In this document: piece by piece, positions 1-64,000 of the stretch
How positions within the stretch are numbered: position 1 is the stretch's first letter
Layout of the letters: the number at the start of each line of letters is the position of its first letter
Source: an uncultured Paracoccaceae bacterium
GTDB lineage: Bacteria > Pseudomonadota > Alphaproteobacteria > Rhodobacterales > Rhodobacteraceae
Assembly (NCBI GenBank): GCA_938002605.1
Contig: CALLAF010000030.1
Span: 1 to 64,000 of the forward strand
Reading direction: 5' to 3'
Length of the DNA stretch: 64,000 nt
Made by a program: the position numbers and the translations under genes
Notes under the pieces: model-generated
Databases searched by the model: none
The model's input: only the letters and a program-made list of their open reading frames with translations
Told to the model about the DNA's origin: nothing

Positions 1-68
1 ATGATCCTACCCTTTGAAAAATGAGCCTCCGACCCGGCTGCGGCTCATTTTTCAAAGGGTAGGATCAT
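1..68. repeat. 27-bp perfect inverted repeat with 14-nt spacer
   Basis: Positions 1-27 (atgatcctaccctttgaaaa...) are the exact reverse complement of 42-68, separated by 28-41. The element begins at base 1, so it may extend beyond the window. Transcribed, it would form a very stable hairpin. There is no clear U-tract on the plus-strand exit (aagatgattc), so a simple intrinsic terminator is not certain. It could be a terminator of an upstream gene, a folded repeat, or the junction of two oppositely oriented copies of a repeat. Confidence 0.8.
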
Positions 69-95
69 AAGATGATTCTTTCACGCTAAAGCGGG

Positions 96-112
96 ACCGA
101 CTGAAAGTCGGT
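96..112. other. Small hairpin downstream of pncB
   Basis: accgac-tgaaa-gtcggt forms a 6-bp stem with a 5-nt loop, about 30 bases past the pncB stop codon on the minus strand. It has only a short T-rich flank, so it is at best a weak terminator for the pncB transcript. Confidence 0.35.
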
Positions 113-142
113 GGGTTTGCTCCAATGAGTGGATACTAAAAC

Positions 143-1435
143 CTATACCACAACCTCAACCCGCTCCTGCTCACCCACTCCAAACACCCGTTTATACCGC
201 GCGATTTCCTCGGATGGTCCCATCGCTTTATTCGGATTATCCGAGAGTTTCACGGTGGGGCGGCCGTTGGCTTTGATCGCTTTGCAGACGAGGCTGAACG
301 GGGCGAGCGCGTCGCCTTCCGTCAGCCCTTTGAAATCGTTGGTCATCATCGTGCCCCAGCCGAAGGACACGCGCACGCGCCCCTTAAATTGCCGTTGCAG
401 TTCGATGATTTTATCGACGTCGAGCCCGTCTGAGAAGATCACCAGCTTTTTCGTCGGGTCTTCGCCGCGTGATTTCCACCAGTTGATCGCGTTTTCAGCC
501 CCTGTCGCAGGGTCGCCGCTGTCGATCCGCATGCCCGTCCAATCAGCCAGCCAATCGGGCGCGCGGTCAAGGAAACCTTTGGTCCCATAGGTGTCGGGCA
601 GGATGATTTTAAGGTTGCCGTCGTGTTCGTCTTGCCAATCCGACAGCACATCATAGGGCGATTGCAGCAGGGCCGCATCGGTTTCGGCAAGGGCGGCGTA
701 GACCATGGGCAGTTCGTGGGCGTTGGTGCCGATCGCTTCGATCTCGCGCATCATGGCGATCCGGCAGTTGGATGTGCCGGTAAAGCTGCTGCCCAGCCCC
801 TCCATCATCGCCTGCACGCACCAATCCTGCCAGAGGTATGAATGGCGGCGGCGCGTGCCAAAATCGGCGAGTTTCAGCCCCTCAATAGGCCGTAATTGTT
901 CGACCTTTTCCCAAAGTTTGGTCATGCCGCGCGCGTAAAGCACCTGCAATTCAAACCGCCCCATGTCGCGCAGCACCGCCCGCGACCGTAGCTCCATGAT
1001 CGTGGCGAGTGCGGGAATTTCCCAAAGCATGACCTCGGGCCATGAGCCTTCGAATGTCAGCTCAAACTGCCCGTCGATTTTTTCAAGGTGGTAGGGCGGC
1101 AGTTGCAGGTTCTCGAACCATTCCATGAAGTCGGGGCGGAACATCTGCCGTTTGCCGTAGAAGGTGTTGCCGCGCAGCCAAGTCGATTCACCCCGCGTCA
1201 GCCGCAGGGACCGGATGTGGTCAAGCTGTTCGCGCAATTCGCCTTCGTCGATCAATTCAGCCAGCCGAATGGATTTGGAACGGTTGATCAGGGAAAAGGT
1301 GACTTGGGTGTTCGGATGGTTCCGAAACACCGATTGGCACATCAGCAGTTTGTAGAAATCCGTATCAATGAGCGACCGCACGATGGGGTCGATCTTCCAT
1401 TTGTGGTTCCAGACACGTGTTGCGATATCAACCAT
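143..1435 (-). CDS. pncB: Nicotinate phosphoribosyltransferase
   Basis: PncB converts nicotinate, PRPP and ATP to nicotinate mononucleotide in the cytosol, the committed step of NAD salvage by the Preiss-Handler route. The 430-residue protein has the usual length. Visible family signatures are the N-terminal [11 protein letters not shown] segment (residues 24-34), the phosphate-binding GTRRR (193-197), GTNAHE (236-241) whose His240 should be the phosphorylated catalytic histidine, and the C-terminal SDGLDVDKI and GWGTMMTND segments. The ATG start is preceded by GGGAGG at good spacing. It is the last gene of a minus-strand run after pncA and a glycosyltransferase; PncA makes its substrate, so the pairing is metabolically coherent. 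Confidence 0.97.
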
Positions 1436-1491
1436 TTTGCGGCCCTCCCGTTTGGGGTGTTAGACCAATTGATGCCCCGCGTGACAAGGGC

Positions 1492-2382
1492 CTAGCGCAA
1501 GAGTTGCCCGGCTTTCTTCATTTGCCAGAACAACCAGCCTTTGATTTGTAGGGATCGGGGGCGCAGCCCCTGCAAAAGCTGCCTTGCACCGTCATCGACC
1601 CCGGTGCGCGCGGCAACCCGTAGGGCGCGGCGCAGCAAAAACCAATGATCTGCAGGGCGCGATTTAAACCCAGATGCGTGCCGCTCAAATGTGCGCACGT
1701 AGCAGGCCACCATTGCGGCGGGGTCCGTGCTTTGGGTCAATTGCGGGGCGGTGGTTTCGTTGGTGTCATACCCGCTGTGAACGGCGCAGCCAGGCACCGG
1801 GTCATACCATGCGCTGTGGCCCTGTGCGTATAACCTGCAACACAGGTCAGTGTCTTCGTCATTCACCTGATCCGGGGCAACGCCCCCTACCTTGAAAAAG
1901 GCGTTACGACGTACCCAATACCCTGCCGAAAACGCCGCCAGTTTCGCAGAAAGCGGCGTGTCATTGGGCAGCATCCCGGCCGGCAGGTCAGGGCGCCGTT
2001 CGGTCTCTTCGTGTCGATCTTTCACCCGCATCCGTGCGGAAAAACCAAAACTTGCCTCGCTTTGCGCTGCCGCTAACACCCGCCCCGGATAATCTGCGAT
2101 CAACGTGTCGTCATCGTCAAAAAACAGCAGTATTTGCCCGGTCGCCACCTGCGCCCCAGCATTGCGTGCGCCCGCGGCACCTTTAACACCGGGGTTGGTC
2201 AGCACCGTTAAGCGCTGGTCACTGATGACATCGCTCAAGGCGCTTTCGGCCGTGTCAGAGCGATCATCAACAACGATAATCTCTGCCCCATCAGGACAGG
2301 CCGCCAAGGCCGAGTGTACCGCCCGCTGCAAAAGCTTGGGGCGATTGTAGGTGGGAATAATGATCGAAAAGGACCGCGTCAC
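1492..2382 (-). CDS. Family 2 glycosyltransferase
   Basis: A 296-residue GT-A fold glycosyltransferase, probably cytosolic or membrane-peripheral, transferring an unknown sugar from a nucleotide donor. The N-terminus IIPTYNRPKLLQRAV and the DDRSDT segment (about 39-44) fit the nucleotide-binding half; FFDDDDTL (about 92-99) holds the DxD metal site; NDEDTDLCCRL lies where the catalytic acid region is expected. No membrane segment is evident. The start codon overlaps the pncA stop by 4 bp and pncB follows after 56 bp, so it is translationally coupled inside an NAD-salvage operon although nothing in it suggests a role in NAD metabolism. The acceptor cannot be predicted. Confidence 0.9.
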   Translation of the reverse strand: MTRSFSIIIPTYNRPKLLQRAVHSALAACPDGAEIIVVDDRSDTAESALSDVISDQRLTVLTNPGVKGAAGARNAGAQVATGQILLFFDDDDTLIADYPGRVLAAAQSEASFGFSARMRVKDRHEETERRPDLPAGMLPNDTPLSAKLAAFSAGYWVRRNAFFKVGGVAPDQVNDEDTDLCCRLYAQGHSAWYDPVPGCAVHSGYDTNETTAPQLTQSTDPAAMVACYVRTFERHASGFKSRPADHWFLLRRALRVAARTGVDDGARQLLQGLRPRSLQIKGWLFWQMKKAGQLLR

Positions 2383-2972
2383 GCGAGCGTCACACCCGCT
2401 GCAATCATCCCTTCTGTAGCCGCGGCAAGCGAGCCGTCAAAATCAATCGCGCGACACAGGTCCATCTGCACCGTTACATCAAACCCCAGTTTGGCCGCAT
2501 CAACCGCTGAAAAATTCACACAAAAATCAGTCGCCAACCCCACCATCGTAAGTTTGGTTATCTCGCGTGTGCGCAGATAGCCTTCTAGCCCGGTCGGCGT
2601 TGTATGGTCGTTTTCAAAGAACGCGGAATAGCTGTCGATCGCGGGGTTATAGCCTTTGCGAACAATCAGATCGGCCCGATCTATCGCGAGATCCGTGTGA
2701 AACTCTGCGCCCTGCGATCCTTGGATGCAGTGATCTGGCCAAAGAACCTGCGGCCCGTAAGGCATTTCGATCAGCGACATTGGCGGTGCGTCATGGCTAG
2801 ACGCAAACGACGAATGCCCCGCCGGGTGCCAATCTTGGGTCAAGATTACCGCATCAAAACCAGCCATCACAGCGTTGATCCCCGTCACGATCTCATCACC
2901 GCCGGCGACGGCAAGCGCGCCACCGGGGCAGAAATCATTTTGTACATCAATCACGACTAATGCATGGGTCAT
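2379..2972 (-). CDS. pncA: Nicotinamidase
   Basis: PncA deamidates nicotinamide to nicotinate, feeding PncB. The 197-residue product has the isochorismatase-like fold. VVIDVQNDF carries the catalytic Asp9, DWHPAGHSSF supplies the metal ligands, VRKGYNP the catalytic Lys, and GLATDFCVNFSA the nucleophilic Cys. The ORF track starts 14 codons earlier (MHILLRY...), but the ATG at 2972 is preceded by AGGAG at ideal spacing and gives the standard N-terminus MTHALVVIDVQ, so it is preferred. This start lies one base after the stop codon of the upstream P-loop gene, so the binding site sits inside that gene's 3' end and translation is probably coupled. Confidence 0.96.
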   Translation of the reverse strand: MTHALVVIDVQNDFCPGGALAVAGGDEIVTGINAVMAGFDAVILTQDWHPAGHSSFASSHDAPPMSLIEMPYGPQVLWPDHCIQGSQGAEFHTDLAIDRADLIVRKGYNPAIDSYSAFFENDHTTPTGLEGYLRTREITKLTMVGLATDFCVNFSAVDAAKLGFDVTVQMDLCRAIDFDGSLAAATEGMIAAGVTLA

Positions 2973-2973
2973 T

Positions 2974-3501
2974 TTAGCTCTCCTGTGTTGAAGGTACCTT
3001 AGCAAGATATGCACGAACCTGCGAGCGAGATCGCAAATGATGCACCGTCAAATGTGGGTGCTCGGCGACCAACCGAACAAGCCGTGTGCGCGTCCGTCCG
3101 CGAGAGGTAAATATCCACCACCAAAATGCAAATGTCTCTGCGTGAAAGACCTCGGGGCAGTTTTCAGCCATATCGGCGCGTGTTTCCCCATAATTGCGGA
3201 GCAACCGGCGTAGGACGCGCCAAAACCGTAATACCACGGGCAAGTCCAACCAAATCAACGTATCCGCGCGTGCTGCCCGGTGATCATATGTTGTAGAAAA
3301 GCCGCCTTCAAATATCCATGTGTCATCGTTTTCGATATCATTGCACATCCGTATCCGGTCAACCATTTCACGCTGCACCCATCCAGGTTGCCAGTGAATT
3401 TGATCCATATGATGGACAGGCAACCCTGTTTGTTCGCCCAAAATTCGGGCGAGCGTGCTTTTGCCGGACCCGGGTCCGCCTGTGATCATGACGCGCTGCA
3501 T
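2974..3501 (-). CDS. P-loop kinase-like protein, FlaR/adenylate-kinase-like family
   Basis: A 175-residue protein of the small AAA/adenylate-kinase-like group often labelled DNA topology modulation protein FlaR. The Walker A loop GGPGSGKST is at residues 8-16, followed by VHHMDQIHW, the conserved segment after the P-loop in this group; TLIWLDLP is a probable Walker B strand, and an Arg-rich stretch (RVLRRLLR) may act as the lid. The substrate is unknown; family members resemble nucleotide or small-molecule kinases. It is the first gene of the minus-strand run leading into pncA, separated from it by one base. The name FlaR is historical and does not imply a flagellar role. Confidence 0.8.
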   Translation of the reverse strand: MQRVMITGGPGSGKSTLARILGEQTGLPVHHMDQIHWQPGWVQREMVDRIRMCNDIENDDTWIFEGGFSTTYDHRAARADTLIWLDLPVVLRFWRVLRRLLRNYGETRADMAENCPEVFHAETFAFWWWIFTSRGRTRTRLVRLVAEHPHLTVHHLRSRSQVRAYLAKVPSTQES

Positions 3502-3615
3502 ATAGGATTGCTATTAGATGTGCACGCGTAATGAAACACCTCTTTCAGGCGGGCTTGCAGCGCACGCAAAACCGACCTAAAAGCCCCAACTTTCATTCAC
3601 CCTGCAGAGGTTATC

Positions 3616-4860
3616 ATGGCAGTCTTAGGTATAGATTTTGGCACCTCAAATACAGCGGCAGGCGTGCTGGCCGGGGATCGCCCGTTTTTGATCGAGGTTG
3701 AACCGGGTCGTAAAACGCTGCCGACTTCGGTGTTTTTTGATTTTGACCGCAAGGTCACGACATATGGGTCCATAGCCAATGCCGCGCTGATCGATGGGCG
3801 CGAGGGGCGGTTTATGCGCGCGCTCAAATCCGTTCTTGGTACGCCATTGATGCGCGAGAAACGTCAGGTGGCCTATGAACGCTTAACCCTGATTGAAGTC
3901 GTCGCTCGTTTTTTGCGGATGATCCGCGAACGTGCCGAGACCGCGACAGGGCAAACCTATGACATTGCCCTTTCAGGACGCCCTGTGAGGTTTCATTCGA
4001 CCGATGATGCGCGCAATGCCCAAGCTGAAATTGACCTGCGCGATGCTTATCTGATTGCCGGTTTTAAGGATGTGCATTTCATGTATGAGCCCGAGGCCGC
4101 GGCACTGGCCAGTGGGCCGCTTGATACTGGTAGCCTTGGGCTGATCGTGGATATTGGCGGCGGGACATCAGATTTTTCGGTGTTTGAACGCAACGGCGAC
4201 GCAACCCGTGTGATCGCGAGCCACGGCATTCGCGTTGGCGGCACCGATTTTGATCGCGCCATCAGCATTGATCAGGTCATGCCACTTTTGGGGCGCGGTA
4301 TGGATGTGCGCAATGCAATGGGCGCGGGGCACCATACGGCCCCCAATGCGATCTTTAACGATCTTGCGACCTGGCAGAAAATTCCGTTCACTTACACGCC
4401 TGAAAACAAACGCATGGCTGCTGATTTTGTCAAACTTGGCGTCGATCAACGCCCGTTCACCCGGCTGCAAACCACGCTTGAGATGGAGCTGGGCCACGAC
4501 ATCGCCTTTGCCGTTGAGGCCGGAAAAATCCACATCAACAAGCCCGACGTGACCGACGCAGGGATTGATCTGCGCGTCATCGAACGCGATCTTTGGGCCC
4601 GGTTTAACAAACCGCACCTCGCCAGCATTTTGGCCGAACACGCGGCGGCGATTAGCACCTGTGCCACTGACACCTTACAATTGGCGGATGTGCGCGCCGA
4701 CCAAATCAGCAAGATCGTTTTTGTCGGCGGGTCAAGCCTGCTGCATGTCGTTGAGAATGCAATGGTCACGCTATTCCCGCACGCGGATCTTGAACGCGCC
4801 GAAGCCTTTACCGCCGTCGCCGACGGTCTGGCGATTGCGGCATCGCGTCCCTTGCCCTAA
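3616..4860 (+). CDS. YegD-like Hsp70-family protein
   Basis: A 414-residue actin/Hsp70-fold ATPase of the YegD type, which keeps the nucleotide-binding domain but lacks the normal DnaK substrate-binding domain. GIDFGTSNTA (residues 5-14) is the phosphate-1 motif, LIVDIGGGTSDFSVF (about 176-190) the phosphate-2 loop, GGTDFDRAI follows, and IVFVGGSSLLHVV near the C-terminus is the adenosine motif. A chaperone-like role is inferred; the client is unknown. AGAGG sits 6 bases before the ATG. It is transcribed divergently from the P-loop gene, 114 bp away, and 26 bp before trhO. Confidence 0.88.
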   Translation: MAVLGIDFGTSNTAAGVLAGDRPFLIEVEPGRKTLPTSVFFDFDRKVTTYGSIANAALIDGREGRFMRALKSVLGTPLMREKRQVAYERLTLIEVVARFLRMIRERAETATGQTYDIALSGRPVRFHSTDDARNAQAEIDLRDAYLIAGFKDVHFMYEPEAAALASGPLDTGSLGLIVDIGGGTSDFSVFERNGDATRVIASHGIRVGGTDFDRAISIDQVMPLLGRGMDVRNAMGAGHHTAPNAIFNDLATWQKIPFTYTPENKRMAADFVKLGVDQRPFTRLQTTLEMELGHDIAFAVEAGKIHINKPDVTDAGIDLRVIERDLWARFNKPHLASILAEHAAAISTCATDTLQLADVRADQISKIVFVGGSSLLHVVENAMVTLFPHADLERAEAFTAVADGLAIAASRPLP

Positions 4861-4886
4861 CAAAATAACAAGCGTATTTGACCGAT

Positions 4887-5795
4887 ATGTATACAGTCGC
4901 AGCCCTATATCACTTCACCCGTTTCGATGACCCTGCCGCATTGCAAGGGCCGCTTTTGGACTTGTGCAAATCGCACGGTATCAGCGGCACATTGCTGCTA
5001 GCCAAAGAAGGGATCAACGGCACAATCGCCGGGGATCGCACAGGTATTGACGCGGTGATTGCGCATATCAAATCCCTGCCCGGCTGCGCCGATTTCATCT
5101 GGAAAGAAAGCACCGCAACTGTGCCGCCGTTCCACCGGATGAAGGTACGGCTTAAGCGCGAAATCGTGACCATGGGCCAGCCCGATGTTGACCCCATCGC
5201 GAACGGCACCGGGCATTATGTTGAACCGGCCGATTGGAACGATCTGATCACCGCGCCCGATGTGGCCGTCATCGACACCCGCAATGATTACGAAGTCGCG
5301 ATTGGCACGTTCGACGGGGCGATTGACCCGCTGACAAAGACCTTTGGCGAATTCCCAGCATGGTGGGAAGAAAACAAACACAGGTTCCACAACAAGCGCA
5401 TCGCGATGTTCTGCACCGGTGGCATTCGCTGTGAGAAATCGACGAATTTCTTGATGGGGCAAGGGGTTGAGGACGTCTATCACCTGAAGGGTGGCATCCT
5501 GAAATACCTTGAAGAAGTCCCGCAAGAAGAAAGCACCTGGGATGGCGAATGCTTTGTGTTTGATGCCCGCGTCAGCGTGGGACATGAGCTGAAAGAAGGC
5601 CCACACATCCTGTGCTACGCCTGCCGTCGCCCGATCTTACCCGAAGATCGCAACCGCCCTGAATTCGAAGAAGGCGTCGCCTGCCATCAATGCGCGGCGG
5701 AAACCTCGGACGAAGACAAAGGCCGATTCCGCGAACGTCAAAAGCAGATTGCCTTGGCCAAAAAACGTGGGACTCACCATATCGGCGGGCTCTAG
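4887..5795 (+). CDS. trhO: tRNA uridine(34) hydroxylase, rhodanese family
   Basis: TrhO (YceA, UPF0176) performs oxygen-dependent 5-hydroxylation of U34 in tRNAs. The 302-residue protein has the N-terminal acylphosphatase-like UPF0176 domain (about 1-95; KEGINGTIAG is typical), a rhodanese domain (about 110-215; IDTRNDYE, and CTGGIRCEK with the active-site Cys), and a C-terminal Cys-rich tail (CYACRRP...CHQC) resembling a zinc ribbon. The track begins at a TTG at 4878; the ATG three codons later is chosen because it gives MYTVAALYHF, although neither start has a convincing ribosome binding site. It follows the Hsp70-like gene closely on the same strand. Confidence 0.9.
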   Translation: MYTVAALYHFTRFDDPAALQGPLLDLCKSHGISGTLLLAKEGINGTIAGDRTGIDAVIAHIKSLPGCADFIWKESTATVPPFHRMKVRLKREIVTMGQPDVDPIANGTGHYVEPADWNDLITAPDVAVIDTRNDYEVAIGTFDGAIDPLTKTFGEFPAWWEENKHRFHNKRIAMFCTGGIRCEKSTNFLMGQGVEDVYHLKGGILKYLEEVPQEESTWDGECFVFDARVSVGHELKEGPHILCYACRRPILPEDRNRPEFEEGVACHQCAAETSDEDKGRFRERQKQIALAKKRGTHHIGGL

Positions 5796-5866
5796 TCGAC
5801 AATCGTTGACCCACCAGCCGGAACCCCATATTCCAGTCGTGTCATCGACTGGAATCGAAACGATTT

Positions 5867-6937
5867 ATGCCCCCGGCTTTTCTAACCTCAGCTGATTTGC
5901 ACGCGCAGGGCTTGGCCTTGATGATTGGTGTCGCGGCTGGGGTCTGCGCGTTTTGGGTGGGGCTGCCGTTGCCGTGGATGCTAGGCCCAATGATCGCGAC
6001 GACAATTGCATCTATGTCCCATGTTCGGGTGCGGGCGCCTATGCGTTTGCGCCCAATCGTGATCCCGATCATTGGCGTATTGCTGGGATCAAGCGTAACC
6101 GCGCAAGTCTTTGGTTTGTTGCAACATTGGGTCGTCACCCTGATCGCTTTGCCTGTCTTTCTGGCCATCGCCTCGGCTGTTTCATTTGCAGTCTACCGCC
6201 AGATTGGCGGTTATGACCGTGTCACCGCGTTTTATGCCGCGATGCCCGGTGGGCTGAACGAAATGCTGATTATGGGAGAGCAAGCTGGCGGGGATGGGCG
6301 CCGCATTGCGCTGGCGCATGCCGCGCGCATTCTTGTTGTTATTGTGTTTGTCGCGCTGTTCTTTGGCCTCGTGCTAGGAGTTTCAAGCGGCGCGCGCGGT
6401 GCCACACAGTGGATACCTTTGGACGCAATAACCGGGTTCGACTACGCCATTCTAGGTACATGCGCTGTTCTGGGGAATTGGCTGAGCACGCGGCTGGACA
6501 TGCCTGCCGCACCCGTGTTCGGGCCAATGATCTTAAGCGCTGCGGCCCATATCGTGGGGGTGGTGACGGTATCCCCGCCAACAGTGTTCATTATCGCCGC
6601 CCAAGTCACGATGGGCACCATCATTGGCAGCCGGTTTGCGGGTGCCAGTATCGCACAGGTCGGTCGGGACATTGTTCTTGCAATGATGGCGAGCGCGTTC
6701 ATGCTTGTGGTTGCGGTTTTGTTTGCGATCGGCATCGGCTGGGCAAGCGGCATCCCCATCAGCCAAGCATTCTTGGCATATTCCCCGGGCGGCCTGACCG
6801 AGATGTCGCTACTCACGCTCGCGCTTGACCAAGACGTCACATATGTCTCTGTCATGCACATCTTGCGCATCACCTTCATCATCGCAGTAGCGCCGATGAT
6901 TTTTCGCTTTTGGGTAGGCCGGTCAGGTAAGCACTAA
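5867..6937 (+). CDS. AbrB-family polytopic membrane protein
   Basis: A 356-residue integral membrane protein of the AbrB duplication family (PF05145; some homologs are mislabelled ammonia monooxygenase or regulator). About ten hydrophobic segments form two tandem repeats. The duplication is directly visible: MPGGLNEMLIMGEQAGGD in the first half (about residues 125-142) is echoed by SPGGLTEMSLLTLALDQD in the second (about 306-323), each following a similar hydrophobic stretch. Transport is the likely function but the substrate is unknown. It stands between trhO and an APC permease on the same strand, with gaps of about 70 bp on both sides. Confidence 0.82.
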   Translation: MPPAFLTSADLHAQGLALMIGVAAGVCAFWVGLPLPWMLGPMIATTIASMSHVRVRAPMRLRPIVIPIIGVLLGSSVTAQVFGLLQHWVVTLIALPVFLAIASAVSFAVYRQIGGYDRVTAFYAAMPGGLNEMLIMGEQAGGDGRRIALAHAARILVVIVFVALFFGLVLGVSSGARGATQWIPLDAITGFDYAILGTCAVLGNWLSTRLDMPAAPVFGPMILSAAAHIVGVVTVSPPTVFIIAAQVTMGTIIGSRFAGASIAQVGRDIVLAMMASAFMLVVAVLFAIGIGWASGIPISQAFLAYSPGGLTEMSLLTLALDQDVTYVSVMHILRITFIIAVAPMIFRFWVGRSGKH

Positions 6938-7008
6938 GTCGTGATTTAGATCAACCCGCAGTAGGCCAAACGCATTAAGCTAAGAGGTACTGAATAGGGA
7001 GTTGAGCA

Positions 7009-8238
7009 GTGCCGCCTGAACAGAATATACCGACGCTAAAGCGTGCAATCGGGCTGCCACTACTTGTGCTTTATGGATTGGGCATCACCATTGGCGCCGG
7101 AATCTATGTGCTGATCGGTGAAACCGCTGCGGTCGCAGGCGTATATGCCCCAGCGGCATTCTTGGTCGCTGCATTTGTGATGAGCTTTAGCGCGCTCAGC
7201 TTTGCAGAGTTTTCTGGGCGCATTCCGCTTAGCGCCGGTGAGGCGCTTTATGTCGACGCCGCGTTTGGGTGGTCTTGGCTGACCTTGGCCGTTGGTCTTT
7301 CAATCATCTTTGCGGCAACCATATCAGCGGCGGCGATCAGCCTTGGCTGCGCTGGGTATGTTGCTGCGCTCGTTTCATTGCCGGAGCCCGTTATCGTCGT
7401 TGCGATTGTCGTCACGATGGAATGGATTGCCGCGCGCGGCGTGCATCAATCGGTCATGTTTGCGGGAATTTTGACGGTGATCGAAATTCTTGGGCTGCTT
7501 GTAATCATCGCGGCCGGATACCGCGCTGATCCAGCTATGCTGTCTGAAATGGATCAGGTCATACCTCCGCTCAGCGATGGTCCCGCGATGGCCGCTGTTC
7601 TTGGGGCAAGCTTGATCGCATTCTTTGCATTCATCGGGTTCGACGATGTCGTCAATATGGTCGAAGAGACGAAGAATCCCAACAAAACAATGCCATGGGC
7701 CATAGGGATTTCACTGGTATCGGTCACCGTAATCTATTTCTTGGTGATGCTTGTCGCAGTCCGCGCTGTTCCCCAAGACGAGCTGATCGCGTCAAAAGCC
7801 CCGATAGGATTACTGTTTGAACGGCTCACGGGTGTCTCGCCCGTGACCATCACCCTCGTTGCGATTGTCGCGACAATGAACGGCGTCGTGATCGAAATTA
7901 TCATGGCAGCGCGCGTGGCTTACGGGCTGGCCAAACGTGGGCGATTGCCAGCCAAATTAGCGCAGGTTTCAGCAAGCCGACGCACCCCACTAAACGCCAC
8001 AATCATCATAACTGTGATCGTCTTGGTCGCGGCGCTGGCCGTCCCACTTGATTTCCTCGTCTCGCTCACGTCGCAAATAATCTTGGCGGTATTTTTCTTG
8101 GTCAACGTCGCCTTAGTTCACGTCAAACGCAGAGGCGACCCCGCCCCAGACCATATCTTTACGGTCTCGATCATTTTCCCGATCATTGGGGCGATCAGCT
8201 GCTTGTTTCTGCTGCTAGGGCCGATCTGGATCAACTAG
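7009..8238 (+). CDS. APC-superfamily amino acid permease
   Basis: A 409-residue secondary transporter of the amino acid-polyamine-organocation superfamily in the inner membrane. The first helix contains GLGITIGAGIYVLIG (about residues 23-37), the broken-helix substrate site typical of APC proteins, and FIGFDDVVNMVEETKNP (about 206-222) is the conserved loop after TM6. Eleven or twelve hydrophobic segments are apparent. Translation starts at GTG, with AGGGAG about 9 bases upstream (atagggagttgagcagtg). It overlaps the convergent methyltransferase stop by 4 bp. Substrate identity is not predictable. Confidence 0.88.
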   Translation: MPPEQNIPTLKRAIGLPLLVLYGLGITIGAGIYVLIGETAAVAGVYAPAAFLVAAFVMSFSALSFAEFSGRIPLSAGEALYVDAAFGWSWLTLAVGLSIIFAATISAAAISLGCAGYVAALVSLPEPVIVVAIVVTMEWIAARGVHQSVMFAGILTVIEILGLLVIIAAGYRADPAMLSEMDQVIPPLSDGPAMAAVLGASLIAFFAFIGFDDVVNMVEETKNPNKTMPWAIGISLVSVTVIYFLVMLVAVRAVPQDELIASKAPIGLLFERLTGVSPVTITLVAIVATMNGVVIEIIMAARVAYGLAKRGRLPAKLAQVSASRRTPLNATIIITVIVLVAALAVPLDFLVSLTSQIILAVFFLVNVALVHVKRRGDPAPDHIFTVSIIFPIIGAISCLFLLLGPIWIN

Positions 8239-8975
8239 CCTAACGGTTTCTCATAGACCGAGACGTGGAAGGTACTGTCGGCGTCAAAATCCTGTTTATC
8301 CCAGCCGCCCCAACGGCGTTTGGGCTGAAGCCCGGCCAAACGTGCCATCAGGTCGATTTCAGCGGGGTAAGCATAGCGCATAGGAAGCGGCACCAGTTTC
8401 ATGCCATCCGCGGTGATGTGAACACGCTGAAACGCCAAGACCTGTGCGACCGGATCATTTGTCACCGCCTCAATGCATAGCTGGTCTAGTTTTAGCTGCT
8501 TTGTTTTGACCCGCTGGTTTTCCGTGAACCCTGTAAAATTGGGCACAAAAGCTTCGATCAGAAACGTCCCGCCGGGTTTCAAATGCTTGGATACGTTTTC
8601 AAAGCACCTGATTTGGGCCTCTTGGCTTGGTAGATTGAACAAAGTGTTAAAGACCAAAAATATATGATCAAACCGACCTTCAATATCAACCTCGGCCATA
8701 TCGCCGATCACGGTGGGGATCGCGTCACCGCCGGGTTTCGCGCGCATCTTGGCGACCATTTCAGGTGATGCTTCAATCCCTGAAACGGCAAATCCCATTT
8801 GTGACAACGGCAGTGCAACGCGGCCTGTTCCAATGGCTAGTTCAAGCACCGCGCCGCCAGTTGGGACCAAACCCGCAATCAATGCGACGGTTGCATCAGT
8901 TGTGCCGGGGTCATGTTGTGCGTCATAGTCAGCGGCGTTCAATTTCCCAAAAGTGTCGGGCCTAAAATTGTCCAC
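8235..8975 (-). CDS. Class I SAM-dependent methyltransferase
   Basis: A Rossmann-fold methyltransferase of about 246 residues. VLELAIGTGRVALPLS is motif I, GIEASPEMV motif II, and FDHIFLVFNTLFNL the region around motif IV; LKPGGTFLIEAF is the usual post-motif strand. The acceptor is unknown. The track starts at GTG 8990, but GTG 8975 is preferred because GGGGAAG lies 6 bases upstream of it, giving MDNFRPDTFGKLNAADYD. It converges on the APC permease with a 4-bp overlap of stop codons. It may be monocistronic. Confidence 0.82.
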   Translation of the reverse strand: MDNFRPDTFGKLNAADYDAQHDPGTTDATVALIAGLVPTGGAVLELAIGTGRVALPLSQMGFAVSGIEASPEMVAKMRAKPGGDAIPTVIGDMAEVDIEGRFDHIFLVFNTLFNLPSQEAQIRCFENVSKHLKPGGTFLIEAFVPNFTGFTENQRVKTKQLKLDQLCIEAVTNDPVAQVLAFQRVHITADGMKLVPLPMRYAYPAEIDLMARLAGLQPKRRWGGWDKQDFDADSTFHVSVYEKPLG

Positions 8976-9001
8976 TATCGTCTTCCCCACATCATTAAAA
9001 T

Positions 9002-9026
9002 ATGCGTGACCCTAGGGGTCACGCAT
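9002..9026 (-). terminator. Intrinsic terminator of the OmpA-family gene
   Basis: atgcgtgaccc-tag-gggtcacgcat is an 11-bp perfect stem with a 3-nt loop, about 33 bases after the minus-strand stop. Reading the minus strand it is followed by the T-rich attttaatg, as expected of a rho-independent terminator. Confidence 0.85.
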
Positions 9027-9058
9027 CACAAGGCAAGGAAATTCGCCGCCCCCGGCGC

Positions 9059-9778
9059 TTAACCGGCGTCAGGGATTGTGAATTCGACACGGCGGTTGGC
9101 CGCGCGCCCTTCGGGATTGTCAGTGCCGTCATCATTGAGGTTTGGAAGAATAGGATCGGCCTCGCCTACCCCTTGGGCCGTCAAGATATCAGCCGTCAGG
9201 TCAGTGTTTGCTATCAGCCAGTCACGCACCGCATCCGCACGCCGTTGGCCAAGCGCAAGGTTATATGCATCATCCCCAACCGCATCGGTGTGCCCTGTGA
9301 TTTCAAGCGCACCAACACCATCAAGTTTTTCGGCAACCCCCGCAAGAACATCAAGCGCTGCGGGTTCAAGGGTTGCATCGCCAAATGCAAACAAGACGTC
9401 TGACAGCATAACCATCGCGTCAACTTCGCCTTCTTCGTTCACACGCACATCAAGCGCAGGGTCCGCGGCGGCAATTTCGGCAAGATCCGGAGTTTGTTCA
9501 GCCATTGCATCGGCTTCGGTCACCTCCTCAGCCATTGCGTCTTCTGCCATTTCTTCGCTCATGGCGTCGCCCTCGGCCACTTCGTCAGCCATCGTCTCAT
9601 CTTTGGCCATTTCCTCGACCACGTGTTCAGCGTCGGCCATATCTTCGGCGATCAGTTCTTCGATAAGCTCTGGTGTAAATTCTGGTGCTGTCGCATCTGC
9701 TTCGGCATCTTGGGCGTGCAGGGCACCACCAGAAACAGCAACCAAAAGGGCAAGGGTAGATAGAGAGTAATTGTGCAT
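9059..9778 (-). CDS. OmpA-family outer-membrane or periplasmic protein with acidic repeat linker
   Basis: A 239-residue exported protein. Starting at the ATG at 9778, preceded by GGAG eight bases upstream, it has a signal peptide (MHNYSLSTLALLVAV, cleavage likely after ALHA), so the track's TTG start at 9796 is rejected. Residues about 22-90 are a low-complexity linker rich in Ala, Glu, Asp and Met with repeated MAEE/MADE units. The C-terminal half is an OmpA-type peptidoglycan-binding domain: ALEITGHTDAVGDDAYN, LGQRRADAVRDWL, and NRRVEFTI at the end. No beta-barrel is present, so it is probably a soluble or lipid-independent envelope protein tethered to peptidoglycan. A strong terminator follows. 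Confidence 0.85.
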   Translation of the reverse strand: MHNYSLSTLALLVAVSGGALHAQDAEADATAPEFTPELIEELIAEDMADAEHVVEEMAKDETMADEVAEGDAMSEEMAEDAMAEEVTEADAMAEQTPDLAEIAAADPALDVRVNEEGEVDAMVMLSDVLFAFGDATLEPAALDVLAGVAEKLDGVGALEITGHTDAVGDDAYNLALGQRRADAVRDWLIANTDLTADILTAQGVGEADPILPNLNDDGTDNPEGRAANRRVEFTIPDAG

Positions 9779-9859
9779 TTGGGGTGCTCCATACAAATAT
9801 TATGTTTGGAACAAAGGTAGGGCAGGCACAAAAGAAACGGAAATAAAGCTAAATCATAT

Positions 9860-9892
9860 CCGCGTCAGACTATGTTTCAACGCCTGACGCGG
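9860..9892 (-). terminator. Putative terminator hairpin after gyrB
   Basis: ccgcgtcag (9860-9868) pairs with ctgacgcgg (9884-9892) across a 15-nt loop, 12 bases past the gyrB stop. The minus-strand exit (atatgatttagctttattt) is T-rich but not a clean T-run. Confidence 0.6.
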
Positions 9893-9903
9893 GTAGATCG
9901 TGA

Positions 9904-12333
<2,430 letters not shown>

Positions 12334-12469
12334 TCACTATGCGCAAAATATATGCGATTTGGGGACGGTTGTCACGCAACTGACACAAGATTTTGTGGTT
12401 TTTAGCCAACCATTGCTTACGACAAACATGGTACAAAAAAGAGTGGCGGCCCTTGATCCAAAATTGCGT

Positions 12470-13090
12470 CTAAGTCAGCGCAATAACGCAGCCAACGCCG
12501 ATCAAAAGCCAGCCCGCTGTCAGGTTCATCCGCCGTACTGCGACAGGTGATTTCAGCAACCCGCGAACCTTGTCCACACTGAGCCCAAGGATCAGGTTCC
12601 CCATCAACGGCACGACAAAGCTTAGCGTGCAGATCGCCACGATATCTAGCACCGTCATCTGCGTCAGATCAAAGAACCCCGGTAAGATACCCATGTAAAA
12701 CAGGGCGGCCTTCGGGTTCCCAATGATCACGGCCAATCCAGCAACGAACCCCGCCCACATGCCCGGACGGGTTAAGCGGCTGTTGCTCGACAGGGACTTA
12801 TCCGCCGATCGGATCAAGAGCACACCCATCAATACAAAGACGATGACCGCGACCCAACGCAGCACATCCACGAACCATGTAAATTCTGACACCAGCCAGC
12901 TTACGCCCAATACGGCAACCAGCGGCCACAGGATATCACCGATTGCCACGCCCATGGCCAGCGGCCAAGCGGCTTGGAACCCGCCTGACATCGACCGCAC
13001 CAAAAGCGCGACCCAAACGGGGCCGGGCGTTAGAAACAGAATGAATAGCGCGCCTGCGTAAAGCAGCAGATCATAGGCTGAGACAGTCAT
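12470..13090 (-). CDS. LysE-family exporter
   Basis: A 206-residue inner-membrane exporter of the LysE/RhtB superfamily, usually exporting amino acids or derivatives. Five or six hydrophobic segments are seen, with FLTPGPVWVALLVRS (about 18-32) matching the family's N-terminal signature and NPKAALFYMGILPGF (about 123-137) the second conserved motif. The start overlaps the upstream VOC gene's stop by 4 bp (ATGA), so the two are translationally coupled. It lies between recF and gyrB, an accessory position in a replication block. The substrate is unknown. Confidence 0.87.
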   Translation of the reverse strand: MTVSAYDLLLYAGALFILFLTPGPVWVALLVRSMSGGFQAAWPLAMGVAIGDILWPLVAVLGVSWLVSEFTWFVDVLRWVAVIVFVLMGVLLIRSADKSLSSNSRLTRPGMWAGFVAGLAVIIGNPKAALFYMGILPGFFDLTQMTVLDIVAICTLSFVVPLMGNLILGLSVDKVRGLLKSPVAVRRMNLTAGWLLIGVGCVIALT

Positions 13091-13515
13091 TGCGTAGGCA
13101 ACGTCAGGCTACCGTCGGCGTTCAACGGCCAAAACGGATTATATGAGACTTCCCAAACGTGTCCATCAGGATCCGAATAATAGCCAGAATATCCGCCCCA
13201 AAATACCTCTTCCGGGGCTTTGAGCGCAGTTGCACCAGCGTCCAACGCGGCGGCATAGGCCGCATCTACCCCTCCCTCAGTTTCAAAATTCTGCGCAAGC
13301 GTCATCGCACCAGTGCCTAGTGTGGCGTCTGGCCGCCCCTGATCTTCGGCCAATGAATCCAAGCCGAAGAACCCCAGAACCATTCCGTTAATCTGATAGA
13401 AAACTACTGTTGGAGTTTCCGAAGTTGGCTCCCACCCCAACGCCCCATAGAAGGCTTTCGCGCGATTCAAATCGGCGACGCCCAATGTGATCAACGTAAC
13501 GCGCTGCGGTGTCAT
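13087..13515 (-). CDS. VOC-superfamily (glyoxalase-like) protein
   Basis: A 142-residue vicinal-oxygen-chelate fold protein built of two beta-alpha-beta-beta-beta modules: VTLITLGVADLNRAKAFYGAL begins the first and the segment ending WGGYSGYYSDPDGHVWEVSYN closes the second, the usual C-terminal VOC signature with a metal-ligand Glu. Function may be lyase, dioxygenase or resistance; the sequence does not decide. Its start overlaps the recF stop by 4 bp and its own stop overlaps the LysE start by 4 bp, forming a tightly coupled recF-VOC-LysE chain. Confidence 0.85.
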   Translation of the reverse strand: MTPQRVTLITLGVADLNRAKAFYGALGWEPTSETPTVVFYQINGMVLGFFGLDSLAEDQGRPDATLGTGAMTLAQNFETEGGVDAAYAAALDAGATALKAPEEVFWGGYSGYYSDPDGHVWEVSYNPFWPLNADGSLTLPTQ

Positions 13516-14624
13516 ATGCTTTCCTTTCGGTTCAGGGTTGATTGCCCAGAGACTTCGGTGACTTCGGCATATTGGGCGCGGTCGCCCAGTTCCGCAAACA
13601 ATTCTGGGCCGGTGCCCGTCATAAACGCCTGCGCGCCCAGATTGCAGATTTCATCATAAAGTGCTGCGCGACGTGTGGCGTCAAGATGGGCTGCGACCTC
13701 ATCAAGTAACAAAATCGGCGGCGCACCAAAATCATCCGCAAGCGCACGACAATTGGCCAAAATAAGACTGATCAACAATGCCTTTTGTTCACCCGTCGAA
13801 CAGTCTTTTGCATCGACACCTTTATCTGCAAATATCGCTTGTAGATCGGCGCGGTGCGGCCCGATCAACGTCCGCCCTGCAGCCATATCGCGGCTACGAT
13901 TATCCGCAAGCATCGCGCGCAAGTCATCAGGAATCGGATCAGGGCTGGTCAGGGTCAAATGCGCTGTTGGAAAAGCCGTGACCGCCGCCTCTTGTGCTTT
14001 TGAAAGCGCAGTAATTGCGCGCGCGCGATTTGCCTGGATCTTGGCGCCCGCTTCGGCCATCTGCGTTTCAAGCGCCGTGTACCAATGCGCGTCGCGCACC
14101 ATATCCTTGAGTAGCCGGTTGCGTTCGCGCATGGCCTTTTCATAGGATAAAACTGCTTCGGCATGGCGCGGTTCAAAGCTAAGCGTCGCGCGATCCAAAA
14201 AACGCCGCCGCCCATCGGCCCCTTCGATCCAAAGCCGGTCCATCGCAGGCACCAACCAAAGGATACGCGCGACCCTGCCAAGCGCGATCTGCGGCGCGGA
14301 TTTTCCGTCAATGCGAAGCTGTCGCGCAGCCCCTGCCTCAGCCCATGTTTCGATCTCATGGGTCTGGTTTAGCGATTGTAGCTGAGCTGTGATTTTCCAA
14401 CCCAATGCTTCGGGACGGCGGATCAAATCATCCGTCGCAGCCCGACGCATTCCGCGCCCCGGCGACAACAATGATATGGCTTCGATCAGATTAGTTTTGC
14501 CTGCCCCATTCGGGCCAAATAGCGCAAGCGGACGGGCATCAAGATCAAGCACAACACGTTTGTGAGACCGAAAATGCGAAAGCGCTACCTGCGAAAAAGC
14601 TAAAGTGTTACTTTTTTCTGTCAT
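13512..14624 (-). CDS. recF: DNA replication and repair protein RecF
   Basis: RecF is an SMC-like ATPase that, with RecO and RecR, loads RecA at gaps in single-stranded DNA. The 370-residue protein has Walker A FGPNGAGKTNLIEAI (about 33-47), the signature region CSTGEQKALLISLIL (about 273-287), and Walker B ILLLDEVAAHLD (about 305-316). The ATG start lies inside the end of the NYN-domain gene (17-bp overlap, different frame), with only a weak GGGTG upstream, so its translation probably depends on the preceding gene. An internal alternative start is possible but the N-terminal strand is complete with this one. Confidence 0.96.
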   Translation of the reverse strand: MTEKSNTLAFSQVALSHFRSHKRVVLDLDARPLALFGPNGAGKTNLIEAISLLSPGRGMRRAATDDLIRRPEALGWKITAQLQSLNQTHEIETWAEAGAARQLRIDGKSAPQIALGRVARILWLVPAMDRLWIEGADGRRRFLDRATLSFEPRHAEAVLSYEKAMRERNRLLKDMVRDAHWYTALETQMAEAGAKIQANRARAITALSKAQEAAVTAFPTAHLTLTSPDPIPDDLRAMLADNRSRDMAAGRTLIGPHRADLQAIFADKGVDAKDCSTGEQKALLISLILANCRALADDFGAPPILLLDEVAAHLDATRRAALYDEICNLGAQAFMTGTGPELFAELGDRAQYAEVTEVSGQSTLNRKESI

Positions 14625-15282
14625 TGGGGTGCACCCAGCCCGGTGGAGGCGTGTACTCCGATGGTCGGGTAATTAAACGCCCATATTTCGGCTTTATCAT
14701 TGCTGGCATCACACATGCATCAACGTCAGTTTCACTGAGTTTAATATTACTTTTACAAAAACTCGTGAGATGTTGAGATTTGTTCCGGCCGGGAGGTGTT
14801 AATACGTAAACAGACTTCGAAGGAAAGTTCTGCTTCATAAACTTTAGCGTTGAAGTTTGATCCGTGTCTGCGCTGATAAGGAACGCACTGTCAAACTTAT
14901 CTTGCCGCGCACCATTGAACAGAGATAACGCGACGTTAATATCAGTTTCTTTTTCTCTAGGTTGATCCCACTTATGGTCACAATCGCGGCTTCGGCAGTT
15001 CATTGGCTCTTTTGTCGTGTGCCCTAGCAAAACGCGTACATTTTCAGCTTCCTGGGCCCTGTTATACTCCTCATGACGCTTCTTTTTGTTGAAATCGCCT
15101 GGGAAAAAAGCAGTACAGAACACAACCTCGCTGGCTGAGTACCCCTGAGCACCTGCGATGCGGTCCGATAGCTTCCGAAGAGACAGCCACTTTAGGTACG
15201 GTTTTTTGAGGTCATCTAATGCGTGATAAAGATTAAACCCGTCAATATAAAATCCTGCTCTGCGCCGCTCAATTGTTGACAT
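14608..15282 (-). CDS. NYN-domain (PIN-like) putative ribonuclease
   Basis: A 224-residue protein with a NYN/LabA-type PIN-like domain. FYIDGFNLYHAL (about residues 12-23) holds the first metal-binding Asp, KETDINVALSLF (about 110-121) the second acidic cluster, and FLISADTDQTSTL (about 132-144) the third, the usual acidic set of this nuclease fold. A Cys-rich loop (CRSRDCDH) may bind zinc. RNase activity is inferred from the family; the target is unknown. It lies between dnaN and recF and overlaps the recF start by 17 bp. Its DNA is AT-rich relative to its neighbours (14701-14760 has 21 G+C of 60), suggesting later acquisition. AAGGA precedes the ATG at about 5 bases. Confidence 0.85.
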   Translation of the reverse strand: MSTIERRRAGFYIDGFNLYHALDDLKKPYLKWLSLRKLSDRIAGAQGYSASEVVFCTAFFPGDFNKKKRHEEYNRAQEAENVRVLLGHTTKEPMNCRSRDCDHKWDQPREKETDINVALSLFNGARQDKFDSAFLISADTDQTSTLKFMKQNFPSKSVYVLTPPGRNKSQHLTSFCKSNIKLSETDVDACVMPAMIKPKYGRLITRPSEYTPPPGWVHPNDRKK

Positions 15283-15339
15283 ATTAATCCTTAAGACTCA
15301 TATAGGTCGTGCAACGCTGAATGGTACGCCCATCAGCCC

Positions 15340-15371
15340 CCCCTGCAGACTACGGTGTGCAGGGGTTTTTT
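15340..15371 (+). terminator. Plus-facing terminator hairpin between dnaN and the NYN gene
   Basis: cccctgca (15340-15347) pairs with tgcagggg (15358-15365), followed directly by tttttt. This has the form of an intrinsic terminator for plus-strand transcription, antisense to all neighbouring genes; the minus-strand exit (ggggctgatggg) has no T-run. It lies about 10 bases past the dnaN stop. Confidence 0.75.
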
Positions 15372-15380
15372 GTTGTCCCG

Positions 15381-16499
15381 TCAAACGCGCATCGGCATGA
15401 CAACATAAACTGCTGACATATCATTGCCTTCGCGCATCAGCGTCGGATCGCCCGATGAATTGAACATGAAGACAGCGTTTTCGCGGTCCACTTGGCTTGC
15501 AATTTCAAGCAGGTATTTCGCGTTAAACCCGATTTCTAACCGCTCATCGCCATAAGCCACGGCGAGCTCTTCTTCGGCGGCGCCGCTATCTGGCGCATTC
15601 ACGGATAAAATCAAACGATCCTCGTCGAGCGACAACTTTACCGCGCGTGATCGTTCAGAAGAAACTGTCGCCACCCGATCAACTGCTTTTGCAAATTCGC
15701 TTGCATCGACTTCCATACGGCGTGTGTTTCCCTGCGGGATGACGCGTGTGTAGTCCGGGAAGGTGCCGTCGATGACCTTTGAAATCAAAGTAATGTCAGG
15801 CGTCGCAAAGCGGATTTTTGTTTCCGAAACAGACACGGCGATTTTCATTTCGTCGTCATCCAGCAGCTTGCGCAGCTCGCCCACGGTTTTACGTGGGACG
15901 ATAACACCAGCCATTTCAGCGGCCCCTTCGGGCAGTTCGGCATCGATCCGTGCCAAACGGTGGCCATCGGTCGCCACGCAACGCAGTACCTTGCCGCCAT
16001 CGCTTTCGGCGACATGCATGTAGACACCGTTCAAGTAGTAACGGGTTTCTTCGGTTGAGATCGCGAACTTTGATTTATCGAACAAACGACGCAGCACTGG
16101 CGCCGGTGCCGCAAAATTCGCCGCATACTCAGAAGTCGCCATCACTGGGAAATCTTCTTTGGGCAGGGTCGCGAGCGAGAAATTCGAACGCCCTGCTTCG
16201 ATTGTCAAACGGCCAGAGGCACCATCTTCGGTCAATGAGACAAGCGCGCCGTCGGGCAGTTTACGGACAATTTCGTTCAGCGTGACGGCTGAAACGGTAG
16301 TCGCACCGGGGCGTTCGACCACGGCCGGGGCACGGTCGACAACTTCGATATCAAGGTCAGTGGCACGAAACTGCACCTCTGCGCCTTCGGCTTCGATCAG
16401 CACGTTGGCAAGGATCGGAATTGTATTGCGCCGTTCTACGACAGATTGGGCCTGTGCAACCGCCTTTAACAGGGCTGCGCGTTCGATGCTGAATTTCAT
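15381..16499 (-). CDS. dnaN: DNA polymerase III sliding clamp (beta subunit)
   Basis: DnaN forms the ring-shaped dimer that tethers DNA polymerase III and many repair proteins to DNA. The 372-residue length and three-domain clamp layout fit: MKFSIERAALLKAVAQAQSVVERRNTIPILANV opens domain 1, RYYLNGVYMHV and VATDGHRLA lie in domain 2, and YVVMPMRV is the standard C-terminal clamp end with the hydrophobic pocket residues. It is 122 bp downstream of dnaA on the same strand, the conserved bacterial order. Confidence 0.98.
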   Translation of the reverse strand: MKFSIERAALLKAVAQAQSVVERRNTIPILANVLIEAEGAEVQFRATDLDIEVVDRAPAVVERPGATTVSAVTLNEIVRKLPDGALVSLTEDGASGRLTIEAGRSNFSLATLPKEDFPVMATSEYAANFAAPAPVLRRLFDKSKFAISTEETRYYLNGVYMHVAESDGGKVLRCVATDGHRLARIDAELPEGAAEMAGVIVPRKTVGELRKLLDDDEMKIAVSVSETKIRFATPDITLISKVIDGTFPDYTRVIPQGNTRRMEVDASEFAKAVDRVATVSSERSRAVKLSLDEDRLILSVNAPDSGAAEEELAVAYGDERLEIGFNAKYLLEIASQVDRENAVFMFNSSGDPTLMREGNDMSAVYVVMPMRV

Positions 16500-16540
16500 G
16501 TCCCAATGCTCCGCATATCTTGGTGGCTTGGCCGCCGGGA

Positions 16541-16563
16541 CGGGAAATGTACTGCATTTCCCG
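16541..16563. other. Hairpin in the dnaA-dnaN intergenic region
   Basis: cgggaaatg-tactg-catttcccg is a 9-bp perfect stem with a 5-nt loop, roughly midway between the dnaA stop and dnaN start. No T-run follows on the minus strand, so it is more likely a processing or attenuating structure than a complete terminator. Confidence 0.5.
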
Positions 16564-16621
16564 CGCGGCTCAAGTGCTTTTATCCGACTGTTAACGATGG
16601 GCGCAGCCGCGTCAAGCGAGG

Positions 16622-17968
16622 TTACTCTTCGAGCGCGCGCCGCAGCAGTTCTAGGTCATCAGCAATTTGGCTATCGGTGACTTTTAGCTCTTCAATACGC
16701 TTCACACCATGCATGACAGTTGTGTGGTCACGCCCACCAAACCGCCGCCCGATTTCAGGCAATGACCGGCTGGTCATCCGTTTGGCCAAAAACATCGCTA
16801 TTTGACGCGGGCGGGCATAGTTACGCACGCGTTTCGGACCAATCATATCGGACAGGCGGATATTGTAGTGCTCGGAAACTTTGCGCTGAATTTCTTCGAC
16901 GGTGACCTTGCGATCAGAGGCTTTGAGCACGTCTGACAAGCAGTCTTGCGTCAATTCCAACGTGATTTCGCGCCCCACAAGCGACGCAAACGCGAACAGT
17001 CGGGTCAGCGCACCTTCAAGTACGCGGACGTTGGTTGAAATACGGTGTGCCAGGAATTCAAGAACACCCGGTGCGATTTCAAGATCAGGGTACTGCGCGG
17101 CGTATACATCGACCTTCGACTGTAGGATGCCCAAACGCAGTTCGTAATCGGTTGGGTGTAGATCAACAACCAAGCCACATTGCAGGCGCGATTTAATGCG
17201 TTCTTCTAGATCTTTGATTTCACCGGGCGCGCGATCAGCAGAAATGATGATCTGCTTTTGGCCGTCAACCAGCGCGTTGAAAGTGTGAAAAAATTCTTCT
17301 TGGGTGCTGTCTTTGCCGCCAATGAACTGCACGTCATCAACCATCAGCACATCAACGGACCTAAACAGCTGTTTGAAATCCATCATCTTACGTTCACGCA
17401 AGGCCGTGATGAAACGGTACATGAACTGTTCTGCCGACAGGTACAGCACATTCAGTTCGGGCGAGCGCTGTTTTAGTTCGTGCGCAATAGCATGCATCAG
17501 GTGGGTTTTTCCAAGCCCGACGCCGCCATATAAAAACAAGGGGTTAAATGTCACCGGGCCGCCATCAGCCACACGGCGCGCAGCCGCATGGGCCAATTCA
17601 TTGGGTTTGCCGACAACAAACGTATCAAAGGTAAACCGCTGATCCAGTGGCGCACCAGAAATGTCAGCCGTCGCCGTGGGCTTTGGCGCGGAGGCGGCTT
17701 TGGGGGCTGCCGCAGCAGGCGCGTTTTTCGCAGGCACAGCAAATTCGAGCCACCGAACAGAGGCACCCGTCTGGTTCATGTGATAGATAATCTGGTCGCC
17801 AAAATTTTGCGAAACATAGTTACCGATGAAATTTGTCGGCACGTGAAAGGTCATCACGCCGGCTGAAATATCTGAAAAGGCAAGCGGTTCAATCCAGCTT
17901 GAAAAATTGTTCGCCCCAAGTGCCGTCTTTAAGGTTGATTGCACTTTTGCCCAAGTTTCGTTCGTCAT
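16622..17968 (-). CDS. dnaA: Chromosomal replication initiator DnaA
   Basis: DnaA is the AAA+ initiator that binds DnaA boxes and melts the origin. From the ATG at 17968 the protein has 448 residues and begins MTNETWAKVQSTLKTALG, matching domain I of relatives; the track's longer start adds 21 residues (MWVVMGECPV...) with no family support. A low-complexity Ala-rich linker follows (about 85-115), then Walker A GGVGLGKTHLMHAI, Walker B VLMVDDVQFIGG, and the domain IV DNA-binding signature GGRDHTTVMHGVKRIEEL near the C-terminus. It heads the minus-strand replication block dnaA-dnaN-NYN-recF. Confidence 0.97.
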   Translation of the reverse strand: MTNETWAKVQSTLKTALGANNFSSWIEPLAFSDISAGVMTFHVPTNFIGNYVSQNFGDQIIYHMNQTGASVRWLEFAVPAKNAPAAAAPKAASAPKPTATADISGAPLDQRFTFDTFVVGKPNELAHAAARRVADGGPVTFNPLFLYGGVGLGKTHLMHAIAHELKQRSPELNVLYLSAEQFMYRFITALRERKMMDFKQLFRSVDVLMVDDVQFIGGKDSTQEEFFHTFNALVDGQKQIIISADRAPGEIKDLEERIKSRLQCGLVVDLHPTDYELRLGILQSKVDVYAAQYPDLEIAPGVLEFLAHRISTNVRVLEGALTRLFAFASLVGREITLELTQDCLSDVLKASDRKVTVEEIQRKVSEHYNIRLSDMIGPKRVRNYARPRQIAMFLAKRMTSRSLPEIGRRFGGRDHTTVMHGVKRIEELKVTDSQIADDLELLRRALEE

Positions 17969-18500
17969 CTTTAATATATGTCCCCACACACATTTCGCCA
18001 TCACTGGGCATTCACCCATAACGACCCACATGTTTCAAAAGACAAAAGATCACCTGTGCTTAAGCGTGTCCCCACTTAAACAAGTTTCGTTTATCAATTT
18101 CATAGGCCTGGACGCTTACATGCCAAACAAATTTGGCAGCAAGACGCCTGAGCGGCAGACAAGGCAACACAACCAACAAGATCACCAAAGAGCAGCCTTT
18201 GATAACCGTGCAGACCTGCGGTGTATGCGGTCGCTACAAAGAATGGCGTAGCAGCCGTAAACGCAGCATGAGATTTTGCGACAGTTTAATATAATGCAGG
18301 AAAACAAAGCCTTTCTGCACCAAAAATGCTGCCAATCCCTCATGTCCCCCCGGAACGATGTGAATCGCTCAGCTAAACTAGCAATCTCTTCGCGAAGGCT
18401 TCAACACAACATCGTCCTTGACTCTAAGATTGCGTGAAAAGAATCTATCCACCTGCGAAAATCGGAGAAATTAAGCGCAAAAACACAACACTTGCGCAAA
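17969..18500. other. Intergenic region upstream of dnaA, no gene seen
   Basis: About 530 bases between the dnaA start and the rpsT terminator hold no supported ORF; track ORFs here lack family features. It should contain the dnaA promoter. Only a degraded DnaA-box-like sequence is seen (ctatccacc near 18448, two mismatches to TTATCCACA), which is not enough to call a replication origin. The part nearest rpsT is A-rich. Confidence 0.5.
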
Positions 18501-18532
18501 AAAAGACGCGCCCTGTTACGGACGCGTCTTTT
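18501..18532 (-). terminator. Intrinsic terminator of rpsT
   Basis: aaaagacgcg pairs with cgcgtctttt around a 12-nt loop, about 37 bases past the rpsT stop. On the minus strand the stem runs into eight T residues. The tail on the other strand is also T-rich, so it may work in both directions. Confidence 0.9.
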
Positions 18533-18569
18533 AGCAATAATCCGCCAAGGCGGTGTAGAATCAGAAGGC

Positions 18570-18833
18570 TTAGGCGATCGCTTTCACGCGCGCGGCCAAG
18601 CGCGAGATTTTGCGCGCGGCTGTGTTTTTGTGAACAACGCCTTTTGTGACACCGCGCATCAGTTCTGGCTGTGCTGCTTTCAATGCAGCGGCTGCAGCGT
18701 CTTTATCGCCAGATGCAATCGCTTCTTCAACAAAACGCAGGTATGTGCGGATACGTGAACGGCGCATTTTGTTAACAGCAAAACGTGCTTCGTTCTGACG
18801 GGCGCGTTTTTTCGCCTGAGGTGAGTTTGCCAT
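18570..18833 (-). CDS. rpsT: 30S ribosomal protein S20
   Basis: S20 binds 16S rRNA early in assembly of the small subunit. The 87-residue, lysine- and arginine-rich helical protein begins [15 protein letters not shown], the standard S20 N-terminus, and ends with [20 protein letters not shown] precedes the ATG at good spacing. It is monocistronic, with a strong terminator after it and a 200-bp upstream region that should contain its promoter. Confidence 0.98.
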
Positions 18834-19034
18834 GTGGTCTTTCCCTTCGTCGGGTCAAATTAGAATTCAATAGCGCAATAAGCCCCGACCGGGTTCAGAA
18901 CCGGTTGTTCTGGCCAAAGCGGGCCTCACGCGCATGTACGCCGCAGCGCATAGGCCACTTTCACCAACAATGCAACGCCAATTTACGAGATCAATACACG
19001 CGCTTTGAATAGTTCTAGTATAAATACACTGACT

Positions 19035-19811
19035 TCAGCGGTCGCGGAATTGAGGTTCACGCTTTTCAAGAAAGGCAGCCATACCTTCGGACTGGTCTTC
19101 TGTCGCGAACATCGCATGGAACAGGCGCCGCTCATATCTCAGCCCTTCTGCCAATGTGGTCTCATAGGCACGATCAACGGCCTCTTTGACCGCGATAACA
19201 GCAATTTGGGACTTCTCTGCGATCTTTTCGGCGGTCGCGCGCGCTTCAGTCATCAATTTCTTAACTGGAACTACACGGCTTGCAAGCCCGCTGCTTTCTG
19301 CTTCTTGCGCATCCATAAAGCGGCCCGTCAAATGCATCTCCATCGATTTGGCCTTACCCACAAAACGGGTCAAACGTTGCGTCCCGCCAAGACCAGCCAC
19401 AATTCCTAGATTAATCTCGGGCTGTCCGAACTTCGCGTTATCCGCAGCAATAATAAAGTCGCACATCATCGCCAGCTCACACCCGCCGCCCAGCGCATAC
19501 CCTGCGACGGCTGCAATGATCGGTTTGCGTGTGTTGTTAAAACGGGTGGTTTCGCTTTCGAAAAACCGAGTGCTGTACATATCCACAAACGTCTTATCGG
19601 CCATCTCGGCAACATCGGCTCCAGCAGCGAATGCTTTTTCTGATCCGGTAATGACGATGCAGCGCACCTTGTCATTTGCGTCGGCCTGTTCAAGCGCCGT
19701 GCAAAGTTCACGCAACAATGGCGCGTTCAACGCATTCATCGCGTCTGGGCGGTTCAATGTGATTGTCGCAATTGAATCACTGACGTCTACAATGATCAGT
19801 TCAAAGGCCAT
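19035..19811 (-). CDS. Enoyl-CoA hydratase/isomerase family protein
   Basis: A 258-residue crotonase-fold enzyme that most likely hydrates trans-2-enoyl-CoA in fatty acid beta-oxidation. RPDAMNALN is at the N-terminus, [11 protein letters not shown] and [15 protein letters not shown] supply the oxyanion hole, and the two catalytic Glu regions ([17 protein letters not shown] and [14 protein letters not shown]) are present, which favours true hydratase activity over other crotonases. The ATG at 19811 (MAFELI) is chosen over the track start seven codons upstream because it gives the family N-terminus. It is next to mutM on the same strand, 62 bp apart. Confidence 0.9.
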
Positions 19812-19873
19812 GCTTGTGCTTTCTGTAACCACGAATTGTCTTAGTGCTTAGCAAAGGGGGGGCACGGTGCAAG

Positions 19874-20725
19874 TTATCTTTGGCATTGCGGGCAAAAGAA
19901 ACTTGAGCGTCCCGACTGGATGATTCGCTGAATTGTCTTTTGGCAACTGGGTGTTACGCATGTTTTCCCTTCTTGTCCGTAGACCCGAAAAACATGTTGA
20001 AAATATCCCAACTCACCATCTGATTGCCGAAAGTCGCGCAATGAGGACCCACCAGCGGCGATCGCTTCCTCAAGCACTTCGCGGATCAACGGCACCAAAG
20101 TCGCGATCCGTTTTGCGCTGATTTGTCCTGCTTTCCGCTTGGGGTGGATGCCCGCGCGAAACAAAACTTCACACACATAAATATTCCCCAACCCTGCAAC
20201 GATACCTTGATCAAGCAGCGCAGTTTTCATCGGAGTGTTTTTTCCCTTCATCCGATCAATCAGATAGGTTTCGTCAAATGCATTTCCCAAAGGTTCCGGG
20301 CCGATGTCGCGGATAAGCCAATGATCATCTTGGGTCGCGGTATCCAACAGATCCATCGCACCAAAACGCCGAGCGTCGTTAAACGTCACCCGCGCCCCGT
20401 TTTCCATATGCAGCACAACATGGTCATGTTTGGCTGGCACAGGGTGCGGATGATGGAATTCTCCAATTTTCACGCCCGATACCAGCATCCGCCCCGACAT
20501 GCCCAAATGAATAAGCAGCGTTTCACCGCTGTCCAAATCCACCAGAATATATTTTGATCGCCGCCTTAGGCCCAAAACACGGGTATCTTTCAGGCGCGCC
20601 GCCATATTTTCGGGAAACGGCCAACGCAAATCGGGGCGGTTCACATCCGCGGCCACGATCATCTGACCTTCCATCGCAGGGGCAATCCCCGCTTTGACAG
20701 TTTCCACTTCGGGCAGTTCGGGCAT
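19874..20725 (-). CDS. mutM: Formamidopyrimidine-DNA glycosylase
   Basis: MutM (Fpg) excises 8-oxoguanine and formamidopyrimidines and nicks the abasic site. The 283-residue protein has the essential N-terminus MPELPEVE, whose Pro (after Met removal) is the catalytic nucleophile and Glu the acid. [11 protein letters not shown] carries the conserved Lys, [18 protein letters not shown] the helix-two-turn-helix, and the C-terminus holds a four-Cys zinc finger ([11 protein letters not shown]...FCPQCQR). The start overlaps the stop of the upstream membrane-protein gene by one base (TAATG). Confidence 0.98.
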
Positions 20726-21357
20726 TAGGTCTCACTGTTCTTTTCGATTTGCGCGTGCGCATAGGTTAGAAACGGGCGAATGCCGACAAGGTATTTCATG
20801 ACCTCAGCTTTCTTTCCATCTGCCGTGCGCACAATATATGCGTAATGGCCATTATCGCGTAGCGACACCACATCGCGCCATGCGAAATCTACCTCGCGAA
20901 AGAACCAATCTTTGTGAATAACCCCGTGCTGATCGTATCGAAGTTCATACAGATTCGTATACAGCAGACTATAGGCGACAATCACACTCACCCCTTCTTT
21001 TAGGTAGGCAATATCGGGCACATAATCTGCGCCGCTTAGCCACACCATCCACAAGAGTGCCCCGCTTACCCCGAGACTGATCAGCCGCAAGCCAATGGTC
21101 GGACGCAAAACCGTTTCATTCAACGACTGCTGCGGCGCGGCGTTTTTTCCGACACCCGCGATGAGACTAATATCTGTGGGCAGACTACTCAATTGTGTCT
21201 TGGCAAGCCGCGTTTGCGCAACCTTGCGCCCATCGCTGTCACGCACATTGGTGAGACCATTCACCCGTTTTTTGAAACGGAACCACAGGTAATAGCCCCC
21301 GCAAAGCACCGCCAACCAGAAAATGATCCCAAAAACACTAAAAAATGCGCCAACCAT
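20725..21357 (-). CDS. Uncharacterised membrane protein with probable PH-like domain
   Basis: A 210-residue protein not assigned to a named family. An N-terminal membrane segment (about 4-27, [20 protein letters not shown]) is followed by a basic cytosolic stretch and two more hydrophobic segments (about 91-108 and 122-137). The C-terminal part (about 140-195) has a strand-rich pattern ([20 protein letters not shown]) that recalls small bacterial PH-like membrane proteins; this is inference. It is coupled to mutM by a one-base overlap and is transcribed divergently from ubiE, 92 bp away. Confidence 0.7.
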
Positions 21358-21449
21358 GTTTGTTCAGCCCCCCGTGGCAGATTGACAGTTTGTCTATTGC
21401 CTCAACTGCGTATAACCCATTTGGGACAGTATTCGGGCGAAAGATTGAC

Positions 21450-22202
21450 ATGAGCGACAAGCCAGAGACAACCACCCATTTTGGGTTTGAAACCGTGCCA
21501 GAAGGCGAAAAAGCAGGCCGCGTGCAGGGCGTGTTTTCGTCGGTGGCCAGCAAATACGATATCATGAATGATGTGATGTCTGTGGGCATCCACCGTGTCT
21601 GGAAAGATGCGATGATGGATTGGTTGGCCCCGCGTCCCGGCCAACGGCTGCTTGATGTCGCGGGTGGTACGGGGGATATTTCGTTCCGCTTTTTGAAACG
21701 CGCCGGGCATGGGCATTCGACCGTGCTTGATATTACCGAATCCATGCTGATCGAGGGCCGTAAACGCGCCGAAGCCGAACGCATGTCAGAAAGCCTAGAT
21801 TGGGTTGTCGGCGATGCGATGGCCCTGCCCTTTGATGCCAATACGTTTGACGTTTACACGATCAGCTTTGGTATTCGTAACGTGACCCGCCCCCAAGAAG
21901 CGCTGAACGAAGCCTACCGTGTGCTCAAACCCGGTGGACGTTTAATGGTTCTGGAATTCAGTCAACTGCCCAACCCGATGATGCAGGCCGCATATGACGC
22001 CTATTCGTTTAACATCATCCCGCGCATGGGGCAGCTGATTGCGGGCGACCGTGATAGTTACCAATACCTTGTCGAATCGATCCGCAACTTCCCTGACCAA
22101 GACACATTCTTGGGGATGCTACGCACTGCAGGCTTTGGAAATGCGAAATATCGCAACCTATCGTTGGGCATTGCGGCGATGCATTCAGGCTGGAAACTGT
22201 AA
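21450..22202 (+). CDS. ubiE: Demethylmenaquinone/2-polyprenyl-6-methoxy-1,4-benzoquinol methyltransferase
   Basis: UbiE is the C-methyltransferase of ubiquinone biosynthesis. From the ATG at 21450 it has 250 residues ([14 protein letters not shown]), the usual size; the track's start adds 35 residues with no homology and would overlap the divergent gene. [16 protein letters not shown] is SAM motif [19 protein letters not shown] motif [15 protein letters not shown] and [14 protein letters not shown] the later UbiE signatures. It is followed after one base by ubiB, so the two quinone genes form an operon. Confidence 0.97.
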
Positions 22203-22203
22203 T

Positions 22204-23733
22204 ATGCGCGGACCTCACAACATTATCCGCCTGATCAGAACGGGTGCGACGTTCGAACGAACGGGCGCAATGAAGGTTGTTCTGGACGCATTAGACGCGG
22301 GGCCGGTCCTGCGTATCGCGTTGCGTGCACTTGTCTGGCCTGTCCAATGGTTGGGGTATGAAGGCGACACGTCGATGCCCCCGGCAACGCGGGCGCTGAC
22401 GGCACTTGGTCCTGCCTATATTAAGTTCGGTCAGGTTCTTTCGACCCGACCTGATGTCGTCGGCGACGACATGGCGCAACAACTGCGGGTCTTGCAGGAC
22501 CAGCTTCCGCCGTTTTCCATGGCTGCGGCCAAGGCCGCGATCCAAAGTGAACTGGGCGCTTCAACCGATGATCTGTTCACCACATTTTCGGAACCTGTCG
22601 CCGCCGCATCATTGGCCCAAGTCCACAAAGCACATTTGGCAGACACCGGCGAAGCCGTCGCCGTAAAGGTCCTGCGTCCCGGCATCGAAAAAGCCTTCCG
22701 CAAAGACATCGACGCCTTTTACTTTGCGGCCCGCGCGATTGAGTTTCTTTCACCTTCATCCCGCCGACTACGCCCCATAGATGTGGTCACCCATTTCGAA
22801 GGTATCGTGATGGGCGAACTGGATTTGCGGTTGGAAAGCTCTGCCGCGGCAGAGTTCGCGACCAACACCGAAGGTGACGCAGGCTTTCAAGTGCCGCGAA
22901 TCCGGTGGCACCTGTCCAGCCGACGTGTGATGACGCTTGATTGGGCAGAGGGCGCGAGTATTGGCGATAATGCAGCGCTTGACGCTGCGGGCATTGATCG
23001 CAGTGTTCTTGCCACACGGGTGCTACAGCTGTTTCTTAACCAAGCATTGCGCGACGGTTTTTTCCACGGCGACATGCACCAAGGCAATCTAAAAGTCGCT
23101 GCGAACGGCGATATCATTGCCTATGATTTTGGGATCATGGGGCGGATTGATGAATACACACGCCGGGTCTACGCTGAAATCTTATTTGGCTTTATTCGCA
23201 AAGATTATCAGCGCGTAGCCGAGGTTCATTTCGAAGCGGGCTATGTTCCAGCGGACCAAGATGTCGACGAATTTGCCCGTGCGTTGCGCGCTGTGGGCGA
23301 GCCGATATTTGGAATGGATGCCAGCCATATTTCGATGGCCCGCTTATTGAATTATCTCTTTGAAGTTACCGAACGCTTCGGCATGGAAACCCGTACCGAA
23401 TTGATTCTGCTACAAAGAACCATGGTCGTTGTTGAAGGTGTCGCAAGGTCGCTTGATCCGCATATGAACATTTGGCAAGATGCGAAGCCCGTTGTCGAAA
23501 ACTACATCAAGCAAAGTATCGGACCAAAGGCACTACTGCGTGATCTCAGCAAAACCATGATGATCTTGTCCCGGTTTGGGCCGCAACTACCCCGCATCGC
23601 CGAAGAGGCCCTGATCCGACGCAATAATCCAACGCCGCCACCTCAGCAAAACATCATCACTGATCGGATAAAGTGGATGTTTCTTGGTGCTGGACTAGTC
23701 GGGCTGGGTGTATGGATCAGCGCGGCTTTCTAG
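22204..23733 (+). CDS. ubiB: Ubiquinone biosynthesis protein UbiB (ABC1/ADCK kinase-like)
   Basis: UbiB is an atypical kinase-like ATPase needed for ubiquinone synthesis, probably extracting polyprenyl intermediates from the membrane. The start at 22204, one base after the ubiE stop, gives 509 residues (MRGPHNIIRLI). AYIKFGQVLSTRPD carries the family KxGQ motif, AAASLAQVHKA the Ala-rich loop that replaces a glycine loop, AVKVLRPG the Lys, and FFHGDMHQGNL plus AYDFGIMGRI the catalytic and metal sites. A C-terminal hydrophobic segment (WMFLGAGLVGLGVWISAAF) anchors it to the membrane. Its stop overlaps the convergent flgD stop by 4 bp. Confidence 0.96.
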   Translation: MRGPHNIIRLIRTGATFERTGAMKVVLDALDAGPVLRIALRALVWPVQWLGYEGDTSMPPATRALTALGPAYIKFGQVLSTRPDVVGDDMAQQLRVLQDQLPPFSMAAAKAAIQSELGASTDDLFTTFSEPVAAASLAQVHKAHLADTGEAVAVKVLRPGIEKAFRKDIDAFYFAARAIEFLSPSSRRLRPIDVVTHFEGIVMGELDLRLESSAAAEFATNTEGDAGFQVPRIRWHLSSRRVMTLDWAEGASIGDNAALDAAGIDRSVLATRVLQLFLNQALRDGFFHGDMHQGNLKVAANGDIIAYDFGIMGRIDEYTRRVYAEILFGFIRKDYQRVAEVHFEAGYVPADQDVDEFARALRAVGEPIFGMDASHISMARLLNYLFEVTERFGMETRTELILLQRTMVVVEGVARSLDPHMNIWQDAKPVVENYIKQSIGPKALLRDLSKTMMILSRFGPQLPRIAEEALIRRNNPTPPPQQNIITDRIKWMFLGAGLVGLGVWISAAF

Positions 23734-24392
23734 GCCTCGGGATCGCGCAGCGCGCTGACCTGTGTAGCCGCAACTGCGACATCACCTTCGAGGATCAAAA
23801 TCGTCTCACCTGCCTGCGCACGTACTTCGGTGACGGTACTATAGACCTCCACCGCATCTTGGGTCAGAATTTCGCCGTCAAGTGAGCTTGTCAGTTCGAA
23901 AGAATAGAGCCCATCCGCGAACGGGTAGCCGCCTGTATCCACACCTGCCCATTCAATCGGATCAGCACTGATTGGAACCTCAAAACGCTGGACTTCAACC
24001 CCCAACTCATTGCGCACGACGACTTCGGCATGATCAGCAAGGGCCGCAGGGTTCGGTGACAATGTGACCGGCTGACCATCAAAATATGCAGGTGTCGCTG
24101 CGCGTGCTTCTTTTCCGACCCAGGCAGCCATATCGGCAAGACCGCCTGACGTTAATTGCGCGCTAAGCGCCTTAAGCAGGTCATTTGTCATCACCGCCTG
24201 TTCAACCCCGGAAAATGTCGCGAGCTGTGTCGCGTAATCCGTTGAATCGACAGGGTTGAGCGGGTCTTGATTTTGCATTTGCACCGTCAACATATTGAGA
24301 AACATCTCAAAATCTGCGCTGATACCCGTTGTCGTCGCGGCAGAGGATGTGGCCGTCGTCGCAGTGGTCTGAGTTGTATTTGTTACTTCCAT
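23730..24392 (-). CDS. flgD: Flagellar hook assembly scaffold FlgD
   Basis: FlgD caps the growing hook and helps hook subunits polymerise. The 220-residue protein begins with a Thr/Ala-rich export region (about 1-25), then FEMFLNMLTVQMQNQDPLNPVDSTDYATQLATFS, the diagnostic FlgD N-terminal block (about 29-62). The rest (about 90-215) fits the tudor/FnIII-like cap domain. It follows fliK by 9 bp on the minus strand and is the first gene of the flagellar cluster next to ubiB. Confidence 0.95.
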   Translation of the reverse strand: MEVTNTTQTTATTATSSAATTTGISADFEMFLNMLTVQMQNQDPLNPVDSTDYATQLATFSGVEQAVMTNDLLKALSAQLTSGGLADMAAWVGKEARAATPAYFDGQPVTLSPNPAALADHAEVVVRNELGVEVQRFEVPISADPIEWAGVDTGGYPFADGLYSFELTSSLDGEILTQDAVEVYSTVTEVRAQAGETILILEGDVAVAATQVSALRDPEA

Positions 24393-24401
24393 GGCAGACT
24401 C

Positions 24402-25682
24402 CTATAGTTTGATATCCAAACCGCTTGTGCCTACGATCCGTATTTGTTGCTGAAATCGGACCTCTTCGGTGTCGTCGGCTTGGTCATATGATCCGTCAGT
24501 TTCGCTCTGCTCCGCCTGCGGTGAATTTTCACGCTGCCCAAAGCTAAATGAGATGTCATTGTAGCCAAGTTCCTGAAACTCTTGGCTCAGCGTCTCAATA
24601 TGCTTGCGCAGAAGGTCCGTTGTTTCTTGGCGCTCTGCAGAGACGGTCAATGTAATGGCCGTATCGACCACAGACATGGTCATTCGTACGCGCCCCAGTT
24701 CTTCGGGGTTGAGCGAAATTTCGGTAGGACGCCCGGCCCGTTCGGTCACAGCAACAGCGATCTGCGATGCCACGTGACGCGCCGTATCGGCCTGCGTTGT
24801 CACCGGCGACTGGGTCACATGCGCTTGAGTCTGCGCCGCGCGATCCGCTTGCGCGACAAATAAGGGTTCAATTTCAGCAGGCATTGCAGGGACATATGCC
24901 GTGGGCGATTCTCGTTGCAATGTCGCGGCAATAGGTGCCGCCATTGTGGGGTGAGCAGTGCGCGCGACCGTGTCATTGCGCGAAGCCGGGGCCATTTCTA
25001 GCATTTGCCGGTTTGACGCAGGTCGGGTTTGATCCACCGTGGTCGGTTTCGGGGCCAATTCGGGTTTAATCTGCGTAGATTTTGATGCGTCTAGGTCTGC
25101 CTCTTGCACTGTCTTTTGGGCACCAAACCCTTCAGTTGGTGATGTTTTTAATATCTCAAAACGACCATCGCGCGCCATCTTGAACGTATCTTGCGTATCA
25201 GTTTGCGGCCCGACAGTTGGTGGCAGGTCTCTCACTCTGTGCGGGACCGATTGCGCTGGCGAAGGTACTAGCTGTCTTTCAAGGGCAGGCTGTTCATGTT
25301 TCTCGGGCACCTCAGTCGGCAGGGTCTTATTGGCAATACCTTCTCGTGAGATTGGCTCATTCTCTGCGAGAGCAGAACTGACAGCAAAGTCAACCTCAAG
25401 CTGCTGTCCCTCACCGTGCTCCTTATTTTGCGGCATTGGATGCGGCGCCGCGTCCAAAATTTCACTCGACAGATTATCATCATCCTGATCTAGGCAGATC
25501 TCAGCCGGTTCTGACGTAGCGGCAACCTCGACTTGTTCCGTATCTTCAGCACCTTCGCCCGCCGTAAGCCCATTTAACAAGTCGACAAAACTCAACTCCC
25601 CACTAGCAACCGAATGGGTTTCACCATGGGTTGGGGACAGTGCATTGGTGTTGGCGGCCTCTGGCTGCAAGAAGGGTATCAT
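24402..25682 (-). CDS. fliK: Flagellar hook-length control protein FliK
   Basis: FliK is the exported ruler that stops hook growth and switches export specificity through FlhB. From the ATG at 25682 (GGAG 5 bases upstream) it has 426 residues. The first 290 or so are low-complexity, rich in Gln, Glu, Pro, Thr and Ser, as expected of the disordered ruler. The conserved C-terminal domain is clear: EISLNPEELGRVRMTM, followed by ETTDLLRKHIETLSQEFQELG. The last 40 residues are acidic. Together with flgD it forms a minus-strand pair, divergent from the flgJ-like gene with a CtrA-like site between them. Confidence 0.93.
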   Translation of the reverse strand: MIPFLQPEAANTNALSPTHGETHSVASGELSFVDLLNGLTAGEGAEDTEQVEVAATSEPAEICLDQDDDNLSSEILDAAPHPMPQNKEHGEGQQLEVDFAVSSALAENEPISREGIANKTLPTEVPEKHEQPALERQLVPSPAQSVPHRVRDLPPTVGPQTDTQDTFKMARDGRFEILKTSPTEGFGAQKTVQEADLDASKSTQIKPELAPKPTTVDQTRPASNRQMLEMAPASRNDTVARTAHPTMAAPIAATLQRESPTAYVPAMPAEIEPLFVAQADRAAQTQAHVTQSPVTTQADTARHVASQIAVAVTERAGRPTEISLNPEELGRVRMTMSVVDTAITLTVSAERQETTDLLRKHIETLSQEFQELGYNDISFSFGQRENSPQAEQSETDGSYDQADDTEEVRFQQQIRIVGTSGLDIKL

Positions 25683-25728
25683 CGGCACTCCGATTGAATT
25701 TATGACCCGCTCTTTTTCGCCGAAAATA

Positions 25729-25743
25729 CTTACTGATTGTTTA
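25729..25743. promoter_or_regulatory. CtrA-like site between fliK and the flgJ-like gene
   Basis: CTTAC-TGATT-GTTTA matches 7 of the 10 defined positions of TTAAC-N5-GTTAA. It lies 46 bases before the fliK start and 41 before the flgJ-like start, in a divergent promoter region. Confidence 0.4.
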
Positions 25744-25784
25744 CCGATAGCTGGCAAGGTGGAAAAAATTTGACGGAGAACCCG

Positions 25785-26078
25785 ATGACAACCACCCCAG
25801 TGTTACCTGCGCCCCGATCAGTGCCCACCTTGCCTGACTACATACAAAACGATGCGAAACTGCGTGAGGCCGCGCAGCAACTAGAGGTATCGTTTTTGGC
25901 AGAAATGCTGAAATCCACTGGGCTTGGCGCCCAAGTCAGCGCGTTCGGAGGCGGCGCTGGAGAAGAACACTTTGGATCGTTCCTGCGCGAAGCTCAGGCA
26001 AGTGAGATAGTGAAATCGGGAGGAATCGGCCTTGCCGAAGCGCTATTTGAGGCGATGAAAGCAAAATGGCATGCGTGA
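25785..26078 (+). CDS. FlgJ-type rod-binding domain protein
   Basis: A 97-residue protein equivalent to only the N-terminal rod-capping domain of FlgJ; the peptidoglycan hydrolase domain of enterobacterial FlgJ is absent, as is common in alphaproteobacteria. AAQQLEVSFLAEMLKSTGL (about 30-48) and HFGSFLREAQASEIVKSGGIGLAEAL (about 63-88) are the recognisable blocks. The ATG at 25785 has GGAG 6 bases upstream; the track's earlier start is unsupported. It overlaps the next gene by 8 bp. Likely role: rod assembly in the periplasm. Confidence 0.88.
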   Translation: MTTTPVLPAPRSVPTLPDYIQNDAKLREAAQQLEVSFLAEMLKSTGLGAQVSAFGGGAGEEHFGSFLREAQASEIVKSGGIGLAEALFEAMKAKWHA

Positions 26079-26412
26079 TTCTGTTGTCACGTCACTCTTC
26101 ACGACACTTGAGGCAGAGCGTGACGCGCTCTTATCGGGGAAGTTTCACCTGCTCCTTGCGCTCGAAGAAACAAAATCCGCGCAGCTTCAAGACCTCGAAA
26201 ACCGGCAACCCACTACAGAAAATCTGCAAGCGATTCGCCGGAGGCTCTCTGAGAACCAGCGTTTGTTTGCTGCCGCAATTGCTGGGATCAAGTCTGCGCG
26301 AAACCGCATCGACGCGCTGCAAAACGTGCGCACCGGGCTGCATGTCTATGATGAATCCGGGGCGATGGCGACGGTCGCGGTGCAGCAACCTGCTATCCAA
26401 AAGAAGGCTTAA
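26071..26412 (+). CDS. FlgN-like flagellar export chaperone candidate
   Basis: A 113-residue, largely helical protein with no signal peptide or membrane segment. Size, helical composition and its place right after the rod-capping gene and before flagellin suggest FlgN, the chaperone of hook-filament junction proteins FlgK and FlgL. The repeated hydrophobic pattern (LFTTLEAERDALLSGKF, LQAIRRRLSENQRLFAAAIAG) fits a helical bundle or coiled coil. Sequence similarity alone is too weak for certainty. It overlaps the flgJ-like gene by 8 bp, so both are co-translated. Confidence 0.65.
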   Translation: MRDSVVTSLFTTLEAERDALLSGKFHLLLALEETKSAQLQDLENRQPTTENLQAIRRRLSENQRLFAAAIAGIKSARNRIDALQNVRTGLHVYDESGAMATVAVQQPAIQKKA

Positions 26413-26447
26413 ATTGGATCAAATTTTCAGCTTTTGAATGACCGGCG

Positions 26448-26462
26448 TTAACGCATTGTTTA
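26448..26462. promoter_or_regulatory. CtrA-like site upstream of flagellin
   Basis: TTAAC-GCATT-GTTTA matches 9 of 10 positions of TTAAC-N5-GTTAA, 158 bases before the flagellin start codon. Its position allows direct control of the flagellin promoter. Confidence 0.55.
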
Positions 26463-26584
26463 TCGAAGTTTGGTCACTTAGCGACACCGCCAAAACGGCT
26501 AACTGCCCACTCAATACGGTGCAGCATATATCGTCAGAATGACGTTTCATTCCGTGGAACATCCGCGGTTTCCTGAACAAACCC

Positions 26585-26598
26585 GGCGCAAAAGCGCC
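26585..26598 (+). other. 5' leader hairpin of flagellin mRNA
   Basis: ggcgc-aaaa-gcgcc is a 5-bp GC-rich stem with a tetraloop, ending 21 bases before the flagellin ATG and just upstream of the AGGA ribosome binding site. It would be in the mRNA leader and may be a target of the regulators FlbT/FlaF encoded downstream. Confidence 0.5.
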
Positions 26599-26619
26599 CA
26601 TCAAATAGGACCATGAAAC

Positions 26620-27465
26620 ATGTCCAGTATTCTGACAAACAACAGCGCAATGGTTGCGCTTCAAACGCTCAAATCAATCAACAACGATCTTTCAAAGACG
26701 CAGTCGATGATCTCGACCGGTCAAGAAATTTCTTCTGCAAAAGATAATTCGGCCATCTGGGCGATTTCAAAAGTCATGGAATCCGACGTGGCTGGTTTCA
26801 AAGCCATTTCAGATAGCCTTGCACTTGGCGAATCTACCGTCGCGGTTGCCTCTGCAGGTGCAGAACAGATCGTTGAGACGCTCAAAGAAATGAAGGAGCT
26901 GGCAGTTGCGGGGCAATCTGAAAACGTAGACTTTACCAAAATCCAGGCCGATATGGATGAAAAGGCTGCGCAGATCGCTTCGGTCGTCGCCGCGTCCCAG
27001 TTTAACGGTGCCAACCTATTGGCAACAGATGTCGACGGCAACGGCGGCACCGGGCTGAACGTTTTATCGTCTCTGGACCGTGTCGGGACAGCAGCGCCAA
27101 CACCAACGCTCATCACCGTCGATAGCGTTGATTTTGAAGCCAATGTTGATCTAGTCAGCAACCTTACAGCGATCACTGATACCGCCACCGCAGCCACAGC
27201 ATTGGGAGAACTGGAAACCTTCCTCACAACGGCCATTGACGGTGCTGCGGCTTTGGGGGCTTCGGCGAAACGTATCGACAGCCAAAATGAGTTCGTCAGC
27301 AAACTGTCCGACGCGCTGAAATCTGGGATCGGTACAATGGTCGATGCTGACATGGAAGAAGCATCAGCCCGCCTGCAAGCGCTGCAAGTGCAGCAGCAAC
27401 TCGGTGTGCAGTCTCTGTCGATTGCAAACGAAGCACCGCAGACCATCTTGTCGCTGTTCCGGTAA
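26620..27465 (+). CDS. fliC: Flagellin
   Basis: The filament subunit, exported through the flagellar type III gate and polymerised outside the cell. The 281-residue protein is short, keeping D0 and D1 with a small central part. MSSILTNNSAMVALQTLKSIN and ISSAKDNSAIWAISKVMESD are the N-terminal D0/D1 signatures; the C-terminus (LQVQQQLGVQSLSIANEAPQTILSLF) forms the partner coiled coil. Residues about 130-190 are the short variable region. It is the only flagellin in the window, preceded by a CtrA-like site and a leader hairpin and followed by a 12-bp stem-loop and flaF-flbT. Confidence 0.97.
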   Translation: MSSILTNNSAMVALQTLKSINNDLSKTQSMISTGQEISSAKDNSAIWAISKVMESDVAGFKAISDSLALGESTVAVASAGAEQIVETLKEMKELAVAGQSENVDFTKIQADMDEKAAQIASVVAASQFNGANLLATDVDGNGGTGLNVLSSLDRVGTAAPTPTLITVDSVDFEANVDLVSNLTAITDTATAATALGELETFLTTAIDGAAALGASAKRIDSQNEFVSKLSDALKSGIGTMVDADMEEASARLQALQVQQQLGVQSLSIANEAPQTILSLFR

Positions 27466-27472
27466 ACTAATG

Positions 27473-27500
27473 CGTTGGCGCCATAAAAATGGCGCCAACG
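27473..27500 (+). terminator. Strong stem-loop after flagellin
   Basis: cgttggcgccat-aaaa-atggcgccaacg is a 12-bp perfect stem with a 4-nt loop, 8 bases past the flagellin stop. The exit (ttcaattcg) has few T residues, so it may act as a partial terminator or as a 3' stabiliser of flagellin mRNA rather than separating flaF completely. Confidence 0.75.
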
Positions 27501-27557
27501 TTCAATTCGCCGCGGAAAACCCGCGTCTCGTTCGAATTCGTGCCGGAAGGACATCAC

Positions 27558-27932
27558 GTGAACGTCATCGACCAAGCTCGGCAGGCATATGCCCCAACAC
27601 AAATTTCTATCAGGACAAACCGCTCTGTCGAAGCGCAGCTCGTCAGCCAAGTAACAGCAAGGCTGCGCGTGGCTGAGTCGCGTCAGGCCGACAACTTCTC
27701 AGGCCTCGTAAGCGCCGTTCACGATAACCGCCGTATGTGGACAACATTGGCTGTTGACGTCTCTGGCAACGAAAACGCGCTTCCCAGCAAGTTACGCGCG
27801 CAAATTTTTTATCTCGCAGAATTCACAGAACACCATAGCCGCCGCGTCTTACGCCGCGAAGCTGATGTCGGCGCATTGATCGACATTAACACTGCGGTCC
27901 TACGCGGGCTTAATGGACGGGGGGGCACGTAA
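27558..27932 (+). CDS. flaF: Flagellar biosynthesis regulator FlaF
   Basis: FlaF is the alphaproteobacterial partner of FlbT; in Caulobacter it is needed for flagellin synthesis or secretion. The 124-residue protein starts at GTG 27558, with GGAAGGA 6 bases upstream, giving MNVIDQARQAYAPTQ, the FlaF N-terminus; the track start 23 codons earlier is rejected. RLRVAESRQADNFSGLVSAVHDNRRMWTTLA and LRAQIFYLAEFTEHHSRRVL are recognisable family blocks. Its stop overlaps the flbT start by one base. Confidence 0.92.
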   Translation: MNVIDQARQAYAPTQISIRTNRSVEAQLVSQVTARLRVAESRQADNFSGLVSAVHDNRRMWTTLAVDVSGNENALPSKLRAQIFYLAEFTEHHSRRVLRREADVGALIDINTAVLRGLNGRGGT

Positions 27933-28336
27933 TGTCTGGTCTTGTTCTCAAGTTAAACCCAAAGGAGCGCGTGCTGGTAAACGGCGCTGTAATCGAAAAC
28001 GGCGACCGGCGAAGCCGTCTGTCAATCTTGACACCGAATGCGAATATCTTGCGACTGCGGGATGCAATCCGACCGGACGAGGTGAACACCCCAGTAAGGC
28101 GGGTCTGCTATATCGCGCAACTCGTACTGTCAGGCGATGTAGAAGAGCCCGATGCACGGCTACAAATTATGCGCGGCATCGAACAATTGAGCCAAGCCCT
28201 GCGTGACGAGGACAGTCGCCAACATCTTGATGCGGCCACCAACGCAGTAGAAAAGAACGACTTTTATAGGTCACTGAAAGCACTCAGAAATCTACTACCT
28301 CGAGAGGCGCGACTTCTCGCGGGGCACCCAGCATGA
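27932..28336 (+). CDS. flbT: Flagellin mRNA regulator FlbT
   Basis: FlbT binds the 5' leader of flagellin mRNA in Caulobacter and affects its stability or translation. The 134-residue protein shows the family pattern: GLVLKLNPKERVLVNGAVIENGDRRSRL at the N-terminus, VCYIAQLVLSGDVEE in the middle, and a helical C-terminus. It overlaps flaF by one base and the DUF1217 gene by 4 bp, so the three form a translationally coupled set directly downstream of the flagellin gene they are expected to regulate. Confidence 0.94.
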   Translation: MSGLVLKLNPKERVLVNGAVIENGDRRSRLSILTPNANILRLRDAIRPDEVNTPVRRVCYIAQLVLSGDVEEPDARLQIMRGIEQLSQALRDEDSRQHLDAATNAVEKNDFYRSLKALRNLLPREARLLAGHPA

Positions 28337-29136
28337 CGTTTCAACCAATCCTTCCCAATACGGGCTACATCGGGTGGGTATTTCTTGATCGCACCCTAGA
28401 AACACAGCAAGAGACCTTTTCAAAGGGTCAGGCCATTGTACGCGATACTGACTACTTCGCACAAAACATTGGGGCAATATCCACTGCAGAAGAACTGGTT
28501 GATGACCCGCGACTGCTGCGGGTCGCGTTGGGCGCGTACGGCCTAGACGACGATGTAAATAGCCAATTTTTCATCCGAACGATCCTTGAGGAAGGCACCA
28601 CATCAGATGATGCACTTGCCAACCGGTTATCAGACAGCCGATACGCCGATTTTAGCGCAGCCTTTGGGCTAGATGGCCAAACGCCGCCGACAACCCAGAC
28701 CTCTGGGTTCGCCGAAAACATCATAGCCCGCTATGAGGTGCGTCAGTTCCAACAAGCAGTTGGGGAACAAGATAACGACCTGCGTCTCGCGATGAGCGTT
28801 CAAGAAGGTGTCTCAGACATTCTTACAAACAACTCGACCAACGACGGCCAATGGTATTCGGTTCTGGGTAATGCTCCGATGCGCAGTGTATTTCAAACCG
28901 CACTTGGACTGCCCGAAAGCAGCTCAAGTATTGATCTAGAACGCCAGTTAGAGATTTTTCAAACGCGCGCCGAATCTATGTTTGGCACAGATGAGCTGGC
29001 AGATTTTGCGGAACCTGAACTGCAAGAAAAGCTAATTCGCATGTTCTTGATCCGATCCGAGGCTGCGAATATCTCTTCGTTCTCTGGCAGTTCGACTGCT
29101 CTGACGCTGCTTCAATCTTCGTCTTCGTTTTACTAG
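28333..29136 (+). CDS. DUF1217 flagellar-cluster protein
   Basis: A 267-residue protein of the DUF1217 family, found in flagellar clusters of alphaproteobacteria. It is acidic, helical and soluble with no signal peptide. FSKGQAIVRDTDYFAQNIGAISTAEELVDDPRLLRVALGAYGLD (about 30-74) is the conserved block; the C-terminus is Ser-rich. Its biochemical role is not known; export through the flagellar gate or a regulatory role with FlbT are both possible. It overlaps flbT by 4 bp and converges on fliI with a 10-bp gap. Confidence 0.8.
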   Translation: MTFQPILPNTGYIGWVFLDRTLETQQETFSKGQAIVRDTDYFAQNIGAISTAEELVDDPRLLRVALGAYGLDDDVNSQFFIRTILEEGTTSDDALANRLSDSRYADFSAAFGLDGQTPPTTQTSGFAENIIARYEVRQFQQAVGEQDNDLRLAMSVQEGVSDILTNNSTNDGQWYSVLGNAPMRSVFQTALGLPESSSSIDLERQLEIFQTRAESMFGTDELADFAEPELQEKLIRMFLIRSEAANISSFSGSSTALTLLQSSSSFY

Positions 29137-29146
29137 GGCGCCGTGG

Positions 29147-30502
29147 TTAGGATCTAGCGCTTAAATCTTCTTGCTTCATTTTGTGTGTTGCCGTGCTCAT
29201 TGCTTGCCGAAGCTTCGCAAAATGCGCCAAGGACTCGCGCCCGTCATTGATTGACAAAAATTGGTCAAGCGCAGGCACACAGGCAATCGCGGCGTCAAGA
29301 TTAGGGTCGGATCCTGCGGTGTAAAGGCCAGACTGAATCATCAACTCAGAACGCCCGTAAGCACCGAGGTGCGCCCGCGCTTGGTTAATCAAAGAATTTT
29401 CTTGTGGCGTCGCCGCATCAGGAAGTGAACGAGAGACGGACCGAAGCACGTCAATTGCCGGAACGCGGCCACGCTCTGCGATTTCGCGATCCAACACAAT
29501 GTGGCCATCAAGCACGCCGCGCAACATATCTGCGACGGGTTCATCCATGTCAGACCCTGCAACCAAAACCGAAAAGACTGCGGTAATGTCACCGGCATCA
29601 CCTGCCCCAGGTCCGGCCCGTTCGCACAGTGCGGCAATCGCGGAACCGGTTGACGCCGGGAAGCCACGCAGATTTGCAACCTCTCCGCCCGCGACGGCGA
29701 CTTCGCGGTGGGCTTCACAAAACCTGGTGACAGAATCAATCATCAGTAGCACTTGCTTACCTTTGTCGCGAAAATGCTCCGCGACTGCGGTCGCGGCCCA
29801 AGCACAGCGCCGCCGCACCTGCGGAGCACGCTCTGATGTTGCGGCTACAATGACCGCACGCTTCATCCCTTCAGCGCCTAAAACGGCTTCAACAAAATGA
29901 CGCACTTCGCGCCCCCGTTCGCCGACAAGCGCGATCACGATTACATCAGCGGTGACCCCACGCGCCAGATCGGCAAGCAATGTCGACTTTCCGACCCCGG
30001 ACCCAGCAAAAAGCCCAATGCGCTGACCCTGAACGATCGGCAGAAGTGTATTAAATGCAGCGAGCCCCGTTTCAAGCCGCGCACCCATCGCGCGCCGCTG
30101 GTGCGGTGGCGGAGGGTCGGCACGCATACGCCGCGGCACAGTACCAGGTAACAGCGGTGCCCCATCAAGCGGGCAACCATCAGGGTCAATGACCCGCCCG
30201 ATCCAACTCGCGTCAGGTGCAAAAACCGGCGGTCGTTCAAACACAACACGGTTCCCCAAACAGACCCCGTCAAGCGCACCGTCCAACAATACATGCGTGC
30301 CGTCGGAATCGAGCCGGACGACCTCTCCGGCGATTTCACGCGTATCGCTAAAGACACGCGCACGGTCCCCGACAGTCGCCGAATCGCCCACGCCGCCCAC
30401 CTGAACGGTACCGCCATGCACCCCCAATACGCGTCCGACATTTCGGATCACCGATAGGTTTTCGACCGCAGCCGTCATCTGTTGAAGGATATTTTGTGCC
30501 AT
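29147..30502 (-). CDS. fliI: Flagellum-specific export ATPase FliI
   Basis: FliI is the F1-beta-like ATPase that, with FliH and FliJ, energises delivery of substrates to the flagellar export gate. The 451-residue length fits. Walker A is GLFAGSGVGKSTLL (about 164-177), GERGREVRHFVEAVLG follows, and VLLMIDSVTRFCEAHREVA carries the Walker B region. The conserved C-terminal sequence RAHLGAYGRSELMIQSGLYTAGSDP is also present. It is a lone minus-strand gene between the flagellin group and the flgB operon, divergent from flgB, and separated from its expected partners fliH and the FliJ-like gene. Confidence 0.95.
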   Translation of the reverse strand: MAQNILQQMTAAVENLSVIRNVGRVLGVHGGTVQVGGVGDSATVGDRARVFSDTREIAGEVVRLDSDGTHVLLDGALDGVCLGNRVVFERPPVFAPDASWIGRVIDPDGCPLDGAPLLPGTVPRRMRADPPPPHQRRAMGARLETGLAAFNTLLPIVQGQRIGLFAGSGVGKSTLLADLARGVTADVIVIALVGERGREVRHFVEAVLGAEGMKRAVIVAATSERAPQVRRRCAWAATAVAEHFRDKGKQVLLMIDSVTRFCEAHREVAVAGGEVANLRGFPASTGSAIAALCERAGPGAGDAGDITAVFSVLVAGSDMDEPVADMLRGVLDGHIVLDREIAERGRVPAIDVLRSVSRSLPDAATPQENSLINQARAHLGAYGRSELMIQSGLYTAGSDPNLDAAIACVPALDQFLSINDGRESLAHFAKLRQAMSTATHKMKQEDLSARS

Positions 30503-30588
30503 TTTCTACGCCGTTTGCTGTCTCACAAACCTCTTCTTAAGGAATCACCATTAATGCTTCGTTGAAACCAAACGAGGGAGAAGCCCCG

Positions 30589-30969
30589 GTGCATGAAACC
30601 TTAGATCTTTTCAAAACAGCCGCAGCGATGGCGCGCCATGCAGGCGCGAGGCAATCCGTTGTCGCCCGCAATATTGCAAATGCAGATACGCCGGGATTTC
30701 GTGCACAAGACGTTCAGCCTTTCGAACAGACTATGCAAAACACGCCGCATCAGCTGCGGGTGACGCGGCCCGGCCATGTGACATCACATGAAAACACCTT
30801 TGCCACGCAGATCATACCAACCGATGCAGAGCCATCCCCAAACGGCAACACTGTCGCCCTAGAGGATGAGCTACTGAAATCTGTCTCAGTCAGCCGGGAT
30901 CACGACAAAGCAATTTCAGTCTACAGCCACGCTATGACGGTGCTCCGTACAAGTCATGGTAAAATGTAG
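30589..30969 (+). CDS. flgB: Flagellar proximal rod protein FlgB
   Basis: FlgB forms part of the proximal rod that crosses the periplasm. The 126-residue protein, starting at GTG 30589 with GGGAG 8 bases upstream, reads MHETLDLFKTAAAMARHAGARQ; the track's start nine codons upstream lacks a ribosome binding site. SVVARNIANADTPGFRAQDV is the rod-protein family signature. It heads the operon flgB-flgC-fliE-fliQ-flgF-flgG-flgA-flgH and is divergent from fliI. Confidence 0.93.
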   Translation: MHETLDLFKTAAAMARHAGARQSVVARNIANADTPGFRAQDVQPFEQTMQNTPHQLRVTRPGHVTSHENTFATQIIPTDAEPSPNGNTVALEDELLKSVSVSRDHDKAISVYSHAMTVLRTSHGKM

Positions 30970-30978
30970 GAGCATGCA

Positions 30979-31371
30979 ATGACAGATTTTAGTGAAGCCA
31001 TGGCCGTTGCAACGAGCGGTATGAAAGCCCAAGCCAATCGCCTGCGCCACGTGTCAGAAAACATCGCCAACACGGATACGCCCGGCTACCGCCGCAAAAC
31101 GATTTCATTTCAAGAAGTCGTCAATGCAGGTCATGCAACGGGGGCAGTCGAAACCGGGCGGATGCAGCTTGATCAAACAGCGCTGCCCCGAATCTATGAC
31201 CCGTCAAATCCGCTCGCGGACGCGACCGGGCACTTTGACGGATCAAACGTCAATTTATTGATTGAAGTCGCTGACGCCCGCGAGGCCCAGCGCAGTTACG
31301 AAGCCAATCTAAAGATGTTCGATCAAGTGCGGCAAATGTCATCCGCATTAATGGAACTATTACGCAAATAA
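30979..31371 (+). CDS. flgC: Flagellar proximal rod protein FlgC
   Basis: FlgC is the second proximal rod subunit. In 130 residues it shows the N-terminal rod signature NRLRHVSENIANTDTPGYRRK (about 18-38) and the C-terminal NVNLLIEVADAREAQRSYEANLKMF, which lets rod proteins pack as coaxial helices. GGAGCATGCA precedes the ATG. It follows flgB by 9 bp and precedes fliE by 11 bp. Confidence 0.96.
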   Translation: MTDFSEAMAVATSGMKAQANRLRHVSENIANTDTPGYRRKTISFQEVVNAGHATGAVETGRMQLDQTALPRIYDPSNPLADATGHFDGSNVNLLIEVADAREAQRSYEANLKMFDQVRQMSSALMELLRK

Positions 31372-31382
31372 GGAGAATCCCG

Positions 31383-31664
31383 ATGAACATTAGTTCACTC
31401 GTTGCGCAAAATTACGCGGCCAGCAAAACTGCCACAGCACCGGAATCCGGTAGCGGCGCAAATGCCTTTCTCGGCGCAGCAAATGATTTCATGGCCACTC
31501 TTAAGGCTAGCGAAAATACCGCCATGCAAGCAATGACAGGCGACGCTGACCCGCATGCTTTGGTGACTGCGCTTGCGCAAACTGAATTGGCTGTACAAAC
31601 GGCGGTGACCGTGCGCGACAAGGTTGTCGAGGCCTATCAAGAAATTCTACGGATGCCAGTCTAA
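31383..31664 (+). CDS. fliE: Flagellar hook-basal body complex protein FliE
   Basis: FliE joins the MS ring and export gate to the proximal rod. The 93-residue helical protein has the conserved C-terminal half: ALVTALAQTELAVQTAVTVRDKVVEAYQEILRMPV. The N-terminal 30 residues are Ala/Ser-rich and probably disordered until assembly. GGAG precedes the ATG. Its stop overlaps the fliQ start by one base (TAATG). Confidence 0.94.
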   Translation: MNISSLVAQNYAASKTATAPESGSGANAFLGAANDFMATLKASENTAMQAMTGDADPHALVTALAQTELAVQTAVTVRDKVVEAYQEILRMPV

Positions 31665-31930
31665 TGACCGAGGCGCTGTTCTACGACACGCTGCGGCAAG
31701 GATTGTGGACAGCTTTTGTCATCTCAATCCCAATCCTCACGGTCGCCTTGGTCACAGGATTGGTCGTCGGTCTGTTTCAAGCACTGACCTCAATTCAAGA
31801 AATGACCCTGACATTCGTGCCCAAACTTGGAGCCATCATCGGCACGTTTTGGATAACCATGAACTACATGTCTGAAACCCTTGTCAGTCTGTTTCAAGGC
31901 ACGCTGATCCCAATCATTGCCGGAGGTTAA
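31664..31930 (+). CDS. fliQ: Flagellar export gate protein FliQ
   Basis: FliQ is one of the FliPQR subunits forming the export gate core. The 88-residue protein has two membrane segments (about 16-38 and 52-76), with VALVTGLVVGLFQALTSIQEMTLTFVPKLG being the family core. It is placed between fliE and flgF rather than next to fliP or fliR, an order usual for Rhodobacterales. Confidence 0.95.
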   Translation: MTEALFYDTLRQGLWTAFVISIPILTVALVTGLVVGLFQALTSIQEMTLTFVPKLGAIIGTFWITMNYMSETLVSLFQGTLIPIIAGG

Positions 31931-31932
31931 CC

Positions 31933-32646
31933 ATGGATAATGCTTCATATGCCGCGCTTACCCGTCAATCTGGACTTATGCGCGAAATGCAGATCGTCGC
32001 GAATAATATCGCAAATGCCTCGACAACCGGATTTCGCGCCGAAGGTATTATGTTTTCTGAACATATTAACGCACTTGGCCCTGATGCAAACTCATTATCG
32101 ATGGCGACCGCCCGCGTGCGCGACACGATCATGACCCAAGGCAGCTTAACCCAAACCGGCGGCACCTTTGATCTCGCGATCGAAGGCGAAGGTTTTTTCG
32201 TTGTTGAGACGCCAAATGGCCAGCGTCTTACCCGTGCAGGAGCGTTTAGTCCTAATGAAAACGGTGATCTGGTCACCCCTGAAGGCCACCCCGTTCTTGA
32301 TGCGGGCGGCGCGCCTCTTTTCGTCCCGCAAGGCGCGGGGCCGATCGGGATTGGCGCAGACGGTACTGTTAGCGCCGGTGGGCAGCCAATCGGTCAAGTT
32401 GGCGTCGTAACGCCTGACGATCCCAATCAGATGTTTCGCGAAAGCGGCGTGTTGTTTGACGCGCGCGGTGGGTTTACCCCGGCGCCGGGTGGGCGGGTTC
32501 TACAAGGCTTCCTAGAGGAATCAAACGTGAACCCCATCTTACAGGTCAGCCGCATGATTGAGGTCCAACGCGCCTACGAGCTCGGGCAGGGCTTTTTGGA
32601 CAACGAGCACGAACGCATTCGCGGCGTTATTAAATCGATCCGCTAA
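31933..32646 (+). CDS. flgF: Flagellar rod protein FlgF
   Basis: FlgF is a proximal rod protein near the distal rod junction. The 237 residues include the rod signature MQIVANNIANASTTGFRAEG (about 19-38), the middle D1 segment FDLAIEGEGFFVVETPNGQRLTRAG, and the C-terminal NPILQVSRMIEVQRAYELGQGFLD. Gene order and its lower length versus FlgG support FlgF. It is 2 bp after fliQ and 15 bp before flgG. Confidence 0.95.
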   Translation: MDNASYAALTRQSGLMREMQIVANNIANASTTGFRAEGIMFSEHINALGPDANSLSMATARVRDTIMTQGSLTQTGGTFDLAIEGEGFFVVETPNGQRLTRAGAFSPNENGDLVTPEGHPVLDAGGAPLFVPQGAGPIGIGADGTVSAGGQPIGQVGVVTPDDPNQMFRESGVLFDARGGFTPAPGGRVLQGFLEESNVNPILQVSRMIEVQRAYELGQGFLDNEHERIRGVIKSIR

Positions 32647-32661
32647 CTCAGGAGGACCACC

Positions 32662-33447
32662 ATGCGCGCACTTGAAATCGCTGCCGCCGGCATGTCGGCG
32701 CAACAAACACGGGTCGAGGTAATTTCCAATAACCTCGCGAATATGAGCACGACGGGATACAACGCCCGGCGCGCCGAATTTGCGGATTTGCATTACCAAC
32801 AGGTGGCCCGCCCCGGCACCATTAACGCCTCTGATGGGACATCCCTGCCGACCGGCGTGCAGCTCGGACTTGGTGTGCGGACCACTGCGGTCTCTGTAAT
32901 GCTTTCACAAGGTTCGGTCGCAGCAACAGGTGGCGACTTAGACGTCGCAATTGAAGGCGACGGATATCTTGAGGTCACGATGCCCTCTGGCATTTCCGCC
33001 TATACGCGGGACCGTGGGCTCAAACTGACCGGCGATGGCCAAGTCGTCACCTCAGATGGTTACCCAGTCGTGCCGGACATCACAATCCCAAGCGATACGC
33101 GATCACTATCGATCAACGCCGAAGGTGAGGTATACGGGTATTTCGTCGATCAGATCGAGCCGCAACTATTGGGCCAGTTTACGATGGCTGGGTTTACCAA
33201 CCCCAAAGGGTTAGAAGCCGTCGGATCCAACCTATTTATTGAAACGCCCGCGTCCGGACCATCGCTTGTCGGCACCCCCGGCGAAGACGGGCTAGGCACC
33301 CTGCGGCAAGGGTATCTCGAAAATAGTTCAGTCGATCCCGTCCGTGAAGTCACCGACCTGATCGCCGCCCAGCGCGGCTATGAGCTGAACTCAAAGGTGA
33401 TCACAGCCGCCGACCAAATGCTCAGTTCAATGGTACAGATCCGATGA
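32662..33447 (+). CDS. flgG: Flagellar distal rod protein FlgG
   Basis: FlgG forms the distal rod, the drive shaft through the P and L rings. Its 261 residues, the standard length, contain VEVISNNLANMSTTGYNARRAEF (about 19-41), with the extra FlgG-specific loop following, then DVAIEGDGYLEV and the C-terminal SVDPVREVTDLIAAQRGYELNSKVI. AGGAGG precedes the ATG. The gene overlaps flgA by 4 bp. Confidence 0.97.
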   Translation: MRALEIAAAGMSAQQTRVEVISNNLANMSTTGYNARRAEFADLHYQQVARPGTINASDGTSLPTGVQLGLGVRTTAVSVMLSQGSVAATGGDLDVAIEGDGYLEVTMPSGISAYTRDRGLKLTGDGQVVTSDGYPVVPDITIPSDTRSLSINAEGEVYGYFVDQIEPQLLGQFTMAGFTNPKGLEAVGSNLFIETPASGPSLVGTPGEDGLGTLRQGYLENSSVDPVREVTDLIAAQRGYELNSKVITAADQMLSSMVQIR

Positions 33448-33860
33448 TCCGGCTCATTGTGGCGTTTTTCTTGTTCGCGACATCAGTATGCGCTGAAACG
33501 GTTTTGGCCGCACGCACGATCCCGGCACAATCGACCATCATGCCCGAAGATATCATCGTTAACAGCCGCACGATACCTGGCGGCGTCGCCGAACCAAATG
33601 ACATCATCGGGATGGAAGCGCGCGTTGCACTATACGCAGGCCGCCCAATTCGGGCAGGCGATGTCGGGTTTCCAGCAGTTGTTGAACGCAACCAAATCAT
33701 TGCGCTCCATTATAACCAGCATGGCCTGTCGATCAGCACCGAAGGGCGTGCGCTGGGTCGGGCTGGGCCGGGTGACATCATTCGTGTGATGAACATCAGC
33801 TCGCGTAGCACCGTCACCGCCCAAATCGGTGCTGACGGCGCCGCCTACGTATCTCGTTAG
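33444..33860 (+). CDS. flgA: Flagellar P-ring assembly chaperone FlgA
   Basis: FlgA is the periplasmic chaperone for the P-ring protein FlgI. The 138-residue protein has a signal peptide (MIRLIVAFFLFATSVCAE, cleavage near residue 17) followed by a SAF-type domain: VLAARTIPAQSTIMPEDIIV, then RVALYAGRPIRAGDV and GLSISTEGRALGRAGPGDIIRVMN. It is the short form, lacking the longer N-terminal domain of enterobacterial FlgA. Overlap with flgG is 4 bp and it precedes flgH by 9 bp. Confidence 0.93.
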   Translation: MIRLIVAFFLFATSVCAETVLAARTIPAQSTIMPEDIIVNSRTIPGGVAEPNDIIGMEARVALYAGRPIRAGDVGFPAVVERNQIIALHYNQHGLSISTEGRALGRAGPGDIIRVMNISSRSTVTAQIGADGAAYVSR

Positions 33861-33869
33861 GAGACGACA

Positions 33870-34592
33870 ATGCGCAAAATTCTAGGACTGTTGATTTGTC
33901 TTGCTGGGTGTTCAACCACGCCAATTGGACGCGCGCCCGATTTTACGCCGCTTGAACACACCGCAGAGCGTCAAGCGATGTTCAACCCCAGCATGCCAGA
34001 CCCTGTTGCATCAACGCAGCTTGGTCCCACGTCGCAAGCCTCGCTTTGGACGCGTGACCGCGGGTCGCTCTTGGGTGATCGGCGTGCAATGCAGCGCGGC
34101 GATATCATGACTGTTGTAATCGAAATCGATGATAGCGCGGAGATATCAAACTCTTCTGCCCGGTCCCGGTCGGGTTCGCAGCAGGCGGGCATCTCGCAAC
34201 TTGGCGGCATTCCACAGCGCGTTGATCCCCAGCTACCCGAAGGGGCTTCGTTGGCGGATTTGGTCGACTTAAGCTCCAATAGCAGCGCATCGGGTGATGG
34301 CTCGGTGAGCCGTAACGAGAAACTGACGCTGCGCGTCGCCGTAACGATCACGGACGTCCTACCCAACGGCGTTCTCGCAATCACCGGCCAGCAAGAAGTG
34401 CGAGTGAACTATGAATTGCGCGAGCTTATTGTCACTGGCTACGTACGGCCAGAAGATATCACGCGTCAAAACGAAATCACCTACGACAAGATCGCCTCAG
34501 CACGCATTTCATACGGCGGGCGCGGACAGATCACCGACATGCAGCAGCCCCGCTATGGACAGCAACTGCTTGAAAGCACGCTGCCATTTTGA
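33870..34592 (+). CDS. flgH: Flagellar L-ring lipoprotein FlgH
   Basis: FlgH builds the outer-membrane L ring. The 240-residue precursor begins MRKILGLLICLAGCSTT, where LAGC is a lipobox, so the Cys at residue 14 is lipidated. SLWTRDRGSLLGDRRAMQRGDIMTVVIEIDD and LTLRVAVTITDVLPNGVLAITGQQEVRVNYELRELIVTGYVRPEDI are family blocks. It is followed 21 bp later by a FliL-like gene in the same orientation. Confidence 0.96.
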   Translation: MRKILGLLICLAGCSTTPIGRAPDFTPLEHTAERQAMFNPSMPDPVASTQLGPTSQASLWTRDRGSLLGDRRAMQRGDIMTVVIEIDDSAEISNSSARSRSGSQQAGISQLGGIPQRVDPQLPEGASLADLVDLSSNSSASGDGSVSRNEKLTLRVAVTITDVLPNGVLAITGQQEVRVNYELRELIVTGYVRPEDITRQNEITYDKIASARISYGGRGQITDMQQPRYGQQLLESTLPF

Positions 34593-34613
34593 CCCGGCAC
34601 GAAAGGAATTGTT

Positions 34614-35135
34614 ATGAAAAAGATGCTGTTGCCACTTGTATTGCTCGTGCTCGGAATCGGTGGGGGCGTCGGTGCCGGCGTCTTTCTGAAACCGGAGCCA
34701 GAACCTGAAATCGTGGCGGAAGATCTTGCCGAAGACAACCCTTGCGGTGACATGGCCACTGACACGCACGACGACGCCGATCATGTACCGGCCATCGACT
34801 TAGGTGAAGAACGCGAATACGCAAAGCTCAACAACCAATTTGTTATTCCCGTTGTCGAGGACGGCCTCGTTTCAGCCTTGGTGGTCATGGCGATCAGCCT
34901 AGAAGTGACACCCGATTCAAGCACGGGGGTGCTGGCATCTGAACCCAAGCTGCGCGACGCGTTCTTGCAAGTCATGTTCAACCACGCCAACATTGGTGGG
35001 TTTTCAGGTAACTTCACAACCGGAACCAACATGCGGGCGTTGCGCACCGAACTGTTACGAAATGCGCAGCGGATTTCAGGTAGCAATGTGACCGACGTTT
35101 TGATCACAGATATCGTGCGTCAAGATTCATCGTAA
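34614..35135 (+). CDS. FliL-like flagellar basal-body protein (second copy)
   Basis: A 173-residue single-pass membrane protein of FliL type. The N-terminus MKKMLLPLVLLVLGIGGGVGAGVFL (TM about 4-25) precedes an acidic His/Asp-rich linker and a FliL-like periplasmic domain: NNQFVIPVVEDGLVSALVVMAISLEV, LRDAFLQVMFNHANIGGF, and NVTDVLITDIVRQDSS, the last resembling the FliL C-terminus. AAAGGA lies 6 bases before the ATG. A second gene (43692-44183) is a more conventional FliL, so this is a divergent paralog that may surround the stator or the L/P-ring side. It overlaps the convergent coiled-coil gene by 16 bp. Confidence 0.8.
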   Translation: MKKMLLPLVLLVLGIGGGVGAGVFLKPEPEPEIVAEDLAEDNPCGDMATDTHDDADHVPAIDLGEEREYAKLNNQFVIPVVEDGLVSALVVMAISLEVTPDSSTGVLASEPKLRDAFLQVMFNHANIGGFSGNFTTGTNMRALRTELLRNAQRISGSNVTDVLITDIVRQDSS

Positions 35136-35515
35136 AGGCGCCGCAATTTGCGTGCCTCCTCGGTTTTCGCACGCCGCGCAACAAGCGCTTTCGCGGCCTG
35201 ATCGCGCCCAAACGCCTGCGCAAGTTCGGCCCGGCAATGTTCCTTCAGTGCCATGACCTGAGCCAATTCAGTATTTATGGTTGTACGCAGTTGGTCTACC
35301 CATTGCTGCCACCTGACGGTCGCATCTGCAGCAAACGCCGCATCAATCATGCTGACAGGAATTTGCTTTGGTTTTCCATCATGTGCGGCAAGCTGCGCAA
35401 GATTTTCGCGCAGCCCAGTTTCACGCGCCACAACAGCCGCCATTTTCGCCTGCGCCGCCTGCAACGTGATATCTGTTAACCGCGAAAGCCCCTGCATTTG
35501 CTTGATGTTCCCCAT
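35120..35515 (-). CDS. FliJ-like coiled-coil protein candidate
   Basis: A 131-residue, helical, charged protein with no signal peptide or membrane segment; two long helices are separated near residues 48-58 (GKPKQIPVSMID). Length, coiled-coil build and its place as last gene of flhA-fliR-flhB suggest the FliJ role, i.e. the stalk that links FliI to FlhA. No other fliJ candidate is seen in the cluster. The assignment is by context, not sequence signature. Its start overlaps the flhB stop by one base (TGATG), and its 3' end overlaps the convergent FliL-like gene by 16 bp. Confidence 0.55.
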   Translation of the reverse strand: MGNIKQMQGLSRLTDITLQAAQAKMAAVVARETGLRENLAQLAAHDGKPKQIPVSMIDAAFAADATVRWQQWVDQLRTTINTELAQVMALKEHCRAELAQAFGRDQAAKALVARRAKTEEARKLRRLYDES

Positions 35516-36594
35516 CAGAAGCGGACCTTTCTGCGAATAGCTTCGGCAAATCGTATTGCCGCCGCAACAGCGCGATAATGTTCAGGCGCGACGGCTTGCC
35601 CAATATCCACACCCGCATGCAAAGCACGCGCAGTGGGCGGATCAGGATGCACCGGCACGGCGTGTTCGAACGCGAGCTCTCGGATTTTGGCCGCCGTTTC
35701 GTCAACACCTTTCGCTACGCAAATCGGAGCAGCCTGCCCCGCGCGATCCCATTTTAAGGCAACCGCATAATGCGTTGGATTAACAATGACGACATCAGCA
35801 GTGGGCACATCGGCCAACATCTTGTTCATTGCAATCGCCTGACCTTTCATCCGGCGCTGCTGCTTCATCATCGGATCGCCTTCGGATTGCTTCATTTCGT
35901 CAATCATGTCTTTGCGGCTCATCCTGTTTTTACGAAGATGTTCCGCACGTTGCCACAAATAGTCGATGCAACCCAAGACCAGCGCGACACAAAGAACGAT
36001 CGCCATCAAACGCAATAAGATATTGCCGAGTGACATGACAACCAGCCCCGGAGGAAGATACATGGCGCCAACAATACGATCCATTTGTGACCGCAAAAAT
36101 ACGGCCATAACCACGCAATAAATCAACAATTTTGTAAAACTCTTGACAAACTCAAACAGCCCTTGGCGCCCGAACTTGTTCTTTATTCCAGAGATCACGG
36201 AAATACGGTTCAGCTTTGGGATGATTTTTGACGGGGTCACAACGAATGCCCGTTGCGCAATAATTGACAAGATCGCAAAGACAGCTGGCACCACAAACCA
36301 CGGCGCAGTGTTCACACCGACATTTCGTATCAAGCCACCCATCGTCGGAGAGCCAGGCCCATCAAACACGAGGCGGCTCAGCCCATCAGCCTGCGCAAGC
36401 ATTGTGCTTAAAGTGGTGCCCAGTTTCTGCAGCACATCGGATCCGACTGTAAGCAGTACAATGAGCGCGCCCGCATAGCCGGCTGCCGTGTTGAGATCAG
36501 CCGACTTCGCGATCTCGCCCTTTTTGCGCGCGTCGTCCAATTTCTTTTGACTGGGTTCAAATTGCTTTTCGCCCGCATCGGTTTCGTCGCTCAT
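35515..36594 (-). CDS. flhB: Flagellar export switch protein FlhB
   Basis: FlhB sits on the export gate and switches from rod/hook to filament substrates after autocleavage. From the ATG at 36594 (4-bp overlap with fliR) it has 359 residues; the track's earlier start is discarded. The N-terminus EKQFEPSQKKLDDARKKGEIAKS is diagnostic, four membrane segments follow (about 30-210), and the cytosolic part carries VIVNPTHYAVALKWD with the NPTH autocleavage site. It lies in the coupled order flhA-fliR-flhB. Confidence 0.97.
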   Translation of the reverse strand: MSDETDAGEKQFEPSQKKLDDARKKGEIAKSADLNTAAGYAGALIVLLTVGSDVLQKLGTTLSTMLAQADGLSRLVFDGPGSPTMGGLIRNVGVNTAPWFVVPAVFAILSIIAQRAFVVTPSKIIPKLNRISVISGIKNKFGRQGLFEFVKSFTKLLIYCVVMAVFLRSQMDRIVGAMYLPPGLVVMSLGNILLRLMAIVLCVALVLGCIDYLWQRAEHLRKNRMSRKDMIDEMKQSEGDPMMKQQRRMKGQAIAMNKMLADVPTADVVIVNPTHYAVALKWDRAGQAAPICVAKGVDETAAKIRELAFEHAVPVHPDPPTARALHAGVDIGQAVAPEHYRAVAAAIRFAEAIRRKVRF

Positions 36595-37373
36595 GGGATC
36601 GGCCCAAACGGTGCCGACATAAACCTGACAAATGCCGCATGCCAAATGCCAAGCAAAATAGGCGCAGTCACAAGTAACAATATCATACCGCCAGCGGTGA
36701 TCGCGGGCGCGCCGACAAAAGAGACCATAAGCTGTGGCATCGCGCGGTTAATCACGCCTAAGACAACATTATACACAAGTGACGCGATCAAAAACGGCGC
36801 CGCGAGCGAGAACCCTAGTTCAAAAATGCGGCGGACCTCGTGCAGGCCCAGTTCAATAACCACATCGCCAGAAAGCATAGTGCCGACTGGCACCATCGCA
36901 TATGATTGGATCATATAGGACGCGACTTGAACGTGCAGCCCCAACATCACTGCCAGCGCCGTACCCCCAACCACCAAAAGGTGCCCTATCGCAGGTAACG
37001 GGTCAACACCTGCGGAGCCCCCAAAAAGTTGGGACAGCGAGGTAGATTGCGCCGCAATTGAACCCGCTATTTGAAGCGCCAATATAAAGAAGCGTAAAAA
37101 CAGACCCAGAAACAACCCGGTGATTGCTTCGGGTCCAGCAACTGCAAATGCGCGAAAAACATCGCCAGGGAATGGCGCGATTGACGGTACAATGGCCGGT
37201 GCCACAATAAAGGTAAATGCCAGCGATAAGGCGAGCCGGACACGCAACGGGACCGCTTGGTCCCCGAACGCCGGCATCGCCGCCATCATCGCACTGACCC
37301 TGACAAAAACGACAAAACCGGCCCATAGCGCAGATTGCGACAGCGGCAAAAGCGGCATGAGATCCGCAATCAT
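36591..37373 (-). CDS. fliR: Flagellar export gate protein FliR
   Basis: FliR is a subunit of the FliPQR export channel. The 260-residue polytopic protein has about six hydrophobic segments; FGDQAVPLRVRLALSLAFTFIV (about 36-57) and LGLFLRFFILALQIAGSIAAQSTSLS (about 92-117) are characteristic. Its start overlaps the flhA stop by 4 bp and its stop overlaps the flhB start by 4 bp, so all three gate proteins are translationally coupled. Confidence 0.95.
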   Translation of the reverse strand: MIADLMPLLPLSQSALWAGFVVFVRVSAMMAAMPAFGDQAVPLRVRLALSLAFTFIVAPAIVPSIAPFPGDVFRAFAVAGPEAITGLFLGLFLRFFILALQIAGSIAAQSTSLSQLFGGSAGVDPLPAIGHLLVVGGTALAVMLGLHVQVASYMIQSYAMVPVGTMLSGDVVIELGLHEVRRIFELGFSLAAPFLIASLVYNVVLGVINRAMPQLMVSFVGAPAITAGGMILLLVTAPILLGIWHAAFVRFMSAPFGPIP

Positions 37374-39520
37374 ACGGGGACTAAGCCAACAAGTGCCGGG
37401 CGCGCGTCGATGCCAATTTCTTCAAATGACAAAACCGGGTTCATGATCCCCTTTGCCGCCATAACTGTGCGCAAAAAACGCCGACGCCGCATTGACGTCA
37501 CGACTGCAGCATAAGCGCCCGAGTTCGCGGCCTGACCCAATTTGTCCGCGATACCGTCGGCAAGAATATTAAAGCTTTCAGGCGGCAACGCGACATCGCC
37601 GCCACCACGATCAGTCCGAATTTCATAGGTCGTAAATGTGTCTTCCCACTCGGGTGCTAGCTGAACGAGCGGGATCGTACCGTCAGGCCGTCGCATTTCG
37701 GCGACCAATTGAAAACCCAAACGCTGGCGAACATGCTCTGTGATCCCTTCTGCAGTGGGGTGTAGCTGCCTGCCTTCGGCCGCGGCCTCGATGATCAATG
37801 GCAGGTTCCGGATCGAAACACGTTCCTCTAACAACAGCCGCAGCACCGAAAGAAGCAACTCAAATGGGATTTTGTCTGGAACCAGCTCGTCAAGCATTTT
37901 GCGGTTTGCTTCAGAACGTGCAGGGTCACTGAGGTTAACCATTTCCTCAAGCCGTCGTCGCAGCGCCTTAAATGTAAGTAGCCGTGGGAAATTACGCTTA
38001 ACAATTTCGAGTAAATGCGTCGCCAAAACCTCTGCGGGTTGGACAGTTGTGAGCCCTGCTAAGGCCGCATCCTCCTGACTATCCGAAGAAATCCATTTTG
38101 CGGGCGCGCCATAAACGGGTTCATCGACAATATCGCCAGGCACATCTATAGGATCGCCATCATTTATTAGCGCCAATATTTGATCCGGCCGGAGCGTATC
38201 TCGGACTTGCTCAACACCCTGTACATGCACGACGTAGCTACCCGGTGGCAGTGACGCATTATCAGTTAACCGAATTTCAGGCAGCAAAACACCGAACGAC
38301 GTTGCAACATGGCTGCGCATGTTCGCGATCCGCGCGTCTAGCCCGGTGCCTGGATCCAATACCATATCGACCAAATCTGGCGCGAACTCGACATGGATAT
38401 CGTCCAAATCCAGCACATCCCCCATCGATGCTTGGGGCGGCGTTTCGACGGTCTCATTTGATGCATCCATATCATTTTGTGCAGTTTTCTTTGCTACGGC
38501 CGCCATTGCGAACGCGCTGCCAGCGAGCGCCGCCGCCCCTAAAATAAATGGAATAAACGGCAAACCAGGCACAAGCGCAAAAAGCGCCATTAGTATACCG
38601 ACCGTCGCCAATGCCGATGGGTGTCTTCCAAGCTGCGAAACCAAGGCCAAATCAGTTGGGCCCGTTGCCCCACCACGCGCCAAAAGCAAAGCGGAGGCAA
38701 TCGAAATAACAACCGCCGGGATTTGCGACACCAAGCCATCCCCAACGGTCAAAATAGCATAAGTTTCAAAAGCTTGCGAAATCGGCATATCGTTCACTGC
38801 CACGCCGATGATTAATCCCATGATAAGATTAAGAGCCGTAATAAGAAGTCCCGCGATGGCGTCACCCTTCACAAATTTCGACGCGCCATCCAATGAGCCA
38901 AAGAACGTCGTTTCGGCTTGTTCTTGTTCGCGCCGCGCTTTTGCTTCTTGGTGATTAATAACCCCCGCTGACATATCGCTATCGATTGCGAGCTGCTTGC
39001 CTGGCATCGCATCCAATGCAAACCGCGCACCAACTTCGGCCATGCGCGTCGCACCCTTATTGATCACGACAAAGTTAACGATGAGCAAGACACAAAACAC
39101 CACCAAGCCCAACAAGACATTGCCGCCCATCACAAACATCGCAAAGCCTTCGATCACATCGCCAGCCGCGTTTGTACCAGTGTGCCCTTCGCCGATAATC
39201 AGTTTTGTTGATGAAACATTTAGAGAAAGCCGCAACATTAATGAAGCAAGCAGAACCGTAGGAAACGCAGAAAAATCTAGCGGTCGGTCAATGAAAAGCG
39301 TCACGGTAAACATCAGAATTGCGAGCGCAAATGATGCAGCAAGCCCAATGTCCAGTAACCACGCTGGGACGGGAAGAATCATCATCACGATGACCGCCAT
39401 AAGCGCGAGAGCAAGAAGGATCGTTGGCTGAAACAACGCACGAAATGAAAGCGGGCTCATGGTCGGTGACCCGTTGTTAGAGACATAGCCCGCACTATCT
39501 GCAGTTTTTGTTGTGCCCAT
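37370..39520 (-). CDS. flhA: Flagellar export gate protein FlhA
   Basis: FlhA is the main proton-driven export gate subunit and docking platform. The 716 residues divide into an N-terminal membrane part of about eight segments (about 25-330) and a cytosolic domain (about 375-716) forming the nonameric ring. RLSLNVSSTKLIIGEGHTG, VVINKGATRMAEVGARFALDAMPGKQLAIDSD and AFETYAILTVGDGLVSQIPA are the strongly conserved FlhA signatures. An internal ATG at residue 21 (MSPLSF) is a possible alternative start; neither has a strong ribosome binding site. The 173 bp upstream contain no ORF. Confidence 0.97.
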   Translation of the reverse strand: MGTTKTADSAGYVSNNGSPTMSPLSFRALFQPTILLALALMAVIVMMILPVPAWLLDIGLAASFALAILMFTVTLFIDRPLDFSAFPTVLLASLMLRLSLNVSSTKLIIGEGHTGTNAAGDVIEGFAMFVMGGNVLLGLVVFCVLLIVNFVVINKGATRMAEVGARFALDAMPGKQLAIDSDMSAGVINHQEAKARREQEQAETTFFGSLDGASKFVKGDAIAGLLITALNLIMGLIIGVAVNDMPISQAFETYAILTVGDGLVSQIPAVVISIASALLLARGGATGPTDLALVSQLGRHPSALATVGILMALFALVPGLPFIPFILGAAALAGSAFAMAAVAKKTAQNDMDASNETVETPPQASMGDVLDLDDIHVEFAPDLVDMVLDPGTGLDARIANMRSHVATSFGVLLPEIRLTDNASLPPGSYVVHVQGVEQVRDTLRPDQILALINDGDPIDVPGDIVDEPVYGAPAKWISSDSQEDAALAGLTTVQPAEVLATHLLEIVKRNFPRLLTFKALRRRLEEMVNLSDPARSEANRKMLDELVPDKIPFELLLSVLRLLLEERVSIRNLPLIIEAAAEGRQLHPTAEGITEHVRQRLGFQLVAEMRRPDGTIPLVQLAPEWEDTFTTYEIRTDRGGGDVALPPESFNILADGIADKLGQAANSGAYAAVVTSMRRRRFLRTVMAAKGIMNPVLSFEEIGIDARPALVGLVPV

Positions 39521-39693
39521 CGAAGGGCGAGGCCTCGAAGCCGATATTTCCAGCTTACGCAGCGCGAAAGCTTCCGCGTACTCAAGTCGTTTTGGTAAGG
39601 CATTCTGCCAATCATGCGGTCACGCTCTTATTATTATACCGGTCCCAGAGTACCCCGCCAAAGGTTGATAATTCGTAAGCGATAAACGGGTAG

Positions 39694-41808
39694 CTACGGA
39701 TCGTTTGGTAGTGGAAAGCGATTTAAGATTGCATCAAGAGTTTCACGCGTTTCTTGTGATCGCGAAAGTAACTCCCGACTGCTCGCAAGTGGTGTACCGG
39801 ATTGGGTGTTATCCTCACGGGACAGCATCGCCTCGGAGGCCGCTTGAAGTATTGGGTCTGAGGATGTCGTAAGCTGCTGCCAATTTCCTTGCCCCCAACT
39901 TGCGATTTCGTCCGCGCCTTGGCCTGCCCCCTGACTGTCGTCTAAAACAGTAGGGGGTAGAGGAATTTCAGCGTCAGCTGGAAGTGTTTGCACTGCATCA
40001 TCTGGCGGTACAAATGCAGTTGCGCGAGTTAGGAAACCCAGGGCACTCAGGCGCTCAGAAACCGAGTGCCGGGCGACCGCAGAAAACCTTTCTGGTGGAT
40101 GATCAAACGCGAAAACAAGAAATGTGGCATCGTCTAAAGAACGAACAGCGCGCATTGCGAGTTCATCATTCAATTTTTGCACGCGCTCTGGTCCTAAAAC
40201 GACGCTTTCGTCCATGATCAACTTTGCGGCCTGATCGATTTCACCTTGCATGAAATACGCACGCGCCTGAGCGTAGGCGAGATCCCCAGAAACTGGTAAA
40301 TGCGCGTTTTCAAATCGAAGCGCATCTACGAGCACATAGTCCGATTGTGTGATTTCAGTATTGTTTTCAATGGCGACATTCAAGAATTCAATCATAACCT
40401 TTGGGGTCACGCGCGGATCTTCTCTCGCCACAACAGCGAGCGCGCTTTGCACGCCGGCATCGTCACCCATTGCATGATCCAAAGACGCCTCTGCTAGGGT
40501 AGTATCAAGTGTTTTTGCCACATCATCGCGACTGACATCTAGCGCTTGGAGTGCGCCGTCATGATCCCCAAGTCGGACAAATCGCTCGGAAAGCATTGGA
40601 CCAATATGGCGCTGCAAATGGACGGGCAGCGCCTTGAAACCGCTCAGCGTAGCGGCGCGATTCAGCTGTGCGTCCAGCGGCCCATCACCATTGGCGAGCA
40701 AGGCCCAAAGTGCGACAGGTGACGCACAGCTAACCTGCTCCTCAAAAAGCTCTTTCGCGACAAGATCACCATCGATGATCTGCGCGATTTGAGATAAATA
40801 TATGCGCTCCTGAGAATGAACCCCATCTAACTCCAACGTCCGCAGCGCCTCTTGGCCGAATCCAAAGTACACGTAAGTTTGGGCCAGTCGCAGAACAGCG
40901 GTTTCATCGGCCAGGCCAGCGTCTGTGAATACATCGCGCCGTCCAAGCGCAATTTGCGCCGAAAACGGCAATTCGTTCCCCCAATTGGGCACGTCAAAGT
41001 ATAACGCGGGCAAGCACTGTTTGCCCGTTTGCGTTGCAAGGGTTGGCGGGTCTTCTGGGATTGCGGCGATATCGCGATTTGTACGTGTTCCGATTCCGGG
41101 AACAGCGGCTTGAGCGCCGTGCAATTCTTCGCGAACCGTCGCTTCAATGTCACCTGCATCCGTTCTCACTGGCAGATCTTGTTCCAATACCCCCTGCGAC
41201 AACCCCTCGGCTAGGCTTGCGACTATTGACGTCTCTAGTTCATTCAACTCATCTTCAAATGCTGTTGCACTTCTTTCTGACGCCAGAACCTCCTGCGGCA
41301 AATTTGCTTCAACGTCTTGCACTCGCGGCAACTCAATTTGCGGCACCCCGATCACGGGAAAGATCGCCTGATCGGGGAAAACATAGGGTTGTCCGACTGG
41401 CCGCGCCGCGGTTTCGGACGTGTCCAGACGGCGTTCAAATGGCGAACTTGGCAATGGCGGCCCGTCGGATACATCAATCACGAGAACATCATCGTCCACA
41501 AGAAATGCTTCGGCCCGGCAATCGCAGGGCACAGAAAACTGCAATTCTCCGGCGCGCGGTTGGGTTATTTCCGCGATGCGGTCCTTTGGTATGAGATCGT
41601 AAAACCCTCGCAAATCATAGTCTTTGTCCGAAGGTAATCGTAGTAAATACCCGGCCTCAGCCCGGCCTAAAACCCAATCTGTTCCTGGTGTAATGCGAAA
41701 GACCATCCGCGTGAATTGCGGATGTTCGCCAGTTTGCACATGAATCGGTGCGGCTGCCACGGCCAACGGCAAAATGACCAGAACCAGCGAACAAATGAAA
41801 CGCTTCAT
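39694..41808 (-). CDS. Large periplasmic repeat protein coupled to motA, MotC-like candidate
   Basis: A 704-residue exported protein with no confident family assignment. From the ATG at 41808, which overlaps the motA stop by 4 bp, it has a signal peptide (MKRFICSLVLVILPLAVAAA). Residues about 20-120 look strand-rich (FTRMVFRITPGTDWVLG), with two Cys (PCDCRAE) that could form a disulfide. A Pro/Glu-rich linker follows, then from about 280 to 610 helical hairpins of TPR-like spacing (AQARAYFMQGEIDQAAKLI is the clearest). The tail is low-complexity. In Sinorhizobium, MotC is a periplasmic motility protein and MotE its chaperone; coupling to motA and a MotE-like gene nearby suggest a similar stator role. 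This is inference. Confidence 0.72.
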   Translation of the reverse strand: MKRFICSLVLVILPLAVAAAPIHVQTGEHPQFTRMVFRITPGTDWVLGRAEAGYLLRLPSDKDYDLRGFYDLIPKDRIAEITQPRAGELQFSVPCDCRAEAFLVDDDVLVIDVSDGPPLPSSPFERRLDTSETAARPVGQPYVFPDQAIFPVIGVPQIELPRVQDVEANLPQEVLASERSATAFEDELNELETSIVASLAEGLSQGVLEQDLPVRTDAGDIEATVREELHGAQAAVPGIGTRTNRDIAAIPEDPPTLATQTGKQCLPALYFDVPNWGNELPFSAQIALGRRDVFTDAGLADETAVLRLAQTYVYFGFGQEALRTLELDGVHSQERIYLSQIAQIIDGDLVAKELFEEQVSCASPVALWALLANGDGPLDAQLNRAATLSGFKALPVHLQRHIGPMLSERFVRLGDHDGALQALDVSRDDVAKTLDTTLAEASLDHAMGDDAGVQSALAVVAREDPRVTPKVMIEFLNVAIENNTEITQSDYVLVDALRFENAHLPVSGDLAYAQARAYFMQGEIDQAAKLIMDESVVLGPERVQKLNDELAMRAVRSLDDATFLVFAFDHPPERFSAVARHSVSERLSALGFLTRATAFVPPDDAVQTLPADAEIPLPPTVLDDSQGAGQGADEIASWGQGNWQQLTTSSDPILQAASEAMLSREDNTQSGTPLASSRELLSRSQETRETLDAILNRFPLPNDP

Positions 41809-42674
41809 GCCGCACTTTGCTTTGTCGCCTTCAAAGCATCCTCCATATCCGCGAAACTTGGACGGTAGGCACCTGGCATGTTCTGGCGTCCAACCTCGAT
41901 ACAAATGTTTGGCGCATGCTCATACAGGTTCGCGACCAAGACTTCGCGGATCAATTGATGAAAGTGCGCGTCTTCTTCGATTACCGCTTTTACCTTGACC
42001 GAAAATGGGCCGACCAGACCGTAGGCCAGAAACACCCCCAAAAATGTACCAACTAGCGCACCACCAATGAGTTTCCCAAGCACTTCAGGGGGCTGATCAA
42101 TCGATCCCATCGTCTTAATAACCCCGAGCACCGCGGCCACAATTCCCAATGCGGGCAAGCCATCCGCGACAGTTTGCAGCGCATGTGTCGAATGCATTTT
42201 ATGGTGCAGGGTTGCCTCGATTCTCTTTTCCAAAATTTCTTCGACCTGATGTGGATCATCGTAATTCATCGATGCGGATCGCAAGGTGTCGCAAATCAGC
42301 GCAATGGCTTCGCCGTCATCTAAAATCTTAGGGTACTTACCAAAAATTGTCGACGAATCAGGTGCTTCGATATGGCTTTCAAGTGAAACCGGATTGGTGC
42401 GCGCGACGCGAATGAGTTCAAACAGGAGGCACAAAACATCGCTGTAGTCTTGTGCGTTCCACTTCGGGCCCTTGAACACCTTTCCAATATCTTTGATCGT
42501 GTGTTTGATCGCGGCGCCATCATTACTAATCGTGAAGGCCCCGATTGCCGCGCCACCAATCATGATCATCTCAAATGGCAACGTCTTAAGGATAATCCCC
42601 ATTTTCCCGCCAGCTAAGAGATAGCCGCCGAACACTGTTACAAAAACGAAAACAACACCAATCAAGCCAACCAT
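41805..42674 (-). CDS. motA: Flagellar motor stator protein MotA
   Basis: MotA forms the pentameric stator ring around MotB and converts proton flow into torque. The 289-residue protein has four membrane segments: two near the N-terminus (about 4-22 and 33-50) and two later (about 170-190 and 205-225). LPALGIVAAVLGVIKTMG contains the conserved Pro of TM3 and FLAYGLVGPFSVKVK that of TM4. The cytosolic loop with charged residues (about 60-165) contacts FliG. AAGGGG precedes the ATG at 9 bases. motB is over 9 kb away, unlike the usual motAB pair. Confidence 0.96.
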   Translation of the reverse strand: MVGLIGVVFVFVTVFGGYLLAGGKMGIILKTLPFEMIMIGGAAIGAFTISNDGAAIKHTIKDIGKVFKGPKWNAQDYSDVLCLLFELIRVARTNPVSLESHIEAPDSSTIFGKYPKILDDGEAIALICDTLRSASMNYDDPHQVEEILEKRIEATLHHKMHSTHALQTVADGLPALGIVAAVLGVIKTMGSIDQPPEVLGKLIGGALVGTFLGVFLAYGLVGPFSVKVKAVIEEDAHFHQLIREVLVANLYEHAPNICIEVGRQNMPGAYRPSFADMEDALKATKQSAA

Positions 42675-42755
42675 GTGGGAAGTCCCCTTACTTTAATCTA
42701 CCACCATCGGCATCCGAATCTGTTTTAGCGCAAAGGTGTTAAATAACTCTCAGCG

Positions 42756-43328
42756 CTATTCAGTTGGTACGTTTGCATTCCGTCCAGCAAGAACCACGCT
42801 GAACGAATAAGCAGTTTCAGGTTCCAATTCGGTCATAATAAGAGCCGCCGCATCCGGGCGCATCATTCCCAAAAATCCAGCCGCAAACTGCGGCGACATT
42901 TCGGTAAATAATGCCGCAGCCTCTTTCGGCTTCATGTTTTCATAGACAGAGGTGAGGCGTTCCAGATCAGTCTCGGCAGCACTATCGGCAAGCGCAATAG
43001 TCGCGCGCAGATTTTCTTCCGCGGCAACAAGCGCTTGCATTTTTTCTTCGATCTCGACCTCTGCGACATGCAGCGCCTGGATACGGTTTTGCAATTGCGT
43101 TTCGCGCTCGTCCAGCCTTGCTTCGCGCGCTTGCAGCGCCGCCAATAGTGATCCGGTGTCCGCGTGATGTCGTGATGTTTCCACCACGTGATCGCGCTGT
43201 TCTTCTTCACTATCGGCCAATGCGGGTCCTGCAAAAACACTCATGCGGACAACTGCAGACGCGATCAACATGCCCGATATGATGTGGAGCGCGCCTCTGC
43301 CACCGCGCTGTTTTGGTGCCCGCCTCAT
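42756..43328 (-). CDS. MotE-like periplasmic/MgtE-N family protein
   Basis: A 190-residue protein with an N-terminal signal or anchor segment (about 16-38), a long Glu/Arg/Gln-rich coiled coil (about 60-115), and a C-terminal MgtE-N-like helical domain: VYENMKPKEAAALFTEMSPQ then MRPDAAALIMTEL. This is the layout of the MotE family, whose Sinorhizobium member is a periplasmic chaperone of MotC. Its start overlaps the stop of the upstream coiled-coil gene by 4 bp. motA follows after 81 bp. MotE-like function is inferred from domain order and setting. Confidence 0.82.
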   Translation of the reverse strand: MRRAPKQRGGRGALHIISGMLIASAVVRMSVFAGPALADSEEEQRDHVVETSRHHADTGSLLAALQAREARLDERETQLQNRIQALHVAEVEIEEKMQALVAAEENLRATIALADSAAETDLERLTSVYENMKPKEAAALFTEMSPQFAAGFLGMMRPDAAALIMTELEPETAYSFSVVLAGRNANVPTE

Positions 43329-43681
43329 TGATTGCCCTCAGGTCCAGCGGGCCGACGGACAAAGAACGGGCTTTCTGCTTGCTTGGGCGCCGCAGGTTCG
43401 GGCAAATCGTGCAAGGAGGCAACAAGCAGTTCCAACCGTTGCCCCGCCGCTTCCGCACGGGTGCTCACACTATCAAGCGTATCCACAGAGGATTTGGCAG
43501 TCCTTTGCGCCTGCGTGAGGGTCTTTGTCAGATCATCAACCTGCACAGATAAAACGGCAACAGCCCCACCGACACCTTTTTCAAGGTCGGTAAAACGGCG
43601 CAAACGGCGCGACAGAACATAACAGTAAAACCCTGCTGCCAAAGCCCCAGAAATCAGCAAAACATCCGCAATCATCGTCAT
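43325..43681 (-). CDS. Small single-pass membrane coiled-coil protein in fliL-motE operon
   Basis: A 118-residue protein with one membrane segment (about 5-24), a basic stop-transfer (SRRLRRF), a heptad-like helical stretch (about 35-90, VLSVQVDDLTKTLTQAQRT) and a Pro-rich tail. Small proteins of this build stand between fliL and motE in other alphaproteobacterial flagellar clusters (possibly the DUF6468 group, not verified). Its role is unknown. AAGGGG precedes the ATG. It is 10 bp after fliL and overlaps the MotE-like gene by 4 bp. Confidence 0.72.
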   Translation of the reverse strand: MTMIADVLLISGALAAGFYCYVLSRRLRRFTDLEKGVGGAVAVLSVQVDDLTKTLTQAQRTAKSSVDTLDSVSTRAEAAGQRLELLVASLHDLPEPAAPKQAESPFFVRRPAGPEGNQ

Positions 43682-43691
43682 CTCGGTCCCC

Positions 43692-44183
43692 TTAGCTTAA
43701 CACAAATTCCATGATCAAAAGGTCACGCACGCGGCCTTCACCGGTCACGATTTGAACGCGGCGCAGCATCTGCCCGCGCAGCCGCGTCAAAGCGGCTGGA
43801 TCTTCAAGGTCCGCAAGATCAACGGCACGCAGATATCCGTTCAGGACATCGACGATCCGCGGCGTAATCGCCGCGACCTCATCAGCATATTCCGGTGCAA
43901 CTTCAAGCTGGGCGGAAAAACGGAGATGGTCGCGCCCACCAGATCGCGGCAAGGAAATGACCAAAGGGTCAAGCGCAACAAATGTTACGACCTCAGGTTT
44001 CGGGGCGTGCGAATCATCTTGTGTCGCTACTTCTTCGACATGTTCGCCCCCTCCGAGCATGCCCGACTGTACGGCAAAAAAACCGCCGCCGGCCCCCAGT
44101 AATGCAAGCACAATTCCAATAAGGAGCGGCTTCTTGGACCCTTTCGCCGGGGTGTCTTCTGGGGTGTCCGATTCTTCTGACAT
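43692..44183 (-). CDS. fliL: Flagellar basal body-associated protein FliL
   Basis: FliL surrounds or supports the stator at the inner membrane. The 163-residue protein starts at ATG 44183 with AAGGA 7 bases upstream; the track's start 12 codons earlier would run into the divergent promoter. A cytosolic Asp/Glu/Lys-rich N-terminus precedes one membrane segment (PLLIGIVLALLGAGGGFFAV, about 19-38). The periplasmic domain has FVALDPLVISLPR and ends LRGQMLRRVQIVTGEGRVRDLLIMEFVLS, a clear FliL C-terminus. It leads the operon fliL - small coiled-coil gene - MotE-like, and is divergent from fliF. Confidence 0.93.
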   Translation of the reverse strand: MSEESDTPEDTPAKGSKKPLLIGIVLALLGAGGGFFAVQSGMLGGGEHVEEVATQDDSHAPKPEVVTFVALDPLVISLPRSGGRDHLRFSAQLEVAPEYADEVAAITPRIVDVLNGYLRAVDLADLEDPAALTRLRGQMLRRVQIVTGEGRVRDLLIMEFVLS

Positions 44184-44232
44184 CACGCCGTCCTTTTTGT
44201 TCTGCGATGAAATATGCATAAACTGAGAAGCC

Positions 44233-44247
44233 CTAACCGATTGTTAA
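44233..44247. promoter_or_regulatory. CtrA-like site between fliL and fliF
   Basis: CTAAC-CGATT-GTTAA matches 9 of 10 positions of TTAAC-N5-GTTAA. It lies 50 bases before the fliL start and 33 before the chosen fliF start, suitable for control of both divergent operons. Its location also argues against the longer fliF start in the ORF track. Confidence 0.6.
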
Positions 44248-44279
44248 GGCTCGTGGTTCAAACAGAGTTCATCGGCAGA

Positions 44280-45887
44280 ATGCCAATGTTATGGAGAACC
44301 AGATTGCAAAGCCTCAGCACCGTATGGACTGCGCTTGACGCGCGCCGCAGATTATTTGTCCTGATCTCAACAATCGTGGTGTTCGCCGCTGTTTTGACTT
44401 TGGCCAAAGGTGCGGGCACCAAGGATATGTCATTGTTATTTGGCGGAATTGAAGGGCGCGCCGCGGGTGATGTCATTACGGCACTTGATCAACGCGGGGT
44501 CGCTTATGAGGTGCGCGGAAACGCAATTTACGTGCCCACAACTATGCGCGATACTCTCCGTATGGGGCTCGCCGGCGAGGGGCTTCCGGCGAGCGGCAGC
44601 CAAGGGTACGAGCTTCTCGATTCGCTATCTGGGTTCAGCACAACCTCGCAGATGTTCGATGCGGCCTACTGGCGCGCAAAAGAAGGTGAACTGGCGCGAA
44701 CAATTCTTGCAAGTACGCATATACGCGCGGCGCGTGTTCACATTTCAACCCCGGCCGCCAGATCGTTTCAGCGTGACCAAACCCCAACTGCGGCGGTCAC
44801 TGTAACGACGGCGGGCGGTACGCTCTCGGGGCCGCATATTAAGGCTCTGCAATATCTTGTTGGCGCTGCAGTGCCCGGTCTTTCGCCCGATTCGGTTGCG
44901 ATTATCGACGATAACGGCGGGCTTATGTCTGACCCGGACGGCACTGCAGTCTTACCCGGTGGCGATGAACGCGCCGACGGTTTGCGCCAAAGGGCGGAAC
45001 GCCTGCTTGCCGCCCGTGTGGGGGTTGGGAATGCCGTGGTTGAAGTCACTATGGATACGGTGACCGAGACAGAAACAATTTCAGAACGCCGCGTCGACCC
45101 CGAAAGCCGTATCGCAATCAGTACCGACGTGACTGAAAGTGCGGGCGTATCAAACGACAGTCGCGGCGGAGATGTGACTGTCGCCTCGAACCTGCCCGAC
45201 GGCGACGGCGCGGGCACTGGCGGCGCTTCAAGCAATGAAAACAGTGAAAGTCGCGTTTTAACCAACTATGAGATTTCGCAGACGGATCGCCAATTACTGC
45301 GCGCGCCCGGTGCAATCAAACGACTAACCGTGGCTGTGCTCGTGAATGATGTCACGACGGTCGCGCCAGACGGCACGCAAACGACAAACCCGCGCAGCCC
45401 CGAAGAATTAGGTGCGCTGCAAGAACTTGTCGCCTCGGCGATCGGGATAGACCCTGCGCGCGGCGACGTCATAACGCTTAAATCTATGCCGTTTGAGCCG
45501 ATTGCGAGTCTCGGCACCGAAGTCGGCACGCCGGTTTCCGGAATGGCGCTAGACACGATGCAGCTCATTCAAATCGCGGTCCTTGCAATTGTTGCAGTGA
45601 TTCTAGGGCTGTTCGTTGTGCGGCCGATCCTCGCCCCGGCGGCATTGCTCTCGCCGCCAGCGGATGGCGACGCGGACGAAGCGTTTCCCGAACTTGCGCC
45701 CCCGATGGCAATGGCGCTTAGCGACGACAACATGGGCGATTTTATGGGCGGCGACCTTGGCATGATGGATGGGGCTGACGACGACCCTGTTTCGCGACTG
45801 CGCCAAATGATTTCAGACCGCGAATCTGAGACGATTCAGGTCCTTCAGGACTGGATCGAGGATCCTGCACCGAAAGCGACCGCGTAA
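44280..45887 (+). CDS. fliF: Flagellar MS-ring protein FliF
   Basis: FliF forms the MS ring, the base on which the flagellum assembles. The 535-residue protein has an N-terminal membrane segment (FVLISTIVVFAAVLTLAK), the secretin-like ring-building domains (GLAGEGLPASGSQGYELLDSLSGFSTT and FDAAYWRAKEGELARTI are diagnostic), a second membrane segment (about 445-465), and a C-terminal tail (DPVSRLRQMISDRESETIQVLQDWIED) expected to bind FliG. The ATG at 44280 is chosen because the track start lies upstream of a CtrA-like site; ATG 44286 is also possible. It overlaps fliH by one base. Confidence 0.95.
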   Translation: MPMLWRTRLQSLSTVWTALDARRRLFVLISTIVVFAAVLTLAKGAGTKDMSLLFGGIEGRAAGDVITALDQRGVAYEVRGNAIYVPTTMRDTLRMGLAGEGLPASGSQGYELLDSLSGFSTTSQMFDAAYWRAKEGELARTILASTHIRAARVHISTPAARSFQRDQTPTAAVTVTTAGGTLSGPHIKALQYLVGAAVPGLSPDSVAIIDDNGGLMSDPDGTAVLPGGDERADGLRQRAERLLAARVGVGNAVVEVTMDTVTETETISERRVDPESRIAISTDVTESAGVSNDSRGGDVTVASNLPDGDGAGTGGASSNENSESRVLTNYEISQTDRQLLRAPGAIKRLTVAVLVNDVTTVAPDGTQTTNPRSPEELGALQELVASAIGIDPARGDVITLKSMPFEPIASLGTEVGTPVSGMALDTMQLIQIAVLAIVAVILGLFVVRPILAPAALLSPPADGDADEAFPELAPPMAMALSDDNMGDFMGGDLGMMDGADDDPVSRLRQMISDRESETIQVLQDWIEDPAPKATA

Positions 45888-46447
45888 TGCCACAACAGCT
45901 TGCACTCGAATCTTTTGAGCAACACCAAGATGAAGCCACGGCGCCATCGGCGGAATTTGAAGCCGGATATGAGGAGGGCTACGCTGCCGCTGTTGCGACT
46001 GCAAAGGGAAATCAGGACGCGTTGGGCGACGCATTTGTGCAAGCTATTTCTGACGTCGAATTTAGCCATGCTGAAGCGCGTGCGCACATCCTCGAATCGT
46101 TGTCACCGCTGTTTAACACTGTGATCACGAAGCTACTTCCGCAGTTAAGCTATGACAGTTTCGGATTGTTGATTGTTCAGGCCATTTATGAGGCCGCACA
46201 GCATGACACAACAAAATTACCCGTTCTTCAGATACACCCTAGCCAACGCCAGGCCGTGGAATCCGCTGCGCGCGAACATGGGTTGGAAATTACCATAAAC
46301 GAAGATTCCACATTGTCTTCCCACGCTGCATGGATCGGGCAAGACCGGGGTGAAACCTATCTCGACGTTGACAGCTTGCTGAAAGAAACGAGCGAAACGC
46401 TCAGAGCCATTTCCGAGGCAAACAAAAGGATGAACGACCATGAATGA
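45887..46447 (+). CDS. fliH: FliH-like flagellar export ATPase regulator
   Basis: FliH binds FliI and FliN and delivers the ATPase complex to the C ring. The 186-residue protein keeps the pattern of a short disordered N-terminus, GYEEGYAAAVATAKG (about 28-42), a coiled coil, and a C-terminal domain of V-ATPase E-subunit type. It is shorter than enterobacterial FliH and lacks long GxxxG repeats. Start overlaps the fliF stop by one base, and its end overlaps fliN by 8 bp, which supports the identification. Confidence 0.82.
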   Translation: MPQQLALESFEQHQDEATAPSAEFEAGYEEGYAAAVATAKGNQDALGDAFVQAISDVEFSHAEARAHILESLSPLFNTVITKLLPQLSYDSFGLLIVQAIYEAAQHDTTKLPVLQIHPSQRQAVESAAREHGLEITINEDSTLSSHAAWIGQDRGETYLDVDSLLKETSETLRAISEANKRMNDHE

Positions 46448-46733
46448 TACAACCAGTGATTTGCAGGTGCCAAACGATGGGAACCCTCTGCGCCGCATTC
46501 CGATTGAAATTTCTGTTTCAGTCGGTAAAGCGCGCCCGCTGGTGCGTGACCTGCTTTCGTTAGGTGAAAACGCCATTCTGGCGCTCGATAAGCGGATCGA
46601 AGACCCCGTTGAGCTCTACATTGGTGATCGGCTGATCGCGCGCGGGGAACTGCAAGAGCTGGAAGGCGGGGAGCCGGGACAACTTGCAGTGCGGTTGACC
46701 GAGGTGGTGTCGGATACTGATGAACTTACCTAA
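46440..46733 (+). CDS. fliN: Flagellar C-ring protein FliN
   Basis: FliN is the bottom layer of the C ring and docks FliH and CheY. The 97-residue form consists almost only of the SpoA domain: IPIEISVSVGKARPLVRDLLSLGENAILALDKRIEDPVELYIGDRLIARGEL. The conserved hydrophobic patch and the DPVELYIG turn are intact. It overlaps fliH by 8 bp and fliP by 14 bp, a tightly packed fliF-fliH-fliN-fliP operon. FliM and FliG, its C-ring partners, are not in the window. Confidence 0.95.
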   Translation: MNDTTSDLQVPNDGNPLRRIPIEISVSVGKARPLVRDLLSLGENAILALDKRIEDPVELYIGDRLIARGELQELEGGEPGQLAVRLTEVVSDTDELT

Positions 46734-47463
46734 AATGTCGTGCAAAATATTTTATAGCGTAATCGCACTATTCGTTTTCGCGGCACCCGCATTGGCCCAA
46801 GACGTGGCAATTTCGTTCGGCGATGATGGGTCGCTTGCGAGCCGTTCAGTCCAGCTCATTATTTTGATGACGGTGCTCAGCTTGGTGCCAGGAATCGCGA
46901 TCATGGTGACGTGTTTTCCGTTTATCGTCACCGTTTTTGCAATCCTGAGGCAGGCAATCGGGCTACAACAATCACCACCTAATATGCTGATCGTCAGCCT
47001 TGCGTTGTTCTTAACTTATTTTGTCATGGAACCCGTGTTCATCGACGCGTGGAAAAGCGGAATTGAGCCGCTGATGGACGGGTCAATGGCACTGGAGGAA
47101 GCGTTTGCACACGCCATGCAGCCACTACGCGAATTTATGATCGGCCGCATTGATCCAGATACATTTGTTTCAATGGCTGAACTACGCCCCGACCTCGGAA
47201 GCCAAACCGCGGTGGCTGATGCGCCACTTTCAGTATTAGTACCGTCCTTCTTACTCAGCGAAATGGCACGCGCCTTTCAGGTAGGTTTCCTTATTTTTAT
47301 GCCATTTTTGATCATCGACCTCGTGGTCGCGGCGGTTTTGATGTCAATGGGGATGATGATGGTGCCCCCAGCAATTGTTTCTTTGCCGTTCAAGCTTGCG
47401 TTCTTTGTCGTTGCAGATGGTTGGGGCCTAATCGCCGCAAGCTTGGTCCAAAGCTACGCGTGA
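46720..47463 (+). CDS. fliP: Flagellar export gate protein FliP
   Basis: FliP is the main channel subunit of the export gate. The 247-residue precursor has a signal peptide (CKIFYSVIALFVFAAPALAQ, cleavage near residue 26) and four membrane segments. LIILMTVLSLVPGIAIMVTCFPFIVTVFAILRQAIGLQQSPPN and FQVGFLIFMPFLIIDLVVAAVLMSMGMMMVPP are highly conserved blocks. An ATG five codons downstream (MSCKIF) is an alternative start, which would avoid the 14-bp overlap with fliN. It ends the operon, converging on flgI. Confidence 0.96.
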   Translation: MNLPKMSCKIFYSVIALFVFAAPALAQDVAISFGDDGSLASRSVQLIILMTVLSLVPGIAIMVTCFPFIVTVFAILRQAIGLQQSPPNMLIVSLALFLTYFVMEPVFIDAWKSGIEPLMDGSMALEEAFAHAMQPLREFMIGRIDPDTFVSMAELRPDLGSQTAVADAPLSVLVPSFLLSEMARAFQVGFLIFMPFLIIDLVVAAVLMSMGMMMVPPAIVSLPFKLAFFVVADGWGLIAASLVQSYA

Positions 47464-47515
47464 AGAAACGGAACCCACTCTCAGCTCCACACTTTGCTTA
47501 ATAGGCGTCGTCCGA

Positions 47516-48622
47516 CTATCTAACGATAAATTCAGCATGCAGTGCACCGCTTGCTTTGATACTTTTCAATATATCTATCATATCGCGCGGCGCGACACCC
47601 AGTGCGTTCAGCCCAGCAACGACTTCGCTCAACGATGTGCCCTCACTGACCTCTGCAAGCCCTATTCCCGGCTCATCAACAATCGCTGCATTGGTACGAG
47701 GCACCACAACAGTATCGCCAGGTGAAAACGGGTTTGGTTGCGAAACAATTGGGGCTTCTTGAATACGCAGCGTAAGATTGCCCTGACTAACCGCCACACG
47801 GCTAATCCGCACATCTTCCCCCATGACAATTGTGCCTGAGCGCTGATCGACAACCACCCGTGCACGGCGTTCGGGTTCAACCAAAATGTTTTCAATGCGG
47901 CCTAGCGCATGCGCTGGCGATGCCATCCGTGTTGCAGTAATATTTATTTCGACAGTTCCGGCGTCCAGCATGACGGCAACGCCGCTGTTGAAATTTTGAT
48001 TGATCGCTTGCTCTATGCGACCAGCCGTCGTGAAATCTGGTGTTCTAAGGGCCAGTCGTAGCGTGTTCATCCCCGCGAAATCAAACGCGACTTCGCGTTC
48101 GACGGTAGCTCCTGAGGGGATTACCCCCGCCGTTGGCACGCCCTGCACCACGCTCGCGCCATCGCCAGTTGCCGAAGCCCCGCCCGCGATAATCGTCCCC
48201 TGAGCAACGGCATAAATATCGCCATCAGCCGCATTTAGAGGGGTCATAATCAGCGTGCCACCCAAAAGGCTATTGGCATCGCCGATTGCCGATACCGTCA
48301 CGTCAATGGGGCTGCCGGCGCGCGCAAATGGCGGCAGGCTTGCGGTCACAATCACCGCAGCGACGTTTTTGGGGCGGAATTGTTCGCCAGTCACATTTAC
48401 GCCTAATCGTTCGAGAACGTTACTTAGTATCTCTTCAGTGAATGGTGAGTTGCGCAACCCGTCGCCAGTTCCATTAAGACCTACAACCAGCCCATAGCCC
48501 ACCAAATCATTTGACCGGACACCGTCAAACTCAACCAAATCCTTGATTCGAATTGGTGCCGCATCAGCGATCAACGGGAACAAGGTCACGATTAGACATA
48601 CAAAATTCTTAAAAATTTTCAT
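47516..48622 (-). CDS. flgI: Flagellar P-ring protein FlgI
   Basis: FlgI forms the P ring in the peptidoglycan layer and needs FlgA for assembly. The ATG at 48622 overlaps the flgL stop by one base (TGATG) and gives 368 residues with a signal peptide (MKIFKNFVCLIVTLFPLIADA); the track uses a GTG one codon earlier. The mature start APIRIKDLVEFDGVRSNDLVGYGLVVGLNGTGDG is strongly conserved. The C-terminus (LNALGVAPRDMIDILKSIKASGALHAEFIV) is complete. It is the last gene of the flgE-flgK-flgL-flgI operon. Confidence 0.96.
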   Translation of the reverse strand: MKIFKNFVCLIVTLFPLIADAAPIRIKDLVEFDGVRSNDLVGYGLVVGLNGTGDGLRNSPFTEEILSNVLERLGVNVTGEQFRPKNVAAVIVTASLPPFARAGSPIDVTVSAIGDANSLLGGTLIMTPLNAADGDIYAVAQGTIIAGGASATGDGASVVQGVPTAGVIPSGATVEREVAFDFAGMNTLRLALRTPDFTTAGRIEQAINQNFNSGVAVMLDAGTVEINITATRMASPAHALGRIENILVEPERRARVVVDQRSGTIVMGEDVRISRVAVSQGNLTLRIQEAPIVSQPNPFSPGDTVVVPRTNAAIVDEPGIGLAEVSEGTSLSEVVAGLNALGVAPRDMIDILKSIKASGALHAEFIVR

Positions 48623-49626
48623 CACATATAACTCAGAAGGGAAAGTTGAGATAGACGGGCAGTCACAGCGTAGTGGGTTTCAAGCTGAAGCTGCATCGCC
48701 TGCAAGCGCGACGCTGTATCGAATGGATCCGCAGAGATGTGATCATTTTTCGCGATTTCCAAGGCCGTCGTTTGCGCCGCCGTTTCGGTTTGCGTACGGG
48801 CGACACTCTCTTCGACAAACCCAACGCGTGCTTGCACCGCAACCAGCCCGCTTGTTGCCGCGAAAAGCCCAATTCCTGCCTCTTGCAACAATGCGGACCG
48901 TGTCCCAACATCAAGCCCTGACATCTCATGTGTGATGGCAGCAAGTGCAGCCGACTTAAGCGAGGCTTTAATCGCGGGATCATCCGCACGCGCGTCGATC
49001 GCAAGTGTGGTGTTTTCAGATAAGCGTTTTTGGACAGCTGGCCCAGTGTCTCCCTGGTACCCCATCATTGCAAAGCCACCGGCAGGGTCATCAAACCACG
49101 TATCGATGGCCGCCGAAATCGCGGCTTGTGTAGTAGCACCGCCAATCGCCAGTTGAATGCTCGTGATCATATCGTCTGCGCTAGCAAGCGGCACGGCATC
49201 CACCTGCGCACCACCAAACAATGCACGATCTGCAACGCGCCCATTCAAAAGGCTGACCATTGTATCAAAGGTCGGCCGGGCCGCACGCGCAGCTTCGGTC
49301 ACCTGCGTTTCGCTGCTACTATTGCTTAGCAATAACAACTGATTGCTCGTCGCATCCCCCTCCGCTTGAATTTGGCCAAGCATTGTCTGCATAGTTGCCA
49401 ATGATTGGGCTGTCTCGCGCGCCGTCGCTGCATAGCTATTTAATTGTGCCAGACTGTGGTTGATACCGGAATATTGCGCAGTTTTGCCGCCCAAATGCTG
49501 CACGACATCAGTCACCTGCCCAGTGGAGAGGCTCTCAGCCAGCATGGATAGCTCAGACTTGATCGCGGACCCGTTTCGCGTGGTGATAAAGTGTTGGGCC
49601 AAATCACCCACATATGTCACAGGCAT
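48622..49626 (-). CDS. flgL: Flagellar hook-filament junction protein FlgL
   Basis: FlgL (HAP3) joins filament to hook together with FlgK. The 334-residue protein has flagellin-type D0/D1 ends: the N-terminus with ITTRNGSAIKSELSMLAESLSTG and the C-terminal LQAMQLQLETHYAVTARLSQLSLLSYM. The middle is Ala-rich and divergent. GGAG 9 bases before the ATG lies in the end of flgK. Distinction from flagellin is by position after flgK and by the C-terminus. Confidence 0.9.
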   Translation of the reverse strand: MPVTYVGDLAQHFITTRNGSAIKSELSMLAESLSTGQVTDVVQHLGGKTAQYSGINHSLAQLNSYAATARETAQSLATMQTMLGQIQAEGDATSNQLLLLSNSSSETQVTEAARAARPTFDTMVSLLNGRVADRALFGGAQVDAVPLASADDMITSIQLAIGGATTQAAISAAIDTWFDDPAGGFAMMGYQGDTGPAVQKRLSENTTLAIDARADDPAIKASLKSAALAAITHEMSGLDVGTRSALLQEAGIGLFAATSGLVAVQARVGFVEESVARTQTETAAQTTALEIAKNDHISADPFDTASRLQAMQLQLETHYAVTARLSQLSLLSYM

Positions 49627-49629
49627 CGC

Positions 49630-51066
49630 CTAAATCTCCATCAATCGTTGCATCATAAAGTCTGCGGCTTCAATCACCTTGGCATTCGCAGCATAAGCCT
49701 GTTCAACAAGCATAAGCGTTTGCAATTCGATATCCGTATCGACACCATTCGCGAGCTCTGCTTCGTGCAAAGCGTCCCACCGTGCGGCGGTAAAGCTCTG
49801 CTTTTCTTGCGCGTCCAAACGCGCGGCCCCGACTGCAGAAGTGAAATCTGCGATGCGACCAGACGCGGTTTTTGTCGCTGAACCTGAAAGATCCGCGCGT
49901 GCTACCTGCAACGCATCGATCCAGTTATTGATCTGAGTCGCATTGCCAGTTGGGCCCGCCGTTACGACATTTAGCCCATCTCGCAAAAGGTTAACATCGC
50001 CTCCATCGTTTGGATCGATGGCGGCATTGATCTCGATGCGACCTGCCAATCCCGGGATATCCAAAATATCCAACGTGCCCCCTTCATCCGTGAGCAACCC
50101 CAGATCCCCCGGCGCTAATGTGGGGTCAGTTGTGGGGTCTTGAAATCGCGCAATCAGATCGGCTGCGATTTCATCCAACGAGGATTGGACACCAACCAGC
50201 GTCGTGTCGCGCAATTCAAACGCCGCACCGAGAGACCCGCCGCCAAGCCGGCCGATGCCGGTAGCCGGATCAAGCGCAACGCCATCAAGGGTAATTCCGC
50301 TAAGAGAACCCGCAGCAAATGTCATGTCGCCAGTAATCGTTGGCGTCGGTTCAAACCCGAATTCCACGGCCCGCCCATCAAGAAGCGTGGTTCCGTTGGA
50401 AGTCATCAAGGCTACTGTCCCGTTGTCTCGCTCAATTTGTCGTACAGGCACAATATCCGCAATTTTGTCGACAACCTGTTGCCTTGCGTCAAAAAGCGAC
50501 GCTGTGTCGCCTCCATTACTTTTGACGCGCAAAATAGCGGTGTTGAGTTCACCGACCTGCACAAGCGCTGCATTTAAGTCTTCGATATCCTGCGCAATTG
50601 CTGCGTCGGAATCTTGCCGCGCCGATTGCACTGCTTTCGTATTGCTACGCAACGTCTGCGCGACTTCGTCAAGGCGCAGTGCCACATCGGCAAGCCGCGT
50701 CTCAGATGCCGGATCACTAGATGCGCTGATCAGCGCGGATTCGAACGCTGCCAGTCGCGCACCCAGCGATCCAGCGTCGTCCGGTCCGCCCAATATCTGT
50801 TCAAGCCGTGACAAGGTGTCAACGGCCTGTTGATCGGCAGCCAACGCAGAATCTGCCAACCGTCGATCCGCGAGTAGCCCAGCGTCAACAAAACGATTGA
50901 TACCTTCAACCTGGACGCCACCAATTTGTTGCGCCGATAGTTCGACAGAACGCCGCGCGTAGCCATCCGTCATGACATTTGCGAGGTTGGTTGAGACAAC
51001 CTCTGCCATGCGCGACGTTGCGGTAAGCCCGGTGATTGCATTGTTGAGTGCACTGGAAATACTCAT
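49630..51066 (-). CDS. flgK: Flagellar hook-associated protein FlgK
   Basis: FlgK (HAP1) is the first junction protein added at the hook tip. The 478-residue protein has MSISSALNNAITGLTATSRMAEVVSTNLANVMTDGYARRSV at the N-terminus, the rod/hook-type D0 signature, and LQTLMLVEQAYAANAKVIEAADFMMQRLMEI at the C-terminus. The variable middle is Asp/Gly/Ala-rich. It follows flgE by 18 bp and precedes flgL by 3 bp. Confidence 0.95.
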   Translation of the reverse strand: MSISSALNNAITGLTATSRMAEVVSTNLANVMTDGYARRSVELSAQQIGGVQVEGINRFVDAGLLADRRLADSALAADQQAVDTLSRLEQILGGPDDAGSLGARLAAFESALISASSDPASETRLADVALRLDEVAQTLRSNTKAVQSARQDSDAAIAQDIEDLNAALVQVGELNTAILRVKSNGGDTASLFDARQQVVDKIADIVPVRQIERDNGTVALMTSNGTTLLDGRAVEFGFEPTPTITGDMTFAAGSLSGITLDGVALDPATGIGRLGGGSLGAAFELRDTTLVGVQSSLDEIAADLIARFQDPTTDPTLAPGDLGLLTDEGGTLDILDIPGLAGRIEINAAIDPNDGGDVNLLRDGLNVVTAGPTGNATQINNWIDALQVARADLSGSATKTASGRIADFTSAVGAARLDAQEKQSFTAARWDALHEAELANGVDTDIELQTLMLVEQAYAANAKVIEAADFMMQRLMEI

Positions 51067-51084
51067 GGTTCGTTACCCCGCAGT

Positions 51085-52407
51085 TTACCGTTTAATGTTG
51101 GTTGTCTCTTGCAGCATTTCGTCGACGGTTTGGATGACCTTGGCATTCGATGAATAGGCGCGCTGTGTCTGGATCAAATTGGTAAGTTCGCTCGCGACGT
51201 CTGTCGCAGATTCTTCGAGTGCATAGCTCACGATATCGCCTGTAGGCCCGTCACCGGCATCCCATAAAAAGAACGTTCCACTATCGGTGGTGACACTGTA
51301 GCTTTGCTGGTCAAGGGCTTCTAAGCCGTTGACATTTGGCACATCGACCAACGGAATTTGATATAAAATCCGGTTAATTCCAATGTCAAAGCTCGCACGG
51401 ACATAGCCGTTTTCATCGATTTCAACCGACGTCATGCTTCCCACCGGGGTGCCGTTTTTAGAAATCGACACCGGCGCAAAAGCATCTGACAATTGCGTCA
51501 GGCCGGTAGAGCTCCCGATCTCGCCAATGTTAATGTCCATTGGCCCACCATCCACCGCAATCGTAAGCACCCCGGTTGTTGCATCATACGCACCGCCGGG
51601 GCCGATATTTACGACACTGGCCAGTGTCCCCCCACCAGTGCGGCTGTCATCAAACGTCAAAGTATATTCGCCAACAACATCGGCGATTCCATCCAGATCG
51701 ACGTCTGATTCACTATCCCTGATTTCCATCGTCCATTCGTTTGATGAACCGGTCGCGGGCACTGTTGGTGTGAATGTGATGCTCAAACTGGACGAGGCAC
51801 CAAGGTTATCAAAATACTCAATTGTCAACGTTTCCGTGTCGCCGGTAGCGTCTTCACGTGTCGAGGTAGCCGGAAGATTTACGGATAGGTCTACAAGCGT
51901 TGTCGCCTCACCCGCGAATTGGTTTGCGTTGATTTGCACGGGTTCCAACCCATCAATTGAGTCGCGCGGATAATTCGGGATAGTACCATCAACAGCAGCG
52001 GGAACCCCCAATAAAACCAAACCACCCGAGGTGACGAGATACCCATCAGAGTCGGTGCGAAATGACCCCGTTGACGTAAGCAGCAAAGGGTTTTCACCGT
52101 TATCAACGGCGACAGATGTTGCTGTTGTTACGGGCAACATACCGCGTCCGCGCACGGCCAAATCTGTTGCGTTCGTCGTTGACACAAGCCCGCCACGTTC
52201 ATCAACAAGCCGCGAAGTGCTGGTCAACACCCCGCCTGCGGAGTATGTCCCCTGCCCGCTTTCGATGACCATTGACTGAAATTCAGTCACCACCCGTTTG
52301 TACCCGTAGGTCGAAGAGTTCGAAATATTGTCGGAAATTGTGGCGAGCCGCGAAGCATTCGCCCGCAACCCGGCGACACTGGCGTTCAAGGAAGATGAAA
52401 TGGTCAT
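51085..52407 (-). CDS. flgE: Flagellar hook protein FlgE
   Basis: FlgE is the hook subunit. The 440 residues begin MTISSSLNASVAGLRANASRLATISDNISNSSTYGYKR, the hook-type D0 signature, followed by the TDLAVRGRGMLPV segment. The C-terminus (VASELTNLIQTQRAYSSNAKVIQTVDEMLQETTNIKR) is typical of rod/hook proteins. AAAGG lies 7 bases before the ATG. It starts the operon flgE-flgK-flgL-flgI, with a CtrA-like site 57 bases upstream. Confidence 0.96.
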   Translation of the reverse strand: MTISSSLNASVAGLRANASRLATISDNISNSSTYGYKRVVTEFQSMVIESGQGTYSAGGVLTSTSRLVDERGGLVSTTNATDLAVRGRGMLPVTTATSVAVDNGENPLLLTSTGSFRTDSDGYLVTSGGLVLLGVPAAVDGTIPNYPRDSIDGLEPVQINANQFAGEATTLVDLSVNLPATSTREDATGDTETLTIEYFDNLGASSSLSITFTPTVPATGSSNEWTMEIRDSESDVDLDGIADVVGEYTLTFDDSRTGGGTLASVVNIGPGGAYDATTGVLTIAVDGGPMDINIGEIGSSTGLTQLSDAFAPVSISKNGTPVGSMTSVEIDENGYVRASFDIGINRILYQIPLVDVPNVNGLEALDQQSYSVTTDSGTFFLWDAGDGPTGDIVSYALEESATDVASELTNLIQTQRAYSSNAKVIQTVDEMLQETTNIKR

Positions 52408-52463
52408 GGCGGAGCCTTTCTGGGTCGGGAATCTAACGTCCCCTCCTGCTTAAGCGTCCAGAC

Positions 52464-52478
52464 TTAACGTCGCCCTAA
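52464..52478. promoter_or_regulatory. CtrA-like site upstream of flgE
   Basis: On the plus strand TTAAC-GTCGC-CCTAA, i.e. TTAGG-GCGAC-GTTAA toward flgE, matches 8 of 10 positions of TTAAC-N5-GTTAA. It lies between the motB stop and flgE start, suggesting flgE has its own promoter rather than relying on motB read-through. Confidence 0.5.
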
Positions 52479-52499
52479 CGCCTAAAATCCAATCCATTT

Positions 52500-53318
52500 T
52501 CAAATATCCGAGCGTAGCAAAATGATTTCGATCCGGTTATTGCGCAGCGCGGTTGCATCCGCGACCGCGGGCGCGCGGTCGCCCGCCCCTGTCAACCGCG
52601 CGATGCGCCGTGGATCTAGGCCCCCGGCCTCTAGCATGAGCCGCATCTGGGCGGCCCGTCCGCTTGACAGTTCCCAAATCGGATTATCCACAGCAAGAAC
52701 CGTTGTCGCACGCAGATGCCCTTTGATGACGACAGGGTTTTGCACCACATCGAACAATCGCGCCAATATTACCGCTATTTCAGCTGTTATTGGATGCGGA
52801 GTAGTGGTGCCTGGCAGGTCAAATATTTCGATGATCAGCCCTTCATCCGTGAGCCGGGTCACGATATGACGCAGCGCTTGGTCGGACACCATGCTTTCTC
52901 CGCCGGCCCCCATGAGGACCGCCTCGATATCGCGCAGCGCAGCGACCTGTGCCGCCACAGCTGCTGCTTCACCTGCAGTTGCCTCTTCGACGCGGACGGG
53001 GTTTTGCCCAATCGTCGGCTGGCTGATGCCCGTCCCGCTTTGGGCAAGCGAATCTTCAGTAAAGATGTCCGCGCCGCCAAATGCGCCAGAACCACCCCCA
53101 GAAATCCGGTTAATCGGAATCGTCGGTGAAAAATAATCAGCAATCCCTTTGCGTTGTTGTTCGGTCGTCGCGTTCAACAGCCACATCAGCATAAAGAAGG
53201 CCATCATTGCCGTTACAAAATCGGCATAGGCCACTTTCCATGCCCCGCCATGGTGCCCACCACCGCCAACAACTTTTTTACGTTTAATAATCACCGGAGC
53301 ATTGGAATTTGCGCCCAT
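52500..53318 (-). CDS. motB: Flagellar motor stator protein MotB
   Basis: MotB anchors the stator to peptidoglycan and carries the proton-binding Asp. The 272-residue protein has a cytosolic basic N-terminus with a Gly/His stretch (VVGGGGHHGGAWK), then one membrane segment VAYADFVTAMMAFFMLMWLL in which Asp33 is the expected proton carrier. YFSPTIPINRISGGG is the plug/linker region. The C-terminal OmpA-like domain (about 145-270) is recognisable by VVIKGHLRATT, WELSSGRAAQMRLML and RNNRIEIILL, though it departs from the standard GHTD motif. It is 92 bp upstream of flgE, far from motA. Confidence 0.95.
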   Translation of the reverse strand: MGANSNAPVIIKRKKVVGGGGHHGGAWKVAYADFVTAMMAFFMLMWLLNATTEQQRKGIADYFSPTIPINRISGGGSGAFGGADIFTEDSLAQSGTGISQPTIGQNPVRVEEATAGEAAAVAAQVAALRDIEAVLMGAGGESMVSDQALRHIVTRLTDEGLIIEIFDLPGTTTPHPITAEIAVILARLFDVVQNPVVIKGHLRATTVLAVDNPIWELSSGRAAQMRLMLEAGGLDPRRIARLTGAGDRAPAVADATALRNNRIEIILLRSDI

Positions 53319-53376
53319 TTCGCCACCTCATAGTTCACCCAAGACCATCGATAACTGCAGGGATATGAAGGCAGGT

Positions 53377-53391
53377 TTAACGATTGATTTT
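53377..53391. promoter_or_regulatory. Weak CtrA-like site upstream of motB
   Basis: TTAAC-GATTG-ATTTT matches 7 of 10 positions of TTAAC-N5-GTTAA, about 60 bases before the motB start. It resembles the stronger sites of this cluster but may be chance. Confidence 0.3.
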
Positions 53392-53409
53392 GTGACAAAT
53401 TGAGCGGGT

Positions 53410-53817
53410 TTAGTGATCAGCGGCCTCTTGCTCGCAAAGAACGCCGCCTTTGGGGACAAACGGTGCGCCAAGATGCGCATCTATTTCGGCACGAATGGCA
53501 TCTAACGTATCTCGCGCAGCCAAAAGCGCACGTGTTAGCGCAACAAAGGGAACGCCAAATTCACCACGTTCATCGCAGGCGCGCAAATCTTCTTCTAGCG
53601 CGTGCAGATCACGCCGCGCCGTATACAGCCGCCCCCAGATACGCCCAAGTTCGTCATCGCGCGGCAATATCCGGTCGGCCAAGCGATCAAGCAGCGCTTT
53701 TTGCCTTGCGGTCGCAGCATGGTGTTGATCATGCACCTCGGTTTCTAGCTTCAATTGCAGCACTACGATCCGGTCGATCAGATCGGCGGCCGCCAAAGGG
53801 ACAAGTATATTGTTCAT
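53410..53817 (-). CDS. DUF6165 family protein
   Basis: A 135-residue soluble helical protein. ILVPLAAADLIDRIVVLQLKLE at the N-terminus is the recognisable segment of DUF6165, a family of unknown function in which LVP...ELIDKI..L..K is conserved. The ATG at 53817 (MNNILVPL) is preferred over the track start eight codons upstream. It ends close to the motB promoter region on the same strand but belongs to no evident operon. Upstream is a 360-bp gap toward divergent idi. A flagellar role is possible by position only. Confidence 0.75.
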   Translation of the reverse strand: MNNILVPLAAADLIDRIVVLQLKLETEVHDQHHAATARQKALLDRLADRILPRDDELGRIWGRLYTARRDLHALEEDLRACDERGEFGVPFVALTRALLAARDTLDAIRAEIDAHLGAPFVPKGGVLCEQEAADH

Positions 53818-54181
53818 GCCAAACCTTCTCATTCGCCCCAACGCTACGGTGAAAACCTTTCCGGAATGTGTTCAAAAACCCGCTGAATGGCCAAAGCCCA
53901 CCGTCGAATCCAAACGTGGATGCGACAAAAAGTCAAAAGAGGCACCGTACGGTGCCCCAGTTAAACCTCTTGATCGCGCGCGCCGTCTGTGCCTGAACAA
54001 GCGGCGCTGGCCAAAACGCGCTGTCGCACAGCGCCGCGCCCCATTTCTTCAGTACGCCAACATTTGCCGTAAGCGCTCTAAAAAATGGTGTGTTAGGGGC
54101 GCGCAAAATGCGCATCCTCGGATGGGGTGCAATTTCACCAATCCGTCATTATAGCTAGGCGCACACATCGGGGCAGTGGTT
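53818..54181. other. Intergenic region with two inverted repeats, no gene seen
   Basis: This 360-bp gap between divergent DUF6165 and idi genes has no supported ORF. It contains a perfect 16-bp palindrome ggcaccgtacggtgcc (53941-53956) and a 7-bp hairpin gcgctgt-cgc-acagcgc (54018-54034). The palindrome could be an operator for a dimeric regulator; the hairpin could belong to a transcript leader. Track ORFs here (53810-54154 plus, 53933-54115 minus) show no family features. Confidence 0.5.
53941..53956. repeat. 16-bp perfect palindrome
   Basis: ggcaccgtacggtgcc is fully self-complementary and lies about 125 bases upstream of the DUF6165 start and 225 upstream of idi. A second, outer pairing (aagagg 53937-53942 with cctctt 53966-53971) is possible as an alternative fold. 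Confidence 0.7.
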
Positions 54182-54709
54182 ATGTCAAAACAAATGATTC
54201 CAACGTGGGTAGATGGTGACCTTACGCCCGTTGAAAAATTAGAGGTCCACCAAAAGGGCCTGAAACATAAGGCAGTTAGCGTCTTTTTGATGCATGGCGA
54301 ACGCGTCCTTATCCAACAGCGCGCGCTGGAGAAATACCATACGCCGGGGAGGTGGGCGAACACCTGCTGCACCCATCCGCTGTGGGATGAAACCGACGGG
54401 GATTGCGCACAACGGCGCCTACAAGAAGAATTAGGCATCAGCGGTATCCCCCTGACCTATCGCGACACGATTGAATACCGCGCCGAGGTTGGCGATGGGT
54501 TGATAGAACATGAGGTTGTCGCGATTTTCACGGGTCAGGCGCCCGATGGCCTGACATTCACCCCCAACCCCGCAGAGGTCATGGCAACGCAGTGGATCAG
54601 CTTTAACGATCTTGTTGCGGATTTGGCTCGCGCGCCCGAAAACTATACGCCGTGGCTGCATATCTATCTGCGCGACCATGCTGCGACGATTTTGGGCAAC
54701 AACCGCTAA
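54182..54709 (+). CDS. idi: Isopentenyl-diphosphate delta-isomerase (type 1)
   Basis: Idi interconverts isopentenyl and dimethylallyl diphosphate, balancing isoprenoid precursors. The 175-residue Nudix-fold protein contains NTCCTHP with the catalytic Cys (about 61-67), the Nudix-like AQRRLQEELGI, EYRAEV and HEVVAIFTG with the second catalytic Glu region, and WISFNDL. The ATG at 54182 (MSKQMIPTW) follows CGGGG at about 9 bases; the track GTG is two codons upstream. It supplies precursors for ubiquinone and, if present, carotenoids and bacteriochlorophyll, but no such genes adjoin it. Confidence 0.95.
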   Translation: MSKQMIPTWVDGDLTPVEKLEVHQKGLKHKAVSVFLMHGERVLIQQRALEKYHTPGRWANTCCTHPLWDETDGDCAQRRLQEELGISGIPLTYRDTIEYRAEVGDGLIEHEVVAIFTGQAPDGLTFTPNPAEVMATQWISFNDLVADLARAPENYTPWLHIYLRDHAATILGNNR

Positions 54710-54765
54710 GGGGTTTTCGTCCAGCGCAATCCGGTGTTTATGGGCTATATTAGAAGGAATGCATC

Positions 54766-55296
54766 ATGTCGCTTTGGGTTTTTGGATACGGATCACTGCT
54801 CTGGAATCCCGGTTTTGTTCCGGCAAAAATGGTCAAAGCCTGCTTACACGACTATCATCGTAGCTTTTGTATGCTTTCGATCCACCATCGTGGGACCGAA
54901 GAAGAACCGGGGCTTGTGCTTGCGCTTGACGCGGCAGCGGGCGGGCGCTGCACAGGGGTCGCATTTCAGGTTAAACCCGATGAGGAAGACAAGGTTTTGG
55001 GCGAATTACGTGAACGCGAACTCGTGTCATCGGCGTATTTTGAGCAACACGTCGATCTGCTTGCAGAGACCGGTGAAACGATCCGCGCCTTGGCCTATGT
55101 GATCGACCCAGAACACGAACAATACTGCCAATTTGCGCTTGAAAAACAGGCGCAAATGATTGCAACAGCCGTTGGGGGGCGCGGGCCAAATACTGAATAT
55201 CTCTACAATACGGCCGCCCATTTAGACCAAATGAATATCCGCGATACTGAAATGGCTTGGCTTGTCGACCGGGTGCGTGCCTTGACGGCAACATGA
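54766..55296 (+). CDS. Gamma-glutamylcyclotransferase, ChaC type
   Basis: A 176-residue ChaC-like enzyme that probably cleaves the gamma-glutamyl unit of glutathione to 5-oxoproline and Cys-Gly in the cytosol. WVFGYGSLLWNPGF (about 4-17) contains the YGSL substrate-binding loop, RRGTE-like HHRGTEEEPGLVLAL follows, and LGELRERELVSSAYFEQ holds the catalytic Glu region. AGAAGGA precedes the ATG at 7 bases. It is 56 bp after idi on the same strand. Confidence 0.88.
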   Translation: MSLWVFGYGSLLWNPGFVPAKMVKACLHDYHRSFCMLSIHHRGTEEEPGLVLALDAAAGGRCTGVAFQVKPDEEDKVLGELRERELVSSAYFEQHVDLLAETGETIRALAYVIDPEHEQYCQFALEKQAQMIATAVGGRGPNTEYLYNTAAHLDQMNIRDTEMAWLVDRVRALTAT

Positions 55297-55383
55297 ATTG
55301 GTCGCCATTATAATTTATATGCGCCGTATTTCGCGGTTAGTGATATGAGGCGATAGGGTAATTCAGGAATAAGGACTCCCATC

Positions 55384-56532
55384 TTGTCTGACAAACGGGA
55401 AGCCAAAGCGCAGCCGCAATTTTCGCAGCCAATTCGGCAAATCATATTCATGCTCGTCGTTCTTGGGCTGGTAGGGGCTGGGTTTTACCTTGGACTTAGC
55501 CAGTTAATGGCGATCTACAATTCCAACCCCTATTTGAACGCTGTAATCCTGACGGTGTTTACGCTTGGGGTTTTGTCTTGCGTTAATCAGGTTTTCCAAC
55601 TGATGAAATCAGTCGGTTGGATCGAACATTTTGCCAAGGAAACAGGTGGGCATAACTTTACCAAAGCGCCGTCACTGCTTGCGCCTTTGGCGACGTTGCT
55701 GCGGTCGCGTGGCGCGCGCACGCAAGTCTCATCCAGCTCTGGGCGCTCTATCCTAGATTCCGTTGCACAACGGATCGACGAAGATCGGGAAATCACACGG
55801 TACATCGGGAATGTCTTGATTTTCCTTGGGCTTTTGGGAACATTCTATGGGCTTGCAACAACGGTGCCTGCCCTGGTGGATACCATTCGATCGCTTAATC
55901 CCGGCGAAGGCGAAAGCGGCGCGGATATTTTCGCGCGCTTACAATCCGGACTTGAGGCACAGCTAGGCGGAATGGGCACCGCTTTCTCTAGCTCGCTTTT
56001 GGGGCTTGCTGGATCGCTGATTGTCGGGTTGCTTGAACTTTTTGCTGGCCACGGTCAGAACCGTTTCTATCGCGAACTTGAAGAATGGCTATCGACAATC
56101 ACGCGTGTCGGAATTGATGGCGAAGAAGGCAGTGGTGCCGGTATCGGTGGGCTAGATGCATTTGCGGATCAGCTGAGCGAATTGATGGACACGATGCAGA
56201 TGACCATCGGCCAGAACGACGCTGATCGCGAACAAACGGACCAACGCTTTGCCAAACTGGCAGCCGCAGTTGAACAGCTTGCACATATTACGACGGCCAA
56301 CAGCAATAACAATGTCTTTGAACGGATCGCAGAAGGTCAAGAAAAACTGATCAAAAAGCTTGATGATAGCGGCATGGAAGGCATCGATGCCGAAAGCCGG
56401 ATGCGCCTGCGGTCAATTGACGTGCAAATGTTGCGCATCCTTGAAGAAATGTCCGCTGGACGCCAAGAAGCAATCGGCGATCTGCGTATGGAACTGGCTA
56501 ATCTGGCCAGTGCAATCCGGGAACGGGGCTAA
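55384..56532 (+). CDS. MotA/TolQ/ExbB-type proton channel protein (orphan stator A subunit)
   Basis: A 382-residue inner-membrane protein with hydrophobic segments at about 19-42, 52-73, 140-162 and 197-222. The last two (IGNVLIFLGLLGTFYGLATTVPALV and GMGTAFSSSLLGLAGSLIVG) match the conserved TM2-TM3 pair of the MotA/TolQ/ExbB family. Unlike TolQ and ExbB it has a long C-terminal cytosolic helical tail (about 230-382), which suggests a partner or DNA/protein target inside the cell. Start is TTG with AAGGA 8 bases upstream. Three bases separate it from the B subunit, so both are coexpressed. Function is unknown; it is not the flagellar MotA. Confidence 0.82.
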   Translation: MSDKREAKAQPQFSQPIRQIIFMLVVLGLVGAGFYLGLSQLMAIYNSNPYLNAVILTVFTLGVLSCVNQVFQLMKSVGWIEHFAKETGGHNFTKAPSLLAPLATLLRSRGARTQVSSSSGRSILDSVAQRIDEDREITRYIGNVLIFLGLLGTFYGLATTVPALVDTIRSLNPGEGESGADIFARLQSGLEAQLGGMGTAFSSSLLGLAGSLIVGLLELFAGHGQNRFYRELEEWLSTITRVGIDGEEGSGAGIGGLDAFADQLSELMDTMQMTIGQNDADREQTDQRFAKLAAAVEQLAHITTANSNNNVFERIAEGQEKLIKKLDDSGMEGIDAESRMRLRSIDVQMLRILEEMSAGRQEAIGDLRMELANLASAIRERG

Positions 56533-56535
56533 CCC

Positions 56536-58242
56536 ATGGCGCTAAGCCGCAGAAAATCCAACCGTTTTCAAAACGCCATCTGGCCGGGCTTTGTTGACGC
56601 GATGACTGGGCTTTTGCTGGTGCTGATGTTTGTATTAACCATTTTTATGGTGATCCAATTTGTGCTGCGCCAAACGATTACTGGCCAAGAAAGCGAACTT
56701 GAAGCGCTCAATATTGAGGTCGCGGCGCTGGCCAGCACCCTTGGGCTCGCGCAGGATCGCAACACTGCTTTGTCAGCCGATCTTGATGCTGCCAACACCG
56801 AAGCCACCCGACAAGCCAATCGGATCGTGTCGCTTTTAGCCGAGCGGGACGCACAGGACGCAGCATTAGCCCAAGCACAGTCCGACATCACAGAATTCGA
56901 AGCCCAAGTTGCAGGGTTGCTATCAGACCGGGCGACCGCGCTTGCAAATATTACCGCGCTCGAAGACGAAAAATCGCAGCTCTTGTCCGACCAAGAGGCA
57001 CTGAACCTCGCCTTGGCGCAAGCCCGCGATGAAATCGATAGTAGTGCCGAAGAAGCGCGCCTTGCCGCCGCGCGCCGCGAAGCACTTGAATCGATGGTTG
57101 CTGATCTGGAAACCGTGGCGTCAGAACAGGCAGCGGAACTATCAGAGTTAGAAATCGCACAGCTTGCCGATGCCGCCGCCGCCCAGGCTCTGCGCGATCG
57201 GCTTGCCGACGCAGACACCGAATTAACGGCAATGACCCTGAATCTTGAACAACAGCGCCGCGAAGCCGAGGAAACGCTAACCTTGCTGGCCGCCGCCCAT
57301 GCTGCGCAATCTGAATTGGACGCGCTGCGCAATCGAGCGGCAGGGGAAAACGACGCGCTGCAACGCGAATTGGCCGAAGCACGCGCCGCATTGGCACAGG
57401 TGCAAGGCGATCAGGATGTGCAGACCTCAGAGGCCGCGCGCCAAGCCGAACTTCTTGCCATGGCAAACGACGCCCTTGCCGCAGAAGAAGCGCTTTCGGC
57501 AGAAAGCCAGCGCCAAGTTGCATTGATGAACGAACAGATCGCTGAAATGCGGGGGCAAGTCGCCAACTTGCAAAGCCTGCTCAACCTCGCCGAAGAATCC
57601 GACCGCGAGGCGCAGGTCCAGATCGAAACGCTTGGATCGCAGCTTAACACCGCATTGGCCCGTGTCGTGTCCGAAGAACGCCAGCGTCGCGCCCTAGAAG
57701 AGGCCGAACGTGTCCGACTTGAAGCCGAAGCTGCACGTCTTGCCGAAGAAGCCGAGCGCCTGCAGGCCGAAGCCCAGAACCTTGAGCAATTTAAATCCGA
57801 TTTCTTTGGCGAACTGCGCCAAATTCTTGAAGGCCAAGACCGCGTGAGGATCGAAGGCGACCGGTTCGTATTTTCTTCGGAAGTTCTTTTTGAGCCCGGC
57901 AGTGCGCGGCTATCTGCATTGGGCGAAGCTGAAATCGCAAATATCGCAGGTATTTTACGTAGCATCGCGGATGATATCCCATCCGGAATTGATTGGGTGA
58001 TCCGTGTCGATGGGCATACCGACAACATCCCGGTTGGCGGTGGCGGGCGCTACCGTGACAATTGGGAACTGAGCCAAGCGCGCGCGCTTTCTGTTGTACG
58101 GTTTATGTCCGAAGATCTAGATATCGACCCACGGCGTTTGGCAGCAAATGGGTTTGGTGAATTCCAACCTATCAACCCCGCAGACACGCCCGAAGCGCGC
58201 GCGCAAAACCGGCGGATTGAGCTCAAATTGACAGAGCGATAA
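56536..58242 (+). CDS. MotB-like OmpA-domain protein with long coiled coil (orphan stator B subunit)
   Basis: A 568-residue membrane protein with a short basic cytosolic N-terminus and one membrane segment (WPGFVDAMTGLLLVLMFVLT, about 16-40). Asp21 lies where MotB's proton-carrying Asp sits. Residues about 50-430 form an uninterrupted Ala/Glu/Gln/Arg-rich coiled coil in the periplasm, and about 440-568 an OmpA-type peptidoglycan-binding domain (VLFEPGSARLSALGEAEI, IRVDGHTDNIPVGGG, LSQARALSVVRFM, QNRRIELKLTER). The coiled coil is far longer than in MotB or TolR, enough to span the periplasm. With the A subunit it should form a proton-driven rotary unit of unknown purpose. Confidence 0.85.
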   Translation: MALSRRKSNRFQNAIWPGFVDAMTGLLLVLMFVLTIFMVIQFVLRQTITGQESELEALNIEVAALASTLGLAQDRNTALSADLDAANTEATRQANRIVSLLAERDAQDAALAQAQSDITEFEAQVAGLLSDRATALANITALEDEKSQLLSDQEALNLALAQARDEIDSSAEEARLAAARREALESMVADLETVASEQAAELSELEIAQLADAAAAQALRDRLADADTELTAMTLNLEQQRREAEETLTLLAAAHAAQSELDALRNRAAGENDALQRELAEARAALAQVQGDQDVQTSEAARQAELLAMANDALAAEEALSAESQRQVALMNEQIAEMRGQVANLQSLLNLAEESDREAQVQIETLGSQLNTALARVVSEERQRRALEEAERVRLEAEAARLAEEAERLQAEAQNLEQFKSDFFGELRQILEGQDRVRIEGDRFVFSSEVLFEPGSARLSALGEAEIANIAGILRSIADDIPSGIDWVIRVDGHTDNIPVGGGGRYRDNWELSQARALSVVRFMSEDLDIDPRRLAANGFGEFQPINPADTPEARAQNRRIELKLTER

Positions 58243-58316
58243 AGTCACACAAACACTTGCGTCGCAGGGGCATTTGATGCTTGGATTGCACAGTCCATTT
58301 GTGCAGGGCAAGCATC

Positions 58317-59006
58317 ATGACAGACCTATCAACCGACTCCCAAACTTCGGCTCAACGCCTGCATAATAGTCCCGACTGGCTGTATCTTCTGCGTGAGATT
58401 GACGCGCTTTATCGGTTTGGCTCGGACGGCGGTAGTGGCCCTATTCGGAGCCACCGGAAACGTGTCCGCGATCGGCTTTCGGCGGCGATGACGCAGAACC
58501 CTGAATTACGCCACCGCTCTGCGTTAACAAAACCGGTAACGGCCCATTTCCCGCGCGCGTTGGATTTAGGGGAACGCAGCACGATGCAGGGGATTGCCCG
58601 CGCGCTGCGAGAAGTCAAAGACGCGCTGACGTGGGAATACGGATACGAAAAAGTCACAAAATCCCTGAGCCAAAAATACGCATACTGCGAAATTCTTGGC
58701 CCCCAAGGACCTGTGCAATGCGATACGCTTATTTTGGGGTTTGTCCTATTCGTGCCCAACACAACCTACCCGCAGCACAGCCACCAAGACATTGAAGAAA
58801 GCTATGTTTCGGTGGCTGGCGCGTGGTCTGAAAACAACAATGCGGTCTATGCGCCGGGGTCGCTCATTTACAATCGCGCGGGCGACGAACACCGCATTAC
58901 GACAGGCGACCGCGATCCATGCCTGTTGGCTTATGCTTGGGTTGGTCCAGCGGAACGGCTGGCATCGCCTCAGATGAAGCTCAGTTCACCACGCAAGACA
59001 AAATAG
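58317..59006 (+). CDS. dddL: Dimethylsulfoniopropionate lyase DddL
   Basis: DddL cleaves DMSP into dimethyl sulfide and acrylate. The 229-residue protein has the C-terminal cupin of this family: YPQHSHQDIEESYVSVAGAW gives candidate metal ligands His154, His156, Glu160/161 and Tyr163, and NRAGDEHRITTGDRDP supplies His192. The N-terminal helical half (SGPIRSHRKRVRDRL, LTWEYGYEKV, KYAYCEILGP) is also DddL-like. The ATG at 58317 gives MTDLSTDSQ; the TTG track start is not needed. It stands alone on the plus strand, 74 bp after the stator-like B gene, with no acrylate-metabolism genes beside it. DddL versus DddQ/W rests on length and the N-terminal half. Confidence 0.87.
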   Translation: MTDLSTDSQTSAQRLHNSPDWLYLLREIDALYRFGSDGGSGPIRSHRKRVRDRLSAAMTQNPELRHRSALTKPVTAHFPRALDLGERSTMQGIARALREVKDALTWEYGYEKVTKSLSQKYAYCEILGPQGPVQCDTLILGFVLFVPNTTYPQHSHQDIEESYVSVAGAWSENNNAVYAPGSLIYNRAGDEHRITTGDRDPCLLAYAWVGPAERLASPQMKLSSPRKTK

Positions 59007-59017
59007 GCGCCAAAGAA

Positions 59018-59042
59018 AATGCCCGCCAAATTGGCGGGCATT
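59018..59042. terminator. Intrinsic terminator between dddL and clpA
   Basis: aatgcccgcc-aaatt-ggcgggcatt is a 10-bp stem with a 5-nt loop, 11 bases after dddL and 7 bases after clpA in their converging directions. The minus exit (ttctttggcg) and plus exit (ctttgggtta) both have short T-runs, so it may serve both genes. Confidence 0.85.
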
Positions 59043-59049
59043 CTTTGGG

Positions 59050-61374
59050 TTATTCAGCGGTTAGCAGCGGGGGCTTATCACCACCATCGGTGATTTTCCC
59101 CTGTTCGGGTGCTTCGTAGCGCAGCACAAGTTCACCTTTTTTCACGCCGACCTTTACGATCCCGCCTTTGACCAGCTTGCCGAACAGCAATTCTTCGGCC
59201 AGCGGTTTTTTGATGTGCTCTTGGATCACACGACCAAGCGGCCGCGCGCCCATTTTGGCGTCATAACCTTTGTCGGCCAGCCATTCCGCAGCAGCCGGCG
59301 AAAGATCAATATGCACATTGCGGTCGATCAATTGTGCCTCAAGCTGAAGCACGAATTTTTCGACGACCTGCATGATCACTGGTTTTGGCAGTGCGCCAAA
59401 ACTAATGACCGCATCCAAACGGTTGCGGAATTCAGGCGTAAACGCCCGTTCAATCGCGGCGGTGTCTTCGCCTTCGCGCGATTCACGGCCAAAGCCCAGT
59501 GCGTTTTTCGACATTTCAGCAGCGCCCGCATTGGAGGTCATGATCAAGATCACATTGCGGAAATCGGTCGTGCGCCCGTTGTGATCTGTCAGCTTCCCGT
59601 GGTCCATTACCTGCAATAGGATGTTGTAGACATCTGGGTGTGCTTTTTCCATTTCATCCAGCAAAAGCACACAATGCGGGTTTTGATCTACGCCATCAGT
59701 CAGCATACCGCCTTGGTCAAACCCAACATAACCCGGAGGCGCACCAATCAGGCGCGAAACCGCGTGTTTTTCCATGTATTCGGACATATCAAACCGCAGG
59801 AGTTCAACACCCAGCGTGTCCGCCAATTGTTTCGCAACCTCGGTTTTACCGACACCCGTTGGACCTGCAAACAGATAGTTCCCGATGGGTTTTTCAGGCT
59901 CACGCAGACCGGCGCGCGCCAGTTTGATCGCTGACGACAAAGCCTCAATAGCCGTATCTTGGCCAAAGACCACGCGTTTCAGTGTCTTTTCAAGATCTTT
60001 CAGCACCTCTGCATCGTCTTTCGATACGTTTTTGGCTGGGATACGCGCGATTTTTGCAATCACAGCTTCAATATCCTTAGCGCCAATGGTTTTGCGGCGT
60101 TTCGATTCAGACAGCAAATGCTGGGCCGCGCCCGCCTCGTCGATCACATCAATCGCTTTGTCGGGCAACTTGCGGTCGTTGATATAGCGCGCAGAAAGCT
60201 CCACCGCAGTTTTGATCGCATCTGCCGTATATTTAATGCTGTGGTGTTCTTCGAAATAGGGTTTAAGCCCCTGCAAGATTTTCACCGCATCTGGCACCGA
60301 TGGTTCGGTCACATCAATCTTTTGGAACCGACGTGCAAGCGCCCGGTCTTTCTCAAAGTGCTGACGGAACTCCTTGTAGGTCGTCGACCCCATGCAACGT
60401 AGTTTTCCGCCCTGCAACGCAGGTTTCAACAGATTCGACGCATCCATCGCGCCGCCTGACGTGGCGCCAGCGCCGATGATGGTGTGGATTTCGTCAATGA
60501 ACAGCACCGCATCAGGGTGATCTTCAAGTTCCGTCATCACGGCCTTAAGCCGCTCTTCGAAATCACCACGGTAGCGTGTGCCCGCCAAAAGCGCGCCCAT
60601 ATCAAGTGAATAGATCGTCGCCTCGGCCAAGACGTCTGGCACTTCTTTATTCACGATCTTATGCGCAAGACCCTCAGCAATTGCCGTTTTCCCAACGCCG
60701 GGATCTCCCACAAGCAGCGGGTTATTCTTGCGACGGCGGCAGAGCACTTGAATGCAGCGTTCCACCTCGTGATTGCGACCAATCAACGGATCAACGTCCC
60801 CTTTAGTCGATTTGGCATTTAGATCGACGCAGTATTTTGCCAGCGCGCTCTCTTTTGCCTCGCCTTCGCCCGCCGAGATGGTTTCACCTTCGTCAGGGGA
60901 CCCCGATACCGGGCGTTGTTCGCCAAATGCAGGGTCTTTAGCCACGCCATGCGCGATGAAATTCACCGCGTCATAGCGCGTCATTTCCTGTTCCTGAAGA
61001 AAATAGGCGGCATTGCTTTCGCGTTCAGCAAAGATCGCGACCAGCACATTTGCGCCGGTCACTTCGCTGCGGCCGGATGACTGCACATGGATCGCCGCGC
61101 GTTGGATAACGCGTTGGAATGCGGCTGTTGGCACCGCTTCAGAGCCTTCCACATCGGTGATCAGCGTCGCGAGATCATCGTCAATGAAATCTTCTAAATC
61201 TTTGCGCAAATCATCAAGGTTCACCGAACACGCGCGCATGACGCGCGCCGCGTCAGGTTCATCAATCAACGAAAGCAAAAGATGCTCTAGCGTGGCAAGT
61301 TCATGCTTGCGATCATTGGCAAGGGCCAAGGCCCCATGAATGGCTTGCTCTAGTGTCGTTGAAAATGATGGCAC
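59050..61374 (-). CDS. clpA: ATP-dependent Clp protease ATPase subunit ClpA
   Basis: ClpA unfolds substrates and feeds them to ClpP. The 774-residue protein has the N-terminal double Clp-N repeat (about 1-140; [21 protein letters not shown]), first AAA+ domain with [17 protein letters not shown] and [14 protein letters not shown], and second AAA+ domain with [16 protein letters not shown] and [14 protein letters not shown]. There is no ClpB-type middle coiled coil, and the C-terminal [10 protein letters not shown] block is ClpA-like. Start is GTG with GGAG 7 bases upstream. The adaptor clpS, often a neighbour, is not seen nearby; the 179-bp upstream region should hold the promoter. Confidence 0.97.
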
Positions 61375-61553
61375 GTGTGTGCTCCTTCATATCGGGGTCA
61401 GCGGGTGCCGTGGCACCAACCAACGTGGGCTCTTATCCTTAAGGTTTGGTTTTATGACGGAACCTTCAAGGACTTTTTTTAAATTTGGCTTCACAAAACG
61501 CGTGAAACCTCATTTTTTATGCGATTTTTGGCAGGTTTACTTTCGCTCACCGG

Positions 61554-62330
61554 TCAAAACTTGTCTTTTTGCGCGCGAATATAGGCAAAAACATCCGCGT
61601 CGCTTGCAGATTCCATCCCCAATACAGCCTTAAGCGCCGGGTCATCCGCGCGCAAAAACGGGTTTGTCCGCTTTTCATCGCCCAAGAGAGACGGAACTGT
61701 AGGTTCGTTTGCTGCACGCGCAGGGGCAATTTGCATCCCTCTTGAGATAAGCGCCGTATTGTTTGGATCAAGGGCCAGCGCAAATCGCGCGTTGGATTCG
61801 GTGTATTCATGCCCTGAACAAACGAGCGTATCATCGGGCAGCGCGCGCAGTTTTTGCAAGCTGTCCCACATCTGCGCGGGCGTTCCTTCAAACAGCCGCC
61901 CACAGCCAAGCGCCATCAAACTATCAGCGGTAAACGCATAGCCTGGCTCAGCCAGATAAATCGCGATATGCCCAAGCGTATGCCCTGACACGTCAAACAC
62001 TTGCGCCTTTGTGCCGCAAAGGGTCAGGTCATCCCCTTCGCTAATCACGAGATCCAAAGCGGGCAGCCTATGCACGTCGGCCTTGGCTCCAATCACACGT
62101 GCGGTCCCGCGCAATGCATCAACGCCATCGATATGGTCAGGGTGGTGATGGGTCAGCACGATATCGGTCAACACCCAACCCCGCGCATCCAATGCCGCTT
62201 GGATCGGGGCGGCCTCTGGCGCGTCGATCAGCGCGGTCTCGTTGGTTTGACTATTGTGGGCAAGAAACGCGTAATTATCAGAAAGGCACGGCACAGTGAC
62301 CAATTCCAGCCCGGATGACATGTTTCTCAT
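61554..62330 (-). CDS. gloB: Hydroxyacylglutathione hydrolase (glyoxalase II)
   Basis: GloB hydrolyses S-lactoylglutathione to lactate and glutathione, the second step of methylglyoxal detoxification. The 258-residue metallo-beta-lactamase-fold protein has the zinc motif THHHPDHIDG (about 60-69), further ligands in DVSGHTLGHIAIY and FTADSLMALGCGRLFEGT, and SGHEYTESNARF with the last His. The C-terminal helical domain (NPFLRADDP) binds glutathione. AAAGG precedes the ATG at about 9 bases. An ATG three codons downstream is an alternative start. It is divergent from a methyltransferase gene. Confidence 0.95.
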   Translation of the reverse strand: MRNMSSGLELVTVPCLSDNYAFLAHNSQTNETALIDAPEAAPIQAALDARGWVLTDIVLTHHHPDHIDGVDALRGTARVIGAKADVHRLPALDLVISEGDDLTLCGTKAQVFDVSGHTLGHIAIYLAEPGYAFTADSLMALGCGRLFEGTPAQMWDSLQKLRALPDDTLVCSGHEYTESNARFALALDPNNTALISRGMQIAPARAANEPTVPSLLGDEKRTNPFLRADDPALKAVLGMESASDADVFAYIRAQKDKF

Positions 62331-62392
62331 AGCAATGTGCCTTTCTGTTGGTATGGTTCACCGTAATCTTTGCCCAAGGAACTACAACCGCA

Positions 62393-63157
62393 ATGCATCT
62401 CGATGTTTTGAAATTGCGCCAATTCTACTACCGCAGCGCGCTTGGGCGGGCCGCGCAAAAGGTGATCCGCGATGAATTGACGCAAATTTGGCCCGAAGCA
62501 CAGGGCCAAATGGTGGTTGGGTTTGGCTTTGCCGTTCCGCTTTTGCGTCCATTCCTGAAAGACGCGCGCCGGGTGATCGGGTTGATGCCGGGACCACAAG
62601 GCGTGATGCCATGGCCACCGGGCGAAAAAAACCAAAGCGTGCTGTGCGAAGACACCCTGTGGCCAATTGAAACGGGCCACGTCGATAAACTGGTCATGAT
62701 GCACGGGCTTGATACGACAGAACAGCCCACTGCCCTGCTGGAAGAAGCTTTTCGTGTGTTAGGCCCCGGAGGCAAGGCTGTGTTTGTCGTGCCTAATCGC
62801 GCCGGGCTTTGGTCGCGGTCAGACAAGACCCCGTTTGGGTACGGGCGCCCCTATTCGCTTGGCCAGCTCGAAGCGCAGTTGCGCCAACACCAGTTCGTCA
62901 CGGAACGTGCGCTTTCGACCCTGTACCAACCCCCGTCAAGCGGGCGCATCTGGCGCAAATCTGCTGGGCTGATCGAACGCGTTGGTCATGCAATGCCGCT
63001 CATCGCGGCGGGTGGGGTCTTGATGATTGAGGTCAGCAAGCAAAAGGCCGCATCACCATCAAGCGGGCTTACCGCAACCGTGCGCCGCCCCTTGCGGGTC
63101 CTCGAGGGTATCACAAAACCGGCACCAAAACCTGAAACGGCGCGCAAACCAACCTAA
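62393..63157 (+). CDS. Class I SAM-dependent methyltransferase
   Basis: A 254-residue methyltransferase of unknown substrate. The ATG at 62393 ([22 protein letters not shown]) is favoured by the family-like N-terminus; AAGGA lies about 12 bases upstream, a little far. [15 protein letters not shown] replaces the usual glycine-rich motif I, and [38 protein letters not shown] carries the motif IV to post-I segments. The C-terminus is basic and Pro-rich. Similar genes are found beside gloB in other alphaproteobacteria, as here (divergent, 62 bp apart), though the link is unexplained. Confidence 0.8.
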
Positions 63158-63201
63158 TCCAGTGCTTGCATGCCTCTACATTTTCGGGTCATGCACATGG
63201 A

Positions 63202-64000
63202 ATGGATCAATTCGAAATATTTATGACCGGCACACCGGGGTTAGAGCCTGCGCTGCATGCCGAAGCCATCGCAAACGGATTTACCGACGCCAAGCTGACC
63301 CAAGGCGGCGTGACATTTATGGGGGGGTGGCCGGATGTCTGGCGCGCCAACCTCAAGATGCGTGGTGCCACGCGTGTTTTGGCGCGGGTTGGGTCGTTCA
63401 TGGCGTTTCACTTAGCACAGCTAGATAAGCGTGCGCGAAAATTTCCTTGGAATGAAATTTTAGACCCTAAACTGCCGGTTCGGGTCGAAGTATCGACAAG
63501 TCGTAAATCCAAAATATACCACGCTGGGGCAGCCACACAGCGGATCGAAACCGCATTGCGTGAAAGCCATGCGATGACCATCAGCGCAGATGCAGCCATC
63601 GTGATTAAGGCCCGTATCGATGACAACCGGGTGACGATCAGCGTCGATACTTCTGGTGAAAGCCTGCACAAACGCGGCCACAAAGAAGCGGTGAACAAAG
63701 CCCCCATGCGTGAAACGCTGGCCTCACTGTTTTTACGAGAATGCGGATATGACGGCAAAATGCCTGTATTAGACCCTATGTGTGGCTCAGGCACATTCCT
63801 CATTGAGGCGGCTGAAATTGCGCGCGGGCTTGATCCCGGACGCAGCCGCAGTTTCGCGTTTGAACAATTGGCTAGTTTTGATCCAGACAAATGGGCGCAG
63901 ATGCACGCGCAATCCCCGACAGAGACAGAACAGCGGTTTTTCGGCAGTGACCGTGATGCGGGCGCCATTCGGATGAGCCAAGCAAATGCAAAACGCGCCG
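63202..64000 (+). CDS. RlmL-like THUMP-domain RNA methyltransferase (partial, runs off window)
   Basis: The reading frame from ATG 63202 (MDQFEIFMTGTPGLEPAL) stays open to the end of the window, so only the first 266 codons are seen and the ORF track misses it. The N-terminal half is a THUMP domain (DAAIVIKARIDDNRVTISVDTSGESLHKRG), and VLDPMCGSGTFLIEAAEIARG is motif I of the UPF0020/RlmL methyltransferase family, followed by FFGSDRDAGAIRMSQANAKRA. The likely reaction is N2-guanine methylation of 23S rRNA. The catalytic NPPYG-type motif would lie beyond base 64000. It starts 44 bp after the preceding methyltransferase. Confidence 0.88.
   Translation, partial: MDQFEIFMTGTPGLEPALHAEAIANGFTDAKLTQGGVTFMGGWPDVWRANLKMRGATRVLARVGSFMAFHLAQLDKRARKFPWNEILDPKLPVRVEVSTSRKSKIYHAGAATQRIETALRESHAMTISADAAIVIKARIDDNRVTISVDTSGESLHKRGHKEAVNKAPMRETLASLFLRECGYDGKMPVLDPMCGSGTFLIEAAEIARGLDPGRSRSFAFEQLASFDPDKWAQMHAQSPTETEQRFFGSDRDAGAIRMSQANAKRA

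Follow-up and report, generated by a model that had tools for sequence, protein, structure and literature searches.

The window (the whole 64,000-nucleotide stretch of DNA analysed here) carried a flagellar gene cluster containing an operon with the order fliL-pflI-motE-motA-motK, motK being the last gene and fliF lying divergent from fliL (Table 1). The cluster also encompassed flhA, fliR, flhB, fliI, flgBCFGAH, fliE, fliN and fliP, together with flgI, flgL, flgK, flgE, flgD, a fliK, a flagellin gene and motB, whose product probably partners MotK and MotE. The start of motK overlapped the stop of motA by 4 bp (ATGA), and motE was located upstream of motA, across a gap of 81 bp. The original prediction had described a 704-residue exported protein with this overlap and a MotE-type gene at this distance; the three ORFs lay where it had placed them, but it had omitted the pflI-like gene and fliL, which belong to the same operon. 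The pflI-like gene had no family match in profile searches and was named by its position, the gene order being that of PMC10954123. The annotated start of fliL is probably about 10 codons too early.

Table 1. Positions of flagellar and neighbouring features in the window
Feature	Position	Strand	Remarks
motK	39694..41808	(-)	704-aa Sec-exported protein
motA	41805..42674	(-)	TIGR03818 above cut-off
motE (FlgY/COG3334-type)	42756..43328	(-)	signal segment, coiled coil, MgtE_N-like C-terminus
pflI-like small membrane protein	43325..43681	(-)	operon gene 2; named by position
fliL	43692..44219	(-)	operon gene 1
CtrA-like box TTAACAATCGGTTAG	44233..44247	(-)	divergent fliL/fliF region
motB	52500..53318	(-)	same flagellar cluster; MotB_plug E=1e-19
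second FliL-family gene	34614..35135		Pfam FliL E=3.9e-6
131-aa ORF	35120..35515		no family
DMSP lyase gene	58281..59006		Pfam DMSP_lyase E=6.5e-49

Three further genes were recorded around the operon. The second FliL-family gene followed flgH and was retained in most Rhodobacterales loci, the 131-aa ORF followed flhB at a conserved position and is possibly a FliJ counterpart, and the DMSP lyase gene was found a little downstream of the flagellar cluster.

The MotK protein began with a signal peptide (MKRFICSLVLVILPLAVAAA, read from the sequence), from which a periplasmic location is predicted. In the AlphaFold2 model (39 relatives, mean pLDDT of 79.7), an AMIN-like domain (about residues 22-118) preceded a low-confidence linker (about 131-180 and 205-251, interrupted by a conserved helix at about 181-204), a TPR superhelix (about 268-598), a second low-confidence linker (about 605-629) and a conserved C-terminal helix (673-697, window positions 39718-39792). 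The strand-rich N-terminus and TPR-like repeats initially proposed were borne out by eight beta-strands (residues 22-115) and by paired helices (268-598) in the models. Pfam detected the TPRs weakly (TPR_6 below its cut-off, E=0.008), but the repeat architecture was clear in the model. A Pfam AMIN-like match was obtained in 2 of the 39 relatives. Foldseek aligned the model with the AMIN domain of Escherichia coli AmiC (4bin) over 113 columns (prob 1.00, E=0.021). AMIN-bearing FliO proteins exist (PMC12403147); a FliO identity was rejected, many Rhodobacterales being devoid of FliO (PMC12403147) and MotK having no FliO-like membrane segment. Four cysteines (95, 97, 265 and 361), two tryptophans (276 and 368) and an FG.EA motif at 317-321 were invariant in 78 near-complete MotK sequences and, since the protein is exported, these cysteines likely form disulfides.

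Relatives were collected in one scan, in which 80 named loci were listed of 106 relatives, nearly all labelled Rhodobacterales. An open reading frame for motK, flanked by the genes seen here, was present in at least 80 named genomes and 15 congeners; motK is therefore a real gene. Among the matches listed, the closest named relative belonged to Yoonia sp. I 8.24 (83%), a genus classified in Paracoccaceae. Genes motA and motK occurred together in 79 of the 80 named loci listed, the remaining locus starting inside motK, and the ATGA at the motA stop was found in 62 of these 79, as in the window. The own genome yielded a single match to the MotK profile. Of 77 Rhodobacterales loci, 73 had a CtrA-like box with at most one mismatch in the fliL/fliF intergenic region, compared with 7% in shuffled sequence. 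The box of the window corresponded to the TTAA-N7-TTAA consensus with one mismatch, with the same letters in many relatives, and the exact pattern had no match.

All these features pointed to MotK of a fla2-type (CtrA-controlled) flagellum, an identity to which we assign a probability of about 0.93. In Cereibacter sphaeroides, the fla2 operon reads fliL2-pflI-motE-motA2-motK, with CtrA-type control reported for fla2, and MotK (RSWS8N_12065, UniProt Q3IY86) is a periplasmic protein of 652 aa with an AMIN-like N-terminus (eight strands in residues 23-119) and TPR-like helices (260-535) (PMC10954123). The window protein resembled it in operon position, signal peptide, eight-strand AMIN-like N-terminus, disordered linkers, helical TPR region and length (652 versus 704 aa), and the two clusters shared MotE, fla2-type MotA/MotB and a CtrA-type control site. 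It differed in being about 50 residues longer. The identification rested on operon, architecture and relatives from the same family (e.g., Gemmobacter nectariphilus), in place of a direct alignment with the C. sphaeroides protein. The arrangement of the operon is conserved in Paracoccaceae, and homologues were named in Roseobacteraceae (PMC10954123). The protein first suggested to be an unrecognised counterpart or a new stator factor is thus neither, but an ordinary orthologue of the MotK described in 2024 (PMC10954123), whose identity was already known; the rest of that suggestion was upheld, the protein being the Rhodobacterales counterpart, a partner of the MotE/MotB stators that lies in the periplasm and is comparable to MotC in function. 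What the present analysis adds concerns the breadth of the family, the cysteines that never vary in MotK and a MotE devoid of cysteine.

Losses among related genomes were concerted. MotK, MotE and a fla2-type FliF were all present in 16 of 25 Yoonia-like genomes and all absent from the other nine, MotK never being retained without MotE and FliF. This joint loss, along with distant relatives from other families that adjoin motE too (27 of 35, see below), makes it very improbable that the protein serves outer-membrane assembly or peptidoglycan housekeeping as an envelope TPR/AMIN protein sharing the operon by chance, even though AMIN and TPR are common modules and the top Foldseek matches to the model were mostly unrelated TPR proteins. 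One of the nine genomes (G016) carried a much more distant FliF (contig C1, ~2261842-2263302), with neither MotE nor MotK; this diverged FliF may belong to a second flagellar or secretion type.

Mutants of C. sphaeroides in motK or motE build flagella that do not turn; MotK, MotE and MotB2 bind one another, and the localisation of MotK at the pole depends on MotA2/MotB2 (PMC10954123). By analogy, the window protein would behave in the same way. Once exported to the periplasm, MotK would hold peptidoglycan through its AMIN-like N-terminal domain, and the TPR superhelix may form a radial arm of spoke-like geometry that would bind dimeric MotE (FlgY-type E-ring) as well as MotB on its periplasmic side. 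In this way MotA/MotB units would be brought to the motor, kept there or opened, and a flagellum lacking MotK would be assembled without rotating. The proposed chaperoning by MotE may run in the reverse direction here: in C. sphaeroides, MotE becomes unstable when MotK is missing, whereas MotK remains stable in the absence of MotE (PMC10954123).

MotK was also compared with Sinorhizobium-type MotC. Both proteins are exported and periplasmic, are linked to similar partners (MotE and MotB) and have helical repeats, then a linker, then a short helix at the C-terminus, and a 2026 review considers them distant homologues by structure (PMC13023049). MotC is nevertheless shorter (about 400 aa), devoid of an AMIN domain and encoded in motB-motC-fliK rather than behind motA. 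HMM searches between MotK and MotC gave no match in either direction and hhalign probabilities were 0.2, 1.0 and 1.2%, in line with the lack of obvious sequence similarity noted originally. The window protein is therefore unlikely to be a long, diverged MotC with an extra N-terminal domain, and a MotC identity for MotK was rejected on the lack of significant HMM and hhalign matches and the different gene order. The MotC profile was built from only five sequences (four from Phyllobacterium plasmids, one from another genome), in all of which MotC came after motB and before fliK. It had a single match in 385 alphaproteobacterial genomes and none in the own genome or in 115 alphaproteobacterial genomes; as the profile is narrow, such absence means little, and mutual exclusion of MotK and MotC is not claimed from it. 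In the other direction, the MotK profile had no match on the four Phyllobacterium flagellar plasmids, which are not whole genomes.

In other families of Alphaproteobacteria, the profile built from 81 Rhodobacterales MotK proteins matched about 20 long ORFs adjacent to motE, of roughly 920-1360 aa each, with E-values from 1e-33 to 1e-7 for most and some scores carrying a large composition bias. It found nothing significant in motB-centred loci lacking motE. When 115 whole genomes were searched, 38 from outside the family of the window had a match; 35 of the 38 also had a motE match, and in 27 of these 35 the best MotK match was located within 10 kb of motE. A few weak matches elsewhere were to shorter ORFs, covered the N-terminus only and are probably other AMIN proteins. 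In profile-profile comparison with 13 long proteins, MotK matched across 401 columns in its TPR region with a probability of 99.8% (E = 5e-29); a separate N-terminal match reached 96.3% (E = 1.7e-9). Many long members had two N-terminal matches to the AMIN region of MotK. On the basis of these matches, MotK looks like the compact version of a motor family that extends across the class. The existence of such an AMIN-TPR family, recognisable by sequence in most flagellated Alphaproteobacteria and encoded beside motE and often near fliP, with longer members often bearing two AMIN-like domains, is well supported.

Two members of this size class, Dshi_3259 of Dinoroseobacter shibae and CC_2058 (FssB) of Caulobacter, had been named as MotK homologues; the Caulobacter CC_2058 mutant is non-motile, and BLAST returned no sequence similarity between CC_2058 and MotK (PMC10954123). 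Like the window MotK, both have an AMIN-like N-terminus and a gene beside motE. Our sequence comparison used other alphaproteobacterial relatives of their size class and position in place of these two. As judged from these profiles, the family extends much more widely in Alphaproteobacteria than PMC10954123 reported, and the recovery of Caulobacter-type relatives within the class provides conserved residues to mutate. Neither Pfam nor NCBIfam contains a MotK model and at least one RefSeq plasmid labels MotE and MotK genes as hypothetical; the present profile would name them. Such is the plasmid of Paroceanicella profunda (NZ_CP040822.1), which carries the same operon with its motE and motK positions annotated as hypothetical.

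The long AMIN-TPR relatives also gave a weak match to MotC, which extended over 145 columns (probability 44%) and had a score of 43.7, with none of 60 column shuffles exceeding 23.6; this match could be generic TPR similarity, the comparison having been made without an unrelated TPR family as control. It hints, and only hints, that MotC is a remnant of the long family. The complete scenario, in which MotK is the compact end of a motE-linked AMIN-TPR spoke family across most flagellated Alphaproteobacteria and MotC its AMIN-less, relocated rhizobial remnant, is a tentative one that we favour somewhat less than not. MotK, MotC and the long relatives appeared to end alike, with a linker and then a short, conserved helix at the C-terminus (SRELLxxSxxTRxxLxxLL in MotK, DETRKKLDAIDALL in MotC), which is possibly a common docking piece.

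Beyond Alphaproteobacteria, the best analogue of MotK at the level of the fold is PflA, a periplasmic scaffold spoke of the Campylobacter jejuni proximal disk. The sole bacterial flagellar match obtained with Foldseek was chain K of 9hmf (C. jejuni motor scaffold), which covered the whole of MotK, with about 800 columns aligned and E-values of 1.4e-3 and 8.8e-4; these E-values were modest, TM-scores were of 0.14-0.2 with a very large rmsd, and generic TPR proteins scored equally. The large rmsd reflects the flexibility of the superhelix and linker and, together with the very low TM-score, implies that the match supports the architecture and not the fine structure. Chain K is presumably mature PflA, given a length of 773 (PflA from residue 16 onward) and the description in the paper. 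PflA and MotK share an N-terminal beta-sandwich (AMIN), an unstructured linker and a TPR superhelix, and would share a stator-holding role with FlgY. A search of PDB sequences recovered no MotK homologue, and the profile of MotK relatives matched no PflA chain there, so that no sequence similarity between the two was detected in that search; a PflB counterpart was not seen in the window cluster. MotK, MotC and CC_2058 had already been grouped with PflA on structural grounds (PMC13023049, PMC11870540), and the Campylobacter motor preprint treats PflA homologues as unconserved in sequence (PMC11870540).

The MotE protein of the window displayed the features of MotE/FlgY proteins (signal segment, coiled coil and MgtE_N-like end), with a Pfam MgtE_N match just at the gathering score (E=1.4e-5) and a match to the NCBIfam FlbB collar model below the model cut-off (E=4.7e-7). 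For both C. sphaeroides and S. meliloti, the MotE dimer is reported to depend on a disulfide for its stability, and the C. sphaeroides C20A variant was undetectable. In contrast to the C. sphaeroides protein and its stabilising cysteine, the window MotE (42756-43328) contained no cysteine, so that this disulfide cannot form. The same was true of 42 of 81 Rhodobacterales MotE proteins; cysteine is thus not defining for the MotE family and, with about half of the Rhodobacterales proteins devoid of it, the generality of the stabilising disulfide is in question.

Follow-up and report, generated by a model that had tools for sequence, protein, structure and literature searches.

In stators of the TolQ/ExbB type, the channel subunit (A) has three transmembrane (TM) helices and its partner (B) is short. 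The wider MotA/TolQ/ExbB superfamily is recognized by polar Thr or Ser residues in TM3 and TM4 of the A subunit plus an Asp residue of the partner. ZorA and ZorB of the Zorya anti-phage systems form a related pair; the Asp residue of ZorB is crucial for function, and His, Thr, Leu, and Arg residues of ZorB have been implicated in peptidoglycan binding (PMC11890865). The PRK09039 family of peptidoglycan-binding proteins comprises the NCBIfam models NF006542-NF006546, and neither a structure nor a published mechanism was found in the literature under that name. Here I describe a gene pair in a 64,000-nucleotide stretch of DNA from an uncultured Paracoccaceae bacterium (the whole stretch analyzed is called the window). 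The pair itself is not new in the databases. What is new is the kinship of a core motor with ZorAB, a third gene, and a heptad rule for the length of the B protein.

A Stator-Type Gene Pair

As the first-pass annotation had it, two ORFs lie 3 bp apart on the forward strand of the window. Gene A (55384..56532, +) encodes a protein of 382 residues and gene B (56536..58242, +) a protein of 568 residues. The start codon of gene A is TTG, preceded by an AAGGA box, and the length of 382 residues is matched by close orthologs. The A protein has the four hydrophobic helices that had been proposed. Hydropathy locates TM1 and TM2 (residues 20-38 and 53-71; 55441..55596, +), which are also AF2 helices, TM3 (residues 141-162; 55804..55869, +), which contains the motif FLGLLGTFYGLATT, and TM4 (residues 204-222; 55993..56049, +). 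The cytosolic tail was likewise confirmed; in the AF2 model, which shows long TM3 and TM4 helices, it is a helical region of about 140 residues (residues 244-382; 56113..56529, +). The AF2 models are of single chains and of moderate quality (A, mean pLDDT 74 and pTM 0.54; B, mean pLDDT 74-75 and pTM 0.33). Thr153 and Thr160 in TM3 and Ser204 and Ser211 in TM4 are invariant in an alignment of 42 A proteins. The tail varies in length between the orders, and since it is much shorter in some of them, a single conserved cytosolic target for A is uncertain. Across the loci, the length of the A tail is correlated with that of the B coiled coil (rho 0.57 class-wide and 0.41 in Rhodobacteraceae, uncorrected for phylogeny).

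The B protein has a WPGFVDA motif at the membrane edge, whose Asp21 (codon 56596..56598, +) is the proposed ion carrier. It is followed by one TM helix assigned by hydropathy (residues 26-44; 56611..56667, +), a coiled coil (residues 49-430; 56680..57825, +), and an OmpA-type peptidoglycan-binding domain (residues 441-568; 57856..58239, +). Alignment, Foldseek, and Pfam (57.5 bits, residues 451-559) agree on this last domain, which is the only Pfam domain found in B; the MotB plug domain PF13677 is absent. The single TM helix, Asp21, and the OmpA domain had all been read correctly at the outset. All 37 aligned B proteins share an invariant Asp21, which was never lost among these homologs. Trp16 and Gly18 are also invariant in this set, and so are H494, T495, D496, L512, R516, R559, and R560 of the OmpA domain. 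Compared with ZorB (PMC11890865), the Asp and the peptidoglycan-contact residues (His, Thr, Leu, Arg, and Arg) are all conserved in B. T153, T160, S204, and S211 of A together with D21 of B are the polar residues and partner Asp of the superfamily, and the reading as a stator pair is supported.

The pair had been called an orphan, which it is not: nearly all members of the class Alphaproteobacteria have it, and its B protein falls into an annotated family. The score of B on NF006542 ("peptidoglycan-binding protein" of the PRK09039 family) is 734.5 bits, well above the cut-off of 388. The B proteins of other orders pass the sibling models NF006543-NF006545, and no NCBIfam model covers A.

Gene Order and the Third Gene

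In the other orders of the class, the pair ends a co-oriented block. Its genes were named by reading the sequences, and I take them to encode transketolase, GAPDH, PGK, aldolase, ThiE, EF-P, and inositol monophosphatase. The order at the end of the block is EF-P, inositol monophosphatase, the third gene (where present), A, and B. In Rhodobacteraceae, the pair lies beside chaC, clpA, and gloB. Directly downstream of B in the window is a gene for a DddL-like DMSP lyase (58281-59006, +; PF16867, 166 bits), which is not a part of the motor.

The third gene lies upstream of A on the same strand, at a distance of -11 to 115 bp, in 20 of the 26 class loci outside Rhodobacteraceae. Its product begins with a signal-like sequence and continues with a long linker rich in Pro, Lys, and Ala; in its OmpA-like end, the Arg is kept but the HTD motif has given way to another sequence, typically YAS. 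These features would suit a second Tol-like system, with a motor-driven force transducer in the periplasm that stabilizes the outer membrane; outside Rhodobacteraceae, this secreted Pro-rich protein would be the transducer or the outer partner. However, the third gene is missing beside the pair in all 14 Rhodobacteraceae loci as well as in Rhizobiaceae-like and Acetobacteraceae-like loci, and a search for it in Rhodobacteraceae gave only weak, Pal-level matches. Conversely, three genomes (G093, G127, and G114) have kept the block and the third gene and have lost A and B. B is itself anchored to the wall, in contrast to TolR or ExbD, which act with TolA or TonB. In addition, A has four TM helices, not the three of an A subunit clustered with tolR, tolA, and pal, and the window's genome has tolQ and pal elsewhere, on contig C38 (and an exbB-type gene on C43). 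A second Tol-like system is thus unlikely, though it is the strongest of the alternatives.

The conserved block, and the three genomes that keep it together with the third gene in the absence of A and B, point to an A-B set that was probably inherited vertically from an ancient ancestor and to a third gene that may be a partner, albeit a dispensable one. The third gene found without A and B at the syntenic block (L234:7332-8256, L235:7583-8345, and L236:7735-8530) may have its own role.

A Coiled Coil in Heptad Register

The long coiled coil of B claimed by the first-pass annotation was confirmed. The hydrophobic power of residues 49-430 peaks sharply at a period of 3.5, the windowed power exceeds that of 500 out of 500 shuffles, and one heptad phase is constant from residue 21 to approximately residue 384. 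The AF2 breaks at residues 197-205 and 290-301 were considered as hinges and rejected; the heptad phase runs through both, and the model is that of a single chain.

The length of the B protein ranges from 302 to 1157 residues across the loci. Is the register maintained? The distance from WPGFVD to the GDRF of the OmpA domain was taken modulo 7, which requires no alignment. The result is 5 in 18 of the 24 class loci and 1 or 2 in the remaining six. In Rhodobacteraceae, 39, 20, and 19 of the 88 distances are 5, 1, and 2, respectively (together 78 of 88), and a further set gives 5 in seven of the 12 cases. Between 5 and the offsets 1 and 2 lie steps of 3 or 4 residues, as is usual for the stutters and stammers of coiled coils. 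When only unique lengths are counted, the heptad signal beats all of the 20,000 uniform draws; the sequences are related and the draws are not independent, yet the distances scatter from about 190 to more than 900. Other periods (4-6 and 8-11) are flat, and the length of A past the TM3 motif, used as a control, has no heptad effect. No tandem repeat occurs in the DNA of the window's B gene through which slippage by heptads could be neutral. Counts of pairwise gaps (55% multiples of 7) are not the main evidence; since aligners favor gaps that keep the register, they were set aside and the length test was used instead. The simplest reading is that the coil may be a parallel dimeric coiled coil in which insertions and deletions survive only if the core seam is kept. 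Keeping the seam would keep the angle between the membrane helix and the wall anchor.

As a straight helix at 0.15 nm per residue, the coil of the window would measure 57 nm and the longest one about 145 nm. Thus, the coil cannot stand straight across the periplasm and presumably tilts, bends, or runs along the wall; the term "periplasm-spanning" used at first was inappropriate. It might be asked whether B is mainly a static wall tether, with a channel that is vestigial or rarely gated. The great and variable length of the coil would fit, but neither the Asp nor the Thr/Ser ring varies across the class, which makes a mere tether improbable.

Kinship with ZorAB

On the Pfam model PF01618 (MotA_ExbB), A of the window scores 17.2 bits, below the gathering cut-off of 22.9, and two A orthologs pass it (28.7 and 26.0 bits). 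The best matches of A in the defense libraries are ZorA models (padloc ZorA1, 38.6 bits). In profile-profile comparison with hhalign, the A family gave 97.8% over 203 columns for ZorA, 60% over 27 columns for TolQ, 78% for ExbB, and 12% for MotA. In the tree, the A family and ZorA are split from TolQ, ExbB, and MotA with a support of 100/100, a grouping that rests on long branches and is to be read with that caution. Foldseek searches of the PDB returned weak matches of A to ExbB, TolQ, and ZorA (best E 5e-3) and matches of B to MotS, MotB, OmpA, and ZorB; phmmer found no PDB match for A. It had been stated that known relatives do not show the combination seen here. This must be corrected, as ZorAB is a clear relative and also has a cytosolic tail.

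The nearest profiles being those of ZorA and ZorB, the pair could be imagined as an anti-phage system resembling Zorya or as the remnant of a Zorya system. However, the score of 38.6 bits contrasts with the 814-1226 bits of real ZorA proteins; the genomic ZorAB pairs caught by the A profile are type III ZorA/ZorB (814-1226 bits for A and 379.8 bits for B). On the NCBIfam ZorA model, A scores 17.4 bits against a cut-off of 500. None of the eight neighboring proteins scanned is a Zorya partner (ZorC/ZorD or ZorE), and the pair is single-copy, syntenic, and class-wide, unlike a mobile defense island. Since the cut-offs were missed and no partner was present among the neighbors scanned, the pair is not read as Zorya, and this idea, largely refuted already, deserves very little credence. 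No strict orthology to a characterized stator was found. By its sequences, A-B looks like a vertically inherited sister family of ZorAB.

Distribution and the Flagellum

Of 147 relatives, 123 have a single copy of A; among the 122 genomes with at least 90% completeness, the count is 107. Two genomes have split matches. Some genomes lack A even by profile search, several of them from one family (f13), and some complete genomes have lost the pair. Of the same 122 genomes, 84 have fliF. A is carried by all 20 genomes of the window's genus that are listed as fliF-negative, several of which are 99-100% complete (G003, G006, G018, G019, G027, G036, G041, G043, G044, G046, and G048). On the other hand, fliF is present and A is missing in G079, G093, G101, and G127. 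Thus, the pair is independent of the flagellum, and its job is a non-flagellar one, as had been supposed. The flagellar motA (approximately 41805-42674, -; MotA1 equivalog) and motB (52500-53318, -; with the PF13677 plug domain) are indeed separate genes in the window. An accessory flagellar stator, suggested by the location of the window's pair about 2 kb from flagellar motB and near the flagellar cluster, is the least credible alternative, since the pair is kept in complete genomes without fliF, B lacks the plug domain of MotB, and in most other orders the neighbors of the pair are genes for glycolysis, EF-P, and inositol phosphatase.

A few further observations were made. A 143-residue ORF upstream of flagellar motB (53410-53841, -) has no Pfam or NCBIfam match. 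A strongly reduced genome of 0.9 Mb (G349, locus L196) keeps the pair with an A of 258 residues and a B of 356 residues. In G406, which belongs to the f13 family that mostly lacks the pair, a variant pair lies beside EF-P (L197:8110-10635); the gene for a 255-residue B-like protein with WPGFVDA is located upstream of that for a long-tailed A of 563 residues. Weak A-profile matches of 324-349 residues (L198, L199, L203, and L204) in small genomes outside the class (families f79 and f119) form an unclassified MotA/ExbB-like group.

A Possible Envelope Motor

The motor class of the pair is well supported, and the analyses above show its anatomy, conservation, kinship, and register. The best explanation, which I consider probable, is that A-B belongs to the ZorA/ZorB branch and is a peptidoglycan-anchored rotary motor with 5:2 stoichiometry, driven by ions, that acts in envelope growth or division. 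For stoichiometry, rotation, ion, partner, and cellular role, I infer the following. A and B would assemble as a 5:2 motor, inherited vertically as a core alphaproteobacterial system. Ions, probably protons, would move past the ring of Thr and Ser residues in A (T153, T160, S204, and S211) by way of Asp21 of the B dimer. The OmpA domains would fix B in the cell wall so that it could not turn, and the A pentamer would then rotate around B. The B dimer would form a parallel coiled-coil shaft whose single heptad register extends between the membrane helix and the wall anchor; the length of the shaft could then drift and its rotational phase could not. The moving part would be the A ring with its bundle of cytosolic tails, acting on a partner for envelope growth or division at the inner membrane or in the cytoplasm.

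I suggest more tentatively that this core envelope motor is a sister, and perhaps the source, of Zorya ZorAB, with its shaft phase-locked between the Asp and the wall anchor. Equally tentative is the corollary that a shaft of tens to more than a hundred heptads is free in length and fixed in angle, and would run along the cell wall.

A hint to the cellular role comes from Komagataeibacter hansenii, which has no flagella. Overexpression of motA (348 residues) or motB (321 residues), which are adjacent genes, gave elongated cells in chains, and the GFP fusions were polar (PMC6570709). In Acetobacteraceae-like genomes (family f59, tentatively assigned), A and B have 345 and 339 residues, and one of these B proteins passes NF006544. 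The MotB-GFP data are questionable, since a GFP at the C-terminus of MotB would lie in the periplasm, a compartment in which GFP often fails. The K. hansenii pair is a probable member of the A-B family in view of its architecture, its size, and its class. Because of this one overexpression study of a probable homolog, envelope growth or division is favored as the role, with modest confidence. The paper was the sole result of literature searches for a characterized function, essentiality, or a ZorAB-like housekeeping motor, and no structure or assay of the A-B family was found in the literature.

Most of a large bacterial class, flagellated or not, keeps this probable ion-driven motor. If it acts on envelope growth or division, A-B joins Tol-Pal as an energized envelope system. 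It would also be a non-defense relative that may have given rise to Zorya by recruitment. The heptad rule, if true, predicts that an insertion of seven residues in B is tolerated and one of two residues is not, and that the angle between the wall anchor and the Asp is fixed.

Comparison with Known Systems

B scores as a member of the PRK09039 family, which provides only a name and whose models leave the A partner uncovered. TolQ/TolR and ExbB/ExbD share the fold of A according to Foldseek, and tolQ, pal, and exbB are separate genes in the same genome. MotA/MotB share a four-TM A subunit, a B subunit with one TM helix and an OmpA domain, and the Asp; in contrast, A-B has no MotB plug, reaches only the 12% noted above with hhalign, is independent of the flagellum, and coexists with separate motA and motB genes in the window. 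The K. hansenii pair has in common with A-B a flagella-less alphaproteobacterial host, adjacent genes, a four-TM A, a B with an OmpA domain, and similar sizes. In histidine kinases, the linker lengths of the signaling helices prefer multiples of seven, which was read as a preserved coiled-coil register (PMC13269768). Heptad-quantized lengths are thus common to both, although the kinase case concerns three heptads, and B, as a periplasmic motor subunit, has tens of them. ZorA/ZorB (types I-III) share with A-B the core of A, the architecture of B, the Asp, the Ser/Thr ring, the peptidoglycan-binding residues, and the cytosolic tail. The A-B family differs in its much shorter A tail, its long B coil, and its neighborhood, in which no Zorya partner genes were found. 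Zorya is a defense island, whereas A-B is a core single-copy gene pair.
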